A stretch of DNA of 55,459 nt. Origin: a virus. Within the stretch, counting starts at the first letter, position 1. Each line of letters starts with the position of its first letter. The notes under the pieces are model-generated. The model was not told the DNA's origin and searched no databases. It saw only the letters and a list, made by a program, of their open reading frames with translations. The stretch spans positions 1 through 55,459 of IMG/VR virus record IMGVR_UViG_3300047476_000267; one strand, given 5' to 3'. Of this stretch, positions 1-55,459 are shown piece by piece. A program made the translations under genes and the position numbers.

Positions 1-2423
1 AAGGCATTTCGTACCACGAGGCTGTCTTAGTTGAATCTCCAACAGCTTTAAACGCAGTTTACGTTCAGCCAAATGGTGCTAGTAACGGTGTAGGCGCAAC
101 GCTTACCAATAATGGCGCTAATGCAGCACTTGTGATTGATGGTGTAACGCTATCCAATACAGCTCGTGTTTTAGTCTATACCCAATCAAATGCAGTGCAT
201 AACGGTGTATATACAGTTACTAATCCAGGCGCTCCTGATAGCCCAGGACCAGGTGCTCAATGGGTTTTAACTCGTGCAACTGATGCCGATACTTTTGGTT
301 TAGCTAATCCTAATACGTTGGGCGCTGGTGATGCGTTCTTTGTTCAGGACGGTGATACTGGTGCGGGCGAGACTTATGTCTGTAATACCCAAGGCACAAT
401 TACTTTTGGCTCGTCAAATATTACTTTTGCGCAGATTAGCTCCGCTCAGATTTATGCAGCTGGTACAGGCCTTAATCTTGCCAACTTAACGTTTAGTATT
501 GCTAACACAGCTGTTACGGCAGCGCAATATGGCAATGATGGTAACGTTGCTCAGATTACTGTTAATGCTCAAGGTCAGTTAACCAACGCTGCCAACGTAG
601 CAATTAATGCTTCTAGTATCACGGTAGGTACTTTGGCTAATGCTAGAACTACGGCTTCTGACGCTAATGGCGCTTCTACCATCGTATCTCGTGATACAAA
701 CGGTTCTTTTGCTGCTAACGTAATAACTGCTACAACGGTTAATGCAACCAGCGGTAACTTTACAAACATCACTGGTAATGCTGTAGCCCTAACCGACATC
801 AACGCTTCAAACATTACCAGCGGAACTATAGATAATGCCCGTACTACAAGTAATACATCTAATAGCGCCAGCACAATCGTATTGCGTGATGCCTCTGGAA
901 ACTTTGGATCTAACGTCATTACGGCTTCTTCATTTAGCGGAGACGGTACTGCTATCACGGCTATTAACGCCAGCAACATTTCGTCTGGAACTATAGCAAA
1001 CTCCCGTACTACCGCTTCGTCATCAAATGGCGCAAGCACTATTGTTCAGCGTGACGCTGGTGGTAACTTCTCGGCTAATACGATTACGGCAAATATTTCA
1101 GGTGATATTTCTGGCGGTACAAATATCAACGCCTCTAACATTACTTCGGGGACCATATCAAATGCCAGGACTACTGCTGCTTCTGCCAATGGTGCTTCCA
1201 CTATTGTGCTTCGTGATACTAACGGGTCTTTTGATGCCAACGTTGTAAACGCTACAAATCTTAGTGGTGGTGGTTTATCAATTACCTCGATTAATGCGTC
1301 AAATATTTCTGCTGGAACAATTGGTTCTGCTTATGTATCAGGCGCTTATGGAAATATAACTGGGGTTGGTACTGTTACTGCTGGTACATGGCAAGGTAAC
1401 GTTATTGCCAATTTGTACACAACGGCTAACTCATCTAATAGCGCTTCGACCATTGTTGCTCGTGATGCTGGTGGTAATTTTGCAGCTGCAACTATTACGG
1501 CTACAACTTTTAGCGGTGCTTTTTCTGGAAACGGCGCAACTATTAGCGATATTAACGCCTCAAATATCTCTAGTGGAACCATAGCTAACGCTAGAACCAC
1601 GGCAGCCACAGCTAACGGCGCAAGCACAATTGTTTTAAGAGGAACATCAGGCGAATTTAGCGCTGGTGCCATTACAGGATCATCATTTACTGGTGATGGT
1701 TCAGCTTTATCTGCTATCAACGCATCCAACTTGTCCTCTGGTACGGTTGCTTCTGCACGTGTATCTGGCTCTTATACAGGCATTACTGGAGTCGGAACTT
1801 TAACGGCTGGTACTTGGAACTCCACTGTAATAGGTGCGCAATATGGTGGCACTGGTTCTGCTAACTTAACGGCTGAAAACGTCATTCTTGGTAACGGCGC
1901 AAGTGCAGTTAAAGTAGTCGCTCCTGGAACAGCTAATAACGTTCTTACATCTAACGGCACCACTTGGGTTTCTCAAGCACCTAGCGGTGGCGGCATAGGT
2001 ATTACTGATGACAATAGTACAAACGCCACTAGATATATTTTATTTGACGATGTGACTTCTGGTAACGTAAGTAGTGTATTTGTTTCTAGCACTAAGTTAA
2101 CTTATAACCCATCTACTGGTAACTTAGTTGCTACGATTCATTATGCTTCTTCGGATGCACGGTATAAGGATGATGTAGTTGTAATCCCTAACGCTTTGGA
2201 TAAAGTTAACCAAATTCGTGGAGTTACTTATGTACGTAACGACATAGCTGATAAATCACGCCATGCTGGTGTGATTGCTCAAGAAGTTGAGGCTGTGTTG
2301 CCAGAGGTTGTCAGTACAAATAACGAAGGCTACAAATTAGTTGCTTACGACAATATGATTGGTTTACTGATTGAGGCTATTAAGGAGTTGAAGGCCGAAG
2401 TTGATGCTCTGAAAGGCAAATAA
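1..2423 (+). CDS. Tail fibre protein with C-terminal S74 chaperone domain, 5' partial
   Basis: The reading frame is open from the left edge (first full codon at base 3), so the true start lies outside the window; the GTG at 132 is only an internal codon. The body holds seven copies of a motif like INASNITSGTIANARTT, each followed by NGASTIVLRD-type segments, spaced about 55-60 residues: a repetitive fibre shaft. The end (bases about 2148-2420) has the S74 signature SDARYK with Ser at 2151 and Lys five residues later, then HAGVIAQEVEAVLPEVV and a terminal coiled coil. In S74 proteins this domain trimerises the fibre and cuts itself off at the Ser/Lys pair. The product would sit on the tail and bind the host surface. 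Family call is firm; receptor unknown. Confidence 0.9.
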   Translation, partial: GISYHEAVLVESPTALNAVYVQPNGASNGVGATLTNNGANAALVIDGVTLSNTARVLVYTQSNAVHNGVYTVTNPGAPDSPGPGAQWVLTRATDADTFGLANPNTLGAGDAFFVQDGDTGAGETYVCNTQGTITFGSSNITFAQISSAQIYAAGTGLNLANLTFSIANTAVTAAQYGNDGNVAQITVNAQGQLTNAANVAINASSITVGTLANARTTASDANGASTIVSRDTNGSFAANVITATTVNATSGNFTNITGNAVALTDINASNITSGTIDNARTTSNTSNSASTIVLRDASGNFGSNVITASSFSGDGTAITAINASNISSGTIANSRTTASSSNGASTIVQRDAGGNFSANTITANISGDISGGTNINASNITSGTISNARTTAASANGASTIVLRDTNGSFDANVVNATNLSGGGLSITSINASNISAGTIGSAYVSGAYGNITGVGTVTAGTWQGNVIANLYTTANSSNSASTIVARDAGGNFAAATITATTFSGAFSGNGATISDINASNISSGTIANARTTAATANGASTIVLRGTSGEFSAGAITGSSFTGDGSALSAINASNLSSGTVASARVSGSYTGITGVGTLTAGTWNSTVIGAQYGGTGSANLTAENVILGNGASAVKVVAPGTANNVLTSNGTTWVSQAPSGGGIGITDDNSTNATRYILFDDVTSGNVSSVFVSSTKLTYNPSTGNLVATIHYASSDARYKDDVVVIPNALDKVNQIRGVTYVRNDIADKSRHAGVIAQEVEAVLPEVVSTNNEGYKLVAYDNMIGLLIEAIKELKAEVDALKGK

Positions 2424-3061
2424 TGTTTGGTGGCTTTCCCTACGGCGGTGCCCCGTTTGCTGATGTAGGCGATACAAGCCTTGGTATTGCAGTTCAGATT
2501 ACTGGTGTGTCTGCTGTAGGCGTAGTTGGTACAGTTGACGTTAGAACTCAACAGATATTAGACGTAACGGGTGTAAATGCTGTTGGTCAGGTTGGTACTG
2601 TAACGGTTGTAGCACCAGCTAATACTGATGTAACGGGTGTATATAGCCCTGTAGTAGATGGTACGGTTACTGTTATTGCCAATTCAGTTATCGATCTTAC
2701 TGGCTTTGCCGTACCAGCTTTGGTGGGTAACGTAACTGCAAGTGGTAGTACAGAAAATAATGTTACAGGCTTTGCGGTCCCAACGCTGCTAGGTCAAATA
2801 TCATTAGTAACTGATAACTTTATTGATGTTACTGGTTTTGGAATACCTACTTTACTTGGCAACGTAGAGGCTGGCGGTACTAGCTCTATTGATGTAACTG
2901 GCGTATCTGCTATTGGTGTAGTTGGTACGGTAGACGCCCAGGCAAACTCTGTGGTTAATTTGACTGGCGTTAGAACCGTTGTTAGACTTAAAAAGCAAAA
3001 TGTATGGGGTCTGGTAGATACTGCGCAGACGCCTAATTGGACAGAAGTTTTGGCGGCATAA
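2423..3061 (+). CDS. Repeat-rich tail-associated protein
   Basis: The ATG overlaps the stop of the tail fibre gene (TAATG), suggesting coupled translation. The 212-residue product has about eight copies of a roughly 22-residue unit of the type VTGVNAVGQVGTVTV, drifting to VTGFAVPTLLGQISL in the middle, which predicts a regular beta structure. The end, NVWGLVDTAQTPNWTEV, resembles the closing segment of other phage tail proteins. No enzyme motif or signal peptide is seen. Position between two fibre-like genes suggests a tail or fibre accessory. Function is not recognised. Confidence 0.65.
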   Translation: MFGGFPYGGAPFADVGDTSLGIAVQITGVSAVGVVGTVDVRTQQILDVTGVNAVGQVGTVTVVAPANTDVTGVYSPVVDGTVTVIANSVIDLTGFAVPALVGNVTASGSTENNVTGFAVPTLLGQISLVTDNFIDVTGFGIPTLLGNVEAGGTSSIDVTGVSAIGVVGTVDAQANSVVNLTGVRTVVRLKKQNVWGLVDTAQTPNWTEVLAA

Positions 3062-3070
3062 GGGTAAATT

Positions 3071-3853
3071 ATGGCAAGTACATACTCAACTAGTTTAAAG
3101 CTAACCCTAATTGGGGATGGCGATCAATCGGGTATTTGGGGTCAAACAACCAATACAAACCTGGGAACTTTGCTTGAACAGGCTATTACAGGTGTGCAGT
3201 CTATTGTCATGGCTGATGCCAACTACACGCTTACTAACTTTAACGGTGTAACGGACGAAGCAAGAAATGCTGTTTTGGTAGTAACTGGAGTCAATAATGC
3301 TCAACGTGACCTGATTCCTCCATTAGTTAAAAAACTGTACACCGTTGTCAATAACACCACGGGTGGCTATGGAATTAGAGTTATTGGATCATCAGGCACA
3401 GGCGTTACTGTTCCTAATGGTGCAACCTGTCTTGTTTATTGTGATGGGATAAATTTCTATAGTGGTTTGTCTGGCACTGCGGGTAACTTTACAGTAAACG
3501 GAACAATGACTGCCACCACCGCAAACGCAACCACGTTTAACGGAACAACTGGCGCATTTACCAATATATCAGGCAATGGCGTAGCTATTACAGCTATTAA
3601 TGCGTCAAACATAACCTCTGGCACTGTAGCTACGGCTCGTTTAGGATCTGGTACAGCCAATGCCGCAACATTTTTGCGGGGAGATCAGACATACGCTGTG
3701 CCAACTGTAAATATCCTGAGCACGACTAATTTTACAATTCAACAAGTTGGAAGCGACTTAGTATTTCAATACAATGGTGCTAATGTAGCGGTAATGAATT
3801 CAGGTGGTAATTTAACTTCAGCTGGTCAGTTTGTTGCTGGCGGCACTGTTTAA
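3071..3853 (+). CDS. Tail fibre-like structural protein sharing the fibre repeat
   Basis: 260 residues. The start MASTYSTSLKLTLIGDGDQS and the WGQTTNTNLGTLLEQAITG segment belong to a family often found beside tail fibre genes in environmental phages. Around residues 175-190 it carries one copy of the INASNITSGTVATARLG motif repeated seven times in the fibre gene two genes upstream, so the two share a module. The end is beta-rich with no S74 domain. Probably part of the adhesion apparatus; exact place in the virion unknown. Confidence 0.65.
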   Translation: MASTYSTSLKLTLIGDGDQSGIWGQTTNTNLGTLLEQAITGVQSIVMADANYTLTNFNGVTDEARNAVLVVTGVNNAQRDLIPPLVKKLYTVVNNTTGGYGIRVIGSSGTGVTVPNGATCLVYCDGINFYSGLSGTAGNFTVNGTMTATTANATTFNGTTGAFTNISGNGVAITAINASNITSGTVATARLGSGTANAATFLRGDQTYAVPTVNILSTTNFTIQQVGSDLVFQYNGANVAVMNSGGNLTSAGQFVAGGTV

Positions 3854-3867
3854 TTTAGGAGGATACT

Positions 3868-4503
3868 ATGCCAACAACCGTAGGCGGAACAACTATAACG
3901 TTTAATGACTCAACCAACCAAGGCTCTGCTTGGGTTGGAGCAAGAAATCAAATATTTACTGGTAACGGTACTTTTACTATTCCTACAGGGGTAACAGCCA
4001 TTAAAGCAACTGTTATTGGCGCTGGTGGTGGCGCTAACAGTGGCGTTGACCAAGAGGGTAGCGGTAACGGAGGTGGCGGTGGAGGCACTGCGGTTAAATT
4101 TTTATCTGGCTTAACCTCTGGAGCAACACTTACCGTTACAGTTGGTGGTGGAAGCACTGGCACTGGTGGAGCAAGTTCTCTGGCCTCTGGTAATCAATCC
4201 ATTACTACAGTTACCGCAAACGGTGGTACAGCGGGTAGTTTTAACACTGGTTCAAATCCAGGGAACGCATCAAACGGCGACTTTAATATGAGAGCTATCA
4301 CATATGGTGGTGGGTCTCAAATAGGTGGTGTTCCTTTTGGGCAATATAGTTGTATACCAACTAGTAACCCAGCTAACCGAGGAACAGCAAACGGGGCTGT
4401 CCCAGGCGGTGGCGCTGGTGGAGTTAACGCTGGTTTAGAGGGTGATGGACCACAAAACGCAAGTGCCACCAGCGGTGCTGGTCGTGTAATTATTGAATGG
4501 TAA
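3868..4503 (+). CDS. Glycine-rich tail or adhesin-like protein
   Basis: A strong AGGAGG at 3857-3862 sets the ATG start. Of 211 residues, the N-terminal FTGNGTFTIPTGVTAIKATV segment is typical of phage glycine-rich tail proteins, and the rest is built from long runs of Gly, Ser and Thr (for example GSGNGGGGGGTAVKF). Such glycine-rich domains act as receptor-binding tips in some phage adhesins, which fits the fibre neighbourhood; that role is inferred. The protein ends in SGAGRVIIEW, a common ending of this group. Confidence 0.65.
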   Translation: MPTTVGGTTITFNDSTNQGSAWVGARNQIFTGNGTFTIPTGVTAIKATVIGAGGGANSGVDQEGSGNGGGGGGTAVKFLSGLTSGATLTVTVGGGSTGTGGASSLASGNQSITTVTANGGTAGSFNTGSNPGNASNGDFNMRAITYGGGSQIGGVPFGQYSCIPTSNPANRGTANGAVPGGGAGGVNAGLEGDGPQNASATSGAGRVIIEW

Positions 4504-4512
4504 GGATAAAAA

Positions 4513-4794
4513 ATGGAGCAAAACTATCTTTTAATTAATAAACAGACAAATGTTGTAGATAACGTTTGTATATGGGATGGTGATGACGAGGGTTGGATGC
4601 CTCCTCCTGAGTACTTGCCTCTTGTACAAGCAACAACACCAGCAAAAATATGGATTTGTAAAAAAGATCCTGTCACTAAAGTTGTATCTTATGACTTAGA
4701 AACTGTTGAAGGCGCTGGTCAAATTGGGTTTACTTGGGATGGATCTGTGTTAACAACCAACGAACCACAACCTGTACCACCAACAGCAAAATGA
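4513..4794 (+). CDS. Hypothetical phage protein, tail region
   Basis: 93 residues, starting MEQNYLLINKQTNVVDNVCI and ending in a Pro-rich tail (EPQPVPPTAK). The opening resembles small proteins found beside tail fibre genes in other phages, including tail-fibre assembly-like proteins, but no domain can be assigned. Its stop overlaps the start of the oxygenase-like gene in an ATGA, so the two are probably translated together. The gene and the two that follow are richer in A and T than the fibre genes. Confidence 0.5.
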   Translation: MEQNYLLINKQTNVVDNVCIWDGDDEGWMPPPEYLPLVQATTPAKIWICKKDPVTKVVSYDLETVEGAGQIGFTWDGSVLTTNEPQPVPPTAK

Positions 4795-5276
4795 CTTATG
4801 AAGTAAGAGACAATTTTTTAGATAAAACCATTTTTGATGGGATTGCTCAGTCTATAGAAGATAAAGACTTCCCATGGTATTTTTTAGAAAATATTGGGTT
4901 TTCAAATGATAAAAGTGATGTTGGGTTTATACATTTGCTGTATATGCACTATACGCCAAATAGTCCGCTTTTTGTACCAATAATGAGCCCTATTATTGAA
5001 CTTGTTAATCCTAATGCAATTATTCGTTGTAGGGTTAGTAGTTATTTAAAAGGTAAAGAGTTAATTGAGCACCAATCTCATGTGGATTACTCTTTCCCAC
5101 ATAAAGTTTTTATGCTTTACATTAACACCAACAATGGTTATACAACGTTTGAAGATGGTACTAAAGTAAATTGTGTTGCTAATCGAGCAGTATTTTTTGA
5201 TGGAAGTAAACCGCATCACAGCTCAAATTGCACTGACCAAAATAGACGATTTGTTTTAACGATGAACTACTTTTAA
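4791..5276 (+). CDS. 2-oxoglutarate/Fe(II) oxygenase-like protein
   Basis: The ATG at 4791 in the ATGA overlap is preferred over an in-frame ATG at 4734 that lies deep inside the previous gene. The 161-residue product has the order of ligands of a double-stranded beta-helix oxygenase: H97-V-D99, a distal His at 142 or 143 and Arg 152/153 that could hold 2-oxoglutarate. Such enzymes hydroxylate proteins, nucleic acids or small molecules; the substrate here is unknown. High A+T content suggests separate acquisition. It pairs with another oxygenase gene immediately downstream. Confidence 0.65.
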   Translation: MTYEVRDNFLDKTIFDGIAQSIEDKDFPWYFLENIGFSNDKSDVGFIHLLYMHYTPNSPLFVPIMSPIIELVNPNAIIRCRVSSYLKGKELIEHQSHVDYSFPHKVFMLYINTNNGYTTFEDGTKVNCVANRAVFFDGSKPHHSSNCTDQNRRFVLTMNYF

Positions 5277-5280
5277 TACT

Positions 5281-5856
5281 ATGAATAACGACTTTATTGG
5301 TATCTACCCGAACGCCTTTTCAAAGGAGTTTTGTCAAAATGTTATTCAATATTTTGAAGATATGGAGTCTGGTGGGTTTACCTTTAATAGGCAAGAATTT
5401 GAGTCTGCGAGCAAAATGAAGAAAGATGACGAAGCAATTTTTCTTTCTGAGTTTGAGCAAATTAAATTAACAAGCAAGCCAATGGCTAAAGAGTTTCATA
5501 AAGTATTTTGGGAAGATTGTTACAGGCAATACGCAGAAAACTATTCAATTTTAAATAGTTGTGCTCATCACAATATATATGAAATAAAGTTGCAAAAAAC
5601 CCAAATTGGTGGTGGCTTCCATGATTGGCATGCCGAAGCTATGGATCGTTCGACCTCAAGTCGTTTATTGGTTTGGACTGTATACCTTAACGATGTTCAA
5701 GAAGGTGGCGAAACTGAATTTCTGTACCAGCATAAACGGGTTAAACCAGAGGCTGGCACATGCTTGATTTGGCCCGCTGCGTTTACACATACACATCGTG
5801 GTAATCCACCAATATCAAACGAAAAGTATATTTTAACTGGTTGGGTAGATTTTTAA
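5281..5856 (+). CDS. Prolyl 4-hydroxylase-like 2-oxoglutarate/Fe(II) oxygenase
   Basis: 191 residues. The C-terminal half carries FHDWHAEA (likely metal ligands H117 and E119), then YLNDVQEGGETEF, VKPEAGTCLIWPAAFTHTHR with the distal His (170 or 172), and K182 where prolyl-hydroxylase-like enzymes bind 2-oxoglutarate. The H-x-E in place of H-x-D is a variant I associate with phage members. Starts four bases after the preceding oxygenase gene, so the two form a pair inside the late structural region. A role in modifying a tail protein or host surface is possible but unproven. Confidence 0.72.
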   Translation: MNNDFIGIYPNAFSKEFCQNVIQYFEDMESGGFTFNRQEFESASKMKKDDEAIFLSEFEQIKLTSKPMAKEFHKVFWEDCYRQYAENYSILNSCAHHNIYEIKLQKTQIGGGFHDWHAEAMDRSTSSRLLVWTVYLNDVQEGGETEFLYQHKRVKPEAGTCLIWPAAFTHTHRGNPPISNEKYILTGWVDF

Positions 5857-5865
5857 GGAGCCAAT

Positions 5866-6075
5866 ATGATTAAAACTATTCAAGACTCAATGGATGGTGG
5901 CGAATTTAAACCACGCCATACTGTAGAAATCTATTGCCCTAACTGTGGGCGTGACGTAGACGAAGCCGAGCTTGCTGCCAAAAAATGCAACGACTGCGGA
6001 GATCCGCTTGAAGATCCAGAGCAACATGTAGCGATTGTGGTTGCCAATATGTCGTTTGGGGGGAGCACACTATGA
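5866..6075 (+). CDS. Small zinc-ribbon protein
   Basis: 69 residues with two CxxC knuckles, CPNC and CNDC, about 18 residues apart, the layout of a zinc ribbon. AGGAG at 5855-5859 supports the ATG. The stop overlaps the next ATG in an ATGA. Position just before the lysis genes is the only clue to function. Not otherwise recognised. Confidence 0.6.
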   Translation: MIKTIQDSMDGGEFKPRHTVEIYCPNCGRDVDEAELAAKKCNDCGDPLEDPEQHVAIVVANMSFGGSTL

Positions 6076-6425
6076 ACGAGCACGAGTCAGCAAAAGAAGT
6101 CGCTGGTAAAGCAATTGGTCGGCACGGATTAATTTATATCACCATCATCGTAGCGATGGGTGTTGGTGCGTCTATAGTTCTTGAAGAGTCCAAGATGGCT
6201 GCGGTTATGGGTCTACTTGGAGCATCGTTGACTGCCCTAATTTCTATGATGAACGGCGTAGCTGGCGCATCACCTAAGCAAGAAAAGCCTGAATTTGAGA
6301 TTATGAAAGAGCTTATTGCTCGTTTAGATAAGATGGCAGATCGTGACCCAGTGAGCGTTGCGGTAGATGGGGATAAGGTGCTAGTCCGAAAGGGCGACAA
6401 CGAAACAGCAATCGGGAGATCATAA
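6072..6425 (+). CDS. Two-helix membrane protein, possible holin or lysis partner
   Basis: 117 residues. Two hydrophobic stretches, about residues 18-36 (HGLIYITIIVAMGVGASIVL) and 41-63 (AAVMGLLGASLTALISMM), are followed by a charged C-terminal tail with coiled-coil character. Directly upstream of a GTA-type holin and the endolysin, with overlapping stop/start, it is probably part of the lysis cassette: a second holin, antiholin or spanin-like partner. No lipobox is visible. Function inferred from context. Confidence 0.55.
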   Translation: MNEHESAKEVAGKAIGRHGLIYITIIVAMGVGASIVLEESKMAAVMGLLGASLTALISMMNGVAGASPKQEKPEFEIMKELIARLDKMADRDPVSVAVDGDKVLVRKGDNETAIGRS

Positions 6426-6835
6426 TGTTTCCATTAACTGCATTAGTTGATGTTGGGATGAAAGTCCTAGACAAGTTTATTCCTGACCCAGAAGCCAAGG
6501 CAAAAGCCCAAGCCGAGCTACTTAAGATGCAGCAAGAAGGCAGACTGGCTGAGCTCAATGCCGACAATATTGAAGCTCAAGAACTGACTAAACGCCAGCA
6601 GTCGGATATGGCATCGGATTCTTGGTTGTCTAAAAACATCCGCCCAATGACTTTAATCTTCATTCTTGGTGCTTACTTCGTGTTTGCCATGATGAGTGCC
6701 TTTGGATCCAACGCCAACGAGAAGTATGTTGAGTTGCTTGGTCAGTGGGGGATGTTGATTATGAGCTTTTACTTTGGTGGTCGTACCCTTGAGAAGATCA
6801 TGGATATGAAGTCAAAGGAAAAGAAAGATGCTTGA
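6425..6835 (+). CDS. Holin, three-TM gene-transfer-agent type
   Basis: 136 residues. The N-terminal DPEAKAKAQAELLKMQQE amphipathic segment, the DSWLSKNIRPMTLIFILG junction and two clear hydrophobic helices (about 77-95 and 105-122) match the family called holin of 3TMs for gene-transfer release. Such holins open the inner membrane so the endolysin can reach the wall. Start overlaps the upstream stop (TAATG), and the endolysin gene starts inside its end, forming a tight lysis operon. Confidence 0.8.
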   Translation: MFPLTALVDVGMKVLDKFIPDPEAKAKAQAELLKMQQEGRLAELNADNIEAQELTKRQQSDMASDSWLSKNIRPMTLIFILGAYFVFAMMSAFGSNANEKYVELLGQWGMLIMSFYFGGRTLEKIMDMKSKEKKDA

Positions 6836-7421
6836 ATCCCAGTTGCTTGCCCTTGGTATAGAAGGAAAGTGGCTTGAACCTCTTAAGGAAACTTTTGAGA
6901 AATACGGCATAGACACCACTAAACGTCAGGCTGCATTTATAGGTCAGTGCATGCACGAGTCTGGTGGGTTTAAGCTGTTACAGGAAAACCTTAATTACAG
7001 TGCAAAAGCGCTAATGGCTACTTGGCCCAGCCGATTCCCTACCGAAGAAATAGCCAACGAGTATGCTCGCCAGCCTGAAAAGATTGCCAATAAAGTATAT
7101 GGCGGTCGGATGGGTAACGATGTTGAAAGCTCTGGAGAGGGCTGGAAGTACAGGGGAAGGGGTATAAAACAGCTGACTGGCAAGGAAAACTATGAGCGAT
7201 GCGGATCTGGTTTGGGTGTGGATCTTGTCAGTAATCCTGATTTGCTGTTGGATCCTAAATATGCGGCTTTAAGCGCTGGCTGGTTTTGGAATAAACATAA
7301 TCTCAATGACTTGGCAGATAAGGGAGATATTGAGACAATGACGAAAAGGATCAATGGCGGTTTGCTTGGGTTGGATGCCAGAAAAGCTGCTATTGCTAAA
7401 GCTGAGTCAGTATTAGGGTAA
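6828..7421 (+). CDS. Endolysin, glycoside hydrolase 19 (chitinase-like)
   Basis: 197 residues forming a single lysozyme-like catalytic domain with no signal peptide or wall-binding repeat. The HESGGF motif holds the likely general acid Glu44, and YRGRGIKQLTGKENYERCG is the GH19 substrate-cleft signature, followed by YAALSAGWFW. GH19 endolysins cut the peptidoglycan glycan backbone of Gram-negative hosts. Follows the holin with an 8-base overlap, so export depends on the holin. Confidence 0.88.
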   Translation: MLESQLLALGIEGKWLEPLKETFEKYGIDTTKRQAAFIGQCMHESGGFKLLQENLNYSAKALMATWPSRFPTEEIANEYARQPEKIANKVYGGRMGNDVESSGEGWKYRGRGIKQLTGKENYERCGSGLGVDLVSNPDLLLDPKYAALSAGWFWNKHNLNDLADKGDIETMTKRINGGLLGLDARKAAIAKAESVLG

Positions 7422-7424
7422 ACC

Positions 7425-9602
7425 ATGCCATTACAGAAACTACAATTTCGACCAGGATTAAACCGAGAGGGTACTGACTACTCCAACGAGGGCGGTTGGT
7501 ATGACGGAGATAAGATTCGCTTTCGCTCAGGCTTTCCTGAAAAGATTGGTGGATGGACCCGTATGGCTACTGCTCAGTTCTTGGGTTTGGCTCGGTCTTT
7601 GTGGAACTGGGTGGCTCTTAATGGCTCTAACTACCTAGGGGTTGGCACTAACCTCAAATACTATATTGAGCAAGGCGGCACTTACTTTGACATTACCCCA
7701 GTTGTTCATACCTCTACTAACGTAGGCGGTGCATTTATTGCATCCAATGGTTCAAATGTCGTCACTGTTATAGATGGTGGGTATTCGCCAAATGCTGGTG
7801 ACTATTTGACTATATCTGGCGCAGCCAGCCTTGGTGGTAACGTAACAGCAACTGTATTAAATAAAGAGTTTGCAGTTAATTCTGTTGTAAATTCAACAGC
7901 TTATACAATCATAGTATCAGTAAACGCAAATGGCTCTGATACTGGTAATGGTGGCGCTCTTACCAATATCGCCTACCAACAGCCTACAGGTCTTAATGTA
8001 TATAGCATTGGTACTGGCTGGGGCGCTGGACCTTGGCCTGTGAATGGTGTAGTAACTGCGCTTACAAATCCATTCACCACAACAAATGGTAGCAATGTAG
8101 TAACAGTGACACACACTGGGCATGGTCTATCTAACGGCAACGCAGTCATATTTTCAAATGCCTCTGCCACAGGCGGTATCTCCGCTGTTTTGCTAAATAC
8201 TCTTTTCTACCCAACGGTTGCTAATGCAAACGCATACACTGTAACCGTTCAGGCTAATGCTACCTCTAACGTAACTGGTGGGGGTAACGTAGTTGTTTAT
8301 GCTGAGACTGGCACAAGGGGGTGGGGAGAGGCGTTTTCTGGACAAGGAATTGGTCAGCAGCTACGCCTCTGGACAAATGACAACTACGGTCAAGATCTAG
8401 TTATTGCTCCTCGTGGTGGTTCTGTGTTCTATTGGAAGGCATCTTTAGGGACTCAGACTCGTGCCCAACCATTATCAACTTTGTCTACCAATGAAGGATT
8501 TGATGGAACCAGGGTTCCAACTTCTACACTTCAAGTAATTGCTTCGGCTATTCAGCGATTTGTTATCTGTTTTGGCGCCAACCCATACGATCCAATAACA
8601 GCAGCGACAACGTTTGATCCAATGCTGGTGCGCTGGTCAGACCAAGAAAACCCATATGAATGGGTGCCAGCAGTAACTAATCAGTCAGGCGAATTTAGGC
8701 TTTCTAACGGCTCGTACATTATGACGGCTGAGGCTACTCGCCAAGAGATATTGGTTTGGACTGATTCAGCTATTTATTCGATGCAGTACTTAGGACCGCC
8801 CTATGTTTGGGGATTCCAAATCCTGATGGATAACATTTCCATAATGTCACCAAACGCTTCAATTACAGTAAACAACGTCACCTACTGGATGGGTGTGGAT
8901 AAGTTTTATATCTATTCTGGTCGTGTAGAGACTTTGCCTTGTGCGTTGCGTCAATATATCTTTACTGACATCAACAAAGATCAGGCGTTCCAAGTATTTG
9001 CTGGTGGTAATGAGGGATACAACGAAGTCTGGTGGTTCTATTGCTCTCAAGGTAGCAACACTGTGGATAAATACGTAATCTATAACTATCTAGAGCGCAC
9101 TTGGGCATATGGATCTATGGCTCGTACTGCGTGGCTAGATTCTGGTATTCGCCCATATCCTATGGCTGCCGATTACAACAATCGTATTTTGTTCCACGAG
9201 TCAGCAGTAGATGATGTGGCTGGTGAGACTCCAGTGCCAATTGTTTCGTATGTACAGTCTTCTGACTTTGACATTGGCGATGGGCACAACTTTGGCTTTG
9301 TCTGGCGTATTCTCCCAGACGTTAACTTCAATGGCTCAAATACCAACAATCCGTATGTGACCATGCAAGTTAAGCCTCGTAGGAACTCAGGAACGCCTTA
9401 TGGCGCAGCTGATAGCCCAGAGGTTATTAGTGCTGATAACTTTACTAATGATCCTGTATATACGGTGCAAGAGTTTACTGGTCAGGTTTACACCCGTCTT
9501 CGTGGTCGGCAGATGGCATTTAGAATTACCTCGGATTCATTAGGCGTATCATGGCAGTTAGGTAGCCCACGGATTGATATTCGTAATGACGGAAGACGTT
9601 AA
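7425..9602 (+). CDS. Large virion structural protein (tail or head-tail stabilisation type)
   Basis: 725 residues. The start FRPGLNREGTDYSNEGGWYD followed by GDKIRFRSGFPEKIGGW is a signature seen in many environmental podovirus-like genomes for a conserved structural protein. The middle (about residues 105-295) carries two beta-sandwich-like insertions rich in Asn and Gly. The rest is soluble and has no catalytic motif or membrane segment. Position after lysis and before other virion genes fits a tail-hub, needle or stabilisation protein. Family membership is clear; precise location in the virion is inferred. Confidence 0.72.
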   Translation: MPLQKLQFRPGLNREGTDYSNEGGWYDGDKIRFRSGFPEKIGGWTRMATAQFLGLARSLWNWVALNGSNYLGVGTNLKYYIEQGGTYFDITPVVHTSTNVGGAFIASNGSNVVTVIDGGYSPNAGDYLTISGAASLGGNVTATVLNKEFAVNSVVNSTAYTIIVSVNANGSDTGNGGALTNIAYQQPTGLNVYSIGTGWGAGPWPVNGVVTALTNPFTTTNGSNVVTVTHTGHGLSNGNAVIFSNASATGGISAVLLNTLFYPTVANANAYTVTVQANATSNVTGGGNVVVYAETGTRGWGEAFSGQGIGQQLRLWTNDNYGQDLVIAPRGGSVFYWKASLGTQTRAQPLSTLSTNEGFDGTRVPTSTLQVIASAIQRFVICFGANPYDPITAATTFDPMLVRWSDQENPYEWVPAVTNQSGEFRLSNGSYIMTAEATRQEILVWTDSAIYSMQYLGPPYVWGFQILMDNISIMSPNASITVNNVTYWMGVDKFYIYSGRVETLPCALRQYIFTDINKDQAFQVFAGGNEGYNEVWWFYCSQGSNTVDKYVIYNYLERTWAYGSMARTAWLDSGIRPYPMAADYNNRILFHESAVDDVAGETPVPIVSYVQSSDFDIGDGHNFGFVWRILPDVNFNGSNTNNPYVTMQVKPRRNSGTPYGAADSPEVISADNFTNDPVYTVQEFTGQVYTRLRGRQMAFRITSDSLGVSWQLGSPRIDIRNDGRR

Positions 9603-10480
9603 TGGCTGTCAACCCGCAGATCAAGACGCTAGATCTTAGACCGCCCAAGGCGCCTAACTTACTAATTGCGCCCGTTGCTTACAGTCAGTTATATCAAGAC
9701 CAGCTTTTAAACGCTCTGCGTCTGTACTTTAACCAGATCGATAACTTTGCCCAGCCATTTAGCTCTAATACGGGCGGTGGCTTTTTAAAGTTCCCAAACG
9801 GTGCGTTTTCTCAAGATGGCTATACAACCTTAACTAACGCTATACCTAACAGCTCTTCAACCGCAGATATTGTTGTAGCATCAACCGCTAACTTTGCGTC
9901 TGCTGGTGCCATTATTATTGAAGAAGAGTTGGTTACTTATACAGGCAAGACAGCTACTTCGTTTACAGGAATTACTCGATCACAGTATGGTTCTAGTGGC
10001 TCCTCGCATTCCGCTGGAGTTTATGTTTCAGAAGCTCAAGGGGTAGCATCTGCAAGTACGGCTTTAGCTATTCCATTTGATACGACAGATGCTAGTAATC
10101 AAGTAGCTCTTGACCCTCTTGATAACACCAAAGTTGTTTTTACCACGGCTGGATACTACAACATTCAATTTAGTGTTCAGCTTATAAATGCAACAAGTTC
10201 AGTAGACAACGTAGTTCTTTGGTTTAGAAAGAACACTAACGATATACCGCAAACAGGCGGTGTCGTGTCAATTCCATCAAAACACGCTGGCGGTATAGGT
10301 GCTGCAATTATCTCTTGGAACTTAGTGGTGGAGGTAAATGCTGGGGATAATATCCAATTAATGATGGCTTCAAACTCAGGAAATACGGTAGCAGCAACCT
10401 ACCCCCCTGGAACAGCGCCAGTGCATCCAGCTTCTCCATCTGTAATCCTTACCGCAACGTTTGTATCTGCGCTCTACTAA
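9602..10480 (+). CDS. Virion structural protein with baseplate-like beta motif
   Basis: Start overlaps the preceding stop (TAATG). In 292 residues, an N-terminal region typical of virion proteins (LNALRLYFNQIDNFAQPF) is followed at about 112-140 by VTYTGKTATSFTGITRSQYG, a beta-hairpin motif common in phage tail and baseplate proteins. The C-terminal half looks like a jelly-roll domain of the C1q/TNF type, with alternating short beta strands ending in SVILTATFVSALY. Probably a tail appendage protein. Confidence 0.6.
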   Translation: MAVNPQIKTLDLRPPKAPNLLIAPVAYSQLYQDQLLNALRLYFNQIDNFAQPFSSNTGGGFLKFPNGAFSQDGYTTLTNAIPNSSSTADIVVASTANFASAGAIIIEEELVTYTGKTATSFTGITRSQYGSSGSSHSAGVYVSEAQGVASASTALAIPFDTTDASNQVALDPLDNTKVVFTTAGYYNIQFSVQLINATSSVDNVVLWFRKNTNDIPQTGGVVSIPSKHAGGIGAAIISWNLVVEVNAGDNIQLMMASNSGNTVAATYPPGTAPVHPASPSVILTATFVSALY

Positions 10481-10517
10481 TGATAAACTTCAACCAAATC
10501 AACCCCGTGAGGCTTAT

Positions 10518-10961
10518 ATGAGTTTCATCGCCAACTTTGCCCAGACACAACCGTTATACGCCGAAGGTGGATTAGCTGCCGCCTCCAGAAGTCTGCAAGA
10601 GGGGAAGATCACCAAAATTATCAGCAATTACTTCCAGAATAGGGGTATACCCTTACAAGTAGGGTTGGCAGAGCTGAAAAAGGAAGTGGCTAACGGGCTT
10701 AAATTTGTCCAGTTTGAGAACTCAGTTATGGCTTATAAGATTCTCAGCCCTGGGGTGGCTCAGATCCATTTTTTCACAATAGATACGATTGCTCAGTTGG
10801 CTGATGATATGCAGTATTTCATCGCTGAGCTTAAGAATATGGGCATCAAAACTGTCTACGATACGGAGCCAGCTCCTGTAACTACCGAGTCTTTCAAACG
10901 TTATGGAGGGAAACTGGAGCAGTCTGACAATCCTAAGTACAAATTCAAGGCCACCATATGA
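10518..10961 (+). CDS. Hypothetical virion-region protein, degenerate GNAT-like
   Basis: The ATG at 10518 is chosen over one at 10461 that lies inside the previous gene. The 147-residue product opens MSFIANFAQTQPLYAEGGLA; the AEGG(L) element recurs in downstream virion proteins. The second half (HFFTIDTIAQLADDMQYFIA to TESFKRYGGKLEQSDN) has the strand-helix rhythm and closing YGxKxE-type turn of GNAT acetyltransferases but no clear acetyl-CoA loop. Stop overlaps the next start. Possibly a structural relative of the GNAT protein at 12663. Confidence 0.45.
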   Translation: MSFIANFAQTQPLYAEGGLAAASRSLQEGKITKIISNYFQNRGIPLQVGLAELKKEVANGLKFVQFENSVMAYKILSPGVAQIHFFTIDTIAQLADDMQYFIAELKNMGIKTVYDTEPAPVTTESFKRYGGKLEQSDNPKYKFKATI

Positions 10962-11377
10962 CAGTAGTAGCCTTAAAGCCCAAAGATCCGTCTTTACTTG
11001 AAGACAAGATTAATAACCTTTATAAGGCTACGGTCGCTCAGCCCCAGATTAAGTGCGAAGAAAAGCACCACTTTGGTCCAAATATCTACATTAAAGAAGT
11101 AACCATGCCAGCTGGTGCGTTGATTATTGGCAAGCATCACCGCATGGAGCATCTATGCAATATGGTCTCTGGGCGTATGATGATTCTCCAAGAAGACGGC
11201 TCTACCAAAGAACTGGTAGCCCCCATGACCTTTATGGCTAAGCCTGGTCGCAAGGTGGCTTATATCCTAGAAACTGTAGTTTTCCAGAACATCTACTCAA
11301 CCCCTGAAACTGATATTCAGAAGCTGGAAGACATGTGCATAGATAATTCAAAAACCCTATTAGAGGGAGGAAACTAA
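10958..11377 (+). CDS. Cupin-like protein
   Basis: 139 residues. The segment GALIIGKHHRMEHLCNMVSG with EDGSTKELVAPMTFMAKPGR resembles cupin motifs 1 and 2 (His-His, Glu, then Gly; closing Pro-Gly), predicting a small beta barrel that may bind a metal. Such proteins recur in the structural module of environmental phages beside GNAT-like genes. Start overlaps the stop of the upstream gene. Substrate unknown. Confidence 0.6.
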   Translation: MTVVALKPKDPSLLEDKINNLYKATVAQPQIKCEEKHHFGPNIYIKEVTMPAGALIIGKHHRMEHLCNMVSGRMMILQEDGSTKELVAPMTFMAKPGRKVAYILETVVFQNIYSTPETDIQKLEDMCIDNSKTLLEGGN

Positions 11378-11378
11378 C

Positions 11379-12662
11379 ATGGCATTTGTTGCAGCAGCAA
11401 CCTCAGTCGGAGCAGCAGTACTAGGTACTGGAGCTGCTGCTGGCATCGGGTCAACTTTACTTGGTGGCGCCTTAATTGGAGCTGGTGTTGGAGGCTTATA
11501 CAGTGGCATTACTGGTGACGGCAACATTCTTAACAGCATGCTTACTGGTGGTTTGCTTGGCGCTGGTGGCGCTGCCCTAGGAAGCGCTATGGGACTTGGC
11601 GCAGCTAGTAGTGCTGGTGGTACTAGTGCAGCTGGGGCAACAGGAACTGGAAGTACTCTTGCAAGTCAAGCCGCAGCTCCGATGGCAACCGCAGTGCAAA
11701 CCGCTAGTCCAGCAGCTCAAGCAGCAGCGGCAAATGCAGCAAACTTAGAAGCATTAGCATTGGCAGAAGGTTCTACTACCGCTGGTATGGTTCCCGCAGC
11801 TAACACAGGATTGGCAGCAAATACTACACTGCCAGCCAGTATGACATTTACCCCTCCAGTTCAAGCAGCTGCTACGGGACTAACAGGCAGCAAAATGCTC
11901 GGTTATGGTCTTGCTGGATCAGCTGCCTTATCACTTTTGGGTGGCAGAAAACAAACCTCAGCTGGTCAAATGCCAGATCCTGGAATGATTCGCCCGTATC
12001 AATATGCAGCAACTCCAGCACCAGCAACAGGAGAATACCCAAACCCATATGCGACAACGCAGTATGACAGTGCTGGTCTGCCAATACTGGATACACGGGA
12101 GCGTACTTATTTCACTCCAAGTTTTACAGCCCTTCCTCCCTATGAAGCTGCCAAAGGTGGTCTGATGTATGCCTATGGCGGTCCTGTAGAACGAATGTCT
12201 GCCATGGATCAACAGCGTGGCATGTATCCACAAGGCATGATTAATAAAACAGAATATGCCACCCCTACTCAACGCCCAGCAAGCATGGAGATTGTGCGTT
12301 CTGATTACGACACTCCTGTAAACCCAATGACAGGATTACAGCCTATTGGGATGGCTATGGGTGGAGATGTTGAATATAACCTTGGCGGTTACTCTGATGG
12401 TGGTCGTTTACTTAAAGGACCAGGCGATGGGGTGTCAGATGACATACCAGCCATGATTGGTAAGAAGCAGCCAGCCCGTTTAGCCGATGGCGAATTTGTG
12501 GTTCCAGCCCGTATCGTATCTGAATTGGGCAACGGATCAACAGATGCTGGTGCTAGACGTTTATATGCCATGATGGATCGTGTACAAGCCAAACGGCAGA
12601 AGTCTGCCAAGAAAGGCAAGTTTGCAATCAACACCAAAGCAGAAAAAGAGCTACCAGCTTAA
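11379..12662 (+). CDS. Virion-associated protein with Ala/Gly-rich N terminus
   Basis: 427 residues. The first 180 are very rich in Ala and Gly, with hydrophobic GAAAGIGSTLLGGALIGAGV-type stretches that could insert into membrane. The middle carries the repeated AKGGLMYAYGGPV and MGGDVEYNLGGY elements. The end (LADGEFVVPARIVSELGNGS) is a conserved ending of structural and injected proteins in environmental phages and prophages. Likely an internal or ejected virion protein helping DNA entry; inferred from composition and neighbours. Confidence 0.55.
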   Translation: MAFVAAATSVGAAVLGTGAAAGIGSTLLGGALIGAGVGGLYSGITGDGNILNSMLTGGLLGAGGAALGSAMGLGAASSAGGTSAAGATGTGSTLASQAAAPMATAVQTASPAAQAAAANAANLEALALAEGSTTAGMVPAANTGLAANTTLPASMTFTPPVQAAATGLTGSKMLGYGLAGSAALSLLGGRKQTSAGQMPDPGMIRPYQYAATPAPATGEYPNPYATTQYDSAGLPILDTRERTYFTPSFTALPPYEAAKGGLMYAYGGPVERMSAMDQQRGMYPQGMINKTEYATPTQRPASMEIVRSDYDTPVNPMTGLQPIGMAMGGDVEYNLGGYSDGGRLLKGPGDGVSDDIPAMIGKKQPARLADGEFVVPARIVSELGNGSTDAGARRLYAMMDRVQAKRQKSAKKGKFAINTKAEKELPA

Positions 12663-13115
12663 ATGTTGCATAGCGCCCAAACAGATGAAACTAAAGCCCT
12701 TGCATCCACACTTTTGCTTGAACATGCGGGAGTCCAGCCATGCGCTGATTTCCAAGCACTGTTCTGGGTTGGGGAGGATAATCACATTGAATGGGTCATT
12801 GGCTACACAGCCTTTATAGGAAAGACTTGCCAAATGCACATGGTTAATTTAAAAGGAGGCTATACACCCAAGGGATTGCTCTTTGGTGCATTTGATTATC
12901 CTTTTAACTTCCTTGGTCTTGAGAAGGCGTTTGGAATTGTGAACAGCCTCAATACCAAGGCGATGGAGTATGACAAAAAACTGGGATTTAAAGAAGCCAT
13001 CCGTTTCCCAGGGATGCACTGTGATGGCGGTGATTTAGTAGTATTTGAAATGAATAAAGCTGACTGTCGCTGGATTAGGGAGCGGGTAAAACATGAAACA
13101 GAATTGGTCTCGTAG
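12663..13115 (+). CDS. GNAT-family acetyltransferase-like protein
   Basis: 150 residues. GYTPKGLLFGAFDYPFNFLG and then AFGIVNSLNTKAMEYDKKLG followed by FKEA form the GNAT motif A/B region, including the NSLNTKAMEYDKKLGF segment typical of N-acetyltransferases that place a substrate after an alpha helix. ATG directly follows the previous stop; the next gene begins 23 bases before its end. GNAT genes are common in phage structural modules; substrate is not known. Confidence 0.65.
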   Translation: MLHSAQTDETKALASTLLLEHAGVQPCADFQALFWVGEDNHIEWVIGYTAFIGKTCQMHMVNLKGGYTPKGLLFGAFDYPFNFLGLEKAFGIVNSLNTKAMEYDKKLGFKEAIRFPGMHCDGGDLVVFEMNKADCRWIRERVKHETELVS

Positions 13116-15303
13116 AGAGTTAGAAGCCTTTGGCGAACCCCTAGGCGATAGCGTTACTCAGCGTAAGCTGGGTGGTGGATATATTTGCGGTGGCGGCGGT
13201 AAAGGCGGTGGCGGCGGTGGCGGATCTCCTCCCCCAGCATCACAATCTGTTACGCAAACCTCCATCCCTGAATATGCACGCCCTTATGTAGAGGAAATGC
13301 TTGGCAAATCTAAGGCTCTAACTGATATTGGTCAAAATCCCTATCAGGCTTACGGTGGTCAGCGCATCTCTCAGTTTTCTCCTTTGCAACAACAGGCTTT
13401 TTCTAATGTTGCATCGCAAACAACTGCTGGTCAGTTAGTTCCAGCTACCGAACTGGCTGGCGCTGCTGGTCTTGGATCTCTGGGAATTGCTGGTCGTGCA
13501 GCTGGTGCTGGTCAGGATTATTACCGCTTAGCCACAGACCCAACATCTCAGGCAGCGTTCATGTCCCCGTACATGCAAAATGCGGTAGATCGCCAAAAAT
13601 TTGAGGCAGTTCGTGATTACTACAAAACGATGCCAACTTTGGGTGCACAAGCTACAGCTGCTGGTGCTTTCGGTGGTAGCCGTCAGGCTATTCAAGCAGC
13701 TGAGGCACAGCGCAACCTCAATCAGCAGTTGCAAAATATTCAAGCAGCTGGCACTCAACGTGCATTTGAGGCTGCTCAGCAAGCTCAACAATATGGTGCT
13801 GGTCTTGGACTGCAAGGATACGGAACGGCTCTACAAGGTTTGGGTCAGGCTGGACAGGCTGGCGCTACCCTTGGTCAGCTTGGTCAAACTCAGTTTGGTC
13901 AGCAACAGGCTATCAATCAAGCCCAGCAGCAAGTGGGTGCGGTGCAACAAGCACAAGCACAACAGGCTTTGGATTTGGCATATCAAGATTTCTTAAAGCA
14001 ACGCAACTATCCATATCAGCAATTGGCATTTATGTCCGATATGCTGCGTGGCTTGCCACTCTCTCAGTCTGCCCAGCAGATCTATACAGCACCTCCAAAC
14101 TTAGCATCTCAATTAGGCGGTCTTGGTATGGCTGGACTTGGTATCTACGGCATGTCTGGTGGATTCAAAGGCAGAAAAGGTGGATTGCCGAAAGACTTTG
14201 AAGAGGTCAAAGGCTACAGTGTTGGCGGTGATATCAAGATGATGTCTACCGATCAGCTAGAGCAATTGCTAGAAAACCCCAACTTGACACCCATAGAAGC
14301 CCAGATGGTGGAGCAGCAGCTGATGCTACGCAGACGGATGGAGATGAATCCAGAGTCCGATACGATCATGCAAAGCTCTGGCATCGCTTCGATCCCAACG
14401 GGCAACATGGTTCCTATGGAAGATTCCATGGCTGGCGGTGGTATTGTGGCATTTGCCAAAGGCGATAGCGTTAAAGACACCTCTGCTGAGTACGAAAAAC
14501 TGCTCATGGAAGACATTAAGAGACGTCAGAAGATGCTTGAATCTGGTGATCCATATGCCAAATCAGAAGCCAGAGAAGCCAAGATTGAAGAAGAGCTTGG
14601 CAACATAAAGAAATATTCTCCGTTCAAGGCTTTGACTATGGCTGGACTCGGAACACTGGCTGGCACTTCTAGAGATGCTCTAACCAACCTTGGATTGGGC
14701 GGTCTTGAAGGGGTCAAGAGTTACGCACAGTCTCAGCGTGAACAGAGTGATCTTAACAAGCTCCTATTGCAACAGGCTGGTGAGCGTGAGCGTTCCAAGT
14801 TTGGTCGTGAGACTGCACTTCTTGGTTCTCAGCAGACTGCTTTGGGTCAGCTATTAGGTCGCAGATCCGCAGCTGAAACGGCTGCTGCTGCCCGTGCTGA
14901 TACAGCTGTTAAAAACAGGCAGTTAGATTTAACCCGTGCGCAGAACGCATATAGTTCTTTATATAACAATGCGGTTGAGGAGCTTACAAAGTCTTCCAAA
15001 CCAGGCGGGATCAACTACAAGAAATACAAAGAAGACCCAGACGCATTGAAGAGAGATGCCAGAAACATGGCGCTTGGAGAGCTATCTCCAGATCTTCGTA
15101 CTTTGCTTGGATTCCAAATGCCAGCTACACCAGCTGCGCCAGCTGCAACACCAGGCGCCGCTCCAAGTGCTGCAAAACCAACGGTTAGAACGCCGCCACC
15201 AGCAGCTGTTCAACAGTTAAAAAATAACGATACTCCTGAAACAAGGCAGCAATTTGATGCTATATTTGGGTCTGGTGCAGCGCAAAGAGCGCTAGGCAAA
15301 TAA
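13093..15303 (+). CDS. Large internal virion or ejection-type protein
   Basis: 736 residues. It starts MKQNWSRRELEAFGEPLGDS then LGGGYICGGGGKGGGGGGG, a recognisable opening of a protein family in environmental podovirus-like phages. Residues about 180-320 are rich in Gln and Ala and strongly helical; a MAGGGIVAFAKGD element follows, then a charged helical stretch and a Pro/Ala-rich tail. No catalytic motif. Placed between a GNAT gene and the giant polyvalent gene, it is probably packaged inside the capsid or tail and ejected with DNA. Role inferred. Confidence 0.55.
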   Translation: MKQNWSRRELEAFGEPLGDSVTQRKLGGGYICGGGGKGGGGGGGSPPPASQSVTQTSIPEYARPYVEEMLGKSKALTDIGQNPYQAYGGQRISQFSPLQQQAFSNVASQTTAGQLVPATELAGAAGLGSLGIAGRAAGAGQDYYRLATDPTSQAAFMSPYMQNAVDRQKFEAVRDYYKTMPTLGAQATAAGAFGGSRQAIQAAEAQRNLNQQLQNIQAAGTQRAFEAAQQAQQYGAGLGLQGYGTALQGLGQAGQAGATLGQLGQTQFGQQQAINQAQQQVGAVQQAQAQQALDLAYQDFLKQRNYPYQQLAFMSDMLRGLPLSQSAQQIYTAPPNLASQLGGLGMAGLGIYGMSGGFKGRKGGLPKDFEEVKGYSVGGDIKMMSTDQLEQLLENPNLTPIEAQMVEQQLMLRRRMEMNPESDTIMQSSGIASIPTGNMVPMEDSMAGGGIVAFAKGDSVKDTSAEYEKLLMEDIKRRQKMLESGDPYAKSEAREAKIEEELGNIKKYSPFKALTMAGLGTLAGTSRDALTNLGLGGLEGVKSYAQSQREQSDLNKLLLQQAGERERSKFGRETALLGSQQTALGQLLGRRSAAETAAAARADTAVKNRQLDLTRAQNAYSSLYNNAVEELTKSSKPGGINYKKYKEDPDALKRDARNMALGELSPDLRTLLGFQMPATPAAPAATPGAAPSAAKPTVRTPPPAAVQQLKNNDTPETRQQFDAIFGSGAAQRALGK

Positions 15304-15319
15304 TTTGAGGATTTAACTT

Positions 15320-18300
15320 ATGGCGACTAAGCCTGAGAACGTCAACCCGTTTGCGAAATACGTTGAACAATCAGGCGAAGAAGCCCCTCCAGAAAATCCG
15401 TTTGCCAAATATCTACAGCCAGAAGAACCAAGCCAACTACTAGACCCAGCCAAAATGATTGCAGCTGGGGCTATTGGCCCTACAGCTGCCATTCCTCTAG
15501 GTCTAGAGTCATCAGTCCGTAACATCCCCCGTCAGGTCGTAGAGCAACAGGCTGTAACTCCTGTTGAAAAGGTTGGCCCATTAACATTTGCTGAGGAACT
15601 GGTCAGAAAAGGTCCAGCCCAGTTGCTTGTTAATACCGCTAGAGCTTTCATCAAAAACGCTACGGGCGAGTCCTTTGAGAAGCAACAGGAGCGCCAAAAG
15701 CAAGACGAGATTGCTGTCGACCGTGCCATCTCAAACCTACCGAGAGTTCCAGGGCTATCTCAGCTGGCAGAAGCTGGCGAAAAAGTATCTGGCAAACTGC
15801 GTGAGAGCGTATCCACGGCTGGTAAACAGGCAATTGCCGACTCTCAGATTGAGGGTAATTTATTAGAAGCTATCCAGAACCAGAATATCGACAACCTATC
15901 CTTTGGTAAAAACCCATCTTTCATGGGTTATGCCTTACAGGGATCTCAGGTTCTTGGCTCGTTAGCCCCAATCATCGGCACAGCCATTATGACTAAGGGC
16001 AGCTCCAAAGCTGTCGGTACAGTCGGTTTTGGTATGGGTGCTGGTGAGGCAGTCCAAGACGCCCAGCAATACATCTCCAAGCTCAGTGATGAAGAGTTAA
16101 TGGCAAACAGCCCGTACTTCAAGAAGATGGTTGAAGACGGGGTCAATCCAGCAGAAGCCCGTAAGGTAGTCACTGACAAAGCGGCTGAGTATGCAGCCCA
16201 GCTACAGGGTTCTGTATCGGCATTTGGTAGCGTTATCACTGGTAAGTTAATCACTGGTCAGTTCGACAAGCTGATGACTGGTCCAGTCAAGAATCGCTTA
16301 GGTCGTATAGCACTCGGTACTACAGCTGGCGCAGCAGAGGAAGGCACACAGGAGTTCCTAGAAGGTATCGCCAAGGACTTGGGTATTAACAAATCTGTTA
16401 TCAAAGAGATCGGCGAAGAGTCTTTTGCTAACTTTGTTCTCGGTGCAATTGGTGGTGCTGGTCCAGGTGCGTATCGTGGCGCAGTGGCTAAGACAAAGGA
16501 AGAGGCTGAGGCGGCAGCTAAAAAGCCAACCAGAGAACAAGTTGATGCCCAGATGCGCTTGGCACTTGGCGAAGAAGGTGTGCCTCCAGCAGTTCCACCA
16601 GCAGCTGTAACGCCACCCATTACACCAGCTCCTACTCCAGCAGAGCCAGCAGCCGAGCCAGCGTTAGAGGAAGAGATTGTTCAGCCTACGCCTCGTGCAG
16701 TCGCTCCTACCCCCATGCTATTGCAGACCGCTGGATTGCCTCCACAAGTCGCAGATCAGGTTCAAAACTTAGAAAGTCAGTTCCAATTAATTGAACAACG
16801 CAAGCTCGATCCCAACCTGACAAACGAAGAAGCAGAGATATTCCAAGAACGTCAGAACCTTATTCAGCAGCAGATTGCCCAGCTAATCCAAGCTCCAGCG
16901 CCTGAGATTCAAGCGCCAGCTATTGCAGAAGCTCCTCCAATTGACGAAGAGTTGCTTGCTGACATTCAAGAGCGTGGTGAGCCTATTGAATCCCGCATGG
17001 ATGCAGAACAGCGCCTATCGAATGGCGAACAGATCTATGCCTTCCCTGAGCAAGACGAAGGGCGCCCAACGCCAATTACTAGCGTAGATCAGCTGGCAGC
17101 CTACACGCCAGATCAGATGATGGCGTTGCCATCCGTAGCTCCAGTTGCCGAAGAGGTAGTGCGTGAGCCAGAGGTAGCTGCACCGCCAGTTGAAGAAGCT
17201 GCGCCAACAGAAGCACCAGCATTGACTCAGGCTGAGATCAACCAGCAACGCCAAGCAGAAAGACGTGCAGCTGCTGAGGCTGGTACAAAACCGCTTCCTG
17301 AAGAGCCAGAGGCAATGCTCAAGCGTCAAAAAGGATATGAAGAGGCTAGGGCTAAATATGCCGCTGATATGGATCCAATGTTTGTTTATAAAGCGCTTGA
17401 ACTTGCTGATAGAGATCTAGAAATGAGAGAAGAAGCTCTTCCAGAATTAAGAAAAATGGAAGAGATGGGTTTAATCAAAATAAAAAAGGGTAAACGTAAA
17501 TCCTTTTATCTTGGACAGGGAGCAAAAGAAGCTGGTTTAACTAATGAACTGTCTTTCTCTGGCTATCAAGATGTAGTTAATTATCTTTCTGCAAAGCCAA
17601 AAACAATCGTTGAGCTTCCCAAGAAAGAAGAAGCGCCAGCTATCAAGGTCACGCCCAATAAGATCTTTACTGAGGATGCCGCTACCAAGGCACGCAATCG
17701 CCTACGTTCCAAACTCAATCAGCTGAACTCTGGCATAGATCCTGAGTTCTTGATTGATGGCGTAACCCTATCTGGCTACCACATTGAGAAGGGTGCTCGT
17801 ACCTTTGCAGCCTACGCTAAGGCGATGATTGCTGACCTTGGCGATAAGGTTAGACCTTATCTCAAGTCTTGGTACATGGCTGTCAAGTTTGATCCACGCT
17901 CGGCTGAGTTTTCCAAAGAGATGGATGATGAGGCTACCGTAGACAAATACAAAGATGAAGAAACAACAAGCATCGCCGATCCAGACGTCAAGTTCAAGGT
18001 TGCCGAGGATATCTCCAAATACTTCTTGGCAGATGGTAGCTTCAAAGATATCGTAGAAGCCCGTAAGTTCATCAGCAACATCACCAAACAAAAGATTGAG
18101 CCTGGCACAGCTGAGGCTAAAGAGGCAGATGAGGCCATCGAAGTTGGTGTAGTCTTGGCTGCTCGAAAGATTGCAGCACGCAATAAGCCAGCCGATCAGA
18201 TATATGATGACTTGGTAGATCTATACAACCGACAGCCAAATCTATCTGTTCGCTCTTCAACCAGCATTAAAGAGCAAGCCTATTCCACCCCAGCACCTTT

Positions 18301-21300
18301 GGCGTATGTTGCATCACAGTTGGCAGATATCAATAAGGACACCACGGTATACGAGCCAACCGCTGGTAACGGCATGCTGTTGATTAATGCAAACCCTAAG
18401 AATGTCATAGCTAATGAACTTAATGGCACTCGCCTTGAGATGCTCAAGCGTGTATTGCCTGGTGCAGAAGTAGTTAACAAAAACGCTCTTAGTTTCGATC
18501 CAACCCTTTCTGATCGTGTTATTGCCAACCCGCCATTTGGTGCTATTGGCGAAGAAGTTACTGTAGCTGGGAATAAGACAAGAGAGATTGACCATGCGAT
18601 TGCTTATAAGGCATTAGGTCGCATGCCAGTTAATGGCAGAGCAGTGCTAATTGTTGGCGGTGTTCTTGGAGATTCAAACGAGAAGAGAGTAGATGGCTAC
18701 CGTTCTGCGCAAAAACGTAACTTCTATTTCAACCTCTACAAAAAATACAACGTAGTTGACCATTTCTCCGTAGCTGGAGATATGTATAAGAAACAGGGAG
18801 CTGCCTACCCTGTCGATGTAATTGTGATTGCTGGCAAAGGTGGCGAATCAATCGACCTACCAGCTGCCAATTTGCCAAAAGTCTATAGCTCGTATGAGCA
18901 ATTAAAGGAGAAGCTAGATGAAGCTAGTCGCATGGTATCCAGAGGGGCTGAGCGCCCCGCCAGAGCTGACATCGGTGAAGCTGCCGTTGGGGAAGGTGAA
19001 CCACAAGCAGTGGGTCGAGGCGCTGTCCGACCGAGTGAGCCAGCTGGCGCAGAGCGAGCCAGACCCGAAAGAGGCGAGCCTACAGGCGTGTCGGCTGCTA
19101 GACCTACCCCTAGAGGACAACCCAGTGGAGCTAGGGCAGAACCTCGTGCAGAACAACCTAAACCTACTGACGTATCTGAACGTGGCAGAGTTGAAGGAAA
19201 ACCCGTTCCAAGAGGTGAAGGAGAGCAACCCGCTGGCAGAAGAGGCGCTGAAGAACGTAGACCTAGCGAGCTGGGTGGAATTAGCGTTGTCTCAGGTGAG
19301 CGAGTCAAGTCTGGACTCGTAGAGCGTAGAGGCGAGGAAGTCGAGACCGAGCAACAGGCAACCTACGAACCTAAATCTCAGGCCACATCCGTTGGTACAT
19401 TAGTGCCACGGGCTATGCGTGACTCCATCGAGCAGTCTCTCCAGAAGGTTGAGAACGAGATGGGTAACCTTGATGAATACGTGGCTGATAACCTAGGCAT
19501 GGATTTGGAGACCTTGCGTGAGGACTTCTCCGCAGAACAAGTTGATGCTTTAGCACTAGCCATCCGTAACGCTGAGGCTGGTAAGGGTTTCATTATTGGC
19601 GACCAGACTGGTATTGGTAAAGGTCGTGTTGTGGCTGCCATGATTAAGTTTGCTATCAAGAACGGCAAGATCCCAATCTTTGTTACTGAGAAGCCAAACC
19701 TTTACTCTGACATGATTCGAGATCTAGACGATATTGGCATGACCAAAGAGTTAGCGCTTGACACAAACAGACCAAAGGTATTTATCACCAATGGTGGTGA
19801 GTCTATCCCCTATCAGCTACTCCGCAAAAAGGGTGACGAGGTAGAGGAAATTAACCTTACCCTGAAAGCTCCCAAGTCAGGCAAAGCGCTTGACGGCATG
19901 ATGGAAGAGATGCGCAACAAGGACAGCATCGGTGATTACAAGGTCATCTTTACTACCTACAGCCAGCTCCAGAACGTCAAGGGCAAGGACACAGAACGCC
20001 AAAAGTTCATTAGTAACTTTGGCATGGATAACTACATGATTTTTGATGAGTCGCACAACGCTGGTGGCGGTGGCGAAACTCAAGCAAGAACCAAGGATCA
20101 AAGAGAAGCAGCCAAGAAAGGCGAGAGTCTTAGCACTGGTCGTGCTGGTTTCGTACGTAATCTAGTACGTAATGCCTTTGGAACATTCTTCTCATCGGCT
20201 ACCTACGCCAAACGCCCAGATGTGATGGACTTGTATTCCAGCACAAACATGATGCTGGCAGTAGATAAGCCAGCGGAGTTAGCAGAAGCGATTAAGCGTG
20301 GCGGTGTGCCGATGCAGCAGATTGTGGCAACCATGCTGACCAAAGATGGTCAATATATTCGCAGAGAGAGAACTTTTGCTGGCGTAGCTTACAACACTGT
20401 AGACACAGCGGTAGACAAACAAACTGCTGAAAACATGGCAACAGCTATGCGTGAGATCCTTTCGTTCTCTCGCTCCAAGGACATTGTCCTTAAGCAGATG
20501 CAGAAACAGTTTGATAAAGAAGCCAAAATGGTTTCTGAGGTCGGTGGTGAAAAAACAACAGTTCAGGGTGCTAACTTTGGATCTGTGATGCACAACCTGA
20601 TTGACCAGATGCTCTTGTCATTGAAGGCAAAGGACTCTGTTAATCATGCTATCAATCGCCTCAAAGCTGGCGAGAAGGTAGTAATGACTGTATCCAATAC
20701 CATGGGCTCGTTCTTACAGAGCTACGCTGAGGACATGGGCATCGAGGTAGGCGGTAAGGTAGATCTCTCGTTTGCTGACCTGTATGTCCGCTATCTGGAT
20801 AAGCAGCTGATGATTACCATCAAATCACCTGATGGCACAAAGAAACAGCGCAAGCTAACACCAGATGAGCTTGGTCCTACATTGATGGCACGCTACAACC
20901 AGATTCGCCAGCAGATCGAGAACTCAGGCTTTGGATCAGCGCCCATCTCGCCTATCGACTATATGCACAATGAGTTGCGTAAGGCTGGATACAAGACCGA
21001 TGAGATTACTGGCAGAACCATTACTCTGAACTACGCTACTGGGGAGCCAATCTTAACTAGCCGTTCAGCCAATATCCGTCAGCGGGTTAATGCAGTGCGT
21101 GGCTTTAACAGCGGTGACACAGACGTCATCATCCTGAACCAAGCTGGATCTACTGGACTATCGTTGCATGCAAGCAACAAGGTCAAAGACCAGCGCAAGC
21201 GTCATATGTTGATCGTTCAGCCAGAGAAGAATATCGACACCCATATGCAGATGCTTGGGCGTGTTCACAGAACAGGTCAGGTAGTCACCCCATCCTACTC

Positions 21301-24300
21301 TCAGATGATGGCTGACATCCCAGCGGAGATGCGCCCAGCTGCGGTATTGCTCAAGAAGATGGCATCTCTGAACGCCAACACTACGGCATCCCGTAAGTCT
21401 GCGGTGACAGCTGAGGGCGTGGTCGACTTTATGAATGACTACGGCGGTCAAGTAGCCCAAGAGTATCTACGGGATAACCCAGAGATTCACGAGGCGCTTG
21501 GCGGTGACAAGATGCTGGCGATTGCTGAGGACACCAACGAAGCCCTAGAAGCCGACATTCGCAGATTCACTGGCTACATTCCTATACTTCCGCTTGCCCA
21601 ACAGGAAGAAGTCTATGCTGACCTGATTGATCGCTACAACGAGTTGCTTGAGCGTGAGAACAGCATGGGCACGAATAAGCTCGAAGCCAAGGCAGTAGAC
21701 CTTGATGCTGAAACTCTGTCGATTGAGCCAATCAGCGAAGACAAAGGCGAGGACTCAATCTTCTCTGCACCAGCGTTTATGGAGCGTGTAGACGTCAAAC
21801 GCACTGTTAAGCCATATAGCAGCCAAGAAGTTAATCAGATGATTACTGAGAATCTTGGCGGTAAGACAAATGGCGTTCTTGCTAGAGAGATGATCTCTGA
21901 GTTTGATGAGCGTGAGACCAAGTTCGCTAGAGAAAGACTGGCAGCGCTCAGAGAGAAAGAGACCGATCAAGTCAAGATCGAGACCCAGCAGTCGCAACAG
22001 CGCTTACTGGCTGACAAGATCCGTTCTGTCTTGCAGAATCTCAAGATTGGCATGCCTGTCACCATCAAAGACAAGAACGGCATGTATGTATTCGGTGTCA
22101 TTACCGATATTAAAAACACCAAGCGCACAGTCAATCCAGCCTCTGGCTCCGACTGGAAGATGACTCTGGCTATTGCCAACGGTGATTCCAGAAGCCTGAC
22201 CCTGAACTTCTCGCAGATCGGCACGAACTACACCCTTGAGGAGTCGACTGAGGTTAACTACCTGAACCCAGAGACCCAGCAAGGCGAGTGGACTAAGATC
22301 ATCGACATCTTTGACAAGGGCGCAACAGTACGGCGTGAGAAGCGCTGGATGATTACTGGCAACATCTTGGCTGGCTTTGCCCAGTATCCAGGACAGATCC
22401 TCAGCTACACCAAGAACGATGGCACTACTGGTCAGGGCATCCTATTGCCCCGCCAGTTCAATTTTGAGGAAGAGAAGAAACGGGCTGATGTCCGTCTCAA
22501 GACCCCAGATGACATGCTCAAGTTCCTTGATGAGCTCAACGGCACGATAGCCAGCGATGACAATATCCTACGCATTACCAAGCGTGGCGATACCTACATG
22601 GTCTCTGTGCCGTCTAACAAGCGTTCTGGTGGCGAATACTTCCTAGATGAGAATCTTAAGTCAATCCTAGGCAAGGACTTCTACAAGCGTGGCTCGGATA
22701 TGATTAACTACACCCGCAGCCCACAAGAGTTCAAAGAAGCCATGGACTACTTGATGAAGGAGAAGGAGCAGTTCTTCAAGGCAATTACCCGCCAAGACGA
22801 AGCTCGTAAGATGTTTGGACCCAAAGAGGTTCAAGACATCGCTGGCGTTACCCAAAAGCGTGTGGATACCCGTAAGGATGAGATCCGTGCCGAGCAGATC
22901 AAAGAACAGGCTCGCCTAAGCCGTGCGATTACCGCCAAGCTCAAGAAGGTTATTGAGGGTAATGTAGACCTCAATATCCAGCGTGATCTGACTTATCTCA
23001 AGAAAGCCAAAGAAGATATGAAGGCAGAGCTGGCTAAGACCAAGCCAGCCCGTGTATCGCCACAGTGGATTCGCACCAGAGCATCGGCAGAGAACGCTGC
23101 TGGCAATCTATCTGATGAGGCATACCAAGTTGTAGAGATGCTGGCTAATCGTTTCCCAGGAGTTCTGGATGGACTGAGACTATCTGTCCGCACAACCAAG
23201 GGCGAGGCCACTGGTAACTTTAATCCCATGAATCGGTTGATTACTGTATTCAAGGAAGGCGCTACCCAAGACCGCACCATGCGCCATGAGATTGCTCATT
23301 CGTTAGAGCAGATGATGACCCCAGAGGCTCAGATGGCTGTGGTCGAGGCATGGGGTAATGCTCTATCTAAAGCGATTGAGGACAACACCGACAAGGTATC
23401 TCAGGACTATTTCAATGCCGTGCTGGATTACATCAACAATCCAACCGCTGAGACCCAGAAGAAGGCTACTGATCTGATGCCAGATTACAGCTTCTACCAG
23501 TATCTCAACCCATCGGAATATTGGGCAGTCAACGCTGAGCCATTAATGAAGGCATCGCTAGGCAGCGCATGGCAGCGCTTTACCAAGGCAGTCAGCAAGA
23601 TCCTAGAGGCTATCAAGTCTGTGATTGGCTTAAACAACAAGTATGCTGTGCATCGTGAGTTTGACCGCATCATGTCTGGCAAGCAAGACCGCATGACCCG
23701 TAAGATGTTGGTCGAGTACGTAACCGACAACGCCGATGCCTTGAAGTTCCTCAATAACGTAGAGGACTTTGATAAGCGCTTTGAGGAAGATGGACTAAAC
23801 CACACCCCAGTCAAGCCAAGCCGTAACGTTAAAGACATGCTGCTCGGTGGATTCCGTGGTGCAAAACAGATCTACAACGACACTCTAAACTCGCCTCTCA
23901 TGGCAGCTCAGGCGATGGGTGGCAAGATTGCCCGTGCCGTAACTTATGCCCGTAATAAGAACATCTGGTTTGGTGCTGGTTTGGAGATGGCTGATCTGGC
24001 GATGCAGAAAGCCAAAGGATTAGATGGTTTACTGCGTGATGGAGAGATGCGTGCTGTTGCCTCGATTGCAGTCACCAACGCCTTGCATGCTGGTCACGTA
24101 GCCTCTGAGGTCATTATCCGTGGCGCACTGGCGTTTAACGAGAAGACCCAGATGTTCCAAGCCATTAGACGCCCATTCTCGATGGCTAACGTATTGCTGG
24201 CTAAGCATGACTTGATTGAGCGTGTAGGCTTGCAACGGGCTACTGACATGGTCAACACCTTCTTTGAAGCCAAGCGTTCTAAGAGCATCATGGATGAGTT

Positions 24301-26566
24301 CAAGGCTCGTGAACAGGAGCTGAATGATCTAAACGCTGAGATGCGTGATCCAAGGACTATGCCACAGCGTCAAGCCGCCTTGCTCGATGAGATCCTACAA
24401 GCCGAGAAGGGCTTGCGGATGATTAACATCGCCAAGAAGAAGGTGCGCTTTACCGAAGACCAGATCGACTTCTACGGCAACCTTGAGAAAGACAACAAAG
24501 AGTTGCGCACCATGCTCGATAACTGGACTAAGGTCAACGACAACATGATCGACATGATGTTGTTTAGCAAGATCATTAGCAAGAAGCGTGCAGAGCAGCT
24601 CAAGAAAATCAAGGACTATGTGCCCTGGTATCGCATCAAGGATGACATGGAAGACGTGCATACCGACTCCAAGCTGGGTGGTGTTAAGCGCCTAACCAAT
24701 GTCGGCAAAGAGAAACGCTTTGAGGATACGGTAGTCGTTCAGGACATTGACGATATCGTGGATAACATGCTCCACAACGTAGGCATGATTACTCGTAACT
24801 CCATGCGTAACTACGCCGCCAACCGTGTAGCTCAGGAGTATGCAACCCGCAACAGCCGTGGTCAGATCCGTGTATTCCCAGAAGAGGGTCGCACGCCAGA
24901 TGGCGCAGTACGTACCAACATCCTCGTCAATGGTCGCAGAATCATTGTTGAGATCAAAGATCCGCTAATCGCTGAGGCAGTGTTGGGCATGGAGAACATC
25001 AACATGCCAGCTTTAGAGATGCTCAGCATGCTGGCTAACGGCTTGCGTAGGGGTGTTACCACATGGCCTACCTTCCAGATTCGCCAGTTGTTTATGGATG
25101 CGCCAACCGCAGCCTTGGTCACTGGGTTGAAAGACCCAACCAAAGTCTGGGCTGGCACGTTCCGTGGCTTTATCAAGGCTCTCCAATCGGATGATCCTGT
25201 GGTCGATATGCTCAAGTCCTACGGTATTGGTGGCTATCAGTCTTACACCAGAACCCCAGAGATCGAATACAAGAAGCAGATCGGCTTATTGGAAAAGAAC
25301 AAGTTTGATTCTCTGATGGCTTTCTTGGATAAGGTTGGTGACTCCTCAGACTACGCTCAGCGTATCTCGATCTACAACCGCACCCTGAAAGAGACTGGCG
25401 ATGAGATGCTGGCGATTATGAACGCCAACAATGTGATCGACTTCCTTAAGCGTGGTAGCGCAAGGCACGCCCAGTTCTTGACCAAGACTGTATCGTTTAT
25501 GAACGCCTACGCCCAGCAGCTTGATGTCCTGGTGATGGCTCTTATGGGTAAGCGTATGCTCGGCAAGTCTCGTCAGGCAGCCTTAGCGCAGTTGGCTAAG
25601 ACCGCAGCGACCTTTGGAACTTATGTATTGCTGTATAGCTGGATGGTTGGTGACGATGACGAATACCAGCAGTTGGATGACCAGACCAAAGTCCGCAACA
25701 TCTTTTTATCGAAGAACTGGACTGGCTTGGATCAGAACATCCTACTGCCAATGCACACCTCTGCCAGCTTTATGTTCAAGTCCATCCCTGAGTTGACCTA
25801 TAACTACATCGTCAATAAAGGTACGGACAATGAGATGGATGCCAAGCGCCTACGCACCGCCCTGTCTGAGGCTGCGATGGATTCCTTGCTTGGTCCAAAC
25901 CCAGTGCCTACTGGTGTCAAGCCAGCCATTGAGATCATCCTCAACAAGAACTTCTTTACGGGCAGCACAGTCGTACCCCGTGGCATGGAAGACTTGGATG
26001 CAGCCGAGCAATACACTGCTACGACATCCGAGTTCGGTAAGGTTCTCAGTGCCTTGACTGGATTGCCGTTCACAGACAAGCGGGTATTAAACCCAATCGA
26101 GGCAGATCACTTGGTTCGGGGTATGTTTGGAACCACAGGATCCGCAGTCCAGTGGCTATCTAACCTATTCTCAGAAGACCGCCCAGCACCACGGGCTAAG
26201 GACAATCCACTGTATGGCTCATTCATTACGGCTGATGTACCCCGTGGTCGTGAGGATCTGTTCTATGACTTCAAGGGCATCGTAGATAACCGCTACGAAA
26301 CCTTTATGAAGCTCTTGGAGCGTGGCAAGGATAAACAGGCTGATGAGTACTACGACAAGTACAGCGACCTGATTGCCTCCCGTGATTACGTAGTGGGCAT
26401 GGAAGCTGCGCTACGGGATATCAACCGCCAGATTAGAAACATTGGTGAGATCAAGGACAAGGACTTCACGCCTGAGCAGCGCAGACAGGAGATCACGGAC
26501 TTACAGCGCCAGAAGAACGATATCTTGGATGGCATTATCCAGATGCGTTTAGACGCTGGACTGTAA
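15320..26566 (+). CDS. Giant polyvalent protein: methyltransferase + strawberry-notch-like helicase + HExxH module (DarB-like)
   Basis: 3748 residues without interruption. In order: twin NPFAKY elements near the N terminus; a helical region; a Pro/Ala/Glu-rich linker (about 410-660); an N6-adenine-type methyltransferase with VYEPTAGNG (1010-1018) and NPPFG (1070-1074); an Arg/Gly/Glu-rich linker (about 1200-1345); a superfamily 2 helicase resembling strawberry notch/DarB with DQTGIGKG (1428-1435), DESH (1576-1579), SSAT (1625-1628), GSTGLSL (from 1943) and GRVHRTGQ (1980-1987); HEIAH (2656-2660), a metallopeptidase-like zinc site; then about 1000 helical residues with a hydrophobic stretch near 3430-3444, like large polyvalent-associated C-terminal domains. 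By analogy with P1 DarB it may travel in the virion, enter the host and protect phage DNA or remodel host DNA or protein. Its place after the virion genes fits; enzyme activities are inferred from motifs. Confidence 0.82.
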   Translation: MATKPENVNPFAKYVEQSGEEAPPENPFAKYLQPEEPSQLLDPAKMIAAGAIGPTAAIPLGLESSVRNIPRQVVEQQAVTPVEKVGPLTFAEELVRKGPAQLLVNTARAFIKNATGESFEKQQERQKQDEIAVDRAISNLPRVPGLSQLAEAGEKVSGKLRESVSTAGKQAIADSQIEGNLLEAIQNQNIDNLSFGKNPSFMGYALQGSQVLGSLAPIIGTAIMTKGSSKAVGTVGFGMGAGEAVQDAQQYISKLSDEELMANSPYFKKMVEDGVNPAEARKVVTDKAAEYAAQLQGSVSAFGSVITGKLITGQFDKLMTGPVKNRLGRIALGTTAGAAEEGTQEFLEGIAKDLGINKSVIKEIGEESFANFVLGAIGGAGPGAYRGAVAKTKEEAEAAAKKPTREQVDAQMRLALGEEGVPPAVPPAAVTPPITPAPTPAEPAAEPALEEEIVQPTPRAVAPTPMLLQTAGLPPQVADQVQNLESQFQLIEQRKLDPNLTNEEAEIFQERQNLIQQQIAQLIQAPAPEIQAPAIAEAPPIDEELLADIQERGEPIESRMDAEQRLSNGEQIYAFPEQDEGRPTPITSVDQLAAYTPDQMMALPSVAPVAEEVVREPEVAAPPVEEAAPTEAPALTQAEINQQRQAERRAAAEAGTKPLPEEPEAMLKRQKGYEEARAKYAADMDPMFVYKALELADRDLEMREEALPELRKMEEMGLIKIKKGKRKSFYLGQGAKEAGLTNELSFSGYQDVVNYLSAKPKTIVELPKKEEAPAIKVTPNKIFTEDAATKARNRLRSKLNQLNSGIDPEFLIDGVTLSGYHIEKGARTFAAYAKAMIADLGDKVRPYLKSWYMAVKFDPRSAEFSKEMDDEATVDKYKDEETTSIADPDVKFKVAEDISKYFLADGSFKDIVEARKFISNITKQKIEPGTAEAKEADEAIEVGVVLAARKIAARNKPADQIYDDLVDLYNRQPNLSVRSSTSIKEQAYSTPAPLAYVASQLADINKDTTVYEPTAGNGMLLINANPKNVIANELNGTRLEMLKRVLPGAEVVNKNALSFDPTLSDRVIANPPFGAIGEEVTVAGNKTREIDHAIAYKALGRMPVNGRAVLIVGGVLGDSNEKRVDGYRSAQKRNFYFNLYKKYNVVDHFSVAGDMYKKQGAAYPVDVIVIAGKGGESIDLPAANLPKVYSSYEQLKEKLDEASRMVSRGAERPARADIGEAAVGEGEPQAVGRGAVRPSEPAGAERARPERGEPTGVSAARPTPRGQPSGARAEPRAEQPKPTDVSERGRVEGKPVPRGEGEQPAGRRGAEERRPSELGGISVVSGERVKSGLVERRGEEVETEQQATYEPKSQATSVGTLVPRAMRDSIEQSLQKVENEMGNLDEYVADNLGMDLETLREDFSAEQVDALALAIRNAEAGKGFIIGDQTGIGKGRVVAAMIKFAIKNGKIPIFVTEKPNLYSDMIRDLDDIGMTKELALDTNRPKVFITNGGESIPYQLLRKKGDEVEEINLTLKAPKSGKALDGMMEEMRNKDSIGDYKVIFTTYSQLQNVKGKDTERQKFISNFGMDNYMIFDESHNAGGGGETQARTKDQREAAKKGESLSTGRAGFVRNLVRNAFGTFFSSATYAKRPDVMDLYSSTNMMLAVDKPAELAEAIKRGGVPMQQIVATMLTKDGQYIRRERTFAGVAYNTVDTAVDKQTAENMATAMREILSFSRSKDIVLKQMQKQFDKEAKMVSEVGGEKTTVQGANFGSVMHNLIDQMLLSLKAKDSVNHAINRLKAGEKVVMTVSNTMGSFLQSYAEDMGIEVGGKVDLSFADLYVRYLDKQLMITIKSPDGTKKQRKLTPDELGPTLMARYNQIRQQIENSGFGSAPISPIDYMHNELRKAGYKTDEITGRTITLNYATGEPILTSRSANIRQRVNAVRGFNSGDTDVIILNQAGSTGLSLHASNKVKDQRKRHMLIVQPEKNIDTHMQMLGRVHRTGQVVTPSYSQMMADIPAEMRPAAVLLKKMASLNANTTASRKSAVTAEGVVDFMNDYGGQVAQEYLRDNPEIHEALGGDKMLAIAEDTNEALEADIRRFTGYIPILPLAQQEEVYADLIDRYNELLERENSMGTNKLEAKAVDLDAETLSIEPISEDKGEDSIFSAPAFMERVDVKRTVKPYSSQEVNQMITENLGGKTNGVLAREMISEFDERETKFARERLAALREKETDQVKIETQQSQQRLLADKIRSVLQNLKIGMPVTIKDKNGMYVFGVITDIKNTKRTVNPASGSDWKMTLAIANGDSRSLTLNFSQIGTNYTLEESTEVNYLNPETQQGEWTKIIDIFDKGATVRREKRWMITGNILAGFAQYPGQILSYTKNDGTTGQGILLPRQFNFEEEKKRADVRLKTPDDMLKFLDELNGTIASDDNILRITKRGDTYMVSVPSNKRSGGEYFLDENLKSILGKDFYKRGSDMINYTRSPQEFKEAMDYLMKEKEQFFKAITRQDEARKMFGPKEVQDIAGVTQKRVDTRKDEIRAEQIKEQARLSRAITAKLKKVIEGNVDLNIQRDLTYLKKAKEDMKAELAKTKPARVSPQWIRTRASAENAAGNLSDEAYQVVEMLANRFPGVLDGLRLSVRTTKGEATGNFNPMNRLITVFKEGATQDRTMRHEIAHSLEQMMTPEAQMAVVEAWGNALSKAIEDNTDKVSQDYFNAVLDYINNPTAETQKKATDLMPDYSFYQYLNPSEYWAVNAEPLMKASLGSAWQRFTKAVSKILEAIKSVIGLNNKYAVHREFDRIMSGKQDRMTRKMLVEYVTDNADALKFLNNVEDFDKRFEEDGLNHTPVKPSRNVKDMLLGGFRGAKQIYNDTLNSPLMAAQAMGGKIARAVTYARNKNIWFGAGLEMADLAMQKAKGLDGLLRDGEMRAVASIAVTNALHAGHVASEVIIRGALAFNEKTQMFQAIRRPFSMANVLLAKHDLIERVGLQRATDMVNTFFEAKRSKSIMDEFKAREQELNDLNAEMRDPRTMPQRQAALLDEILQAEKGLRMINIAKKKVRFTEDQIDFYGNLEKDNKELRTMLDNWTKVNDNMIDMMLFSKIISKKRAEQLKKIKDYVPWYRIKDDMEDVHTDSKLGGVKRLTNVGKEKRFEDTVVVQDIDDIVDNMLHNVGMITRNSMRNYAANRVAQEYATRNSRGQIRVFPEEGRTPDGAVRTNILVNGRRIIVEIKDPLIAEAVLGMENINMPALEMLSMLANGLRRGVTTWPTFQIRQLFMDAPTAALVTGLKDPTKVWAGTFRGFIKALQSDDPVVDMLKSYGIGGYQSYTRTPEIEYKKQIGLLEKNKFDSLMAFLDKVGDSSDYAQRISIYNRTLKETGDEMLAIMNANNVIDFLKRGSARHAQFLTKTVSFMNAYAQQLDVLVMALMGKRMLGKSRQAALAQLAKTAATFGTYVLLYSWMVGDDDEYQQLDDQTKVRNIFLSKNWTGLDQNILLPMHTSASFMFKSIPELTYNYIVNKGTDNEMDAKRLRTALSEAAMDSLLGPNPVPTGVKPAIEIILNKNFFTGSTVVPRGMEDLDAAEQYTATTSEFGKVLSALTGLPFTDKRVLNPIEADHLVRGMFGTTGSAVQWLSNLFSEDRPAPRAKDNPLYGSFITADVPRGREDLFYDFKGIVDNRYETFMKLLERGKDKQADEYYDKYSDLIASRDYVVGMEAALRDINRQIRNIGEIKDKDFTPEQRRQEITDLQRQKNDILDGIIQMRLDAGL
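18918..19322 (+). CDS. Overprinted gene nested in the giant gene (+1 frame)
   Basis: A 134-residue frame lies wholly inside the giant gene, shifted +1. AAAGGAG at 18904-18910 sits seven bases before its ATG, an ideal ribosome site that the host frame does not need. The product, starting MKLVAWYPEGLSAPPELTSV, has ordinary balanced composition with helical, Leu- and Glu-rich segments (SDRVSQLAQ, LNVAELKENPFQEVKESNPL) and many CTG, GAG, AAC and GTG codons. Over exactly this stretch the giant protein is low-complexity (Arg, Gly, Glu, Ala, Pro), as expected when a linker frame is constrained by a second protein. No homology is recognised, and no signal peptide or membrane helix is seen. Composition and the ribosome site are direct; translation is inferred. 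Confidence 0.6.
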   Translation: MKLVAWYPEGLSAPPELTSVKLPLGKVNHKQWVEALSDRVSQLAQSEPDPKEASLQACRLLDLPLEDNPVELGQNLVQNNLNLLTYLNVAELKENPFQEVKESNPLAEEALKNVDLASWVELALSQVSESSLDS

Positions 26567-26596
26567 AAAAAGGGGGGTGTTCTAAGCCCCCCAAAA
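26565..26596 (-). terminator. Intrinsic terminator for leftward transcription
   Basis: A G6/C6 stem (26572-26577 with 26587-26592, 9-base loop) is followed on the minus strand by seven T (A-run 26565-26571 on the plus strand, which partly overlaps the stop of the giant gene). The T-run is on the side that ends transcription of the leftward rusA gene; on the plus strand no T-run follows, so it would stop rightward transcription of the giant gene poorly. Confidence 0.85.
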
Positions 26597-26630
26597 CGTG
26601 AAGAAGCCACATTGCTGCGGCATCTTCATT

Positions 26631-26978
26631 TTAAATCGGGATGATGATAATTGTGCATGCTCCACCCTTCACCACGTCACGCCTGGTGATATGAAGCTCA
26701 TCAATCTGGGAGTCGTTTTCGTAACAGCCAGCATGCTCACAGGCATCTAGCAAAGACTTCAATACGTTGTCCACGTCACGCTTTCTCCTATCGGGTGGGA
26801 ATAGGGCTATATGGACAGCCAATCGCCCTTCCAAGGCGCTAAAACCAGCCTCATTGACCGCATCCATGACTTGAGCACGGAACTCTTTGCCCTTCTTGCC
26901 AATGAAGCGATGGTTGCCAGCCTGACCCCAGTAGTGGTTCACGCTTGGTGGATAAGGTAACTCAAGTTGTATGTGCAT
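26631..26978 (-). CDS. rusA: RusA-type Holliday junction resolvase
   Basis: 115 residues. PPSVNHYW opens the RusA fold, and FPPDRRKRDVDNVLKSLLDA holds the two catalytic Asp residues (68 and 70), with Asp89 in ENDSQIDE; the spacing matches the D70/D72/D91 set known for E. coli RusA. It resolves four-way DNA junctions made by recombination and replication. Leftward and convergent with the giant gene, it ends at a strong terminator. An 11-bp-arm palindrome lies 18 bases before its ATG and may control it. It complements the ERF and nuclease genes of the operon on the other side. Confidence 0.88.
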   Translation of the reverse strand: MHIQLELPYPPSVNHYWGQAGNHRFIGKKGKEFRAQVMDAVNEAGFSALEGRLAVHIALFPPDRRKRDVDNVLKSLLDACEHAGCYENDSQIDELHITRRDVVKGGACTIIIIPI

Positions 26979-26995
26979 TTAGGTACTTTCCCTTA

Positions 26996-27020
26996 GTCAC
27001 CTGTTCAGTGAACAGGTGAG
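26996..27020. promoter_or_regulatory. LexA-box-like palindrome 1, probable operator
   Basis: Arms TCACCTGTTCA and TGAACAGGTGA are perfect 11-base inverted repeats around a single G. The core is CTGT-N7-ACAG. CCCTTAGTCAC and the left arm recur with one change at 48625-48642. It lies between the rusA start and the rightward early promoter, so a bound protein could affect either. Confidence 0.7.
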
Positions 27021-27040
27021 AATATAGTAGGTGAATTAAT

Positions 27041-27055
27041 ATAGGTATGACCTAT
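27041..27055. promoter_or_regulatory. Short inverted repeat next to the early promoter
   Basis: ATAGGT-atg-ACCTAT, perfect 6-base arms, touching the first base of the TTGACA box. Could be a second operator site. Short enough to be chance. Confidence 0.35.
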
Positions 27056-27083
27056 TGACATAGGATAAACTATAAGCCACAAT
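27055..27083 (+). promoter_or_regulatory. Early rightward promoter
   Basis: A perfect TTGACA (27055-27060), 17 bases, then CACAAT (27078-27083). Start expected near 27090, giving a short leader with AGGAGA before the ATG at 27113. It would drive the long overlapping operon that ends at 36504. The -10 is only fair (4 of 6). Confidence 0.55.
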
Positions 27084-27095
27084 CAAGTCTAGTGT

Positions 27096-27108
27096 AATTG
27101 CTAGGAGA
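27096..27108 (+). promoter_or_regulatory. Leader element with Shine-Dalgarno (AATTGCTAGGAGA)
   Basis: TGCTAGGAGA at 27099-27108 is shared with the leftward operon leaders (CTGCTAGGAGA) and with 36747-36756. It includes the AGGAG that places the start of the first early gene at ATG 27113, four bases after its GAGA. Confidence 0.6.
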
Positions 27109-27112
27109 AAAA

Positions 27113-27340
27113 ATGAAAACTGTTCCATACACCACCAAGACTGGTATTCAGATTGGTTGCCGATACAACGAATCCCCAAAACCCATGCCTATCGATGATG
27201 AGGACATGCTCTATATCCAAAGCCTGTTTATTCATTCACCAGAGTGGCATCGTCAGCGTAATGCTGAGCGCCTTACTGTGATTGTGTGCACTGCCTTTGT
27301 GGTTGCTATCTGCACTGCTTTCTTGATGGCAAGCAAATGA
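27113..27340 (+). CDS. Small membrane-anchored early protein
   Basis: The ATG at 27113 is chosen over an in-frame TTG at 27098 because the TTG overlaps the Shine-Dalgarno. 75 residues: a polar N-terminal part (TKTGIQIGCRYNESPKPMPI) and one C-terminal hydrophobic helix (LTVIVCTAFVVAICTAFLMA). First gene of the early operon, with stop overlapping the next start (ATGA). Function not recognised. Confidence 0.6.
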   Translation: MKTVPYTTKTGIQIGCRYNESPKPMPIDDEDMLYIQSLFIHSPEWHRQRNAERLTVIVCTAFVVAICTAFLMASK

Positions 27341-27579
27341 AAGCATTTCCACATATAGCTAAAGTTCATATGCTTGATGGCAATAGCATTATTAAAGAAG
27401 AAATAACAAGCGGTGGCATGGATTTGCGGGATTACTTTGCAGCCAAAGCAACAGAACAAGACATACAACCATTTTTATGGGAATCAGTAGGTCCTCGCTC
27501 AGCAGTGCAAACCTGTACAAGGGAAGAAGCAAAGTACAAATACGCAGATGCCATGATAAAAGCGAGGGAGGCCAAATGA
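27337..27579 (+). CDS. Conserved phage early protein (MDLRDYFAAKA type)
   Basis: 80 residues starting at an ATG inside the ATGA overlap. The GGMDLRDYFAAKAT segment and the closing KYADAMIKAREAK are a pattern seen in many phage hypothetical proteins lying next to recombination genes. No catalytic motif. Longer in-frame starts upstream would overlap the membrane segment of the previous gene and are rejected. Confidence 0.6.
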   Translation: MKAFPHIAKVHMLDGNSIIKEEITSGGMDLRDYFAAKATEQDIQPFLWESVGPRSAVQTCTREEAKYKYADAMIKAREAK

Positions 27580-27737
27580 GAAAGGGCTGGAAGACTCGTA
27601 TTGACGAGCGCAGATACTTTGAGAACAAGAAACAAGAACGTGACGAAAAGGCTGCTTTCTTTCGTATGGTGCGTGAGCAGATGTATCAACACATGCAGAT
27701 AGAACTAGCAACAAGGGGCAAACATGAAATTAACTAA
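27576..27737 (+). CDS. Small basic hypothetical protein
   Basis: 53 residues (MRKGWKTRIDERRYFENKKQ...), very rich in Arg, Lys and Glu and helical. Start lies in the ATGA overlap with the upstream stop; its end overlaps the start of the nuclease gene by 14 bases. Not recognised. Confidence 0.5.
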   Translation: MRKGWKTRIDERRYFENKKQERDEKAAFFRMVREQMYQHMQIELATRGKHEIN

Positions 27738-28602
27738 TACTTTTGGCATCCCACAGACATTCATCAATGTCTTGGAGCGCCCTACCTACAACAAAGGCAA
27801 GGCTCATCTATCGGCTACGCAACTGCTCAACAGCCCTAAGATTGTGGCTCTGACTCGCAAGTTCGAGGATGAGATCGAGCAAGATGCCTCAGACATGGTT
27901 TGGTCAGTGGTCGGCTCTGCGATCCATAACTTCCTAGAACAGGGCAAGGATGAGAACCACATTGTCGAGCAACGTATCCATGTCGAGCATGATGGTTGGC
28001 ATGTGACTGGGGCTATTGACCTACAGGAAGTTACACCCGAAGGCATCCATGTCAAGGACTATAAGTTCACATCCGTATGGGCTGCCATGAACGAGAAGCC
28101 TGAGTGGGAGAACCAGTTAAACATCTACGCATGGCTAGTCGAAAAGGTTAAGAAAGTGCCTGTACAGTCAGTCACCATCGTTGCCATGTTGCGTGATTGG
28201 AGCAGACGAGATCGTGAGAAAGAGGGTTATCCAAAGGCTCCGATCCTAGAGATCCCGATGAAGCTATGGACTATGGAAGAGCGTGAGGCCTATGTAGCCA
28301 AGCGTATCTCTTTGCATAGCGCCTGTGAGTTTGCTATCGAAACCGATGGCGATCTACCAAACTGCACCCCCGAAGAGATGTGGGAAAAGCCCACTGTATG
28401 GGCGGTAAAGAAGAAAGGAAATATCAGGGCTAAGGCTCTGTATGAATCAGAAGCCCTTGCAACAACTGCGTTAGAACAGTATGGCAAGGACTATGAGATC
28501 GAGGTGCGTGAGGGCGAGCGTACTCGGTGTGCCAACTTTTGCCCAGTCTCCCAATACTGCCAACAGTATCGGGATTATTTATCTACTAAGGAGAAGCTAT
28601 GA
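27724..28602 (+). CDS. PD-(D/E)XK nuclease, Cas4/RecB-like with Cys cluster
   Basis: 292 residues. The Cas4/RecB nuclease motifs occur in order: GSAIH (64-68), GAID (96-99), KDYK (111-114; Asp112 and Lys114 catalytic) and QLNIY (131-135). C269, C273 and C279 near the end, with a Cys further upstream in LPNCTPEEM, suggest an iron-sulfur cluster as in Cas4 and AddB. It would process DNA ends to feed the ERF annealing protein encoded just downstream. No CRISPR array is nearby, so it is a phage recombination nuclease rather than part of an adaptation module. Confidence 0.8.
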   Translation: MKLTNTFGIPQTFINVLERPTYNKGKAHLSATQLLNSPKIVALTRKFEDEIEQDASDMVWSVVGSAIHNFLEQGKDENHIVEQRIHVEHDGWHVTGAIDLQEVTPEGIHVKDYKFTSVWAAMNEKPEWENQLNIYAWLVEKVKKVPVQSVTIVAMLRDWSRRDREKEGYPKAPILEIPMKLWTMEEREAYVAKRISLHSACEFAIETDGDLPNCTPEEMWEKPTVWAVKKKGNIRAKALYESEALATTALEQYGKDYEIEVREGERTRCANFCPVSQYCQQYRDYLSTKEKL

Positions 28603-28742
28603 AGAAGCTAATTGCTGTGGCGTTTATCGCCATGATGTCCACTGGTGTTATGGCTCAGGTCAAATGTCAGCCTGATGGTCGTGGCGGTATGTGTTGTTGG
28701 GATATTTCTAAGGATGGTCCTTGGAAACCAATCGGTTGTTAA
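28599..28742 (+). CDS. Tiny secreted Cys-rich protein
   Basis: 47 residues, starting in the ATGA overlap after AAGGAG. The first 20 residues form a classic signal peptide (MKKLIAVAFIAMMSTGVMAQ) with a VMA cleavage site; the mature part is about 27 residues with four Cys (KCQPDGRGG, MCCWD, PIGC). Periplasmic location with disulfides is predicted. It is odd to find an exported peptide between a nuclease and an ERF gene. It could act on envelope physiology or superinfection. No known family recognised. Confidence 0.65.
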   Translation: MKKLIAVAFIAMMSTGVMAQVKCQPDGRGGMCCWDISKDGPWKPIGC

Positions 28743-28755
28743 TTAAGGAGTCACT

Positions 28756-29451
28756 ATGAGTGTGTACAAAAAACTGCAACAAGCTAGGATGTTGCTACAA
28801 AATACCAAGTTATCGAAGTCTGGCAAGAACAAGTTTGCTGGCTATGAGTACTTTGAGTTAGGCGATTTTCTTCCAGCGATTCAGAAGATCTGCAACGATG
28901 TGGGGCTGTGCGGTGTCGTGTCCTTTAATCAGGACATGGCTTACCTACAAATCAATGATGTAGAGGATGGAACATCCATTATGTTCACATCCCCAATGTC
29001 TTCTGCCTCTCTCAAGGGTTGCCATGATGTGCAGAACCTTGGTGCGGTGCAGACCTATCTGCGTAGATACCTTTGGACTAATGCCTTTGAGATCGTAGAG
29101 CACGATGCCTTGGATGCAACCATGGGCGCATCAGAGCCAGTCAAGAGGGCAGAACCAAAGCCTGAGCCAAAGCCAGTAGCCAAGCCCAAGCCTATCGTAG
29201 GTCAGGCGGGTGAGTGGCAGATCCAAGCACCAGGAAAGCCCGATGGCGATGTACAAAACTGGCTAGACCTTATCCAAATCACAGCCCATCAACTGCTCGA
29301 TCTCACCGAGAATGAGGAAGATGTCATGCTGATTTTCAAGAAGAACAAGGTGCTATTCGATACCGTCAAGGCTACCGATGCCGACTTCTTCAAAGGAATG
29401 ATGGGCAAGTTCACTGCTAAGAAAAACGAATTTACTAAGGAGGAAGCGTAA
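28756..29451 (+). CDS. erf: ERF-family single-strand annealing protein
   Basis: 231 residues. The N-terminal 130 residues match the ERF core: helical start, KNKFAGYEYFELGDFLPAI, and QNLGAVQTYLRRYLWTNAFE followed by the acidic end of the domain. A KPEPKPVAKPKP linker leads to a helical C-terminal part. ERF proteins anneal complementary strands without ATP, promoting phage recombination and genome circularisation. Partners nearby: Cas4-like nuclease, SSB-like protein and RusA. Strong AAGGAG at 28745-28750. Confidence 0.85.
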   Translation: MSVYKKLQQARMLLQNTKLSKSGKNKFAGYEYFELGDFLPAIQKICNDVGLCGVVSFNQDMAYLQINDVEDGTSIMFTSPMSSASLKGCHDVQNLGAVQTYLRRYLWTNAFEIVEHDALDATMGASEPVKRAEPKPEPKPVAKPKPIVGQAGEWQIQAPGKPDGDVQNWLDLIQITAHQLLDLTENEEDVMLIFKKNKVLFDTVKATDADFFKGMMGKFTAKKNEFTKEEA

Positions 29452-29666
29452 TGGCATTTGTACCCAAAGAGAAAAACGGCAGTCTCTTCAAGAACAAGAA
29501 GAAGACTTCTGAGAACCATCCTGATTACACAGGATCAATCATGCTCGATGGCAAGGAGCGTTGGCTATCTGCATGGCTAAAGGACTACAAGGATGGAAAG
29601 TTCCTTAGCGTATCCATAGGCGAGGTAAAAGAAGCCAAGCCACAAGACAACGACTTACCCTACTAG
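29451..29666 (+). CDS. Small SSB-like protein
   Basis: 71 residues beginning at the last base of the erf stop. YTGSIMLDGKERWLSAWLKD and KFLSVSIGE resemble the strands of a small OB-fold, and the protein ends PQDNDLPY, very like the acidic DDDIPF tail of bacterial SSB that recruits partners. It is likely to bind single-stranded DNA together with ERF. The OB-fold is a reading of the strand pattern, not proven. Confidence 0.55.
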   Translation: MAFVPKEKNGSLFKNKKKTSENHPDYTGSIMLDGKERWLSAWLKDYKDGKFLSVSIGEVKEAKPQDNDLPY

Positions 29667-29675
29667 GAGCCCAAC

Positions 29676-29918
29676 ATGGGAAGAACTAAAAAGATATACA
29701 CCTTTGATGAACTTAATTCTGAGGCAGAACGTATCGATCAGGCGCAGCGTGTTGCTAAAAGCGTCAGAGAACTTATGAACCGACCAACGCATGAGGCTTT
29801 ACAGGACACCATTGATGGAAAAGACCTAGAGATCCTTGAACTCAAGCACCAGATTGTTGGTTACAAAGCGGTGATCTCTTACCTTGAACACCAACTGGGA
29901 CTTGGAAAGAGCCAATGA
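29676..29918 (+). CDS. Hypothetical coiled-coil protein
   Basis: 80 residues, highly helical and charged (GKDLEILELKHQIVGYKAVI), with heptad-like Leu spacing in the second half suggesting a dimer. AGGAG six bases before the ATG; the stop overlaps the next start. No known family recognised. Confidence 0.5.
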   Translation: MGRTKKIYTFDELNSEAERIDQAQRVAKSVRELMNRPTHEALQDTIDGKDLEILELKHQIVGYKAVISYLEHQLGLGKSQ

Positions 29919-30337
29919 AGACTACCAACTTTGAGGCGGTCAAAGTTGCCCTCAAACAGGATAAGACTGGCTATGTTCTAACTTTATCCCTACACCCAGA
30001 TGAGATCCCAGAGGAGTTGCTACGGGACTATGTGGGCGCTAGGTATCAGGTGGTCATGGTCAGGCTTAACGGCAGTGAGCAGCCGATGGATCGCAAGGAA
30101 GAGTTTGAAGGTGATCGGTCTATTCGTATTGCTGGATTACTTTGCCGAGACCCAAAGTTCTGGAAGTTCTTGTTTGATGATTCTCAAATCTTTGAAGAGG
30201 ATGAGGAATCATGCACCGATTGGCTACGGGATTACCTGAACGTTCAGTCTAGGTCAGAGTTAAAGACCAACGAAGATGCACGCAAACGATTAGACAAAAT
30301 ACATAAGGAATATAAGGAATGGGCGCAAAAAACTTAG
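29915..30337 (+). CDS. Conserved phage hypothetical protein
   Basis: 140 residues. A beta-rich first half (TGYVLTLSLHPDEIPEELLR) contains a pattern common in phage early proteins; the second half (CRDPKFWKFLFDD, CTDWLRDYLNVQSRSELKTN) is helical and acidic, and resembles phage proteins located beside recombination genes. Function unknown. Ends 19 bases inside the following gene. Confidence 0.5.
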   Translation: MKTTNFEAVKVALKQDKTGYVLTLSLHPDEIPEELLRDYVGARYQVVMVRLNGSEQPMDRKEEFEGDRSIRIAGLLCRDPKFWKFLFDDSQIFEEDEESCTDWLRDYLNVQSRSELKTNEDARKRLDKIHKEYKEWAQKT

Positions 30338-30603
30338 TGCCATACTCGGTATACCTTCCAGTAGAGATGCACGCAAAGCTGAAAGAAGCAGCCCGAAGCC
30401 GCAAGGCCTCGGTGCTGATTCGGGATGCGATCAGCATGATTATTGAAGGCAACGAAGCGTATACCAGTGGTTATAACAAAGCAATCAAGGATGCTGCTCA
30501 ACTGGTTTACGACTGTGATGAAGCGCAAATGGTAGCTATCAAAGGTAAGGATCTAGGATCTATCCTTACAGAGCGTATCGAATCATTGGAGATCAAGAAA
30601 TGA
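30319..30603 (+). CDS. Possible ribbon-helix-helix protein
   Basis: 94 residues. LVPYSVYLPVEMHAKLKEAA followed by RKASVLIRDAISMII has the strand-helix-helix order of ribbon-helix-helix DNA-binding proteins, with a helical tail of about 40 residues. It might regulate transcription, but no partner toxin is present. Overlaps the previous gene by 19 bases. Confidence 0.45.
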   Translation: MGAKNLVPYSVYLPVEMHAKLKEAARSRKASVLIRDAISMIIEGNEAYTSGYNKAIKDAAQLVYDCDEAQMVAIKGKDLGSILTERIESLEIKK

Positions 30604-30707
30604 CTACGCATATGATTAGTGGATTCATCCTCATCATGCTAATTTTGCTAGTGGGATTCTGCTACAGCACCTACCAAGATTGGAGAAAGAATGACGGATC
30701 AAGATAA
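30600..30707 (+). CDS. Membrane micropeptide, 35 residues
   Basis: Starts in an ATGA overlap and ends inside the next gene. One hydrophobic helix (GFILIMLILLVGFCYS) with a short charged tail (QDWRKNDGSR). Overlapping start and stop on both sides make it a real operon member rather than chance. Function unknown. Confidence 0.5.
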   Translation: MTTHMISGFILIMLILLVGFCYSTYQDWRKNDGSR

Positions 30708-30879
30708 AGAGCACGCTCGCATCCTGTTCGCTGGCTTTGCCTTGTGCGGAGCCATTATGAGCAAAGATGAATGGAATCCAGAGAAGATCTGGGCGGTTGC
30801 TGATGACATGGTGGATTCAATGGACCCCCAGCAGACTGTTGGTTTGCCAGCGCTTAAGAGAAAGCCGAGGGCTAAATGA
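30691..30879 (+). CDS. Small hypothetical phage protein
   Basis: 62 residues (ILFAGFALCGAIMSKDEWNP...), a helical protein with the EKIWAVADDMVD segment often seen in small phage early proteins. Stop overlaps the start of the methyltransferase. No function can be given. Confidence 0.5.
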   Translation: MTDQDKEHARILFAGFALCGAIMSKDEWNPEKIWAVADDMVDSMDPQQTVGLPALKRKPRAK

Positions 30880-31409
30880 ACTTTACCCAAGATTGGTTTA
30901 GCCACAACACCCCCAACTTTCAGAAGTGTATGGATACGCTTGGCGATAAGCGTAGTCATTTCTTAGAGATTGGATCCTACGAAGGGCGGTCTACATGCTG
31001 GTTAATTGATAACCTACCAAATAATGGCTCAATAGTCAGCATTGACCCATTCCCCAATATGCCAGATGTAGAGCAGCGCTTTCTGGAGAACATTAGGGAG
31101 GCGGTTGGCACTACCAAAATCATTCCAATACTTATGAAAACCAAGTCTTATTCAGCACTGTCCCAGCTTATCCAGCAGCAGCAACAGTTTGACTTCATCT
31201 ATGTGGATGGAGACCATGACCCAGCCACGACCCTGACTGATGCAGCCATGGCATGGGGACTACTGCGTCAAGGCGGTGTGATGCTGTTTGATGACTATGA
31301 GTATCCACAAGAGCCTACCAAGTGCGGTATTGATGGATTCCTCATGGGGTTTGTAGGCAAGTACGACTTGCTATTAAAGAATTATCAACTTGCGGTGGTG
31401 AAAAAATGA
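30876..31409 (+). CDS. Class I SAM-dependent methyltransferase
   Basis: 177 residues. FLEIGSYEGRST (29-40) is the SAM-binding motif I, SIVSIDPFP is the acidic strand-2 loop, and FDFIYVDGDHDPATTLTDA with GGVMLFDDYEYP match the small-molecule O-methyltransferase-like group (Methyltransf_24). First gene of a sugar/methyl/oxygenase island. Substrate may be a sugar or lipid-linked glycan; inferred. Confidence 0.75.
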   Translation: MNFTQDWFSHNTPNFQKCMDTLGDKRSHFLEIGSYEGRSTCWLIDNLPNNGSIVSIDPFPNMPDVEQRFLENIREAVGTTKIIPILMKTKSYSALSQLIQQQQQFDFIYVDGDHDPATTLTDAAMAWGLLRQGGVMLFDDYEYPQEPTKCGIDGFLMGFVGKYDLLLKNYQLAVVKK

Positions 31410-31564
31410 GAAAGGTGAGCCTACGAACAGTCAAAATTGCTATTGGGCTGGCACGTAGTGTCGCTGATGGAACAACTAAATTTCCTTTTGTAGGTTATTG
31501 CGCAGACCTTATGGAAAAGATGTTGGAAGAAATTAAAGAAGCGAGAAAGGCACAAAAGAAATGA
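31406..31564 (+). CDS. Small hypothetical basic protein
   Basis: 52 residues (MRKVSLRTVKIAIGLARSVA...), with ATGA overlaps at both ends. The C-terminal half is a charged helix (KMLEEIKEARKAQKK). Not recognised. Confidence 0.45.
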   Translation: MRKVSLRTVKIAIGLARSVADGTTKFPFVGYCADLMEKMLEEIKEARKAQKK

Positions 31565-31734
31565 TTGGAACAATTATTAATTTATTGATTTTATTTGTGG
31601 CTACGTTTGCCATCATCATATTCATGGCGGTGTTTGGGTTCTTTCTGTTCATCATGTTTGCTTGTGTCTACATTGGATGGGAACAAATCAAAGGTATGCC
31701 GATACCCGCTATATGGGAGAGGATTAAGAAATGA
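31561..31734 (+). CDS. Small membrane protein, 57 residues
   Basis: Starts and ends in ATGA overlaps. Residues 4-38 are almost wholly hydrophobic (IINLLILFVATFAIIIFMAV then FFLFIMFACVYIG), enough for one long or two short membrane helices. It could anchor the neighbouring sugar-modifying enzymes or act on the inner membrane; no evidence beyond position. Confidence 0.5.
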   Translation: MIGTIINLLILFVATFAIIIFMAVFGFFLFIMFACVYIGWEQIKGMPIPAIWERIKK

Positions 31735-32474
31735 CTGCACCCGCAGTAGTCATAACCCCCACAACAGGACTGCCGTTCCTTGCCAGGGCGATGGAGTCTA
31801 CCAACACCCAACCATGCGAGCATTGGATTGTGATTGATGGTGCTGAGCATGCCCAAAAGGTAGCCGACATCCTAAAAGCGGGGGATTACGTCAACAAGAA
31901 GATCATTTTGCTGCCTGAGAATACGGGCAAGCCACATCAGCACTGGAGCCGTAAGGATGGGGTCAAGTTCTTTGGCAACCGTATCTATGCTGGTATATCC
32001 AACCTGGTCAATGCCGAGCATGTCCTGTTCTTGGATGAGGATAACTGGTTTGAGCCCAACCATATAGTAACGATGCTACAAATGCTTAACTCATCAGGGA
32101 GAGAGCATGAGTGGGTGTACAGTCTACGCAAATGTGTAAATCAACAAGGTGAGTTTATCTGTAACGATGACTGCGACAGCCTTGGCATCTTTGCCAGCTG
32201 GAAGAATATTAACTTGGTCGATATGAACTGCTATTGCTTCAAGACCGAGTTCCTAATGAAGATCAATAGCACCTTGCAGACAGACTACTACTGGACAGAT
32301 CGCCTGTTATCTAGGGTGGCGGTGTCTACGGCTAAAGACTACTACAGCTACGGATGCACAGGCCTGTATACCGTGAACTACAGGCTGCGCCCAGATGCGG
32401 AAGTATTCTTTCGAGAGGGTAATGAATTTATGAATAAACTTTATAGCGGTAATTTTCCATGGAGAGCTAAATGA
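31731..32474 (+). CDS. Glycosyltransferase, GT-A type
   Basis: 247 residues. PAVVITPTTGLPFLARAMES opens a family 2-like nucleotide-sugar fold, and HVLFLDEDNWFEPNHI places a DED variant of the DxD metal motif at 102-104. YVNKKIILLPENTGKPH fits the acceptor-side region. It would add a sugar to an unknown acceptor. Overlaps both neighbours. Part of the island of glycan-type genes. Confidence 0.65.
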   Translation: MTAPAVVITPTTGLPFLARAMESTNTQPCEHWIVIDGAEHAQKVADILKAGDYVNKKIILLPENTGKPHQHWSRKDGVKFFGNRIYAGISNLVNAEHVLFLDEDNWFEPNHIVTMLQMLNSSGREHEWVYSLRKCVNQQGEFICNDDCDSLGIFASWKNINLVDMNCYCFKTEFLMKINSTLQTDYYWTDRLLSRVAVSTAKDYYSYGCTGLYTVNYRLRPDAEVFFREGNEFMNKLYSGNFPWRAK

Positions 32475-33202
32475 TTTTTTTGTTCCCTAAAAAATCAATA
32501 GTACTTGATTGTTTTACGTTTGATGAATTGGCTTTGCAAACAGCCCCTATAGCCCAAGCAGCTAAACATTTGCCAGAATGGTGGCGAAAACTGCCAAATA
32601 CTTATTTGGCTGCTAATGGTTTTAGTGTTTACCCAACAATGAAGACTTGTGTTGGCATGACTGATTACTACGCAAATTCGGTAGCATTTCCTTTATGGAG
32701 TGCACTAGCAATAAAAGTAGAAAAAGAGAGCTACTCATGGCAGTTCTCAGATCAAATCACAGAGGTTCTTCCTCACGATATGCGTAATCAGGCAACTGGC
32801 TTACTTCCCAACCATGGTCATATAAAAATAACCAGCATTTGGAAATTAAAGACAAAAGAGAACATTAACTGGATTTGGAGCCAGCCAACTTACAGCTTTG
32901 ATGAATCATTGTCAGAACTAAAAGTGCTTCCTGGAGTATTTAATTTTGGACTTCAAAGAAGCACGAATATCAACATAGTATTCCCGACCGACAGAGAAAG
33001 ACTGTATAACGTTCCCCACGGGCAAGTGCTTGCGCATTTAACCCCAATGACAGATAAAAAAATTAAGATAAAGAGACATTTAATATCAAAACAAGAGTTT
33101 GATCTGATGTGGAGACAAAAGATAACGTTTACCAACACATACAGACATATTATTAAGAGTAAGAAAAAGTTTTCAGATTGCCCATACCATAAGGAGAAAT
33201 AA
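32471..33202 (+). CDS. Uncharacterised phage protein of an oxygenase-associated family
   Basis: 243 residues, soluble. Segments such as HLPEWWRKLP, MKTCVGMTDYYANSVAFPLW, SYSWQFSDQI and NWIWSQPTY are a pattern I know from aquatic phage genomes next to glycosyltransferase and oxygenase genes, without assigned function. Base composition is clearly richer in A and T than its neighbours at 31731 and 33202, suggesting separate acquisition. Overlaps the genes on both sides. Confidence 0.5.
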   Translation: MIFLFPKKSIVLDCFTFDELALQTAPIAQAAKHLPEWWRKLPNTYLAANGFSVYPTMKTCVGMTDYYANSVAFPLWSALAIKVEKESYSWQFSDQITEVLPHDMRNQATGLLPNHGHIKITSIWKLKTKENINWIWSQPTYSFDESLSELKVLPGVFNFGLQRSTNINIVFPTDRERLYNVPHGQVLAHLTPMTDKKIKIKRHLISKQEFDLMWRQKITFTNTYRHIIKSKKKFSDCPYHKEK

Positions 33203-33978
33203 TGTTAGAAAATGTACAAGCAGTAGAAGCGAAGAAGCCAGCCATTTTATTTGTGGCAACCCCCATGTACGGCGGTATGTGCGTAGGTGGATACACGATG
33301 GGTATTCTGAACTGCACCCAAGTCTTTATGCAAAATCAGATCAAGATGTATTACTCGTATATGCAAAACGAGTCCTTGATTACCCGTGCTCGTAACGGAT
33401 TGGCTTATGACTTTTTGCAGACTCCAGATGCCACCCATCTGATGTTTATTGATGCCGACATCACTTTTAACCCAGCCGACATTGTGCGGATGATCCAAGC
33501 CGATAAGGACATCATCTGCGGACTGTATCCCAAGAAGGAAATCAACTGGCAACTGGTGTCCGATGCAGTCAAAAAGGGCGTTGACTACAAAGATTTACCT
33601 AACTACACAGGATCGTTTGTGGTTAATTTGGTCAATGGCGTAACCGAAACCACTGGCAGCATCAACGAGCCCATGGAAATTGACAACGGTGGCACAGGAT
33701 TTATGCTGATTAAGCGTGAGGTATTCGAAGCGCTCAAGCCCAAAGTCCCAACCTACACCAACGACATGATCTTGATTGTGGATAAGAACCCAGTCAAAAA
33801 GATCATCCATGAGTTCTTTGCCACCAGCATTGACGAGCAGTCCAACCGTCTGCTGTCCGAAGACTACCACTTCTGCAAGCTGGCTAGGCAGAATGGCTTT
33901 AAGGTATACGCAGCGCCTTGGGCAAACCTAGTCCACAGTGGCACATACAACTTTGCTGGAACGCTGCCAAGAGCCTAA
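33202..33978 (+). CDS. Glycosyltransferase-like protein, GT-A fold
   Basis: 258 residues. ILFVATPMYGGMCVGGYTMG and ESLITRARNGLAYDFLQTPD lead to HLMFIDADITFNPADIVRM, with the DxD metal motif at D84-A-D86; GFMLIKREVFEAL and LSEDYHFCKLARQNGFKVYA fit the acceptor/base region (ED motif). This family recurs in aquatic phages. It likely transfers a sugar within the same pathway as the gene at 31731. Confidence 0.7.
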   Translation: MLENVQAVEAKKPAILFVATPMYGGMCVGGYTMGILNCTQVFMQNQIKMYYSYMQNESLITRARNGLAYDFLQTPDATHLMFIDADITFNPADIVRMIQADKDIICGLYPKKEINWQLVSDAVKKGVDYKDLPNYTGSFVVNLVNGVTETTGSINEPMEIDNGGTGFMLIKREVFEALKPKVPTYTNDMILIVDKNPVKKIIHEFFATSIDEQSNRLLSEDYHFCKLARQNGFKVYAAPWANLVHSGTYNFAGTLPRA

Positions 33979-34500
33979 ATGATGGATTTAAGAAACGGCT
34001 TTGTTATTTCTGACGTGGCAAACCACCAAGAGATTAAGCAAAAAATACTGAGTGAGATAAAAGAGGTAGGCATACACAGCTCCATAGTGGAAGGCGTTAG
34101 CGTAAGCAACACCGACTGGGAGCTGCATGCAAACTATCCACGCCGTTATTGGCGCACTGTTGAGCCATTATTTCAAGATCAAAATCATAAGATATGTGCT
34201 CTCTATAACCATGAGGTGAGGGCCATACTAAAGAACTTTTGGTTTCAACAGTACGCTTTTGATGACTTTCATTCGTGGCACTTGCACGAATCTTGCCTAT
34301 ATTCAAGTGTTTATTACGTTGAGCTGCCAGAAAAAGGGTCAAGGACAACCTTTAAGTTCTTGGGGCAAGAGTTCGAAATGGATGTAAAAGAAGGGCAAAT
34401 AATATCCTTTCCCAGCATCCTTTTGCACTGCTCAAAACCAAACAAAAGTCAAAGCACAAAAACAATCATTTCTTTTAATACAGATTTAGTAAAGGCTTAA
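33979..34500 (+). CDS. 2-oxoglutarate/Fe(II) oxygenase-like protein
   Basis: 173 residues. FHSWHLHESCLYSSVYYVEL supplies likely metal ligands (H101 with H103 or E104), and KEGQIISFPSILLHCSKPN the distal His150, with a basic residue 11 positions later (K161). This is the beta-helix oxygenase arrangement, and is related in layout to the genes at 4791 and 5281. A+T-rich compared with its neighbours. Substrate unknown; may act on the glycan or product made by the island. Confidence 0.6.
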   Translation: MMDLRNGFVISDVANHQEIKQKILSEIKEVGIHSSIVEGVSVSNTDWELHANYPRRYWRTVEPLFQDQNHKICALYNHEVRAILKNFWFQQYAFDDFHSWHLHESCLYSSVYYVELPEKGSRTTFKFLGQEFEMDVKEGQIISFPSILLHCSKPNKSQSTKTIISFNTDLVKA

Positions 34501-34501
34501 T

Positions 34502-35239
34502 ATGCTACCCAACTGCGAACTTGTTAATTGTTTTGGCAACCAGTACCTTGTGTTCAAGGGTAAGGATCTAATCTCTAATGCCATAAAGCAACAGGGCTAT
34601 GAGGTCGAGGTCTTTGCCCTGTCCCACAAGATACTGGAGAAGCATCAAAACGGAGTGGTGCTGGATATTGGTGCAAATATGGGAACCTTTACCATCCCAT
34701 TAGCTAAGGCAAACCCCCATCTTACTTTCCATTCCTTTGAGCCACAGCGCATTATTTACTACCAGTTATGCGCCAACACCTTCATCAACGGGCTGGATAA
34801 CGTATATACGCATCACTTTGGTCTGTCAGACAAACAGGATCGCATGAGACTAATCTTGCCCGACTACGAAACAGAAACCAACATTGGCGCATTTAGCGTG
34901 GACAAAGAGGTGCGTGAAGAGCCTGACTACGAGTGCCCAACTAAGGGCAGAGACGAGACTATTACCTTATTCCCACTGGATGACGGCAATCATCAAAATG
35001 TTCGGCTAATCAAGATTGATGTGGAAGGCCATGAGTTAGAGGTTATCAAGGGTGGAATTAAGACCATCAAGAACAACAACTACCCGCCGATCATCTTTGA
35101 GGCGTGGAACTGGAAGCCTTGGTTTGAGCCTAAGCGTAAAGCCCTATTTGAATATTTACAGGGACATGGATACGATATAACCGAAGGCGGTAACAATAAT
35201 TTAGCGCAACACCCTGACCATGGAGATATGATGAAATGA
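34502..35239 (+). CDS. FkbM-family methyltransferase
   Basis: 245 residues. VVLDIGANMGTFTIPLAKA (motif I), FHSFEPQRIIYYQLCANT and the FkbM signature IKIDVEGHELEVIKGG followed by PPIIFEAWNW. FkbM enzymes methylate hydroxyl groups, often on sugars, which fits the two glycosyltransferases upstream. Begins two bases after the oxygenase stop. Confidence 0.78.
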   Translation: MLPNCELVNCFGNQYLVFKGKDLISNAIKQQGYEVEVFALSHKILEKHQNGVVLDIGANMGTFTIPLAKANPHLTFHSFEPQRIIYYQLCANTFINGLDNVYTHHFGLSDKQDRMRLILPDYETETNIGAFSVDKEVREEPDYECPTKGRDETITLFPLDDGNHQNVRLIKIDVEGHELEVIKGGIKTIKNNNYPPIIFEAWNWKPWFEPKRKALFEYLQGHGYDITEGGNNNLAQHPDHGDMMK

Positions 35240-35439
35240 CAACTTTTACCCTGAAAGACTATGTGGCTTCAAAAGAAGAGAGCGTTACGGTTAATGTAGA
35301 ACCTATCCCATTTGCTGGGCTGGTAGCTCTGCAAGATCAGGAAGACCGAGAACAAATGCTACGAGAACAGCTACATATTGTTCAGGCTGAATGTCATCGT
35401 TTACGGAGCCTATTAAATGAAAACGGAATCAAATATTAG
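35236..35439 (+). CDS. Small hypothetical helical protein
   Basis: 67 residues; a short beta-like start then a charged helix (QDQEDREQMLREQLHIVQAE) with coiled-coil spacing. Start in an ATGA overlap; end overlaps the next gene by 23 bases. Not recognised. Confidence 0.5.
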   Translation: MTTFTLKDYVASKEESVTVNVEPIPFAGLVALQDQEDREQMLREQLHIVQAECHRLRSLLNENGIKY

Positions 35440-35611
35440 CACCCGAATGGAAGAAGAGTTCAACCAGTGGGCTATGGATAACATAGAGCCATGGCCTCAT
35501 CCCCAAAAGATTCTCCAGAATTATTGGATCGTCTGGCAAGCAGCGTGGAATCGGGCATACAATAGATCTTCAAGTGTGAGGATTGAAGATGAAGACGAAG
35601 GAAGATGTTAA
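35417..35611 (+). CDS. Small hypothetical phage protein
   Basis: 64 residues. MEEEFNQWAMDN and WIVWQAAWNRAYNRS form a pattern repeated in many small phage early proteins (E-x-W-x5-W-x-A-A spacing). Overlaps both neighbours. Function unknown. Confidence 0.5.
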   Translation: MKTESNISTRMEEEFNQWAMDNIEPWPHPQKILQNYWIVWQAAWNRAYNRSSSVRIEDEDEGRC

Positions 35612-35774
35612 GAAACCCAAGGGGCCACAAGCAGAACTTACCCATGACGAGATTGCAAAAGAGCTAGGAATTACGAGGGCTGCGGTATCCATGATCGAGA
35701 AAAGCGCCTTGGCAAAGATTAAACGAGCTCTGAGAGCTAGATACAACATTCATCAATCTGATGATCTTTTATGA
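35589..35774 (+). CDS. Orphan sigma-70 region 4.2-like helix-turn-helix protein
   Basis: 61 residues. ATG 35589 is taken, with AGG at 35579-35581 seven bases before it; an in-frame TTG at 35583 would add two residues. LTHDEIAKELGITRAAVSMI followed by EKSALAKIKRALRARYN aligns through its whole length, without gaps, to the -35-reading helix-turn-helix of primary sigma factors (TLEEVGKQFDVTRERIRQIE in RpoD). No other sigma region is present, so it cannot be a full sigma factor. It may redirect host RNA polymerase or bind phage promoters. Confidence 0.65.
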   Translation: MKTKEDVKKPKGPQAELTHDEIAKELGITRAAVSMIEKSALAKIKRALRARYNIHQSDDLL

Positions 35775-36214
35775 TCTTGGAAAAAGGTTTAAATCGTAAA
35801 GAAAACTGGCAAATCCAAGAAGACATGATGAATCAGTCCAAGGCAAGGGCTGATCTAATGCAACTGTTAAATGTGGATATTGTTACCCAAGACCCTATGA
35901 GCATATGGGATTGGGAGTTCTTTCGAGGCAATCGTCTGCTGGCTATTGGGGAATACCGCAGAAGATTTAATAACTTTGGCACATTCCCAGACTTCCAGTT
36001 TAGCCAGAAGAAGTTTCAAACCATGATGGCAGAAGGTCAGCGGCATGGCATCCCAGCCTTAATGTTTGTGGAGTTTGATGATCTTTACCTTTATTTTGAA
36101 ATACAAGGCAACCCAGAAGTCAAGACCATGCGCAGAAACCACGAGGTCAGGACTGAGCCATGTGTAGTTATCCCAAATGAGCAGTTTAAGTATGTATATC
36201 ATCTAGATCTATGA
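35771..36214 (+). CDS. Possible PD-(D/E)XK-fold nuclease-like protein
   Basis: 147 residues. IWDWEFFRGNRLLAIGEYRR, then FPDFQFSQKKFQTMMAEGQR and GIPALMFVEFDD read as the alpha-beta core of a restriction-endonuclease-like fold, with Asp, the E-x-R/K strand and a following helix. The match is a pattern judgement only. Sits directly before a YbcO-like nuclease. Could be a DNA repair or recombination factor. Confidence 0.4.
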   Translation: MILEKGLNRKENWQIQEDMMNQSKARADLMQLLNVDIVTQDPMSIWDWEFFRGNRLLAIGEYRRRFNNFGTFPDFQFSQKKFQTMMAEGQRHGIPALMFVEFDDLYLYFEIQGNPEVKTMRRNHEVRTEPCVVIPNEQFKYVYHLDL

Positions 36215-36504
36215 CTATCTATCGAAACAAGAAGCTCTTAGAAGCTGTCAGGGTTAGCCCCTGTCAGAACTGTGGCAAAGTGGATGGAACAGTCTGCGCT
36301 GCGCACTCCAACCAGCTACGGGATGGCAAGGGCAGAGCCCTAAAAGCGCACGATTACCGCATCGCAGCATTATGTTTTCGCTGTCATTCCATGCTGGATC
36401 AGGGCTACCAGATGAGCAAGGAAGAACGGGTAGAAATGTGGGAAAGCGCCCATCGGAAGACGATTGGCTGGCTTTTTGAGAATGGCATTATTGATACAAG
36501 ATAG
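36211..36504 (+). CDS. YbcO-like HNH-type nuclease
   Basis: 97 residues. SPCQNCGKVDGTVCAAHSNQ then GKGRALKAHDYRIAALCFRC and HSMLDQG: a CxxC knuckle, AHSN, GKG-x3-KA-D and CxxCH-x3-D, the order found in YbcO/DUF1364 phage recombination nucleases. The His and Cys residues would hold zinc and a catalytic metal. Last gene of the early operon; about 40 bases later a new promoter begins. Confidence 0.75.
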   Translation: MTIYRNKKLLEAVRVSPCQNCGKVDGTVCAAHSNQLRDGKGRALKAHDYRIAALCFRCHSMLDQGYQMSKEERVEMWESAHRKTIGWLFENGIIDTR

Positions 36505-36545
36505 ACGCCTATAGACACCTATAGAGCACCATGGAACACAATATA

Positions 36546-36575
36546 TTGACGTTTTGTAGAACCATGTGCTATATT
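36546..36575 (+). promoter_or_regulatory. Strong promoter of the small-RNA unit
   Basis: TTGACG (36546-36551), 18 bases, TATATT (36570-36575), each box 5 of 6 to consensus. Expected start near 36582. No gene lies between it and the terminator ending near 36699. Just upstream (36505-36527) an imperfect tandem pair ACGCCTATAG / ACACCTATAG follows the YbcO gene; the rest of that gap shows nothing. Confidence 0.65.
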
Positions 36576-36581
36576 TAGTGC

Positions 36582-36699
36582 ACCAGCCCACACTGGTATC
36601 GCACGATAAATCTCCTAGCAGAGACTTGTGCAATGCAAGCCCAACGGTGACACACTCACCTCAAACCCCCAGGCTCACACTCCTGGGGGTTTTTCTTTT
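36582..36699 (+). ncRNA. Candidate phage small RNA (about 118 nt)
   Basis: Bounded by a strong promoter and a strong intrinsic terminator with no credible frame between them. Predicted hairpins: ACCAG/CTGGT (36582-36597), GGTGA/TCACC (36646-36660) and the terminator. Between the first two lies TCTCCTAGCAG (36611-36621), exactly complementary to the CTGCTAGGAGA element covering the Shine-Dalgarno of four leftward blocks, and to 10 bases of the leaders at 27099 and 36747. If made, it could block those ribosome sites. The complement could instead be an inverted copy of the leader, so function is inference. Confidence 0.5.
36663..36699 (+). terminator. Intrinsic terminator, rightward
   Basis: AAACCCCCAGG (36663-36673) pairs with CCTGGGGGTTT (36682-36692) across an 8-base loop, followed by TTCTTTTG. 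Very stable stem with a T-rich tail on the plus strand. On the minus strand the stem is followed by TTTG, a weaker signal. Confidence 0.9.
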
Positions 36700-36712
36700 G
36701 TGCAAAAAATTG

Positions 36713-36741
36713 TTGCAAATTTATTTCTGTTGGTTTAATCT
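36713..36741 (+). promoter_or_regulatory. Possible promoter of the second rightward operon
   Basis: TTGCAA, 17 bases, TAATCT (4 of 6 in each box), placed directly after the terminator and before the leader element. It would transcribe the hairpin-rich stretch and the genes from 37051 on. Confidence 0.35.
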
Positions 36742-36746
36742 AATCG

Positions 36747-36765
36747 TGCTAGGAGAAATATCGTG
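36747..36765 (+). promoter_or_regulatory. Leader element with GTG, short open frame
   Basis: TGCTAGGAGAAATATCGTG: the shared leader element with a good Shine-Dalgarno seven bases before a GTG. The frame ends after five codons (stop at 36778-36780), so it gives at most a leader peptide. An inverted near-copy lies at 36602-36620. Confidence 0.45.
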
Positions 36766-36775
36766 TGGATGAATG

Positions 36776-37050
36776 CGTAACTGCGTTCGTCTTCACAATA
36801 TTCCTCTCAGCTACACCGCATAGGTCGGATTCTTTAACGACAGCTATTCGGGAAGATGCTCCTACTGTGGGATAAGACTTGAAACAGGAGCAGAGATGGC
36901 GAAGCCAGAGTCTCTAGTCGAACGTCTGGCGGGTGCAGTGGCTCCAGAAAGCAACTGTTGAAGGCATCTAGGATAGGCTAGGTGCGTTCACCAAAAAGCA
37001 ACTCACCTTACTAATACTAACTACTACTACTAACTAGATAGGGGGTGGGG
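36776..37050 (+). other. Hairpin-rich gap without a confident gene
   Basis: Three inverted repeats follow one another: GCTCCT/AGGAGC (36858-36863 with 36886-36891), GCCAGA/TCTGGC (36902-36907 with 36923-36928) and GCATCTAG/CTAGGTGC (36964-36971 with 36978-36985, one G-U pair). The first stem would hide the AGGAG before a 21-codon frame at 36896-36961 (MAKPESLVERLAGAVAPESN). The last 50 bases hold a simple CTA-rich run. No tRNA fold was found. It could be a structured leader RNA or decayed sequence. Confidence 0.4.
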
Positions 37051-37203
37051 GTGTACGAGATACGAGATGAGATGGGCGAACTGATGCGGATAGTCGGGCG
37101 CCTTGAGGAAGCAAAGAGTTTAGTCGCTGTGCGTGAGGGCTGGTCGTACAAGCGGGTGAAGCAACATAAACCAGCCTATGTGTTTGAAGAAGCCCCATTT
37201 TAA
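37051..37203 (+). CDS. Small hypothetical protein, GTG start
   Basis: 50 residues: MYEIRDEMGELMRIVGRLEE and then REGWSYKRVKQHKPAYVFEE. The GTG follows a GGGGGTGGGG tract that could serve as ribosome site. Regular amphipathic composition, with a stop that also forms the AAGGAG of the next gene, argue it is real. Function unknown. Confidence 0.5.
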   Translation: MYEIRDEMGELMRIVGRLEEAKSLVAVREGWSYKRVKQHKPAYVFEEAPF

Positions 37204-37213
37204 GGAGAATGAA

Positions 37214-37612
37214 ATGAAGTTAATTGCGGAGTTTAGTAGCATCGCTGACATGGCCAACTTTTCTGCCTTTGTCAATCAGCGTTTGGAAGAAGATGCACGA
37301 GTTCGGGAACTGAACAACCTACGAGGACAACTGGATTTAGCCAAAGAGCAACTCAATCGAGCCTATGCCCGTCTGCGTTTCAAAGATGACAAAGACAATG
37401 AGAAGACCTATGCGATCCCGCTTGATACATTGCCATTAAAAGTCCGCACCTACAACTGCTTGGTCGCTGAAGGATGCCAAACTGTTGGTGATGTCATGGC
37501 GCTTTTTAATGAAAATCAACTGCGTAAAATAACTAACTTTGGCAACGGCAGTTTTAGCAATCTAAAGCGAGTCTTTGCGGAAGAACTAAAAATAACCCTT
37601 GATCGGAAATAA
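37214..37612 (+). CDS. RNA polymerase alpha C-terminal-domain-like protein
   Basis: AAGGAG six bases before the ATG sets the start. Of 132 residues, about 20-55 are a coiled coil, and 69-129 align with the bacterial RNA polymerase alpha CTD: LPLKVRTYNCLVAEGCQTVG, then LRKITNFGNGSFSNLKRV. Residues matching the DNA-contacting set of E. coli alpha are present: R78 (R265), N81 (N268), C82 (C269), G110 (G296) and S113 (S299); the positions of K298 and E302 are changed (G112, N116). There is no alpha NTD. It may bind UP elements, or imitate the CTD to displace or recruit host factors. Confidence 0.72.
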   Translation: MKLIAEFSSIADMANFSAFVNQRLEEDARVRELNNLRGQLDLAKEQLNRAYARLRFKDDKDNEKTYAIPLDTLPLKVRTYNCLVAEGCQTVGDVMALFNENQLRKITNFGNGSFSNLKRVFAEELKITLDRK

Positions 37613-37614
37613 AC

Positions 37615-38469
37615 ATGAAGAAGCTAAACATACTCAACATCCGTACTGATGGGGGCACACAGCCCCGCCTAGAACTTGACCAAGCCATGGTCAAGGACTA
37701 TGCCGAGAAGATGCGGGATGGGATTAAATTCCCACCAATCATCGTCTTCCATGACGGATCGGAATACTGGCTGGCGGATGGATTTCACCGCTACTTTGCA
37801 ACCAAGTCCAATGCCATCACCACCATTGAAGCCGAAGTCAAACAAGGAACGCTGCGAGATGCCATGCTTTTTGCGTGGAGTGCCAACAACCGCCATGGCA
37901 AACCGCCTAAGCCCGAAGATATACGAGCCATCATTCGCAAGATGTTTGAGGATGAGGAATGGGGCAAATGGTCAAACGTGCAGATCGCCAAGCAGTTAGA
38001 AGTATCCATATCCACAGTCCAGCGTTTGCGTGTGGCGTATCAGGAAGAGCACAAAGAGCAAAAGAAGACCACCGTTACCTATGTGGATAAGCATGGCAAC
38101 ACCACAACCATGGAAACTTCTAGCATCAAGAAGAAGACCAAAAAGACAGACCGCCCAACCACCAAGCCTGACCTGACCACCGAGCCATCCGAGGTGGAGC
38201 AGAAGGTCAAAGAACTGGCTGATACAGTCAATACCCTTGCCGAAGAGAACACCCTACTAAGGGACAAGATTGCACTGGGGCAGTGGGATGCGTCTGAGAT
38301 CGAGAAGATTGATGCCGAGGAGACCATCAAGGATCTGCGCAATCAGATCAAGGTGCTTGAGATTGAGAACAAGTCCTTGCGTGAGAGCCGAGACATCTAT
38401 CAGAACGAGAACGCTGAGTTAATCCGCACCGTCAAATCACTGAAAGCCAAGTTAAAGAAGTTTGAATAA
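37615..38469 (+). CDS. ParB/Spo0J-like DNA-binding protein with coiled-coil tail
   Basis: 284 residues. The first 90 form a ParB N-terminal-like domain (RTDGGTQPRLELDQAMVKDY, PPIIVFHDGSEYWLADGFHR). Residues 100-145 include SNVQIAKQLEVSISTVQRLR, a helix-turn-helix. The rest is Lys/Thr-rich linker and a long coiled coil. Phage ParB-like proteins act as nucleases, CTP-dependent clamps or regulators. Two bases after the alpha-CTD-like gene, it is likely co-regulated. Confidence 0.75.
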   Translation: MKKLNILNIRTDGGTQPRLELDQAMVKDYAEKMRDGIKFPPIIVFHDGSEYWLADGFHRYFATKSNAITTIEAEVKQGTLRDAMLFAWSANNRHGKPPKPEDIRAIIRKMFEDEEWGKWSNVQIAKQLEVSISTVQRLRVAYQEEHKEQKKTTVTYVDKHGNTTTMETSSIKKKTKKTDRPTTKPDLTTEPSEVEQKVKELADTVNTLAEENTLLRDKIALGQWDASEIEKIDAEETIKDLRNQIKVLEIENKSLRESRDIYQNENAELIRTVKSLKAKLKKFE

Positions 38470-38518
38470 GGCGTAAGCCAAGCCCAAGCCAGAGGGATTC
38501 TGGTAGTTAGGAGTGTGA

Positions 38519-39997
38519 ATGGATTTAGAGTTACGAGAGCATCAAATGCACGTGGTCAATGCCTTGCGTGAGGGATTTAAGCAAGGACATCGAACCCAAC
38601 TGCTATATGCCCCAACTGGATTTGGTAAGACCGAAGTAGCCATCTACCTGATGAAGGCTACGAAAGACAACTACAAGCGTGCAGCGATGGTGCTAGACCG
38701 CATTGTTTTGGTCGATCAGACGAGCAATCGCCTGACCAAATACGGCATCAACCATGGGGTATTCCAAGCCGATCACTGGAAGTTTGACCGCACCAACAGA
38801 CTTCAAGTGTGTTCTGCCCAAACCCTAGAAAGACGAACCAACTTTCCAGAGATCGACCTCTTGATCGTGGATGAGTGCCACATTACTCGTGAGCAGACAT
38901 CTGAGTTCATCAAGAGCAACCCCAAGGTAAAGGTCATAGGACTCACTGCTACGCCGTTTACCAAAGGGTTAGGGGATTTGTATTCCAATGTGGTTTGCGG
39001 GGCTACAACCGAGGATTTGGTGGCAAACAAGTGGCTTACCCCACTGCGGGTGTATATCGCCAAAGAAATCGACATGACTGGCGTGAAAAAGGTCGCTGGC
39101 GAGTGGTCAGCCGACCAAACTACCGAGAGAGGGATGCAAATAACAGGCGATATTGTCGATGAATGGATCAAAAAGACCCATGAAGTGTTTGGCAAGCCTG
39201 TTAAAACCATTGTTTTCTGCTCAGGTGTAGCCCATGGCGCACATCTAGTCGATAAGTTTGCTCAAAAAGGCTACAACTTTGTCTCAATATCCTACAAAGA
39301 CAATGACGAATTCAAACGGGCAGCCATCGAGGACTTTGCTAAACCCGATACCGAGATCAATGGTTTGATTGCTACCGACATTCTGACCAGGGGTTTCGAT
39401 GTCTCCGATGTCCTAATCGGTGTGTCTGCCCGACCCTTTTCCAAGTCGCTATCGAGCCACATCCAACAGATGGGGCGGGTGATGCGAACCCATGAGGGTA
39501 AGGAGTTTGCCCTATGGCTAGACCATTCAGGCAACTACCTACGCTTTCGAGACGACTGGGATGAGGTTTACTCCGAGGGCGTCAAGACCCTAAACAGCAA
39601 GGTCGAGAGAGCCAAGAAAGAGCCGACTGAGAAGACCAAGAAGGAATCCAAATGCCCTGAGTGCGGATACCTATGGCCTAAGAACAGCGATACTTGCCCC
39701 GCTTGTGGTCATGTCCGCAAACGCAGAAACCTAGTCGAATCCGTGGCTGGTGAACTGGTCGAACTGGTATCAGGCAACAAGGTGAAGAAAGATGACAAGC
39801 AGATCTTCTACTCCGAACTGCTTTACTACGCCAACCAACGCAACTACAACCCGAACTGGGCGAGCCACAAATACAAGGAGAAGTTTGGGGTATGGCCTCG
39901 TGGACTAGAAGATACCCAAGTCCCCCCATCAATTAACACCATGAAGTGGATTACGCACAAACAAATTCAGTGGGCAAGAAAGAGAGATAGAGCATGA
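38519..39997 (+). CDS. DEAD/DEAH-type superfamily 2 helicase with zinc ribbon
   Basis: 492 residues. Walker A TGFGKT (33-38), DECH (118-121), GLTATPF, then the second RecA domain with FCSGVAHGAHL, ATDILTRGFDVSDV and QMGRVMRT. A zinc ribbon at C379/C382/C393/C396 (CPECG, CPACG) precedes a basic tail. Related to phage UvsW/SSL2-like helicases that unwind or anneal DNA during replication and repair. TTAGGAG five bases before the ATG. Confidence 0.85.
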   Translation: MDLELREHQMHVVNALREGFKQGHRTQLLYAPTGFGKTEVAIYLMKATKDNYKRAAMVLDRIVLVDQTSNRLTKYGINHGVFQADHWKFDRTNRLQVCSAQTLERRTNFPEIDLLIVDECHITREQTSEFIKSNPKVKVIGLTATPFTKGLGDLYSNVVCGATTEDLVANKWLTPLRVYIAKEIDMTGVKKVAGEWSADQTTERGMQITGDIVDEWIKKTHEVFGKPVKTIVFCSGVAHGAHLVDKFAQKGYNFVSISYKDNDEFKRAAIEDFAKPDTEINGLIATDILTRGFDVSDVLIGVSARPFSKSLSSHIQQMGRVMRTHEGKEFALWLDHSGNYLRFRDDWDEVYSEGVKTLNSKVERAKKEPTEKTKKESKCPECGYLWPKNSDTCPACGHVRKRRNLVESVAGELVELVSGNKVKKDDKQIFYSELLYYANQRNYNPNWASHKYKEKFGVWPRGLEDTQVPPSINTMKWITHKQIQWARKRDRA

Positions 39998-40176
39998 TCG
40001 TTAGAAAGCGAAGGGGCAAGAACGAACTCATGCCCATCAAGATAACCAAGGTCGAATACGACCTATGTATCAAGATGGGGCTGACAGTCGAGCAGTTTGT
40101 CAAAGAATATGTAGCCATGATCGCCAAGCAAAGACGCTGGAAGTGGTGGTTTGAGAGAACAGGAGAAACCAAATGA
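39994..40176 (+). CDS. Small basic hypothetical protein
   Basis: 60 residues with an ATGA overlap at each end; strongly basic (MIVRKRRGKNE, KQRRWKWWFERTG). The middle KVEYDLCIKMGLTVEQFVKE looks like a small helical DNA-binding piece. It lies between the helicase and the MNAYELA array. Not recognised. Confidence 0.5.
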   Translation: MIVRKRRGKNELMPIKITKVEYDLCIKMGLTVEQFVKEYVAMIAKQRRWKWWFERTGETK

Positions 40177-40640
40177 ACGCATACGAATTAGCAGAACAAG
40201 CCGAAGGATTGGCTTATGAAATACCAGCAGATTGGTCAAGTGGCGAACCTAAAAATGTTGCTACTGATATTGCCAATATGCTACGCCAACAAGCACAAGC
40301 GATAGCTACGCTATCTGACCGCATAGCGGAGTTGGAAAAAAGTGCTGAACCAGTAGCATGGATTAAAAAAGATACTTTGATTTTTCTAGGTAATTACGAA
40401 TTTGGCTCAATCACCATTCAAGTCCAAAAACAAAAGGACAATGAGTTTGATATTCCACTCTACACCACACCACAAATAAAAGAGTTAAGTGATAGAGAAT
40501 TAGTTGTGTTTTTAATGGATGAAATTGACAGAGCGTCAAAATGGCTTGTTGATGGTGAAACTCATATGGCTATAGGAGTATTAGGTCAATGTCATGCCAA
40601 AATAAGAAAGCATTTAAGCAATACTAAAGAAAGCGAGTGA
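40173..40640 (+). CDS. MNAYELA-family paralogue 1
   Basis: 155 residues. Starts MNAYELAEQAEGLAYEIPAD, has NMLRQQAQAIATLSDRIAEL (coiled coil), and a longer middle (AEPVAWIKKDTLIFLG) typical of small phage proteins, with TTPQIKELSDRELV shared in part with paralogue 2. It ends TKESE because the junction repeat is read in a different frame from the other copies. The first 20 bases (ATGAACGCATACGAATTAGC) are identical in all four paralogues. Function unknown. Confidence 0.55.
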   Translation: MNAYELAEQAEGLAYEIPADWSSGEPKNVATDIANMLRQQAQAIATLSDRIAELEKSAEPVAWIKKDTLIFLGNYEFGSITIQVQKQKDNEFDIPLYTTPQIKELSDRELVVFLMDEIDRASKWLVDGETHMAIGVLGQCHAKIRKHLSNTKESE

Positions 40641-40663
40641 GAAATGAACGCATACGAATTAGC
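40617..40663 (+). repeat. Cassette junction repeat A
   Basis: The first 31 bases (40617-40647) are identical to 40910-40940 and are followed by the 20-base paralogue start. Core AAAGAAAGCGAGTGAGAAAT. Here the stop of the upstream gene falls inside the repeat (40638-40640), in another frame than at 40938. Confidence 0.8.
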
Positions 40664-40940
40664 AGATATTGTAGATAGATGGGCATATAAAGAAAGTGCG
40701 GAGTATTTGACTGATGCCGCCAAAATGCTTCGCCAACAAGCAGACCGCATACGCAATTTAGAAAAAACACTTGGCTTTAAAAATAGTGGATATGAAACTA
40801 TTAATTTAACACCTCAAATAAAAGAGTTAAGTGATGAGGAAATAATTGAAATAGGTAATGCAGTTGTAAACCTTATTGATTCCAATGAAGGATGGATTGA
40901 ATTTGCTAGAGCAATACTAAAGAAAGCGAGTGAGAAATGA
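40644..40940 (+). CDS. MNAYELA-family paralogue 2
   Basis: 98 residues: MNAYELADIVDRWAYKESAE, KMLRQQADRIRNLEKTLGFK, then TPQIKELSDEEIIEIGNAVV and the junction-encoded end KKASEK. Shares both ends and the MLRQQA helix with the other copies, but the middle differs. Coiled coil predicted. Function unknown. Confidence 0.55.
   Translation: MNAYELADIVDRWAYKESAEYLTDAAKMLRQQADRIRNLEKTLGFKNSGYETINLTPQIKELSDEEIIEIGNAVVNLIDSNEGWIEFARAILKKASEK
40910..40940 (+). repeat. Cassette junction repeat B
   Basis: 31 bases identical to 40617-40647. It encodes the KKASEK ending and its TGA; the next gene here starts differently (ATGAGTGGCGG), so only the left half of the junction is kept. Confidence 0.8.
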
Positions 40941-41224
40941 GTGGCGGTTCTTATGATTATTTTTATTCTAAAGTCAATGATATTGCTGATGAAATCCGTT
41001 TAATTAACCCTGAAAGAGAGGCATTTGTTAAACATCTTCGTAAAGTTGCCAAAGCACTGCATGACATTGAATGGGTAGATAGTTGCGATTATAGCAAGGA
41101 AGGTGAAATTGAAGCCATTATGAAATGTATTACACCTAAGGATGTTTTAGAAATTGCCGTTGAAAAAGCAATAAAAGCCTCTGATGATTTGAATAGGGCT
41201 ATAAAGAAAGCGATTGAGAAATGA
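40937..41224 (+). CDS. Hypothetical protein inside the MNAYELA array
   Basis: 95 residues: MSGGSYDYFYSKVNDIADEI, a start shared by a group of small phage proteins, then helical segments and the junction-like end KKAIEK. It differs from the MNAYELA paralogues in its body, yet shares the 3' junction, as if inserted between junction repeats. Function unknown. Confidence 0.55.
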   Translation: MSGGSYDYFYSKVNDIADEIRLINPEREAFVKHLRKVAKALHDIEWVDSCDYSKEGEIEAIMKCITPKDVLEIAVEKAIKASDDLNRAIKKAIEK

Positions 41225-41240
41225 ACGCATACGAATTAGC
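41203..41240 (+). repeat. Cassette junction repeat C
   Basis: AAAGAAAGCGATTGAGAA (one base changed from copies A and B) followed by the 20-base ATGAACGCATACGAATTAGC. Confidence 0.75.
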
Positions 41241-41478
41241 AAATAAGATGGAACAATTAGCTGGTCATTTTCACAATGAAGCAATTAATATGCTTCGCCA
41301 ACAAGCAGACGAGATTGGCTCACTCAAAGCAAGACTAAAACAATTAGCAGAAGAAATAGGATGCTACAAGATTGAATTGGAATTGCACAAAGCCATGATT
41401 CAAGACTTAGAAAAGGGTCTGGAGTCATCCTTAGCATTGAACAAGGCTCAGGCAGAGCGGAAAGCGAGTGAGAAGTGA
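41221..41478 (+). CDS. MNAYELA-family paralogue 3
   Basis: 85 residues: MNAYELANKMEQLAGHFHNE, NMLRQQADEIGSLKARLKQL, then a long coiled coil and the end RKASEK. The most helical of the paralogues. Its stop overlaps the GTG of the next gene. Confidence 0.55.
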   Translation: MNAYELANKMEQLAGHFHNEAINMLRQQADEIGSLKARLKQLAEEIGCYKIELELHKAMIQDLEKGLESSLALNKAQAERKASEK

Positions 41479-41885
41479 AGTTTGACCCCAAGAAAGAACC
41501 AATGTGGTTAAGTGACGAGATTGGTATCCGATTGTTTAATTGGTGCTTGTGTATTGATGAGAAAGCCTATGTCAAAGCCTTATCCCAGTTAACTAAAGAG
41601 GGTAAACATTTGACCCCTAATTGGCCTGATGATGGTGCGAGGTGCCAATTTGTAATGTGTAATGGAGAGGCAACAGATTGCGTTGTAATGCTTGTTGAAA
41701 AGAAAGACCCGATTGAAAACGCAGTTTTGTTGGTGCATGAAGCTGTGCATATTTGGCAGATGTTTTGTCAAACCATAGGGGAAAGAAACCCAAGCGATGA
41801 GTTCATGGCATACACCATACAAAACATTACCCATCGGCTATATCACGCTTATCAGATGGCGCTAGAACACAGGGAGAAGAAATGA
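41475..41885 (+). CDS. HExxH metalloprotein inside the MNAYELA array
   Basis: GTG start in an overlap with the preceding TGA. 136 residues with LLVHEAVHIWQMF: zinc motif H88-E89-x2-H92 and a possible third ligand E109 in PSDEFMAYTIQNI, the layout of small metallopeptidase-like phage proteins. The family recurs in phage early regions. The peptidase activity and target are inferred. Confidence 0.55.
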   Translation: MKFDPKKEPMWLSDEIGIRLFNWCLCIDEKAYVKALSQLTKEGKHLTPNWPDDGARCQFVMCNGEATDCVVMLVEKKDPIENAVLLVHEAVHIWQMFCQTIGERNPSDEFMAYTIQNITHRLYHAYQMALEHREKK

Positions 41886-42061
41886 ACGCATACGAATTAG
41901 CTGATTATTTAGAAAAAGATTTTCAAATTCAAGAAGCAGTCATTGACATGCTAAAAGAACAAGCAGACCTTATAAAACAAGCATCTCAATTTATTCAAGA
42001 GCAAGGATTAGAAAGACAGTGGATTGTTTGGTCAACGCTAAAGAAAGCGAGTGATAAGTGA
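41882..42061 (+). CDS. MNAYELA-family paralogue 4
   Basis: 59 residues, short copy: MNAYELADYLEKDFQIQEAV, DMLKEQADLIKQASQF, QWIVWSTLKKASDK. It keeps the common start (20 identical bases), the ML-x-EQAD helix and the KKASDK junction ending. Its stop overlaps the GTG of the primase-like gene. Confidence 0.55.
   Translation: MNAYELADYLEKDFQIQEAVIDMLKEQADLIKQASQFIQEQGLERQWIVWSTLKKASDK
42038..42061 (+). repeat. Cassette junction repeat D (left half)
   Basis: CTAAAGAAAGCGAGTGATAA then GTGA: left half of the junction with two changes, at the right edge of the array just before the primase-like gene. A degenerate copy also sits at 41460-41477 (GAAAGCGAGTGAGAAGTGA). Confidence 0.65.
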
Positions 42062-42879
42062 GATTTGAGGATTTCGCACGATCCCATGGGCTAATCATTG
42101 ACTATGTAACCCCATTCAAATGGGTATCAACACCAACAGAAGACCATCCCCGTAAGAAGAATGGCAGATACAAGTTCATGGGTGATGTCGGCTGGGTGCA
42201 GAATTGGGCAACCATGGATAAGCCAAGTATATGGAAACCACAGGGAAATTATGCACCAACCCCACAGTTCCTAAAACAGAAAGACCAAGCGATCAATGAA
42301 CGCAAACGACTGGCTGAAAAGGCTGCTGCCAAAGCGGGATGGATCATGCACCAGACCGAACTTCTGCACCATCCCTATCTTGTGAAAAAGGGATTCCCAG
42401 ATGAGATGATGCCAGTTTGGAATACGCCAGAGGGCGAAAACAAGTTAGTCGTTGCCATGCGTAAGGGTGGCAGAATAGTGGGATGCCAACTCATCAATGA
42501 CGAGGGGGATAAGAAGTTTCTCTATGGTCAAGAGACGAAGGGGGCAGTCTTTACCCTTGACGCAAAGGGTGTCCCAATCTTCTGCGAGGGTTTGGCTACT
42601 GGACTCTCGATTCAGGCGGTAATGCGTGCTAATAAAATGCGATACACGATCCATGTTTGCTTTAGTGCAGGAAACCTCAAGGAAGTAGCGAGTATTATCC
42701 CCAATGGGATAGTCGTTGCTGACAATGACCCCAGTGGTGTCGGCGAACGAATCGCCAAAGAGACAGGCAAACCTTATTGGATCAGTAATACAGTCGGGCA
42801 TGATTTCAATGATGACTATCTTGCTCATGGTGCGTTCCGTATGTCCCAGTCCCTTAAAAAGGTCTTAATGGGCAAATGA
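42058..42879 (+). CDS. Toprim-domain primase-like protein
   Basis: GTG start in an overlap (AAGTGA). 273 residues: an N-terminal part with NGRYKFMGDVGWVQNW like the template-binding region of phage primases, without the usual zinc cysteines; a central helical linker; and a Toprim domain with IFCEGLATGLSIQAV (Glu177) and VVADNDPSGVGERIA (Asp222, Asp224), then DFNDD (from 249). It would make primers or act with a helicase in phage DNA replication. There is no fused helicase domain. Confidence 0.75.
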   Translation: MRFEDFARSHGLIIDYVTPFKWVSTPTEDHPRKKNGRYKFMGDVGWVQNWATMDKPSIWKPQGNYAPTPQFLKQKDQAINERKRLAEKAAAKAGWIMHQTELLHHPYLVKKGFPDEMMPVWNTPEGENKLVVAMRKGGRIVGCQLINDEGDKKFLYGQETKGAVFTLDAKGVPIFCEGLATGLSIQAVMRANKMRYTIHVCFSAGNLKEVASIIPNGIVVADNDPSGVGERIAKETGKPYWISNTVGHDFNDDYLAHGAFRMSQSLKKVLMGK

Positions 42880-42888
42880 TATAGAAAA

Positions 42889-42914
42889 ACCCCCAGTCAA
42901 ACTGCACTGGGGGT
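42889..42914 (-). terminator. Terminator between convergent operons, mainly leftward
   Basis: ACCCCCAGT (42889-42897) pairs with ACTGGGGGT (42906-42914), 8-base loop. On the minus strand TTTTTCTATAT follows; on the plus strand no T-run. The stem closely resembles the terminator at 36663 (CCCCCAG/CTGGGGG). It ends the leftward operon and may help stop the rightward one. Confidence 0.8.
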
Positions 42915-42936
42915 ATCCATTTACTGCTAGGTAAAC

Positions 42937-43083
42937 CTATTCGGGCTTTTGGTCTTTCTTCTGCTCTAATTCCTCAACCCGCTTGATTAAAGTCTCAACT
43001 CGGTCATTCCACAACTGAGAATCCACCGACTGAGGCCATGTAATCAAGTGTTCTTTTATTAGTTCTAATACAGTTTTAGTCAT
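42937..43083 (-). CDS. Small hypothetical coiled-coil protein
   Basis: 48 residues (MTKTVLELIKEHLITWPQSV ... RVEELEQKKDQKPE). The ATG overlaps the stop of the upstream gene. Last gene of the leftward operon, ahead of the terminator. Not recognised. Confidence 0.5.
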   Translation of the reverse strand: MTKTVLELIKEHLITWPQSVDSQLWNDRVETLIKRVEELEQKKDQKPE

Positions 43084-43246
43084 TAGGATCAACCTCATCT
43101 ACATCTACAACCTCGGTTTCCCACTCATCCACATCTTTTGAATTTGCTTCATCAAGGGCATATTCATCAGGATCTTCCCCATTTGGCACATCCACCTCAA
43201 CATAGGTAGTTCCAGTAAACCGCACCCTTACTCCGTATCTACGCAT
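43076..43246 (-). CDS. Small acidic hypothetical protein
   Basis: Several starts are possible (ATG at 43252, 43249 or 43246, within ATGATGATG); 43246 gives the best distance from the GAGG. About 56 residues: MRRYGVRVRFTGTTYVEVDV followed by a very acidic tail. Upstream in-frame codons overlap the previous gene and are rejected. A short beta-hairpin with an acidic tail; it could imitate DNA, but this is a guess. Confidence 0.45.
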   Translation of the reverse strand: MRRYGVRVRFTGTTYVEVDVPNGEDPDEYALDEANSKDVDEWETEVVDVDEVDPND

Positions 43247-43442
43247 CATCATCCCCCTCATCCCATGATTCTTGTTTAACCCCCACCACGCAAAGGTATG
43301 CACCTCTAGCACTGGGATCAATGTTAAAGTCTCGGCAGATATCATCCCAGTCTCTTGGCATGATCTCAGGATCAAGGTATATCCATCCACCTTTAGGAAG
43401 GACTGTATAGCCCTTGCTTTCCACCTCAGTTTTGGTAAGCAT
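43239..43442 (-). CDS. Small hypothetical protein
   Basis: 67 residues (MLTKTEVESKGYTVLPKGGW, LDPEIMPRDWDDICRDFNID), ending in EGDDDA. Overlaps the genes on both sides. The D-W-D-D pattern recurs in small phage proteins; function unknown. Confidence 0.5.
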   Translation of the reverse strand: MLTKTEVESKGYTVLPKGGWIYLDPEIMPRDWDDICRDFNIDPSARGAYLCVVGVKQESWDEGDDDA

Positions 43443-43635
43443 CTTCCAAGTCCTTTATGTAATTGATCTCATGGGTTTGTTCTTCACCATAGACTATTTC
43501 TTCTCTGTTCCAGTATCCCTGATCGTAAAGTTTTCGTGCCTTTTTCTCTGCATCTTTTTCACTGTTTGCTTCCACTTTGACGATATAGATAGTGGTTTCA
43601 TTCCTAGAAAATACTACTTCGTATTTAGAAGGCAT
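43426..43635 (-). CDS. Small hypothetical protein, beta-alpha fold
   Basis: The start at 43635 (MPSKYEVVFSRNETTIYIVK) is set by GAGGAG seven bases upstream and by the overlap with the previous gene. 69 residues: strands then KVEANSEKDAEKKARKLYDQ, the arrangement of small phage proteins that add a helix after two strands. Function unknown. Confidence 0.5.
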   Translation of the reverse strand: MPSKYEVVFSRNETTIYIVKVEANSEKDAEKKARKLYDQGYWNREEIVYGEEQTHEINYIKDLEDAYQN

Positions 43636-44269
43636 TTTCAATCTCCTCAAGTTCTTGTTTCTTGGCGATCAACTGGGCAGATAGTTCAGGATCATCTTTT
43701 TCTTTCAATGTTTCTTCCAGTTCCTCGATCTCACTAGCAAGATCATCAGCCCGATATTCTTTCATGCTGATAGAAATGCCAAACTCAGAATCAATGGATT
43801 CGGGAATGTTCTCTTGCACCCACTTCCAATCCCCATCAATCCCGTAGGTTTCTTCTGATCCATCCACATATTCACCACAGAAGGCACAACCGCCCTCGTA
43901 GTAAAGGGCATTGACCCCATAACCCTGATCCACCAACTTATCAAAAATCCCAGTAGGCGGACTCCAAGCAGTAGAAAACGAGACCCTGATTTCTTTCTCA
44001 TGGATATCAATGTAGGCTTCATCCGTTGTGATCTCCCACTTTGTTCCCCAGTTCTGAACCCGCCAGTCCCACCACGCAGATTCAGGGCTAACAGGATCAT
44101 CATTACCCTTGATACTGGGGAATGTAGGCCTTACCTTAACCTTGTTGTAATCAGGCTCAGGGTAGATAGTTCCAAAGAATTTGTTTGCTTTCCACGCATC
44201 CACAAGGGTTTGGATTTTCTTGGGATCATCATGGGTTATATACACAGTGTTATCGCACCAATTAGGCAT
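43625..44269 (-). CDS. DUF1281/Api92-like protein
   Basis: 214 residues from MPNWCDNTVYITHDD, with WWDWRVQNWGTKWE, VSFSTAWSPPTGIFDKLVDQ and YEGGCAFCGEY: the pattern of the Api92-like ferredoxin-fold group widespread on plasmids and phages. AAGGAG lies seven bases before the ATG. The C-terminal 40 residues form a coiled coil. Function is unknown in the family. Confidence 0.7.
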   Translation of the reverse strand: MPNWCDNTVYITHDDPKKIQTLVDAWKANKFFGTIYPEPDYNKVKVRPTFPSIKGNDDPVSPESAWWDWRVQNWGTKWEITTDEAYIDIHEKEIRVSFSTAWSPPTGIFDKLVDQGYGVNALYYEGGCAFCGEYVDGSEETYGIDGDWKWVQENIPESIDSEFGISISMKEYRADDLASEIEELEETLKEKDDPELSAQLIAKKQELEEIENAF

Positions 44270-44282
44270 TTTCAAACTCCTT
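44258..44282 (-). repeat. MPNW junction repeat
   Basis: A 25-base stretch holding Shine-Dalgarno, TGAAAATG and the MPNW codons is 22 of 25 identical to 44415-44439, and its GGCATTTTCAA-CTCCT core recurs at 43631-43648. Three consecutive genes therefore have the same junction. Confidence 0.65.
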
Positions 44283-44426
44283 TATCAAGTCAATTTTTGT
44301 TTGTGCATCTTCTTTAGTAGTAAACATAAGGTTATGCCCAGTATGATCCACATACTCGGTATAACCATCTTCATCTTGAATAATCCAATAGTCTTGGACT
44401 AATTCCACTGGTTTCCAATTAGGCAT
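44262..44426 (-). CDS. Small hypothetical protein, MPNW start
   Basis: 54 residues: MPNWKPVELVQDYWIIQDED ... KEDAQTKIDLIKEFENA. It shares its first 12 bases and its ribosome site with the next gene, as if both were placed by the same junction repeat. GAGGAG upstream supports the ATG. Stop overlaps the following start. Function unknown. Confidence 0.55.
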   Translation of the reverse strand: MPNWKPVELVQDYWIIQDEDGYTEYVDHTGHNLMFTTKEDAQTKIDLIKEFENA

Positions 44427-44736
44427 CTTCACACTCCTCTTGACTAACTATTACTTCAACATATTCACCCTCGTATGGCACTTCGGTAATCATGTAGTAA
44501 ATGCGATTCACTAAGTGATACCCATTGACAAGGTAAGTCCCACCATCCCCATCAACATAAGTCCACACCCTCTTGGGATCGCAATCCGCAACCCCCAATA
44601 CATAGCCCAGTTCGATCCCATAGGTCTCGAAATAGTCCACACCATCCTCGTTTAGATGGTTTGGAATGGGCTTGTATTTGGCACTCCAAGAATCAAAGTC
44701 CATAGGATCACCAACTGGCTTGATAGTAAAACTCAT
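44419..44736 (-). CDS. Hypothetical phage protein
   Basis: 105 residues from MSFTIKPVGDPMDFDSWSAK, the ATG that overlaps the end of the upstream gene. NGYHLVNRIYYMITEVPYEG shows a soluble alpha-beta protein. Ends EECEDA, overlapping the next start through the junction repeat. Function unknown. Confidence 0.5.
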   Translation of the reverse strand: MSFTIKPVGDPMDFDSWSAKYKPIPNHLNEDGVDYFETYGIELGYVLGVADCDPKRVWTYVDGDGGTYLVNGYHLVNRIYYMITEVPYEGEYVEVIVSQEECEDA

Positions 44737-45187
44737 ACTGATCTTCGGGCAGTGATTCCAGAGCATTGGTAATGCCCTCAACAGTCCTTTTCAGATCATC
44801 CCAATACCATTCATCTTTTTCGTATGTTCCGAAAAATGGGCCTTGCATTGGCTCTAAATCCTCATCCCTTTCGGCATCAGGATTCTCAAGAATGTCTTTG
44901 CACAAGTCCCGCAACTCCACCAGTTTCTCTCTCGGCACATAGGATTGCTGACACTCATCCACCCCGCCCTGACAGTTTTCCACGAACCACCCATGAATAG
45001 CGTTTGCTTTTCGCCAATACATAGCATCCACCGATACTTCCTTGACCACAAGGCTCGATCCCGCAAAGCGTTTTTCAGGATTACCATCAACCCCAATCAT
45101 TTCATTGACCTTTTGAGATATTTCCTTGTCCTCGTCTCGGTGAGACGAAAGATATCTCTTGGCAGTTAAATACATATCTAATCCCAT
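44708..45187 (-). CDS. Conserved phage protein (MGLDMYLTAKRYLS family)
   Basis: 159 residues. The start MGLDMYLTAKRYLSS and the segment YWRKANAIHGWFVENCQGG are strongly conserved in many phage early proteins of unknown function. The end is acidic and helical. The first gene of its block: AACTGCTAGGAGA precedes the ATG, with AGGAG six bases away. Confidence 0.65.
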   Translation of the reverse strand: MGLDMYLTAKRYLSSHRDEDKEISQKVNEMIGVDGNPEKRFAGSSLVVKEVSVDAMYWRKANAIHGWFVENCQGGVDECQQSYVPREKLVELRDLCKDILENPDAERDEDLEPMQGPFFGTYEKDEWYWDDLKRTVEGITNALESLPEDQYEFYYQASW

Positions 45188-45192
45188 AACAT

Positions 45193-45205
45193 TCTCCTAG
45201 CAGTT
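45193..45205 (-). promoter_or_regulatory. Leader element AACTGCTAGGAGA, block 1
   Basis: Carries the Shine-Dalgarno for the gene starting at 45187. The CTGCTAGGAGA part is complementary to 36611-36621 of the candidate small RNA. Confidence 0.7.
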
Positions 45206-45217
45206 AAAAAGTTATTG

Positions 45218-45259
45218 ATTGCCGAATGACAATCCTTATGCCCTCACACAAGGGCATAA
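45218..45259 (-). promoter_or_regulatory. Two hairpins in the leftward gap
   Basis: TTATGCCCT/AGGGCATAA (45236-45244 with 45251-45259, 6-base loop) and a weaker GATTG/CAATC just downstream in transcription order. They stand between a gene end and the leader element, as at 47105-47152. No T-run follows, so not a standard terminator. Confidence 0.5.
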
Positions 45260-45268
45260 AGGTATCAC

Positions 45269-45520
45269 TCAGGGCATCACTGGCAAACAGGATTGATTAT
45301 CATCACTGGTAAACAATGCACCCCCACCATTCCCCTCATCATCACGACTGGGGAAGAACCAAAGACCATCTTCGGTTTGAAAAGCGATTGACCTTTCATA
45401 CCAACCCATCTGATCCCTTTCTTCCTTTGTCATGTATCGCACATCAACGATCCGTTTATTGAGCAACAGTTTCTTGGCAACCACATTCCAATACTTGTCG
45501 TAATCTTTAATTTCTTCCAT
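45269..45520 (-). CDS. Hypothetical protein
   Basis: 83 residues from the ATG at 45520, with GGGGAG four bases upstream; a GTG one codon earlier is possible. MEEIKDYDKYWNVVAKKLLL and YMTKEERDQMGWYERSIAFQ: a small alpha-beta protein with ERDQMGWYER seen in other phage early proteins. Function unknown. Confidence 0.55.
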   Translation of the reverse strand: MEEIKDYDKYWNVVAKKLLLNKRIVDVRYMTKEERDQMGWYERSIAFQTEDGLWFFPSRDDEGNGGGALFTSDDNQSCLPVMP

Positions 45521-45529
45521 CACACTCCC

Positions 45530-45607
45530 CTAGTTAAATACAACGATTGCAGACCACACCACATATGCAACATACGCTAAACAAATAGCCAGTATCCAGT
45601 CCCACAT
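45530..45607 (-). CDS. Membrane micropeptide, 25 residues
   Basis: ATG overlaps the upstream stop (TAATG) and AAGGA lies seven bases before. MWDWILAICLAYVAYVVWSA then IVVFN is one hydrophobic helix. Small size limits confidence, but the ribosome site, the overlap and the exact fit in the gap support it. Confidence 0.4.
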   Translation of the reverse strand: MWDWILAICLAYVAYVVWSAIVVFN

Positions 45608-46095
45608 TAGAAAATCCTTCCGTTTTCATCAAACTCATAATTGTTGATTTCCATCATTTCCTCGACTGCTTCATCTGAGTAGTGATATTCAATGTCCCGA
45701 TTGATAGCGATCAGTGCAGACTCCAATGCCTGATGAAAGGCATACATGGCATCACCAGTTTTCTTAAATTCCTCAAAGAATGACTGGATCATGGTGCAGT
45801 CCAACCACATACCTGATTTGGGCAAATACCCAGTTTTGGCTAGTTTCTTGGCATCTTCCAAGGTGAACCCTCTGAAATGATGGTTTTCAACATCAGTCTT
45901 TAGAAATTCACCCCGCCCACCAATCGACCAGTCTTTCAAAGTAATCCCAAAATGCTCACAGAAGGCTTTGATTGAATCAATGTTCTCCTGATGCCAAGGG
46001 TAGTCCATGCCATTGATATACCAGTCTTTAGCCCTTTGCTTTGCTTTACCATCTAACTCAGAGTATTTGTAGATTGATAATTCAGCAACTCTCAT
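45607..46095 (-). CDS. Conserved phage protein (YKYSELDGKAKQRA family)
   Basis: 162 residues. YKYSELDGKAKQRAKDWYIN with WHQENIDSIKAFCEHFGITL is a widespread phage early-protein family of unknown role (SELxxKAKxKAxxW signature), here with DAMYAFHQALESALIAINRD. First gene of its block, led by the AACTGCTAGGAGA element. Confidence 0.65.
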   Translation of the reverse strand: MRVAELSIYKYSELDGKAKQRAKDWYINGMDYPWHQENIDSIKAFCEHFGITLKDWSIGGRGEFLKTDVENHHFRGFTLEDAKKLAKTGYLPKSGMWLDCTMIQSFFEEFKKTGDAMYAFHQALESALIAINRDIEYHYSDEAVEEMMEINNYEFDENGRIF

Positions 46096-46100
46096 TTCTA

Positions 46101-46113
46101 TCTCCTAGCAGTT
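46101..46113 (-). promoter_or_regulatory. Leader element AACTGCTAGGAGA, block 2
   Basis: Same 13 bases as at 45193-45205, then TAGAAATG. Complementary to the small-RNA candidate over 12 bases. Confidence 0.7.
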
Positions 46114-46122
46114 TTGACAAAG

Positions 46123-46180
46123 ACCCAGTGCAATTTGCGGACTCATGCAATAAAGCAATTTGCGGACTCATGCACTGGGT
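46123..46180. repeat. Inverted repeat enclosing a tandem repeat
   Basis: ACCCAGTGCA (46123-46132) and TGCACTGGGT (46171-46180) are perfect inverted arms. Inside and overlapping them are two identical 20-base copies of GCAATTTGCGGACTCATGCA (46130-46149 and 46155-46174), 5 bases apart. It fills the gap upstream of block 2; could be a two-site operator or an RNA stem-loop. Two copies only, so not a CRISPR. Confidence 0.75.
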
Positions 46181-46208
46181 TTCGACTATTCAAGTCTCAT
46201 CAGTTTGC

Positions 46209-46394
46209 CTAGTAATCCTCATTCTCTTCCCACAAGCGGGGATCAATCAGTCTTTGCCCGAAAGCATTGAACAACTGTCCACAATCACAGGCAATGTCTT
46301 CACCTGAACCATCCGAGCAGACCTCACGATTGCAGTCGCATTTCCACACACGCAGTAGAACCCGACCAGTGTCTTCATCAAATTCAACTCGCAT
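46209..46394 (-). CDS. Small Cys-rich protein
   Basis: 61 residues: MRVEFDEDTGRVLLRVWKCD, with five Cys (KCDCNREVC, ACDCG) that could bind a zinc ion. The ATG overlaps the stop of the upstream gene, with GAGGAG eight bases before. Function unknown. Confidence 0.55.
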   Translation of the reverse strand: MRVEFDEDTGRVLLRVWKCDCNREVCSDGSGEDIACDCGQLFNAFGQRLIDPRLWEENEDY

Positions 46395-46705
46395 TATTCG
46401 AACTCCTCAGGAACGATCACATCAAACTTACGCAACAACTCAATGGCTTTATCAGACAGGCTCATTACTCCGTCATAATCGGTCAGTGTGCGAACTCCAA
46501 CAGGATCAATAGAGAACCACAAACCAATGTATTCAAACTTATCCAGTGTAGGAATATCCCACTCGATAAACCCAGTAGCGTCATCATGGAAATACAACTC
46601 CATTGTGGATTCGTGTGTGCCTAAGTCTCTCTCGCCCCATGATCCCTCAAGGATCAAAGGGCAATTAAACTCGGCACGACCAACAAAAAAGGTTTGGTGT
46701 GCCAT
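46394..46705 (-). CDS. Hypothetical phage protein
   Basis: 103 residues: MAHQTFFVGRAEFNCPLILE, STMELYFHDDATGFIEWDIP and LDKFEYIGLWFSID show a beta-rich single domain. Follows the DUF6876-like gene by four bases. The family recurs in phage early regions; function unknown. Confidence 0.5.
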   Translation of the reverse strand: MAHQTFFVGRAEFNCPLILEGSWGERDLGTHESTMELYFHDDATGFIEWDIPTLDKFEYIGLWFSIDPVGVRTLTDYDGVMSLSDKAIELLRKFDVIVPEEFE

Positions 46706-46709
46706 GATT

Positions 46710-47084
46710 TCAATACTCCGAAGTGAGCATCAAAACATTGTCGGTCAGGAAGAACTTGTATTCACCAACTGGGCAGTCGGTGTATTCAATGATCTTCTTT
46801 GCCAACAGTTCACAATCACCATCTTCAACTACGATCATTGCATTGTTGTCATCCTGATTACTTCCAACGATCAGCGTAATGCTGATGAATGGCTCTTTCT
46901 TGAGCAGTGGAAAATACTCAGTCGCAACGATATCCAAGAACCAGTAAGCACCATTACCCGCATTCTCAGCAAAGTATTGAACCCCATCAGTATGGTGCAG
47001 ACCTTTTGCAAACATGGGATTGGTTTGATAGTAATTCGCAGTCCCAATAAATTGGGATAAATCTAAAGTGGTAGTCGAATCCAA
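46710..47084 (-). CDS. DUF6876-like protein, TTG start
   Basis: 124 residues. LSQFIGTANYYQTNPMFAKG, TDGVQYFAENAGNGAYWFLD and IATEYF-type segments match the DUF6876 pattern (F-x-G-T-x2-Y-Y ... Y-T-D-G-V ... A-Y-W-L-D). The start is TTG, set by AGGAG six bases upstream; the next Met is only at residue 24. First gene of its block. Confidence 0.68.
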   Translation of the reverse strand: MDSTTTLDLSQFIGTANYYQTNPMFAKGLHHTDGVQYFAENAGNGAYWFLDIVATEYFPLLKKEPFISITLIVGSNQDDNNAMIVVEDGDCELLAKKIIEYTDCPVGEYKFFLTDNVLMLTSEY

Positions 47085-47089
47085 TTTAA

Positions 47090-47102
47090 TCTCCTAGCAG
47101 TT
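47090..47102 (-). promoter_or_regulatory. Leader element AACTGCTAGGAGA, block 3
   Basis: Same 13 bases, then TTAAATTG, setting a TTG start. With TT following the GAGA, the match to the small-RNA candidate reaches 13 bases. Confidence 0.7.
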
Positions 47103-47104
47103 AT

Positions 47105-47152
47105 GATTATCGGGATTGATAATCCGTAAACCCACGCAGTGCATGGGCTTAC
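47105..47152 (-). promoter_or_regulatory. Two consecutive hairpins in the leftward gap
   Basis: GTAAACCCA/TGGGCTTAC (47126-47134 with 47144-47152, one mismatch) and GATTATC/GATAATC (47105-47111 with 47118-47124, perfect). Together they fill most of the 73-base gap between a gene end and the leader element. Confidence 0.6.
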
Positions 47153-47157
47153 AGGTA

Positions 47158-47547
47158 TCACTCCTCTACTTCTTCCTCAAGAACAGTATCAACAATGTAA
47201 TCACCAAACTTTAGAACTCCATCATCATTGGTGCATAAGGTGGCAGTCTCAAACACAACGAGGGTAGAATCATTCCAGTCGGTGGTAGCGTAAGCAACAG
47301 GCACAAGACCAATCAAACCCGCATCAACTGGATATGTATTACCCTTGTTATCGGGATAGCAACCATCACCCCATTTAGTGCCAAAGGCAAGAACTTCAAA
47401 GTCTCCAACCTTGCCAACAGGCTCATTGAAATAATTGCATGACTGGAGTAAAGCACCCCAGTCAGCGTCAGGCACTACATAACAAGGATCGCCAAGGATG
47501 TAAGCACCTTTTGGCACAACAACAGATTTAGAACTCAATGTAAGCAT
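47158..47547 (-). CDS. Conserved phage protein (GDPCYVV ... DAGLIGLVP family)
   Basis: 129 residues. YILGDPCYVVPDADWGALLQ, FGTKWGDGCYPDNKGNTYPV and DAGLIGLVPVAYA are a pattern known from many phage early proteins; it predicts a small beta-rich fold with no known function. First gene after the leftward promoter. ATG preceded by AGGAGATAGAA. Confidence 0.65.
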   Translation of the reverse strand: MLTLSSKSVVVPKGAYILGDPCYVVPDADWGALLQSCNYFNEPVGKVGDFEVLAFGTKWGDGCYPDNKGNTYPVDAGLIGLVPVAYATTDWNDSTLVVFETATLCTNDDGVLKFGDYIVDTVLEEEVEE

Positions 47548-47552
47548 TTCTA

Positions 47553-47565
47553 TCTCCTAGCAGTT
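47553..47565 (-). promoter_or_regulatory. Leader element AACTGCTAGGAGA, block 4
   Basis: Same 13 bases followed by TAGAAATG, as in block 2. Lies just downstream of the promoter at 47600 and of a TAGGTG/CACCTA stem-loop (47578-47594). Confidence 0.7.
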
Positions 47566-47599
47566 TGGTAGTCGAATTAGGTGTTTAGCACCTACCGAC

Positions 47600-47629
47600 A
47601 TTATAGCGAAGAAAGAAATAAGAACACAA
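47600..47629 (-). promoter_or_regulatory. Leftward promoter of the 47547-42937 operon
   Basis: Perfect TATAAT on the minus strand (47605-47600), 18 bases, TTGTGT (47629-47624) as -35. Start near 47593 puts the stem-loop and leader element in the 5' untranslated region. Confidence 0.7.
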
Positions 47630-47844
47630 TACTTTTTTGAAAATAATTTTTAGGGCTTACTGGATAAGGGTTAGCGGGGGATCAATCTGGGCAACTGAGA
47701 CCTAAAAGCGGGTAAGGTGCGAAGCACAACAGCCCAATGACAACTCCCAATGTATATAGAGAACCTATATAAGGACTAATACTTGCAGATATACCAGTAA
47801 TGCCCTAATATCGTGTCCATATAGATAAACAGGGCAATACTCAA
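47630..47844 (+). other. Divergent control region, otherwise empty
   Basis: No gene is seen on either strand. A possible rightward promoter is TTGCAG (47783-47788), 17 bases, TAATAT (47806-47811), 33 bases before the GTG at 47845. A long A/T-rich run (47626-47651) lies upstream of the leftward -35 and could act as an UP element. The rest shows no clear repeat. Confidence 0.4.
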
Positions 47845-48672
47845 GTGATACCTACAAAAAGACTCACGAAGAAACAGATCGAAGAGGGCTTGAAAGCAAT
47901 GCCAGTGGAGACCTTGCTACTGGGAGTCAGTCAGAGTAAACAGAAGCGTCTAACCCCCTCACAAATCAAGTTCGCAGAGGAATTAGCACTGGGAAAGACC
48001 AAGGCAGAAGCATACAGGCAGAGCAGACCGAATGGTCGAAAGAGTAAGGCTAATCCGAGAACAGCCAGTCGCAAAGGTCAGGAACTCGCAAAGTCAGACG
48101 CAATTCAGGCTCAGGTGAATGCGTTTAAGGTGGCGATTGAAGCGCAGAAATATCAAACCCCTGCTCACTTGAGGGCGTTGGCAATCCATAAGATCACTGA
48201 AAAGGTGTTGGATGAGGATTGTCCCCCAGCCCAGCAACTCAAAGCACTGGAACTGCTCGGCAAGATCACCGAGGTCGCACTCTTTACCGAACGGCGAGAG
48301 GTCGTGCAAGTCAGTGATCCCAGTGAGATGCGGGAGAAACTAATGGCGAGTATCAAACTGGCTATCGAGAACAGTCAGGCGATTGATGTCGAGACACGCA
48401 ACGCAGATGACCTACTCGCTGAACTTGTCGGCAGTCATGAATCAAGTGATGATGTCATGGATGATGGGGAACAAGTGTCCTTAGACGGGGGTGAGGGCAT
48501 TGCAAACGGGGATTTGGCAGACCCACGAGGGGGCGAGACCCAAATTTTGGCATTGGGTCAGCGAGCCAACTTGCATAGTATTTCACACACTGAATCCCCT
48601 CCTAATTCCGATACTCAGGGAAAACCCTTAGTCACTTGTTCACCTGAACAGGTGACACAGGGTAAACCCTAA
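47845..48672 (+). CDS. terS: Terminase small subunit-like protein
   Basis: 275 residues from a GTG; the ribosome site is weak, so the start could lie at a later ATG. RLTPSQIKFAEELALGKTKA EAYRQSRP carries the N-terminal DNA-binding helix-turn-helix of small terminases, then TASRKGQELAKSDAIQAQVN and a helical core; the last 80 residues are acidic and disordered. It recognises phage DNA and starts packaging with the large subunit three genes on. Its last codons contain palindrome 2. Confidence 0.75.
   Translation: MIPTKRLTKKQIEEGLKAMPVETLLLGVSQSKQKRLTPSQIKFAEELALGKTKAEAYRQSRPNGRKSKANPRTASRKGQELAKSDAIQAQVNAFKVAIEAQKYQTPAHLRALAIHKITEKVLDEDCPPAQQLKALELLGKITEVALFTERREVVQVSDPSEMREKLMASIKLAIENSQAIDVETRNADDLLAELVGSHESSDDVMDDGEQVSLDGGEGIANGDLADPRGGETQILALGQRANLHSISHTESPPNSDTQGKPLVTCSPEQVTQGKP
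48631..48656. promoter_or_regulatory. LexA-box-like palindrome 2, probable operator
   Basis: Arms GTCACTTGTTCA and TGAACAGGTGAC (one mismatch) around CC. The core TTGT-N8-ACAG has the spacing of the SOS box of many proteobacteria. CCCTTAGTCAC and the left arm match the palindrome at 26990-27007 with one change. It lies in the 3' end of the terS gene and its right arm overlaps a -35 box. Confidence 0.7.
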
Positions 48673-48681
48673 TCTTATATA
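48652..48681 (+). promoter_or_regulatory. Possible promoter of the LexA-like gene block
   Basis: GTGACA (5 of 6 to the -35 consensus), 18 bases, TATATA, overlapping the operator on the left and sitting in a 12-base palindrome TCTTATATAAGA (48673-48684) on the right. Would transcribe the genes at 48699-49301 and terL, under control of whatever binds palindrome 2. Confidence 0.45.
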
Positions 48682-48698
48682 AGACCCCCCACCCCCTA

Positions 48699-48887
48699 AT
48701 GAATATGTCAGAAAAAGAAAACAATGTTCCACGTGAAACACCCCCCCTTGGTGATTTGGGTCCCATAGTCAGGATAGACCCAGATATTTTGGAGGATCGG
48801 CTCAAAAGGATGAGTGAAAAAGACAGGCGTAAGTTGATGGATTTATTGGACAGTAACGTGGTGATATTGGAAAGGGGGGCAAAGTGA
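48699..48887 (+). CDS. Small hypothetical protein upstream of terL
   Basis: 62 residues (ATG 48699 or 48705; no clear ribosome site). NVPRETPPLGDLGPIVRIDP then LEDRLKRMSEKDRRKLMDLL, a charged helix. Overlaps the next start. Function unknown. Confidence 0.5.
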   Translation: MNMSEKENNVPRETPPLGDLGPIVRIDPDILEDRLKRMSEKDRRKLMDLLDSNVVILERGAK

Positions 48888-49072
48888 GTATTCACTTAGA
48901 AAGAACCAAGGAACATCAGGTATTGGATTATTTAGAGCAGTTGTTGTTAAGTGATCGTGGGCGGTTGTTAAGGATGATGAGTTATTTAAAAGAAAGAATA
49001 TTGGAAGAAGAGGCGAAAGCTAGGTCGATGGATATTATTGAACGAGTTAAACATGGGTCGAAGAAAGGTTAA
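48884..49072 (+). CDS. Small helical hypothetical protein
   Basis: 62 residues from a GTG in an overlap, with AAGGGGGG upstream. HQVLDYLEQLLLSDRGRLLR and MMSYLKERILEEEAKARSMD are amphipathic helices. Ends 20 bases inside the LexA-like gene. Not recognised. Confidence 0.5.
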   Translation: MSIHLERTKEHQVLDYLEQLLLSDRGRLLRMMSYLKERILEEEAKARSMDIIERVKHGSKKG

Positions 49073-49301
49073 AGAAGTGACTCCCGCACAAAAGGAAATC
49101 TATCAGGTGATTGAGCAGTTCTGGTTAAAGTTTGGTTTTGGTCCAAGCGTAGATGATGTCATGTATATCACGGGCGAAAAGGGTCGAGGCAACGTCAATC
49201 GGAAAATGCGGCGGTTAATAGACTTGGGTTTATGTAAAGGGTTAAAGCATGTGCCTCGGTCGATCAGACCATCGTACTTACGGGTAAGAAACCTTGAGTA
49301 A
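49053..49301 (+). CDS. LexA DNA-binding-domain-like winged helix protein
   Basis: The ATG at 49053 is taken (MGRRKVKEV). 82 residues. TPAQKEIYQVIEQFWLKFGF then GPSVDDVMYITGEKGRGNVN and RKMRRLIDLGLCKGL follow the three helices and wing of the LexA N-terminal domain (which begins TARQQEVFDLIRDH in E. coli). The LexA protease domain is absent, so it cannot be cut by RecA-stimulated autoproteolysis. It may bind the two LexA-box-like palindromes; one lies about 400 bases upstream. Confidence 0.62.
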   Translation: MGRRKVKEVTPAQKEIYQVIEQFWLKFGFGPSVDDVMYITGEKGRGNVNRKMRRLIDLGLCKGLKHVPRSIRPSYLRVRNLE

Positions 49302-50790
49302 TTTAGATGCGCTCTTACTGAGCCTAAATCCTGGGGATCGGGAAAATCTGTTGAAGATGGCTGAGGGCTATCGGGATTCGCTCGTGCGGGATAAAGCACA
49401 AAAGTCCTTTATGGCGTTTGTGAAAGAGATGTGGCCTGGGTTTATTCATGGAAGGCATCACGCTTTGATGGCAAAAAAATTTGAGGAAATTGCAGCGGGG
49501 AAGTTAAAGCGCTTGATTATTAATATGCCTCCCCGTCATACAAAGTCAGAGTTCGCCTCGTATTTATTGCCAGCGTGGTATTTAGGAAAGTTCCCCAATC
49601 GAAAGATCATCCAGACCTCGAATACTGCTGAACTTGCCGTGGGCTTTGGTCGTAAGGTTCGTAACTTAGTTGATGGAGAGAGATATGCCAAGATATTTCC
49701 CAATGTCGCTTTGCGCCATGATTCCAAGGCTGCTGGTCGCTGGGCTACTAATGCTAACGGGGACTATTTCGCTATTGGTGTTGGTGGTACTGTTACGGGT
49801 AAAGGTGCTGACCTACTCATTATTGACGACCCTCACTCAGAACAAGAAGCCGCTTTAGCTTCCTCAAACCCCGAAGTCTACGATAAGGTCTTTGAGTGGT
49901 ATGGCTCAGGACCACGTCAGCGTTTACAACCTGGAGGCGCCATCGTTATCGTGATGACCCGCTGGTCTAAGCGGGATCTAACTGGTCGAGTCCTCCAATC
50001 CATGGTCGAGCGAGATGGGGATGAGTGGGAAGTGATTAGCCTTCCAGCCATCATGCCTAGCGGTAACCCTCTCTGGCCTGAGTTTTGGTCATACTCTGAA
50101 CTTGAAAAACTCAGAAACGAGTTGCCAATCTCGAAATGGTCAGCTCAGTACCAACAAGATCCAAGCTCCGAGGAAGGTGCGATTGTTAAACGAGAATGGT
50201 GGCAAATGTGGGAAAAAGAGACCCCGCCTGTTTGTGAGTTTGTCATCCAGTCTTGGGATACCGCCTTTACCAAAAACGAACGTTCAGACTACTCAGCATG
50301 CACAACTTGGGGCGTGTTCCACATGGATGAGGATCCAGACGACACCCATATTATTTTGCTTGACGCCCTAAAAGAACGCCTTGAGTTCCCAGAATTAAAG
50401 GAACGTGCCTTGCAAATGTATAAAGAATGGGAGCCCGATGCGTTTATTGTGGAAGCCAAAGCCTCTGGTGCTCCCCTTGTGTTTGAGCTACGCCGAATGG
50501 GAATCCCCGTTCAGGAATTTACACCAACACGAGGAAACGATAAGATTACCCGTGTAAACTCTGTTTCAGACTTATTTGCATCAGGGAAAGTCTGGGCGCC
50601 ACGTAAACGCTGGGCGGAAGAGGTCATGGAAGAAATGGCTGCCTTTCCAAACTCCGACCACGATGACTTGGTGGACTCAGCCACACAAGCGTTAATACGA
50701 TTTAGAAAAGGCGGTTTTATCCGATTACAGTCAGACGAAGAAGAGGAAGTCCAATTCTTTAAGTCTAGGCGAGCAGTGAGTTATTACTAA
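49294..50790 (+). CDS. terL: Terminase large subunit
   Basis: 498 residues from a TTG that overlaps the preceding stop. ATPase half: Walker A-like PPRHTKSE (79-86), Walker B LLIIDDP (174-180) and coupling motif MTRW (221-224). Nuclease half: SWDTAF (Asp322), FIVEAKASG (Glu387) and DHDDLVDS (Asp455/457/458). It pumps DNA into the prohead and cuts it. Located between the terminase small subunit region and portal, as in most tailed phages. Confidence 0.93.
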   Translation: MSNLDALLLSLNPGDRENLLKMAEGYRDSLVRDKAQKSFMAFVKEMWPGFIHGRHHALMAKKFEEIAAGKLKRLIINMPPRHTKSEFASYLLPAWYLGKFPNRKIIQTSNTAELAVGFGRKVRNLVDGERYAKIFPNVALRHDSKAAGRWATNANGDYFAIGVGGTVTGKGADLLIIDDPHSEQEAALASSNPEVYDKVFEWYGSGPRQRLQPGGAIVIVMTRWSKRDLTGRVLQSMVERDGDEWEVISLPAIMPSGNPLWPEFWSYSELEKLRNELPISKWSAQYQQDPSSEEGAIVKREWWQMWEKETPPVCEFVIQSWDTAFTKNERSDYSACTTWGVFHMDEDPDDTHIILLDALKERLEFPELKERALQMYKEWEPDAFIVEAKASGAPLVFELRRMGIPVQEFTPTRGNDKITRVNSVSDLFASGKVWAPRKRWAEEVMEEMAAFPNSDHDDLVDSATQALIRFRKGGFIRLQSDEEEEVQFFKSRRAVSYY

Positions 50791-50799
50791 GGACATATT

Positions 50800-53223
50800 A
50801 TGGCAATCGACAAGGCACTCTACGAATTACCCCAAGGCTTAGCAGCTATCGCTCCCGCTGAGCCCATTGAAATTGAGATCGAAGATCCAGAATCCGTAAC
50901 GATTGGAATGGATGGTCTAGAGATTGAGATCGACAAAAAAGAACCGAGTGACGAAGACTTTGATGCCAACCTTGCCGAATACTTAGACGCTGGCACTCTC
51001 GCCCAGATCTGTGGTGATTTACTAGGCGACATTCAAGGCGACATTAGTTCCCGTAAAGAATGGATGCAGACCTATACCGATGGTATTGAATTGCTCGGTA
51101 TGAAGATAGAAGAACGTGCCGAACCTTGGGAAGGCGCTTGCGGTGTTTACCATCCCCTCCTATCCGAAGCCCTTGTTAAGTTCCAAGCCGAGACGGTCAT
51201 GGAAACCCTACCCGCCAGTGGTCCAGTCAAGACCGTGATTATTGGTAAAGAAACCCCAGAAATCTTAGAAGCAGCGGATCGAGTTCAAAAAGACATGAAC
51301 TACCAGATCACCGATGTAATGACTGAGTACCGCCCTGAGCATGAGCGCATGGTCTGGGGATTAGGTCTTTCAGGTAACGCCTTCAAGAAAGTCTATTTTG
51401 ATCCTAGTCTTAACCGCCAAGTCTCCATCTTTGTTCCCGCAGAAGACCTAATTGTTCCTTATGGCGCATCAGATCTAGAGACCGCTGAGCGTGTGACCCA
51501 TGTGATGCGCAAGACTGAAAACGAACTGCGCAAACTTCAAGTCGCTGGTTTTTATCGAGATATTGACCTAGGCGACCCAGTAGCCGCTTTTGATGATGTA
51601 GAAAAGAAAATCGCTGAAAAGATGGGCTTTCAAGCCACCTCAGACGACCGTTATAAAATCCTCGAAACCCAAGTCAACCTCGATCTGCCAGGATATGAGG
51701 ATAAAGATGAGGATGGCAACCCAACAGGAATTGCTCTGCCGTACATTGTGACCATTGAAAAAGGCACGCAGAACGTCTTAGCGATTCGTAGAAATTGGAG
51801 ACCCGAAGATGACACGCACCAAAAGAGAAATCATTTCGTTCATTATGGCTACGTTCCAGGCTTTGGCTTTTACTGCTTTGGCCTCATTCACCTTGTCGGC
51901 GCTTTTGCTAAGTCTGGTACTTCTATTATCAGACAACTTGTCGATGCTGGTACATTATCGAATCTGCCAGGTGGCTTCAAAACCAGAGGTCTGCGAGTTA
52001 AAGGGGACGATACCCCCATCTCCCCAGGTGAGTTTAGAGACGTAGACGTTCCCTCTGGAGTCCTTAAAGACAACATCCTCCCTCTTCCATACAAAGAGCC
52101 CAGCCAAGTTCTTTACTCGTTACTTGGCACCATCGTAGAAGAAGGGCGCCGCTTTGCCTCAGCATCGGATCTAAAGATTGCAGACATGAGCGCCAATACC
52201 CCAGTAGGAACCACGCTGGCTATCTTGGAGCGCACCCTCAAAGTCATGTCCGCAGTCCAAGCCCGTGTTCACTACTCAATGAAACAGGAGCTCAAACTCC
52301 TCAAAGACATCATCCGTGACTACACCCCTGACGAATACAGCTATCAGCCAGAGGTTGGCAATCGTTTTGCCAAGCAGTCCGACTATGACAACTGCGATGT
52401 GATCCCAGTATCCGATCCAAACGCAGCCACCATGAGCCAAAAGGTTGTGCAGTACCAAGCCGTTTTACAGCTTGCCCAGCAACAGCCCCAGATTTACGAT
52501 ATGGCTCAACTACACAGACAGATGCTAGAAGTCCTTGGAATCAAAAACGCCAAGAAACTAGTCAAGATTGAGGATGACGCAGTACCTCAAGACCCCATTA
52601 CTGAGAACATGAACCTGATTAACATGAAGCCCGTCAAGGCATTTATGTACCAAGACCATCAGGCGCATATCAAAGTACACATGGCAGCCATGCAAGATCC
52701 AAAAATCATGCAATTGATTGGTCAAAACCCAAATGCACAAGCCATCGGTGCAGCTGCTATGGCGCATATTCAGGAGCATTTAGCCTTTGAATACCGCAAA
52801 CAGATGGAGATGTTGATGGGTATCCAGCTGCCAAGCATGGAAGACGACCAAAATATCCCACGGGCTATGGAAGTCGAGATCTCACGCATGGCTTCTCAGG
52901 CTGCCGATGTGCTTTTACAACGCAATCAAACCGAGATTGCAGCGCAAAACGCCCAGCAAGCAGCTCAAGATCCTGTCATTCAGATGCAAGCGAAGGAACT
53001 TCAGCTCAAACAAGCCGAAGAACAACGCAAAGCAGCCAAAGACCAAGCCGATGCAGCAGAAGGTGCTGCTCGATTGGAACTAGAGAAGGAGAGAATAGCC
53101 TCCCAAGAGCGTATCGCTGGCGCCCAAATTCTGGCAAAAACAGAAAAGGACCAGAAAGACGCAGAACTAAAGGCGATGCAAGCAATTGCCAGCCTTAATA
53201 AACCACCACGTGAAGGGAAATGA
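50800..53223 (+). CDS. Portal protein
   Basis: 807 residues. The pattern WEGACGVYHPLLSEALVKFQ, ERMVWGLGLSGNAFKKVYFD, VPAEDLIVPYGASDLETAER and HYGYVPGFGFYCFGLIHLVG matches P22-like/large podovirus portal proteins common in environmental phages. The C-terminal 150 residues are helical and Gln/Ala-rich, the barrel region. Twelve copies would form the DNA entry ring at the head vertex. Ten bases after terL. Confidence 0.88.
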   Translation: MAIDKALYELPQGLAAIAPAEPIEIEIEDPESVTIGMDGLEIEIDKKEPSDEDFDANLAEYLDAGTLAQICGDLLGDIQGDISSRKEWMQTYTDGIELLGMKIEERAEPWEGACGVYHPLLSEALVKFQAETVMETLPASGPVKTVIIGKETPEILEAADRVQKDMNYQITDVMTEYRPEHERMVWGLGLSGNAFKKVYFDPSLNRQVSIFVPAEDLIVPYGASDLETAERVTHVMRKTENELRKLQVAGFYRDIDLGDPVAAFDDVEKKIAEKMGFQATSDDRYKILETQVNLDLPGYEDKDEDGNPTGIALPYIVTIEKGTQNVLAIRRNWRPEDDTHQKRNHFVHYGYVPGFGFYCFGLIHLVGAFAKSGTSIIRQLVDAGTLSNLPGGFKTRGLRVKGDDTPISPGEFRDVDVPSGVLKDNILPLPYKEPSQVLYSLLGTIVEEGRRFASASDLKIADMSANTPVGTTLAILERTLKVMSAVQARVHYSMKQELKLLKDIIRDYTPDEYSYQPEVGNRFAKQSDYDNCDVIPVSDPNAATMSQKVVQYQAVLQLAQQQPQIYDMAQLHRQMLEVLGIKNAKKLVKIEDDAVPQDPITENMNLINMKPVKAFMYQDHQAHIKVHMAAMQDPKIMQLIGQNPNAQAIGAAAMAHIQEHLAFEYRKQMEMLMGIQLPSMEDDQNIPRAMEVEISRMASQAADVLLQRNQTEIAAQNAQQAAQDPVIQMQAKELQLKQAEEQRKAAKDQADAAEGAARLELEKERIASQERIAGAQILAKTEKDQKDAELKAMQAIASLNKPPREGK

Positions 53224-53414
53224 TGGACAAAAACCTAGATTACCTCTTAAACGAGTACGTTGAACGCATCCAAATGCTCCAAAAAGCAATTGCTGCGGGA
53301 AATTGTGCAAATTTTGAGGAATATAAGTACACATGCGGTCAGATTAGAGGTCTCGAAGCTGCATGTTTAACCATAACCGACCTCAAACAACGACTGGAGA
53401 AATCTGATGAGTGA
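53220..53414 (+). CDS. Small hypothetical protein between portal and GroES-like genes
   Basis: 64 residues (ATG 53220 or 53223). LDYLLNEYVERIQMLQKAIA then GQIRGLEAACLTITDLKQRL: helical, coiled coil. Small genes of this pattern often follow portal genes in related phages. Function unknown. Confidence 0.55.
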   Translation: MMDKNLDYLLNEYVERIQMLQKAIAAGNCANFEEYKYTCGQIRGLEAACLTITDLKQRLEKSDE

Positions 53415-53817
53415 ATTACTAATCGGCTCAAACCCCGATGACGTAACACAAGCAACAACTCTGCCTCAAACAGCAGAAGAAAAAGCAAGACAACTACCCG
53501 AACCCTCTGGATACCGCATTTTGTGCGCCATTCCTGACATTGATGAGACTTACGAAAGCGGTATTCTCAAAGCGGATACCACGATGCACTACGAAGAGGT
53601 CTTATCAACGGTGTTTTTTGTCGTAAAAATGGGTCCTGATTGCTATAAAGACTCAAGCCGATTCCCTACTGGGCCATGGTGCAAAGTTGGTGACTTTATT
53701 TTAGCCAGACCTAACTCTGGCACCCGACTAAAGATCCACGGACGAGAGTTCAGGATCATTAATGACGATTCCGTTGAGGGCGTTGTTGAAGATCCACGTG
53801 GAATAACCAGACCATAA
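53407..53817 (+). CDS. GroES-like co-chaperonin
   Basis: 136 residues. LPEPSGYRILCAIPDIDETY (strand 1), then GILKADTTMHYEE at the mobile-loop position, GPWCKVGDFILARPNSGTRL and GREFRIINDDSVEGVVEDPR follow the GroES beta barrel. Phage GroES homologues such as gp31 replace the host lid so GroEL can fold the capsid protein. Placement just before scaffold and capsid genes supports that role. Confidence 0.75.
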   Translation: MSELLIGSNPDDVTQATTLPQTAEEKARQLPEPSGYRILCAIPDIDETYESGILKADTTMHYEEVLSTVFFVVKMGPDCYKDSSRFPTGPWCKVGDFILARPNSGTRLKIHGREFRIINDDSVEGVVEDPRGITRP

Positions 53818-53826
53818 GGAGAAATC

Positions 53827-54795
53827 ATGCCTGATATTCAAATGACGGAGTTTAAGTTCCCAGATGAGCAACCTGAAAAGGTCATCGAAGAGCCAGAGCA
53901 ACTTGAAATCGAGATCGAAGACGATACACCCCCAGAGGATCGTGGTCATACATCACAGATGCCCAAGGATATCGTTGATGAGCTTGAAAAAGACGAGCTA
54001 GAAGCCTTTACTGGTGAAGCCAAAGAAAAGCTACACCAGCTAAAGAAGGTATGGAATGACGAGCGCCGAGCTAAAGAAGCCGCTAAGCGTGAGGCTGATG
54101 AAGCTGCTCGTGTTGCTGCCCAGCTTTTAGAAGAAAACAAGAAGCTCAAGAGCAAACTCACTGCTGGCGAACAAACCTTGCACACCAAGTACAAGGAAAA
54201 CGTTAGCTATGAGCTTGAAAAGGCTAAGAAAGAATACAAAGATGCGTATGACTCTGGCGATTCAGACCGTCTTGTAGAAGCCCAAGAAAAGCTCACCAAA
54301 GTACAGATGGAAGCGAAGGAGATTGAAAGCTATAAACCTGAATATTCAGATGACGCTTTACAAACTTCTGAAACTGATGTAAAAATATCACAACCCAGCC
54401 AACAATTGGACTCAAAAACCCAAGCGTGGTTGGACAAAAACAAGTGGTATGGTGTTGATGAAGACATGAGTTTCCTAGCAATGGGAATTCATAGGAAGCT
54501 GGAAAGAGAAGGAGTCCCAACTGGCTCCGACTACTACTGGTCTACCATTGATGCCGAAATGAGACGCAGATTTCCTGAGAAATTTGCGGATGAGATCAAA
54601 CCCTCATCAGAAGTAGAGATCAAACCCTCTGCTAAAACTAGTAAACCGAGCACGGTTGTTGCGCCAGCAACGAGGTCAACATCTCCCAAAAGAGTCAAAT
54701 TAACCAATACGCAGCTGGCACTGGCTAAGAAATTTAATCTTTCCCCAGAACAATACGCTCGTGAACTTACTAAACTGGAGTCCCAAAATGGCTGA
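53827..54795 (+). CDS. Scaffolding protein
   Basis: 322 residues. An acidic disordered start (EQLEIEIEDDTPPEDRG), a long coiled coil (AKEAAKREADEAARVAAQLL), a central globular part (DMSFLAMGIHRKLEREGVPT) and a basic C-terminal end (SPKRVKLTNTQLALAKKFNL) make the usual layout of phage scaffolds, with the capsid gene two genes on. It guides prohead assembly and then leaves. Confidence 0.78.
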   Translation: MPDIQMTEFKFPDEQPEKVIEEPEQLEIEIEDDTPPEDRGHTSQMPKDIVDELEKDELEAFTGEAKEKLHQLKKVWNDERRAKEAAKREADEAARVAAQLLEENKKLKSKLTAGEQTLHTKYKENVSYELEKAKKEYKDAYDSGDSDRLVEAQEKLTKVQMEAKEIESYKPEYSDDALQTSETDVKISQPSQQLDSKTQAWLDKNKWYGVDEDMSFLAMGIHRKLEREGVPTGSDYYWSTIDAEMRRRFPEKFADEIKPSSEVEIKPSAKTSKPSTVVAPATRSTSPKRVKLTNTQLALAKKFNLSPEQYARELTKLESQNG

Positions 54796-55237
54796 AAACA
54801 GAACACCTCGACAAGTAGAAACCCGTCAACAACAAATGCGTCCCCAGCAGTGGAAACCGCCTGAGTTGTTGCCAGAACCCGATAAACAAGCTGGCTTCGA
54901 ATATCGGTGGATTAGGGTAGCTACCTTAAATAATGCGGATCCCCGCAATTTCTCTGCCAAACTCAGAGAGGGATGGGAACCCGTACGTATTGAGGAACAA
55001 CCGCATTTTTCACTGCTAGTCGATCCCAACAGTCGATACAAAGACAATGTTGAGATTGGCGGTTTGTTGTTATGCAAGTCACCAACTGAGTTCGTTACGC
55101 AACGTAATGCTTATTACAAACAGCAAAGCGATCATCAGATGGAGGCGGTAGACAACACTCTTATGCGCCAAAACGATCCTCGGATGCCTCTCTTTAATGA
55201 GCGGAAGATGACCAGTAGTTTTGGAAAGGGTAGTTAA
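54788..55237 (+). CDS. Head-region protein preceding the capsid gene
   Basis: The ATG at 54788 overlaps the scaffold gene and is preferred to an in-frame one at 54761. 149 residues: RQVETRQQQMRPQQWKPPEL then GFEYRWIRVATLNNADPRNF; beta-rich middle (HFSLLVDPNSRYKDNVEIGG). A protein of this pattern lies directly before the major capsid gene in many environmental podovirus-like phages. Might be a minor head protein. Confidence 0.6.
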   Translation: MAENRTPRQVETRQQQMRPQQWKPPELLPEPDKQAGFEYRWIRVATLNNADPRNFSAKLREGWEPVRIEEQPHFSLLVDPNSRYKDNVEIGGLLLCKSPTEFVTQRNAYYKQQSDHQMEAVDNTLMRQNDPRMPLFNERKMTSSFGKGS

Positions 55238-55259
55238 ATTTTTAATTAGGAGTATTTAA

Positions 55260-55459
55260 ATGGCTTATCCAACCGTTTCAGCTCCCTACGGCCTACAGGC
55301 TATTAACCGTGTAGATGGCTTGCCATATGCTGGTGCAATTCGTCAGATTCCTATTGCATCCACATATAACACTGCAATCTACAATGGTGACATTGTCCGT
55401 GTAGCCGCTGGTGGCACAATCGAAAAATCAACCGTAACGACTAACGCTACTGGTGCAGC
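55260..55459 (+). CDS. Major capsid protein, 3' partial
   Basis: TTAGGAG seven bases before the ATG is the best ribosome site in the late region, as expected for the capsid gene. Only 66 codons fall in the window: MAYPTVSAPYGLQAINRVDG, LPYAGAIRQIPIASTYNTAI, YNGDIVRVAAGG, a pattern seen at the start of capsid proteins of aquatic podovirus-like phages. The gene continues beyond the right edge. Confidence 0.72.
   Translation, partial: MAYPTVSAPYGLQAINRVDGLPYAGAIRQIPIASTYNTAIYNGDIVRVAAGGTIEKSTVTTNATGA

Follow-up and report, generated by a model that had tools for sequence, protein, structure and literature searches.

An overprinted gene in the methyltransferase–helicase linker of a giant viral polyvalent gene encodes a candidate partner of the enzyme

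DarB-like methyltransferase–helicase polyvalent proteins, including a Strawberry-notch (Sno) subset, were described by Iyer et al. 2017 (PMC5512222). In phage P1, DarB is packaged in the virion and guards DNA against restriction (PMC5512222, PMC12810830), and a separate 17-kDa protein, Ulx, 'aids DarB localization' (PMC9024508). Here, we analyzed a 55,459-nucleotide stretch of viral DNA (IMG/VR record IMGVR_UViG_3300047476_000267, positions 1 to 55,459; hereafter, the window), which carries a giant polyvalent gene. Like the described Sno subset, the protein encoded by this gene has an NPPF N6-adenine methyltransferase (MTase) fused to a Sno SWI2/SNF2-like helicase, together with an LPD38 domain. 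A term search of that description found no mention of an overlapping gene, whereas the clade examined here has a gene in the +1 frame of the MTase–helicase linker and P1 DarB is without one.

The coordinates of the giant (outer) gene, its domains and the inner gene are given in Table 1. The outer protein conforms to the DarB-like definition, an N6-adenine MTase fused to an SF2 helicase of the SWI2/SNF2 type, on the basis of PF13872, PF13871, MTase PHROGs and the NPPF motif, and the inner ORF lies between these two activities. PHROG matches of the outer gene comprise DarB-like antirestriction, DNA methyltransferase and virion RNA polymerase families. Within the giant protein, residues 198-571 and 770-898 matched N4-type virion RNA polymerase, DarB-like antirestriction and endolysin families, which is consistent with an injected multidomain protein. 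In three pairs of genes (L017/L018, window/L006 and L038/L040), the helicases shared 0.98-1.00 amino acid identity and the inner proteins 0.93-0.99, with just 0.64-0.71 in the upstream MTase segments, suggesting that the methyltransferase region was swapped by recombination.

Table 1. Features of the giant gene and of the gene nested within it (window coordinates).
Feature	Coordinates	Strand	Description
Giant polyvalent gene (outer frame)	15320..26566	+	3748 aa; MTase, linker, Strawberry-notch helicase, LPD38 near C terminus; Pfam and PHROG
Outer N6-adenine methyltransferase domain, NPPF motif	18137..18940	+	Folded in AlphaFold2; PHROG DNA methyltransferase matches; PADLOC MTase models
Outer anchor motif PVDVIVIAG, end of MTase domain	18809..18835	+	Upstream reference point for the +1 start in relatives
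Shine-Dalgarno AAAGGAG of inner gene	18904..18910	+	7-nt spacer to ATG; within outer codons for the conserved LKEKL motif
Overprinted inner gene	18918..19322	+	ATG start, 134 aa plus stop, +1 relative to giant gene
Outer disordered linker, coextensive with inner gene	18941..19303	+	pLDDT below 50, about 30
Outer Strawberry-notch AAA_34 NTPase domain (PF13872)	19574..20428	+	Pfam
Outer Helicase_C_4 / Strawberry-notch C-terminal domain (PF13871)	21002..21673	+	Pfam
Outer LPD38, large polyvalent protein associated domain (PF18857)	25655..26209	+	Pfam

A first-pass annotation of the window had proposed that a 134-codon +1 frame, preceded at seven bases by AAAGGAG, is a second gene overprinted on a low-complexity Arg/Gly/Glu/Ala/Pro linker. 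Both the frame with its Shine-Dalgarno (SD) sequence and the character of the linker were confirmed: G, R, E, A and P make up 71% of the outer protein across the overlap, and sequence entropy is 3.30 bits for the outer protein vs 3.71 bits for the inner one. The inner protein has 21 acidic and 10 basic residues, a net charge of -11 and a pI of 4.4. However, when synonymous codons were redrawn in the window sequence with the outer protein kept, the +1 frame stayed open in 2.8-4.3% of redraws, so that its openness is only mildly unusual. Because of this frequency, and because P1 darB contains a +1 run of 177 codons, an open +1 frame in the window sequence is by itself weak evidence for coding. 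The P1 run was rejected as a gene, since its Ser/Arg-rich translation is not protein-like and no SD sequence accompanies it. Two other ORFs of the window were also considered. A minus-strand ORF of 141 codons over the same stretch (18883-19308) was rejected as a codon-bias by-product; its translation is of Ser/Pro/Gly/Leu low complexity, and its frame class is neither consistently open nor best conserved in relatives. A 131-codon +1 ORF with a TTG start (13601-13996), located within a DNA-ejection-like gene (13093-15303), is probably not a gene, being Leu/Arg/Lys-rich and devoid of an SD sequence.

The signal above chance instead appears in conservation across homologs, namely in the intact ORF, the SD sequence, the stop site and the frame-specific substitutions. 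A scan with the downstream helicase domain yielded 80 homologous giant genes, 62 of them window-like with enough upstream sequence. All 62 had an open outer frame and an intact +1 ORF of 128-149 codons beginning with ATG, with one exception in length: in L047, the start is most likely further upstream beside a conserved AAGGAG, giving about 154 aa. Interruption of the +1 frame or loss of its ATG was found in 0 of the 62, and distant phage and cyanobacterial relatives carry the +1 ORF as well. At the SD site, the codons AAG GAG were present in 59 of 62 homologs (gene-wide, AAG makes up 0.56 of Lys codons and GAG 0.45 of Glu codons), and in L050 and L062, where the outer residue changes from E to G, AAAGGA is still present. 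The inner stop fell at the same site in 50 of 62, as TAA, TAG or TGA.

These start signals bear on whether the +1 frame could be reached by programmed frameshifting, which would yield a fusion of the MTase with the inner domain and require no internal initiation. The inner frame does run directly on from the end of the MTase domain. However, an SD sequence at standard spacing and an ATG are conserved, even where the outer residue changes, and an inner-frame stop stands immediately 5' of the ATG (TAG at 18915-18917 in the window, and some stop codon in most close homologs). Because this in-frame stop directly precedes the ATG, ribosomes that changed frame 5' of this stop would terminate before the inner coding sequence, and we regard frameshifting as very improbable.

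To assess selection on the two frames, substitutions were analyzed in 26 non-overlapping pairs of homologs, and the overlap was compared with the flanking MTase and helicase regions. Outer third positions held a 0.31 share of substitutions in the overlap, compared with 0.56 in the MTase and 0.59 in the helicase; with codons divided as in the inner frame, third positions of the overlap were again the most variable (0.43). Conserved outer residues used identical codons at a frequency of 0.92 in the overlap vs 0.71 and 0.73 in the flanks, the excess synonymous conservation expected of an overprinted gene. Among the six frames, the inner translation had the highest mean identity over the overlap and exceeded the outer one in 15 of 15 pairs (mean 0.69 vs 0.56). 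Cyanobacterial pairs pointed in the same direction, with identities of 0.31-0.47 for the inner protein and 0.25-0.36 for the outer linker. Together, these substitution patterns indicate that purifying selection over the overlap acts mainly on the inner frame.

The same data address the reading in which the +1 frame is an untranslated by-product and selection acts on the RNA or on the low-complexity outer protein. Given the outer protein, the window alone leaves a 3-4% chance of an open +1 frame, and codon bias partly opens other alternative frames: the third forward frame was open in 0 of 53 homologs, and the minus frames in 4, 7 and 30 of 53. Against this, the pattern of substitutions matches the codon positions of the inner frame, the inner protein is more conserved than the outer linker, and SD sequence, ATG and stop are conserved; moreover, inner homologs with an invariant Trp persist even where the outer linkers are unrelated. 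RNA structure around the inner start was not unusual (z -0.64). A by-product is therefore scarcely credible, and the inner frame is almost certainly a genuine overprinted coding gene as judged from its conservation.

The predicted structures of the two products differ accordingly in the overlap. AlphaFold2 modeled the inner protein with pLDDT 92.7 and pTM 0.87 from 36 inner homologs, as two short strands and about seven helices, with disorder limited to the last four residues. For outer residues 940-1450 (33 homologs), the model passes from a folded MTase through the linker, where pLDDT is about 30, to the folded start of the helicase. The asymmetry that the first-pass annotation took as the mark of overprinting, a tolerant linker over a needed inner protein, is thus borne out by the models and the substitution patterns, and its overprinting reading is strongly supported by these two lines together with the intact ORFs in 62 of 62 homologs. 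When the 134-residue product was searched for relatives, tblastn against IMG/VR returned five, at 62-94% identity; PHROGs gave no match, and nothing significant was found in Pfam, a PDB sequence search, or Foldseek against BFVD and PDB folds. The inner protein is predicted to be a compact, acidic, mostly helical member of a new family with no known fold match.

In 64 unique giant genes with a recognisable anchor PVDVIVIxG, the spacing from this motif to the +1 start that follows it varied little (24-32 codons in most), and an SD sequence usually accompanied the start. This spacing holds even in genes whose helicase is just 43-50% identical, although the exact start codon is less certain where GC content or divergence is highest (e.g. 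L077 and L081). The inner proteins are 131-165 aa in length and occur in a long form (families A1, window-like; A3, distant; and A6, cyanobacterial) and a short form (A4). Alignment of the families by hhalign connected A1 with A3 (98.6%, E 8e-16), A1 with A6 (97.2%, E 4e-11) and A3 with A4 (94.7%, E 6e-8), and more weakly A1 with A4 (58%, E 1e-4); the value for A3 and A6 (99.4%, E 5e-22) is inflated by a Chroococcidiopsis plasmid protein that belongs to both.

In cyanobacteria, a scan of genome contigs revealed the +1 ORF in MTase-Sno genes of Brasilonema, Nodosilinea, FACHB-63, Stenomitos and Rhizonema wherever the linker was covered, and all 12 checkable cyanobacterial matches to the inner family were embedded in the +1 frame of an MTase-Sno gene. 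Of 292 cyanobacterial genomes, five had the helicase, and a solid inner match came from exactly these five; a sixth, weak inner match (E 6e-4) contained four internal stops. Two cyanobacterial genomes had five and three inner-family matches, respectively, suggesting that each contains multiple mobile elements bearing the gene pair. A profile scan of genome contigs with A2, a closer subset (A1 being too divergent), found no relative. No stand-alone inner gene was found among the viral-contig matches or the 12 checked cyanobacterial matches, although strongly diverged relatives could escape detection by tblastn or HMM. As far as found, the inner family seems to be confined to the MTase-Sno helicase genes of one large clade, spanning diverse phages, cyanobacterial plasmids and genomes.

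Outside this clade, Sno helicases on Pseudomonas, Xanthomonas, Paracoccus and Sulfitobacter plasmids and in an Acinetobacter phage (25-32% identity) showed no comparable +1 ORF. Since these related MTase-Sno proteins of conjugative plasmids and the Acinetobacter phage have no inner ORF, the enzyme can exist without the inner protein. In a helicase tree, all 28 inner-bearing rows fell on one side of a branch with support of 70/76, and a single origin of the inner gene is likely, but not proven.

Three further +1 ORFs are positional candidates. In the cultured Bacteroides phage BS-TP4, whose helicase is 33% identical, a 119-codon +1 ORF occupies the MTase–helicase linker, about 390 to 30 nt upstream of the helicase match; its position matches, it has no profile homology to the inner family, and it is possibly a diverged or independent overprint. 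In a Desulfovibrio MAG, the linker is Gly/Ser-rich and holds a +1 ORF of 167 codons, 530 to 29 nt upstream of the helicase match. Its product shares with the inner family an FPVK sequence close to the C terminus; homology could not be detected from this single sequence. On Pseudomonas koreensis plasmid p2, a protein-like +1 frame of 174 codons in an Arg/Gly/Glu-rich linker, 674 to 152 nt before the Strawberry-notch helicase match, is possibly another overprinted gene.

How the inner protein might act can be proposed from this arrangement. Its own SD sequence and ATG would be used within the last codons of the MTase domain, and ribosomes would read in the +1 frame through the region of the disordered linker and stop before the helicase. 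Internal initiation on the giant mRNA would thus yield the inner protein, which could accumulate independently of the giant protein. We propose that it works with the MTase-helicase, either as a small obligate partner or as a regulatory subunit, possibly a chaperone or a regulator of DNA access that binds the MTase or helicase next to its own coding site. In phages, its role could include holding the enzyme for virion loading, as reported for Ulx with DarB in P1.

Ulx offers a functional precedent for a small DarB helper: at 146 aa it is of similar size, and its gene adjoins an MTase-helicase antirestriction gene. However, Ulx is encoded by a separate gene and has no detectable sequence similarity to the inner protein, and homology between the two was rejected (hhalign probability 0.1%, E 0.68). 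As there is neither similarity to Ulx nor a known fold, no direct clue to function is available. The first-pass annotation had left two roles open, a partner of the MTase-helicase protein or an independent factor carried with it. Nothing of the inner family turned up outside MTase-Sno genes, some of them cyanobacterial copies with no obvious viral surroundings, and on this ground we favour the partner. One such copy, on Chroococcidiopsis plasmid pB, has no annotated phage structural genes within the 50 kb surveyed, which suggests that the role goes with the enzyme and is not solely a virion function. Co-occurrence is nevertheless weaker evidence of partnership than it would be for separate genes, because the overlap itself forces co-inheritance, and we hold the partner role to be only somewhat better than an even bet.

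The alternative of an autonomous factor, such as an early host-takeover or anti-defence protein riding inside the giant gene, draws on the observation that overprinted virus proteins are often accessory factors (PMC8227390), and on the acidity of the inner family (mean net charge -9.7, pI 4.4), which loosely resembles that of small anti-defence proteins. Across such divergence, however, such a factor should at some point have become a gene of its own, and the restriction of the family, as far as found, to MTase-Sno genes, some of them in cyanobacterial plasmids and genomes without evident virus context, makes this reading unlikely. The acidity could also be that of an auto-inhibitor or DNA mimic keeping the MTase or helicase off DNA until needed. 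It is consistent over the 62 homologs (pI at most 5.35), and the protein shares its mRNA with a DNA-binding enzyme. Yet the charge balance of the inner protein contrasts with the 34 acidic and 6 basic residues of the 116-aa DNA mimic Ocr (PMC4872106), and no fold match to DNA mimics was found; we consider this equally improbable. The best overall explanation, which we judge to be reasonably probable, is an ancient overprinted gene whose acidic, folded product is an obligate partner or regulator made by internal initiation. The MTase-Strawberry-notch helicases of one ancient clade may accordingly well be two-protein enzymes, with the second subunit encoded in an overlapping frame of the linker.

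A literature search, with subscription journals outside its scope, found no report of the inner gene, and a widespread small protein, probably a partner of the MTase-helicase, appears to have escaped annotation. Gene callers normally discard long out-of-frame overlaps, and few of these in dsDNA phages or bacteria have comparative support; according to one survey, overlaps common to different virus families (at 95% identity) reach at most 185 nt (PMC7017920). Here, the gene is conserved from environmental phages to cyanobacteria, its start signal is built into conserved outer codons, and a confident fold without a library match is predicted, which together make it a clear example of one protein's fold being encoded within the linker of a second protein. 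If true, this is a long-lived, multi-lineage overprinted gene pair and a new protein family overlooked by annotation. It also suggests an unrecognised partner for DNA-modifying enzymes of an important class, whether injected or carried on plasmids, relevant to any reconstitution, and a general search strategy directed at disordered linkers with a conserved, folding alternative frame.

Among known systems, out-of-frame nested genes in dsDNA phages are exemplified by lambda Rz1 inside Rz, where, as here, a complete gene is read in the +1 frame inside another on the same strand. Unlike Rz1, the inner protein has no lipoprotein or lysis features; it is predicted to be globular, its gene occupies the linker region of a multidomain enzyme, and its conservation extends from phages to cyanobacterial elements. 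Cas11 proteins arise within Cas8 or Cas10 genes as in-frame small subunits produced by internal initiation. The likeness, a functional analogy only, is that internal initiation on one mRNA yields a small protein working with a large one, whereas Cas11 is in frame and the inner product is read in another frame with an unrelated sequence. Overlapping genes are thus a known kind of arrangement, to which the inner gene adds a new protein family.
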